Part shown: positions 1 to 7,704 of the stretch, one piece after another
How positions within the stretch are numbered: the stretch's first letter is position 1
Layout: each line of letters starts with the position of its first letter
NCBI GenBank assembly: GCA_026386995.1
Contig: JAPLMO010000489.1
Span: 1-7,704, forward strand
Direction of reading: 5' to 3'
DNA length: 7,704 bases
From: Planctomycetota bacterium
GTDB lineage: Bacteria > Planctomycetota > Phycisphaerae > FEN-1346
Program-made: the position numbers and the translations under genes
Notes under the pieces: model-generated
Told to the model about the DNA's origin: nothing
The model's input: the letters and a program-made list of their open reading frames with translations, nothing else
The model's database searches: none

Positions 1-645
1 CATCTCCATCAGGCGGTCGACCAGCGGCAGGACGAAGCCGTCGATGTCGGCGCGGGTCACGTCTTCCAGGTGACAGCGGGGCCGGACGCCAGCCTCCAGT
101 GCAGCGTCGACCACCTCGCAATAACTATCCAGGCACGCGCGGCGGCTGGGGAACTTCAACTTCTGGAAGATATGGTAGTCCGAGCAACTCGTGAGCATGC
201 CGCTCTCTTTCAGCCCGGCTTCCTTCACGAGCCGGAAGTCGCCCTTGACCGCGCGGATCCAGCCCGTGCACTCGGGGTACTTGTGGCCGAGGGCGCGGCA
301 GCGGTCGAGCGTCTCGCGGTCATTCTTCGTGTAGAGGAAGAACTCGGTCTGGCGGATCACGCCGCGGGGGCCGCCGATGCGCGCAAGCAGGTCGTAGATG
401 TGGACCATCTGGTCGATCGTGTACGGCGGGCGGGCCTGCTGGCCGTCGCGAAAAGTCGTGTCGGTGATATAGATGTCGCGGCCCATAACGGACGGCAGGT
501 CGAACTCCACCGGCTTTCCGTCGATGTACTCGACCGCCGGGCTGTCGAGGTGGATGAGCGGGGGGAGGTCGTACGGAAAGATGCTTTCGATGAAGTTCGG
601 CCCGGTGGCGTCGACAAGGGGGTGAGGGCGTCTGGCTTCGTTCAC
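1..645 (-). CDS. DRE-TIM metallolyase-family enzyme (2-isopropylmalate/homocitrate synthase-like), 3' end outside window
   Basis: This is an N-terminal fragment of 215 residues that is open at the left edge. It starts with GTG at 645, with AAGGA seven bases upstream; an upstream ATG at about 667-669 is in another frame and stops after eight codons. Family marks: a T-D-T-T-F-R-D-G-Q-Q strand at residues 61-70, where Arg66 and Asp67 match the catalytic arginine and metal-binding aspartate of the DRE-TIM barrel, and E-D-V-T-R-A-D at 194-200, matching the EDxxRTD segment of isopropylmalate synthases. The later metal-ligand HxH motif would lie outside the window. Known members join an acyl-CoA to an alpha-keto acid or cleave HMG-CoA-type substrates. 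About 55 residues precede the barrel, longer than in LeuA. The ACP gene lies 31 nt upstream, so the substrate may be carrier-bound (inference). True LeuA, citramalate synthase or HMG-CoA lyase are less likely because the flanking sequence differs. The family is fairly sure; the reaction is unknown. Confidence 0.85.
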   Translation of the reverse strand, partial: MNEARRPHPLVDATGPNFIESIFPYDLPPLIHLDSPAVEYIDGKPVEFDLPSVMGRDIYITDTTFRDGQQARPPYTIDQMVHIYDLLARIGGPRGVIRQTEFFLYTKNDRETLDRCRALGHKYPECTGWIRAVKGDFRLVKEAGLKESGMLTSCSDYHIFQKLKFPSRRACLDSYCEVVDAALEAGVRPRCHLEDVTRADIDGFVLPLVDRLMEM

Positions 646-676
646 GGCGGGGTCCTTTCCTCTCGCATCCGGGCGA

Positions 677-937
677 TTATTCCTCGATCGGCACGCCCTG
701 GCGCTTGCAGACCTGCGTAATGAACTCGACGGCGCCGCCGACCGTCTCGACGGAGAGGGCCGCCTCTTCGTCCATCTCAATGCCGAATTCCTCCTCGAAA
801 CCGGCCACGAGTTCGACGGACTGGACGCTCTCGGCCCCCAGGTCGACCGAGAAATAGTGCTCTCGTTTGATCTCCGCCGGGTCGACATTCAGCACCCGGG
901 CGGCCACCGCCTTGATACGCTCTTCAACAGTTGCCAT
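677..937 (-). CDS. Acyl carrier protein, discrete, with ESV phosphopantetheine site
   Basis: An 86-residue acidic protein with the size and pattern of a free-standing ACP. The four-helix ACP signature is clear: D-L-G-A-E-S-V at residues 32-38 followed by a helix II rich in Val/Glu (41-51, ending E-E-E-F). Ser37 is the expected 4'-phosphopantetheine attachment site; the residue before it is Glu rather than the usual Asp, and the one after it is Val rather than Leu. The start ATG at 935-937 has AGGAG eight bases upstream. Holo-ACP carries acyl chains as thioesters in the cytoplasm for fatty-acid, lipid A or specialised acyl chemistry. It lies between a GlmU-like gene and a DRE-TIM enzyme, with no fabD, fabG or fabF beside it, so it may be a dedicated carrier rather than the housekeeping AcpP. 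The C-terminal tail (residues 75-86, with Cys77 and a basic K-R pair) is slightly longer than in AcpP. Confidence 0.92.
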   Translation of the reverse strand: MATVEERIKAVAARVLNVDPAEIKREHYFSVDLGAESVQSVELVAGFEEEFGIEMDEEAALSVETVGGAVEFITQVCKRQGVPIEE

Positions 938-1033
938 GCGATTCTCTCCTGTCCTTGCTCTTCAGTGCCGGTTCCAACTGCCGGGGCGCCGCAAGGCGAC
1001 CTGCACCGCGCTCTCCTTGGATCGTGCGGGGAA

Positions 1034-2317
1034 CTACAGTTTCTCCATGGCCCGCCGGCCCTTCTTGATGAGTTCCTCGCGCCGCGCCCGCGTCATTTCG
1101 AAGACAGCGTCCCACATGGCCTGTTCCGCCTCGGTCCACTGGCGTCCCCGACGCGCCATGACGATCCGGGCCGTCTCGTACAGTTTGCCCTTGCCGAAGC
1201 CCTTGGTCACAACGCCCTCGAGCAGCCATGAGAAAGAGGGAATGAACTTCTGCATGGGCTTTCCGGTGGCCAGGATGATGGCCATGGCCCCGACGTATGC
1301 GCCGGTGTTGAGGAACGTGCCGATGCTGGTCTTGGTATGGTCGCCGATGAGGCACCCCACCTTGCTCGACCCCGTGTCGATGGGCAGCCGGCCGTGCATG
1401 ATGACCGAGACGGGCGAATAATCGTTCTTGAGATCAGAGTTGGTGGTCAGGGCGCCCAGGTTCACCCATTCGCCGACATAGGCGTGCCCCAGGAACCCTT
1501 CGTGGTACTTGTTGGTGTAGCCCTGGATGATCGAGTTCTCGATCTCTCCGCCGATGCGGCAGGAGGGGCCTATGGAATTGCCCTCGTGGCACTTCGCGGC
1601 GATCAGCCGCGACTCTTTCCCGATGTAACAGGGCCCGACGATTCGCGAAAAGGGGTAGACCACGGCCCGCTCATCGATGTAGACGGGGCCTTCCGTGGCG
1701 TCGATGACGACCATCGGATGCACCTGCGCCCCCGGCGCGATGTAGACGTCGTTCTTGCTGCCGCGGATGGCGGCCGGCTCCTCCACGGTTCCCTCGATCC
1801 CGCGGCGGCCGGCTGCCGCGAAGTCAGCCGTCAGTTGTTCCGGGTTCGCCAGCATCAGGTGCCAGAGGTATTCCCACTTGGGGAGCGACGGCTTGACATT
1901 GGGAAGGCGCGCCTGGGCCGCCGCGAGGAATTTGCCGATATCGTCCGTCCGGAGGGCTCCAAGGTCCACCCGTGCGACACGGGCGTAAAGGATCTGCCCT
2001 TCGTCGTCCATGGCGATCTCGCTGGGACCTGTGGCCGACACATCGAAACTGTCGGCCTTGACCCGTGGGTCCAGGATCAGGAGGTCGTCGCCGGCCAGCG
2101 CCGCCGGATCGTTGACGGGCCAGCGAATCTTGGCGCGGTAGGCCGCGGCCATGTAGTCGGGCACGAAGCATGCAACATCGGTGGCGCCGACCTTGGCTAC
2201 GAGTTTTTCGGCGAGAGAAGTGAACCCCGTCCGCAATTCCCAAATGGGGCGGCTGAGGGTGACGGGGTGAAACCGGCTTCGGATCTCCTTGGATCGATCC
2301 ACCAGTATCAGTCGCAT
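1034..2317 (-). CDS. GlmU-like sugar-nucleotidyltransferase/left-handed beta-helix acyltransferase (alternative GlmU family)
   Basis: A 427-residue protein; the ATG at 2315-2317 has AAAAGGA about nine bases upstream. Residues 1-45 hold the start of the alternative GlmU N-terminal domain (L-I-L-V-D, then P-V-T-L-S-R-P and W-E-L-R-T-G), which replaces the usual G-x-G-T-R-M loop of classical pyrophosphorylases. Residues about 190-350 are hexapeptide turns of a left-handed beta-helix (V-Y-I-A-P-G-A, V-Y-I-D-E-R-A, S-I-G-P-S-C). Within it, H-E-G-F-L-G at 272-277, G-E-W-V-N-L-G at 282-288 and S-D-L-K-N-D-Y at 294-300 match what I recall of the Bacteroidetes-type GlmU relatives. A charged helix (about 390-427) closes the protein. 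Members are thought to make UDP-GlcNAc or a related nucleotide sugar from sugar-1-phosphate, with acetyl transfer by the helix domain; neither activity is proven here. It heads a likely unit with the ACP (97-nt gap). Confidence 0.85.
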   Translation of the reverse strand: MRLILVDRSKEIRSRFHPVTLSRPIWELRTGFTSLAEKLVAKVGATDVACFVPDYMAAAYRAKIRWPVNDPAALAGDDLLILDPRVKADSFDVSATGPSEIAMDDEGQILYARVARVDLGALRTDDIGKFLAAAQARLPNVKPSLPKWEYLWHLMLANPEQLTADFAAAGRRGIEGTVEEPAAIRGSKNDVYIAPGAQVHPMVVIDATEGPVYIDERAVVYPFSRIVGPCYIGKESRLIAAKCHEGNSIGPSCRIGGEIENSIIQGYTNKYHEGFLGHAYVGEWVNLGALTTNSDLKNDYSPVSVIMHGRLPIDTGSSKVGCLIGDHTKTSIGTFLNTGAYVGAMAIILATGKPMQKFIPSFSWLLEGVVTKGFGKGKLYETARIVMARRGRQWTEAEQAMWDAVFEMTRARREELIKKGRRAMEKL

Positions 2318-2351
2318 GCGCGGAGTTCCTTTTCCGGTAACCGTTCGCGGA

Positions 2352-2380
2352 ATTGTACTTGAATGGCTCGCGGGCGGAAA
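2352..2380 (-). promoter_or_regulatory. Candidate sigma-70-type promoter for the GlmU-like/ACP/DRE-TIM unit
   Basis: Reading the minus strand, TACAAT (2352-2357) matches five of six bases of the -10 consensus TATAAT. Seventeen bases upstream is TTTCCG (2375-2380), a weak -35. Transcription would begin near 2345, giving a leader of about 28 nt that contains the ribosome site at about 2327-2333. The placement after a 293-bp gap supports a new transcription start, but the -35 match is poor and the call rests mostly on the -10 box and position. Confidence 0.35.
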
Positions 2381-2534
2381 ATAAAAATGCCGCGGCGTGG
2401 TAATGCCAGTTACGGGTGCCTTTCGTTACCGAGGGTGGTACGGCCGGCTTGAAGGACCATTCGTACCTTGGCCAGCGCCTGCGCGTCAGTATCCCAGGCA
2501 AGAGCCCGGTGCGGTAGATCCGCTCGCCGGGATC

Positions 2535-2572
2535 CGGGGAGGGGGCACGGGGCAATCCGTGTCCCTACTCCG
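2535..2572. repeat. Imperfect palindrome, REP/MITE-like intergenic hairpin behind carB
   Basis: Arms GGGGCACGG (2542-2550) and CCGTGTCCC (2557-2565) pair with one G-T wobble around a six-base loop. After an A-A mismatch the stem continues with 2535-2539 against 2568-2572, so the whole structure has about 15 pairs. The stem is fully paired only when read on the plus strand; on the carB transcript the wobbles become A-C mismatches. No U-run follows on the minus strand, so it is not a standard intrinsic terminator, though it could pause polymerase or protect the carB mRNA end. Sequences of the form GTAGGGRCACGG...CCGTGYCCC resemble dispersed intergenic palindromes in planctomycete-like and cyanobacterial genomes (recalled, not searched). 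Confidence 0.5.
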
Positions 2573-2610
2573 ACCAAGTATGGGGAGCCCTGTCCCGGCG
2601 CCGGCTGCGG

Positions 2611-5848
<3,238 letters not shown>

Positions 5849-5856
<8 letters not shown>

Positions 5857-6931
5857 GCGGACCCCCGAGGCCACAGAACGTGGCAAGAATGACGCTCGGC
5901 TGCTCCTGCTCGTCCGGAATGGGGTGGAACTGGACCGACGACGCCTCGATCTCGCGACAGCGCAACCCCTCGATCGACTGGTCGTTCAGGTTGCGGTGCG
6001 TCACCTCGACGCCGCGTGCCAGGCCGTCATCCGACACGACGAAGCCGTGATGCTGGACGGTGATATGGCCCGAGCCGTCTCTCAGGTCTCGCACGGGATA
6101 GTTGACGCCGTGGTGCCCGATCCGCATGCGGGCGACCTGGCACCCGAGGGCCAGGGCCAGCACCTGGTGCCCGAGGCCGATGCCCAGCAGCGGCGTCTTG
6201 CCCAGAAGCCTGCGTACGGTGCCGATGGCACCTTCCTGAACACGCGGGTCGCCCGGCCCGCCGGCCACGAGCACACGTTGCGGCCGCTTGGCCAGGATCG
6301 CGTCGGCATCGGCCGTGGGCGGCATAAGTTCCACCGTCACGGAGAGGGCGGCCAACTGATCCAGGAGGCTCCGCTTGACCCCCAGATCCAGAAGGACCAC
6401 TCGCCCGCGCTCCACACCTGGCGCCAGGCGGACCTCGGCTCGGCTCATCCCTTGCACCAGGTCCGTGCCGAAAGGCGAGGGGGTCTCGCGGACGCGCCGG
6501 GCCAGATCCTTCGGATCGAAGTCGCCGGAAGCGATCACGCCCCGCATCTCCCCGTGTTCCCGCAGATGGACGGTCAGCGCTCGCGTGTCCACTTCGCGGA
6601 TGCCGACGATGCCGCGCTCCGTCAGGAAGTCTTCCAGCGACCCCGTGGCCCGCCAGTTGGAGTAGGTGCGGCTGTACTCGCGGATGACGAGGCCGCTGAC
6701 GCGGACCGCCGCGGACTCGTTGTCCTCGCCATTGACGCCGTAACTCCCGATGATGGGATAGGTCAGGACCGCGAGCGTGCCGCCGTAGGAAGGATTGGTG
6801 AGGAGTTCCTGGTAGCCGACGACGCCGGTGTAGAAGACCGTTTCGCCAAGAGCGATGCCGACTTGGCCGAAGGGCAGGCCCTCGAAAGTTGCACCGTCTT
6901 CGAGCAGGAGCACGGCCTTGTTGCCACTCAT
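5849..6931 (-). CDS. carA: Carbamoyl-phosphate synthase small subunit with a disabled glutaminase site
   Basis: A 360-residue CarA of normal length; the ATG at 6929-6931 has AGGGGG five bases upstream. Residues 1-150 are the CarA-specific N-terminal domain ([11 protein letters not shown] at 39-49; [10 protein letters not shown] at 56-65). About 177-348 is the class I glutamine amidotransferase domain. Normally its Cys-His-Glu triad hydrolyses glutamine and feeds ammonia down the tunnel into CarB. Here the nucleophile elbow reads G-I-G-L-G-H-Q (250-256), so Gly252 replaces Cys (codon GGC at 6176-6178). The triad His is kept (His336) but its partner Glu is Ile338. The substrate-contacting Asn in Q-N-H-G-F is His294, and S-N-G-P-G-D is A-G-G-P-G-D (223-228). 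The C-terminal stretch after His336 has also lost the usual E-A-x-P-G-P. Glutamine hydrolysis is therefore very unlikely; the subunit may be structural, supporting ammonia-dependent synthesis. The frame is intact, so it is not a pseudogene by ordinary criteria. Confidence 0.95.
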
Positions 6932-6985
6932 CGCTACCCCCTGGGACCTGGCGGATGATTGAGAGTCCGTTCGGTCGGCGGCTCG

Positions 6986-7704
6986 CTAAATGTATTCGAT
7001 GGTGCTCGGCGGCTTCGGCGTCAGGTCGTAGAGAACTTTCGTGACGCCGGGAATCTCATGGACGATTCGTCTCTGGATTCGCTCGAGGACCGGCCACGGC
7101 AACTTCGTCGGCGCGGCCGTGATGGCGTTCTCGGAATCGACGCACCGGACGGCAATGATCTGGCCAAACGCACGCCGGCCGCCCTTCGTCACGCCCGTGG
7201 CCTGGTCGGCCATCAGCACGCCGAATGCCTGGAACCGCTTGAACTTTGCGGTCTCCTCTTCGACGATACTGCACGCCTTGCGGACGACGGCCACGCGCGG
7301 CGGCGTCACTTCGCCGATGACGCGGCACGACAGGCCCGGCCCGGGGAACGGCATCCGCTGGTACATAACTGCCGGCAGGCCCAGCACCTTGCCCACCTTC
7401 CTTACGTCGGGCTTGTAGAGGGTCTTCAGCGGCTCGATGGTCGTGAAGCCGTACGCCCGCTTCGCGCTGATGCCGATCTGGTCGAGGATGTTGTGCTGGG
7501 TCTTGACGCCCTTCTTCGTCTCGACGATGTCGGCCGCGATGGTCCCCTGGAGGAGGAAGTGGGCGCCGGAGTCGCGGACCGCCTTGCCGAACACCTTGTA
7601 GAACGTGTCGCGGAAAGCCTTACGCTTTTCCTCGGGGTCGGTCAGGCCCTTCAGGGCGAGGAAGAACCTGTCGGCGACCTCGAGGACGGAGACGCGGATG
7701 CCGA
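6986..7704 (-). CDS. guaA: GMP synthase, ATP-pyrophosphatase/dimerisation C-terminal part (5' end outside window)
   Basis: The last 238 residues of a gene entering from the right edge, ending with TAG at 6986-6988; an internal GTG at 7594 is not the start because the frame stays open and conserved to the edge. GMP synthase adenylates XMP and aminates it to GMP. Visible marks (fragment numbering): A-L-K-G-L-T-D-P-E-E-K-R-K near 16-28, Q-G-T-I-A-A-D at about 50-56 (usually Q-G-T-x-Y-P-D), P-F-P-G-P-G-L followed by R-V-I-G-E-V in the dimerisation domain, and K-P-P-S-T-I-E at the end. The terminal pair is Tyr-Ile rather than the common Trp-Glu, and V-G-V-x-G-D-x-R is T-G-V-T-K-G-G-R, so this belongs to a divergent branch. 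The glutaminase domain or subunit, if any, is outside the window, so it could be two-domain GuaA or a stand-alone B subunit. It lies 54 nt upstream of carA, probably in the same operon. Confidence 0.93.
   Translation of the reverse strand, partial: GIRVSVLEVADRFFLALKGLTDPEEKRKAFRDTFYKVFGKAVRDSGAHFLLQGTIAADIVETKKGVKTQHNILDQIGISAKRAYGFTTIEPLKTLYKPDVRKVGKVLGLPAVMYQRMPFPGPGLSCRVIGEVTPPRVAVVRKACSIVEEETAKFKRFQAFGVLMADQATGVTKGGRRAFGQIIAVRCVDSENAITAAPTKLPWPVLERIQRRIVHEIPGVTKVLYDLTPKPPSTIEYI

Follow-up and report, generated by a model that had tools for sequence, protein, structure and literature searches.

The window, a stretch of 7,704 nucleotides of DNA from an uncultured member of the Planctomycetota, carries on its minus strand an intact gene for a carbamoyl-phosphate synthetase (CPS) small subunit whose glutaminase is judged from its residues to be dead (carA*), together with the gene for its large-subunit partner (carB*) and part of a GMP synthase gene of a kind that in related loci has no glutaminase domain (guaA_short). 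It is probable that guaA_short-carA*-carB* forms a set for the ammonia-dependent synthesis of carbamoyl phosphate and GMP, and glutaminase loss is a clade-wide trait of CarA*. In the mechanism that we propose, CarA*, a small-subunit paralogue whose sequence shows a dead glutaminase, would be kept as the folded partner of CarB*, free ammonia would enter CarB* directly to give carbamoyl phosphate, and the short GuaA would aminate XMP with free ammonia.

The active site of CarA*

The carA* gene (5849..6931, minus strand) encodes 360 amino acids. Alignment with E. coli CarA places Gly252 (codon 6176..6178, minus strand) in the column of the nucleophile Cys269, Ile338 (5918..5920, minus strand) in that of the triad residue Glu355, His294 (6050..6052, minus strand) in that of Asn311 and Gly224 (6260..6262, minus strand) in that of Asn240, the Asn of the NGPGD loop. 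The initial annotation had made the same four assignments, which the alignment bears out, although the Gly224 codon lies outside the range 5918..6178 that it gave for the site. Its statement that CarA has lost its triad is slightly too strong because His336 (5924..5926, minus strand), the equivalent of His353, remains; of the Cys-His-Glu triad that characterises class I glutaminases, Cys is replaced by Gly and Glu by Ile, and two of the three residues are gone.

All of the best 120 of 2206 homologues were tallied at these columns, as had been proposed for Cys269, Asn311, His353 and Glu355; they share 52-96% identity and can be aligned across the active-site segments. The Cys269 column holds Gly in 119, Ala in one and Cys in none, the Asn column of the NGPGD loop is Gly in 120/120, and the Glu355 column holds no Glu, with Ser, Cys and Thr predominating. 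At the His353 position 107 sequences keep His, nine have Asn, three Gln and one Ser, and the Asn311 column contains 92 His and 2 Asn. A read error or frameshift in the window could be rejected because Cys is missing from all 120 listed homologues, in agreement with the earlier view that a read error is not a sufficient cause. We also rejected a shifted alignment that masks an elbow Cys, the nucleophile column being without Cys in the window and in the listed homologues; the Cys of the GLGC motif seen in some relatives lies three residues past this position and is not the nucleophile itself.

Outside these positions many invariant CarA columns are preserved in the window protein, its TIGR01368 score is 355 bits against a cut-off of 307.35 and its domain order, PF00988 followed by PF00117 in Pfam, is that of CarA; it is predicted to fold like CarA. 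A decaying, non-functional duplicate, or a sequencing or assembly artefact, is a very improbable explanation: drift at the glutaminase residues would suit decay, but the best 120 of the 2206 homologues align through the active-site segments, the cluster is repeated in seven genomes and the invariant columns are kept, and an artefact is refuted on the same grounds.

In a CarA tree of 69 rows, whose bootstrap was not fully settled, CarA* is a single clade of 13 rows (100/98), and the dead CarAs are separated from the remaining 54 rows (99/99). Two further dead CarAs, of G285 and G337, are of unsure placement because of their long branches. Among the elbows of loci L001-L121 and the window, Gly is confined to CarA* and to one locus of a Thermoguttaceae MAG (G650; L006, 7965-9134), and all others have Cys. 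This Thermoguttaceae protein, the sole CarA found in its genome, carries Gly in place of the catalytic Cys and Thr in place of the Glu and groups within the 54 rows; its 119 other listed relatives keep the Cys, and the CarB of the genome keeps Arg265. Judged from these sequences it is a separate loss, in a single sequence, that could be recent. A Gly-elbow DNA pattern, blind to variants such as GIGLGHE, gave 32 matches in 298 genomes of the class; 30 were made into loci, and among these the CarA profile recognised CarA in one only (L152 of G001), which added nothing.

Conservation of the cluster and coexisting canonical copies

The window contains the 3' part of guaA_short (6986..7702, minus strand), the last 238 amino acids of an ATP-pyrophosphatase whose 5' end lies beyond the window. 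The open reading frame listed for carB* (2611..5886, minus strand) starts with TTG, and the start that is homologous in related genes is an ATG at 5856, giving an 8-base overlap with the carA stop. Seven genomes hold CarA* and the cluster (G001, G146, G161, G209, G395, G396 and G397). In all seven, guaA stands upstream of carA in the same orientation. The gap between them is no more than about 100 bases in six, while in G396 it is about 1.1 kb and contains an ORF with a weak score. In all seven carB follows carA, some copies being cut by contig ends. Identity of the window CarB to the CarBs of these genomes is 76-86%; to canonical CarBs, full or half, it is 57-59%, with the exception of a 134-residue fragment at 72%. 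The sizes of the contigs bearing 120 CarA* and 120 short GuaA records, both sets being the nearest homologues listed, coincide in 26 cases, compared with 0-6 when sizes are shifted by a few bases. Downstream of carB* lie, also on the minus strand, genes for an alternative GlmU (TIGR03991; 1034-2317), an acyl carrier protein (677-937) and an HMGL-like protein (1-645); a tblastn search of the retrieved CarA* loci gave no match to the GlmU or to the acyl carrier protein, and Rfam, run on 11 sources, returned two tRNAs and nothing else.

CarA* was found in one of 80 named genome loci (L003, a Planctomycetota MAG) and in four of 392 Planctomycetota genomes (562-604 bits; next score 403), a scan in which, as in that for short GuaA, at most five candidates were scored per genome and a few copies may escape. 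Within the order of G001 four of eight genomes have CarA* and a fifth, G393, has a CarB* cut at the contig start; within the class of G146 the count is two of nine.

Canonical CarA is also present in four of the seven CarA* genomes (G146, G209, G395 and G397), and fused GuaA is whole in G209, G146 and G397 and partial in G001 and G395; G001 has extra CarB C-half pieces as well. Canonical CarA, CarB and fused GuaA were all searched for in G396 and none was found, and none was found in G161, a MAG that looks very incomplete because it yields just one PF00117 hit. Since canonical CarA occurs in 4/7 relatives, most of these genomes have the cluster as a second set, and the wording of the initial annotation, in which the protein is simply the bacterium's CarA, is not supported; the canonical carA that it advised looking for turned up in those four relatives and not in the other three.

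Sequence composition was used to ask whether contamination explains the two CarA types of one genome; it supports true coexistence, most clearly for G209. Tetranucleotide correlations between the contigs with CarA* and those with canonical CarA are 0.92 (G209), 0.89 (G146), 0.86 (G397) and 0.86 (G395). G209 contigs correlate with other genomes at no more than 0.73, and G209 alone stands clearly above all cross-genome pairs; for G146, G397 and G395 composition is support only and contamination may still play a part, because the cross-genome pair L112-L148 also reaches 0.92. In the CarA* genomes the elbows assigned to TrpG, HisH, PyrG, fused GuaA and canonical CarA all contain Cys, by labels that we take from the elbow motif, some of them confirmed, and with the chance-like pattern matches in L197 and L281 excluded. 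G209 also has a stand-alone class I glutaminase with an intact Cys (L272, 1314-2033, minus strand) that adjoins a canonical carB; its match to GuaA subunit A is weak (86 bits, cut-off 198), and the short GuaA of G209 might be glutamine-fed through it, since it keeps the Cys. Separately, canonical CarB matches of G393, G394 and G397 come in two halves at separate places, which suggests a split carB in this order, although contig ends may account for part of this.

The glutaminase-less GuaA and its neighbours

The six complete CarA*-linked guaA frames consist of the ATP-pyrophosphatase part alone; PF00117 matches none of them, the seventh being cut at a contig end, and none of 10 other short-guaA frames, that of G399 among them. 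A GATase domain is likewise listed for none of the 120 nearest short GuaA homologues, which measure 298-345 amino acids. The six score 318-337 bits with TIGR00884, slightly under its cut-off of 338.75, which counts against the favoured reading, and all pass the cut-off of PF00958. Among solved structures the short GuaA is matched best by archaeal subunit B (2dpl, 6jp9), at 287 bits, the top fused GuaA reaching 215. In a GuaA tree of 44 rows the short GuaA is one clade (100/100) and two other stand-alone copies (G176 and G298) group with the fused GuaAs. These two (L342 of G176 and L338 of G298) are GuaAs of a different lineage, come from small genomes and have frames of 323 and 318 amino acids. 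Public records P0143, P0166 and P0239 call the short GuaA an 'ExsB family transcriptional regulator'; the data suggest that this name, and 'glutamine-hydrolyzing' for CarA*, are wrong.

By a score gap (401-604 bits; next 306), short GuaA was recognised in 20/392 Planctomycetota genomes, to which a fragment in G146 is added. Sorted by their neighbours over stretches of about 4 to 14 kb, four of the 21 have CarA* and CarB* (G001, G209, G161 and G146) and two have CarB with another dead CarA, with the elbow FAWGLGQ and no triad His in G285 and the elbow GGIAAGFE in G337. Six have CarB with no CarA between (G011, G081, G099, G278, G315 and G358), two have HisF close by (G042 and G389) and the remaining seven have no CarA, CarB or HisF in the stretch (G236 has asnA nearby and G291 a convergent carB). 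In the scan of 392 genomes the CarA profile scores reveal no CarA in G081, G315 and G056, and a CarA-like match elsewhere, with canonical-like scores, is present in G011, G099, G285, G337, G358 and G278.

G389 combines hisF, short guaA, asnA and a PurF-like gene inside about 6.5 kb. Its AsnA scores 304 bits (cut-off 292.8), and its PurF-like protein (L343, 8319-9818) begins MSGIFG, with Ser2 falling before Gly2 of B. subtilis PurF, in which Cys1 is catalytic; a 51% identical PurF-like protein of G399 (L297, 1-1047) begins MGGFFG and its gene points away from a neighbouring clade (b) carB, a group described below. The HisF-like genes near short guaA (L343, 3516-4283; L352, 3933-4709; L258, 8978-9781) score 267-268 bits, under the TIGR00735 cut-off of 294.55. 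No HisH was noticed by eye beside them. We offer as a tentative generalisation, given somewhat less than even odds, that some Planctomycetota possess a modular second amidotransferase set stripped of glutaminases (short GuaA, CarB with dead or absent CarA, HisF without HisH, nucleophile-replaced PurF-like protein and AsnA) that would use free ammonia to make nucleotides and amino acids, and that in CarB the side towards CarA is reshaped around Arg265.

Recruitment of CarB*/CarA* and short GuaA into a specialised pathway, in which the nitrogen donor or the acceptor would be a different one, seems distinctly unlikely. Second copies in 4/7 genomes would favour it, as would G399, where a relative of short guaA adjoins hisF in a locus whose genes by eye resemble sugar-modification genes, but the synthase residues checked are retained, CarB* scores above CPS family cut-offs, the recurrent neighbours CarB, HisF, AsnA and PurF-like act in nitrogen-incorporating steps and G396 yielded no canonical CarA, CarB or fused GuaA.

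CarB*, the nitrogen donor and known systems

The window CarB* scores 1447 bits with TIGR01369 (cut-off 1027) and the six carboxyphosphate-site residues checked are intact. A CarB tree of 71 rows contains a clade (a) of 10 rows (100/100), with the window, the CarA* genomes, G285, G337 and G393, and a clade (b) of eight rows (100/100), with the six carBs that have no carA between, G399 and G042; the two are not sisters, and the position of clade (b) is unsure because of its long stem. The columns R129, R169, E215, E299, N301 and R303, which we take to be the carboxyphosphate-site residues of CarB, are conserved in 7/7 clade (a) and 5/5 clade (b) full-length rows. By contrast with the 52 canonical rows of the N-half set, all of which have Arg265 and Asp258, both residues are missing from all 10 clade (a) and all eight clade (b) rows, and Gln262 is retained in 0/10 and 2/8, respectively. 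In the window the Arg265 column is occupied by Thr275 of the carB ORF (5062..5064, minus strand), and the spacing of Asp258, Gln262 and Arg265, 4 and 3 residues, would put them on one helix face if helical. Of 420 columns conserved in 40 other full-length CarBs, 20 are changed in clade (a) and 58 in clade (b), and 10 are changed in both, where 2.8 would be expected (a hypergeometric P of 7e-5 that takes no account of relatedness); these 40 'canonical' CarBs include a Geobacter sequence (L026) later placed in clade (b), which the 52 N-half rows do not. Arg265 of E. coli CarB presumably lines the ammonia tunnel wall on the CarA side, the CPS tunnel wall being reportedly the subject of Kim and Raushel in 2004, and the former docking and channel side of clade (a) CarB may have been reshaped.

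Clade (b) CarB is not uniformly CarA-less. The G042 contig (L249, 1-1628) opens with the 3' end of a CarA, its His and Glu intact and its 5' part including the nucleophile off the contig, directly before the clade (b) CarB, and in Geobacter sp. OR-1 a clade (b) CarB (L026, 10540-13740), 72-78% identical to the planctomycete members, is followed directly by an ordinary CarB, the same gene run including a Cys-bearing carA and pyrB- and pyrC-like genes. As CarA accompanies these two copies, clade (b) CarB may be partly glutamine-fed, and the missing Arg265 does not prove that ammonia is used and cannot be read as a mark of it in clade (b).

For CarB*, ammonia is the likely nitrogen donor because the CarA* glutaminase is dead by its residues, its fold is predicted to be intact and the carboxyphosphate-site residues of CarB* are kept; the glutaminase-less GMP synthase in the cluster and the short-guaA/carB clusters without carA between strengthen this reading. 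The CarA* sequence is that of a small subunit without a working glutaminase, as the term ammonia-dependent CPS implies, and is also compatible with a glutaminase acting in trans. Such a glutaminase, for example TrpG, canonical CarA or a GuaA-subunit-A-like protein that docks and feeds CarB* and short GuaA, is in our estimate unlikely. It finds support in archaeal GuaA, which works as two separate subunits according to sections of PMC10526850, in the match of short GuaA to archaeal subunit B as its closest solved relative, in the subunit-A-like GATase of G209 and in the canonical CarA of 4/7 genomes, but the PF00117 hits inspected in the remaining CarA* genomes include no recognisable subunit-A-like GATase, CarA* still fills the CarA slot and Arg265, Asp258 and Gln262 are lost in 10/10 clade (a) CarB rows.

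Statements in part of a review (PMC6245113) count against an ammonia-fed CarB*: glutamine is given there as the donor for all bacterial CPSases, and E. coli CPS is said to require very high, likely unphysiological, concentrations of ammonia. The same part describes Cys269 and His353 of E. coli CarA as essential for glutamine hydrolysis. In Table 1 of a survey that covered 490 to 886 genomes for each enzyme (PMC3376133, as far as that table goes), glutaminase-less forms are recorded for NAD synthetase alone, with GuaA 100% fused and no CarAB without glutaminase, and a literature search that took in few subscription papers found no bacterial ammonia-type or CarA-dead CPS and none for Planctomycetota carA; on HisF without HisH and on the tunnel wall it yielded no more than background. 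The initial annotation saw a retained scaffold in an ammonia-fed enzyme; the dead CarA*, with its predicted intact fold, and the kept CarB* site residues agree with this, and the part to be amended is that the set is usually a second one (4/7). We favour ammonia-fed synthesis by an ammonia-type paralogue set, found mostly alongside glutamine-type CarA (4/7) and fused GuaA, in which CarA* would be a structural leftover; because ordinary CarA coexists in 4/7 relatives, the second set may have another role. If this is true, a bacterial clade has shed the glutaminase of both CPS and GMP synthase in one gene cluster, and ammonia-fed nucleotide synthesis has been selected in some lineages. CarA* and CarB* are natural variants for testing ammonia entry into CarB.

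Human CPS I, a mitochondrial enzyme without this Cys, depends on N-acetylglutamate. It uses ammonia as one chain of about 1490 residues (PDB 5dot), whereas here separate bacterial subunits are clustered with a glutaminase-less GMP synthase. E. coli CarAB (PDB 1a9x; 1c30 for C269S) has the Cys and Glu that CarA* has lost. The short GuaA resembles archaeal GMP synthase subunit B (2dpl, 6jp9), a stand-alone ATP-pyrophosphatase; unlike the archaeal protein, which pairs with a subunit A glutaminase, it has just one weak candidate partner recognised, in G209, and GMP synthase ATP-pyrophosphatases accept external ammonia in vitro (both statements on GMP synthases from sections of PMC10526850). Single-domain NAD synthetase (NadE type N), an amide-forming enzyme that uses ammonia directly according to portions of PMC3376133, is the system to which CarB* and short GuaA may be likened.
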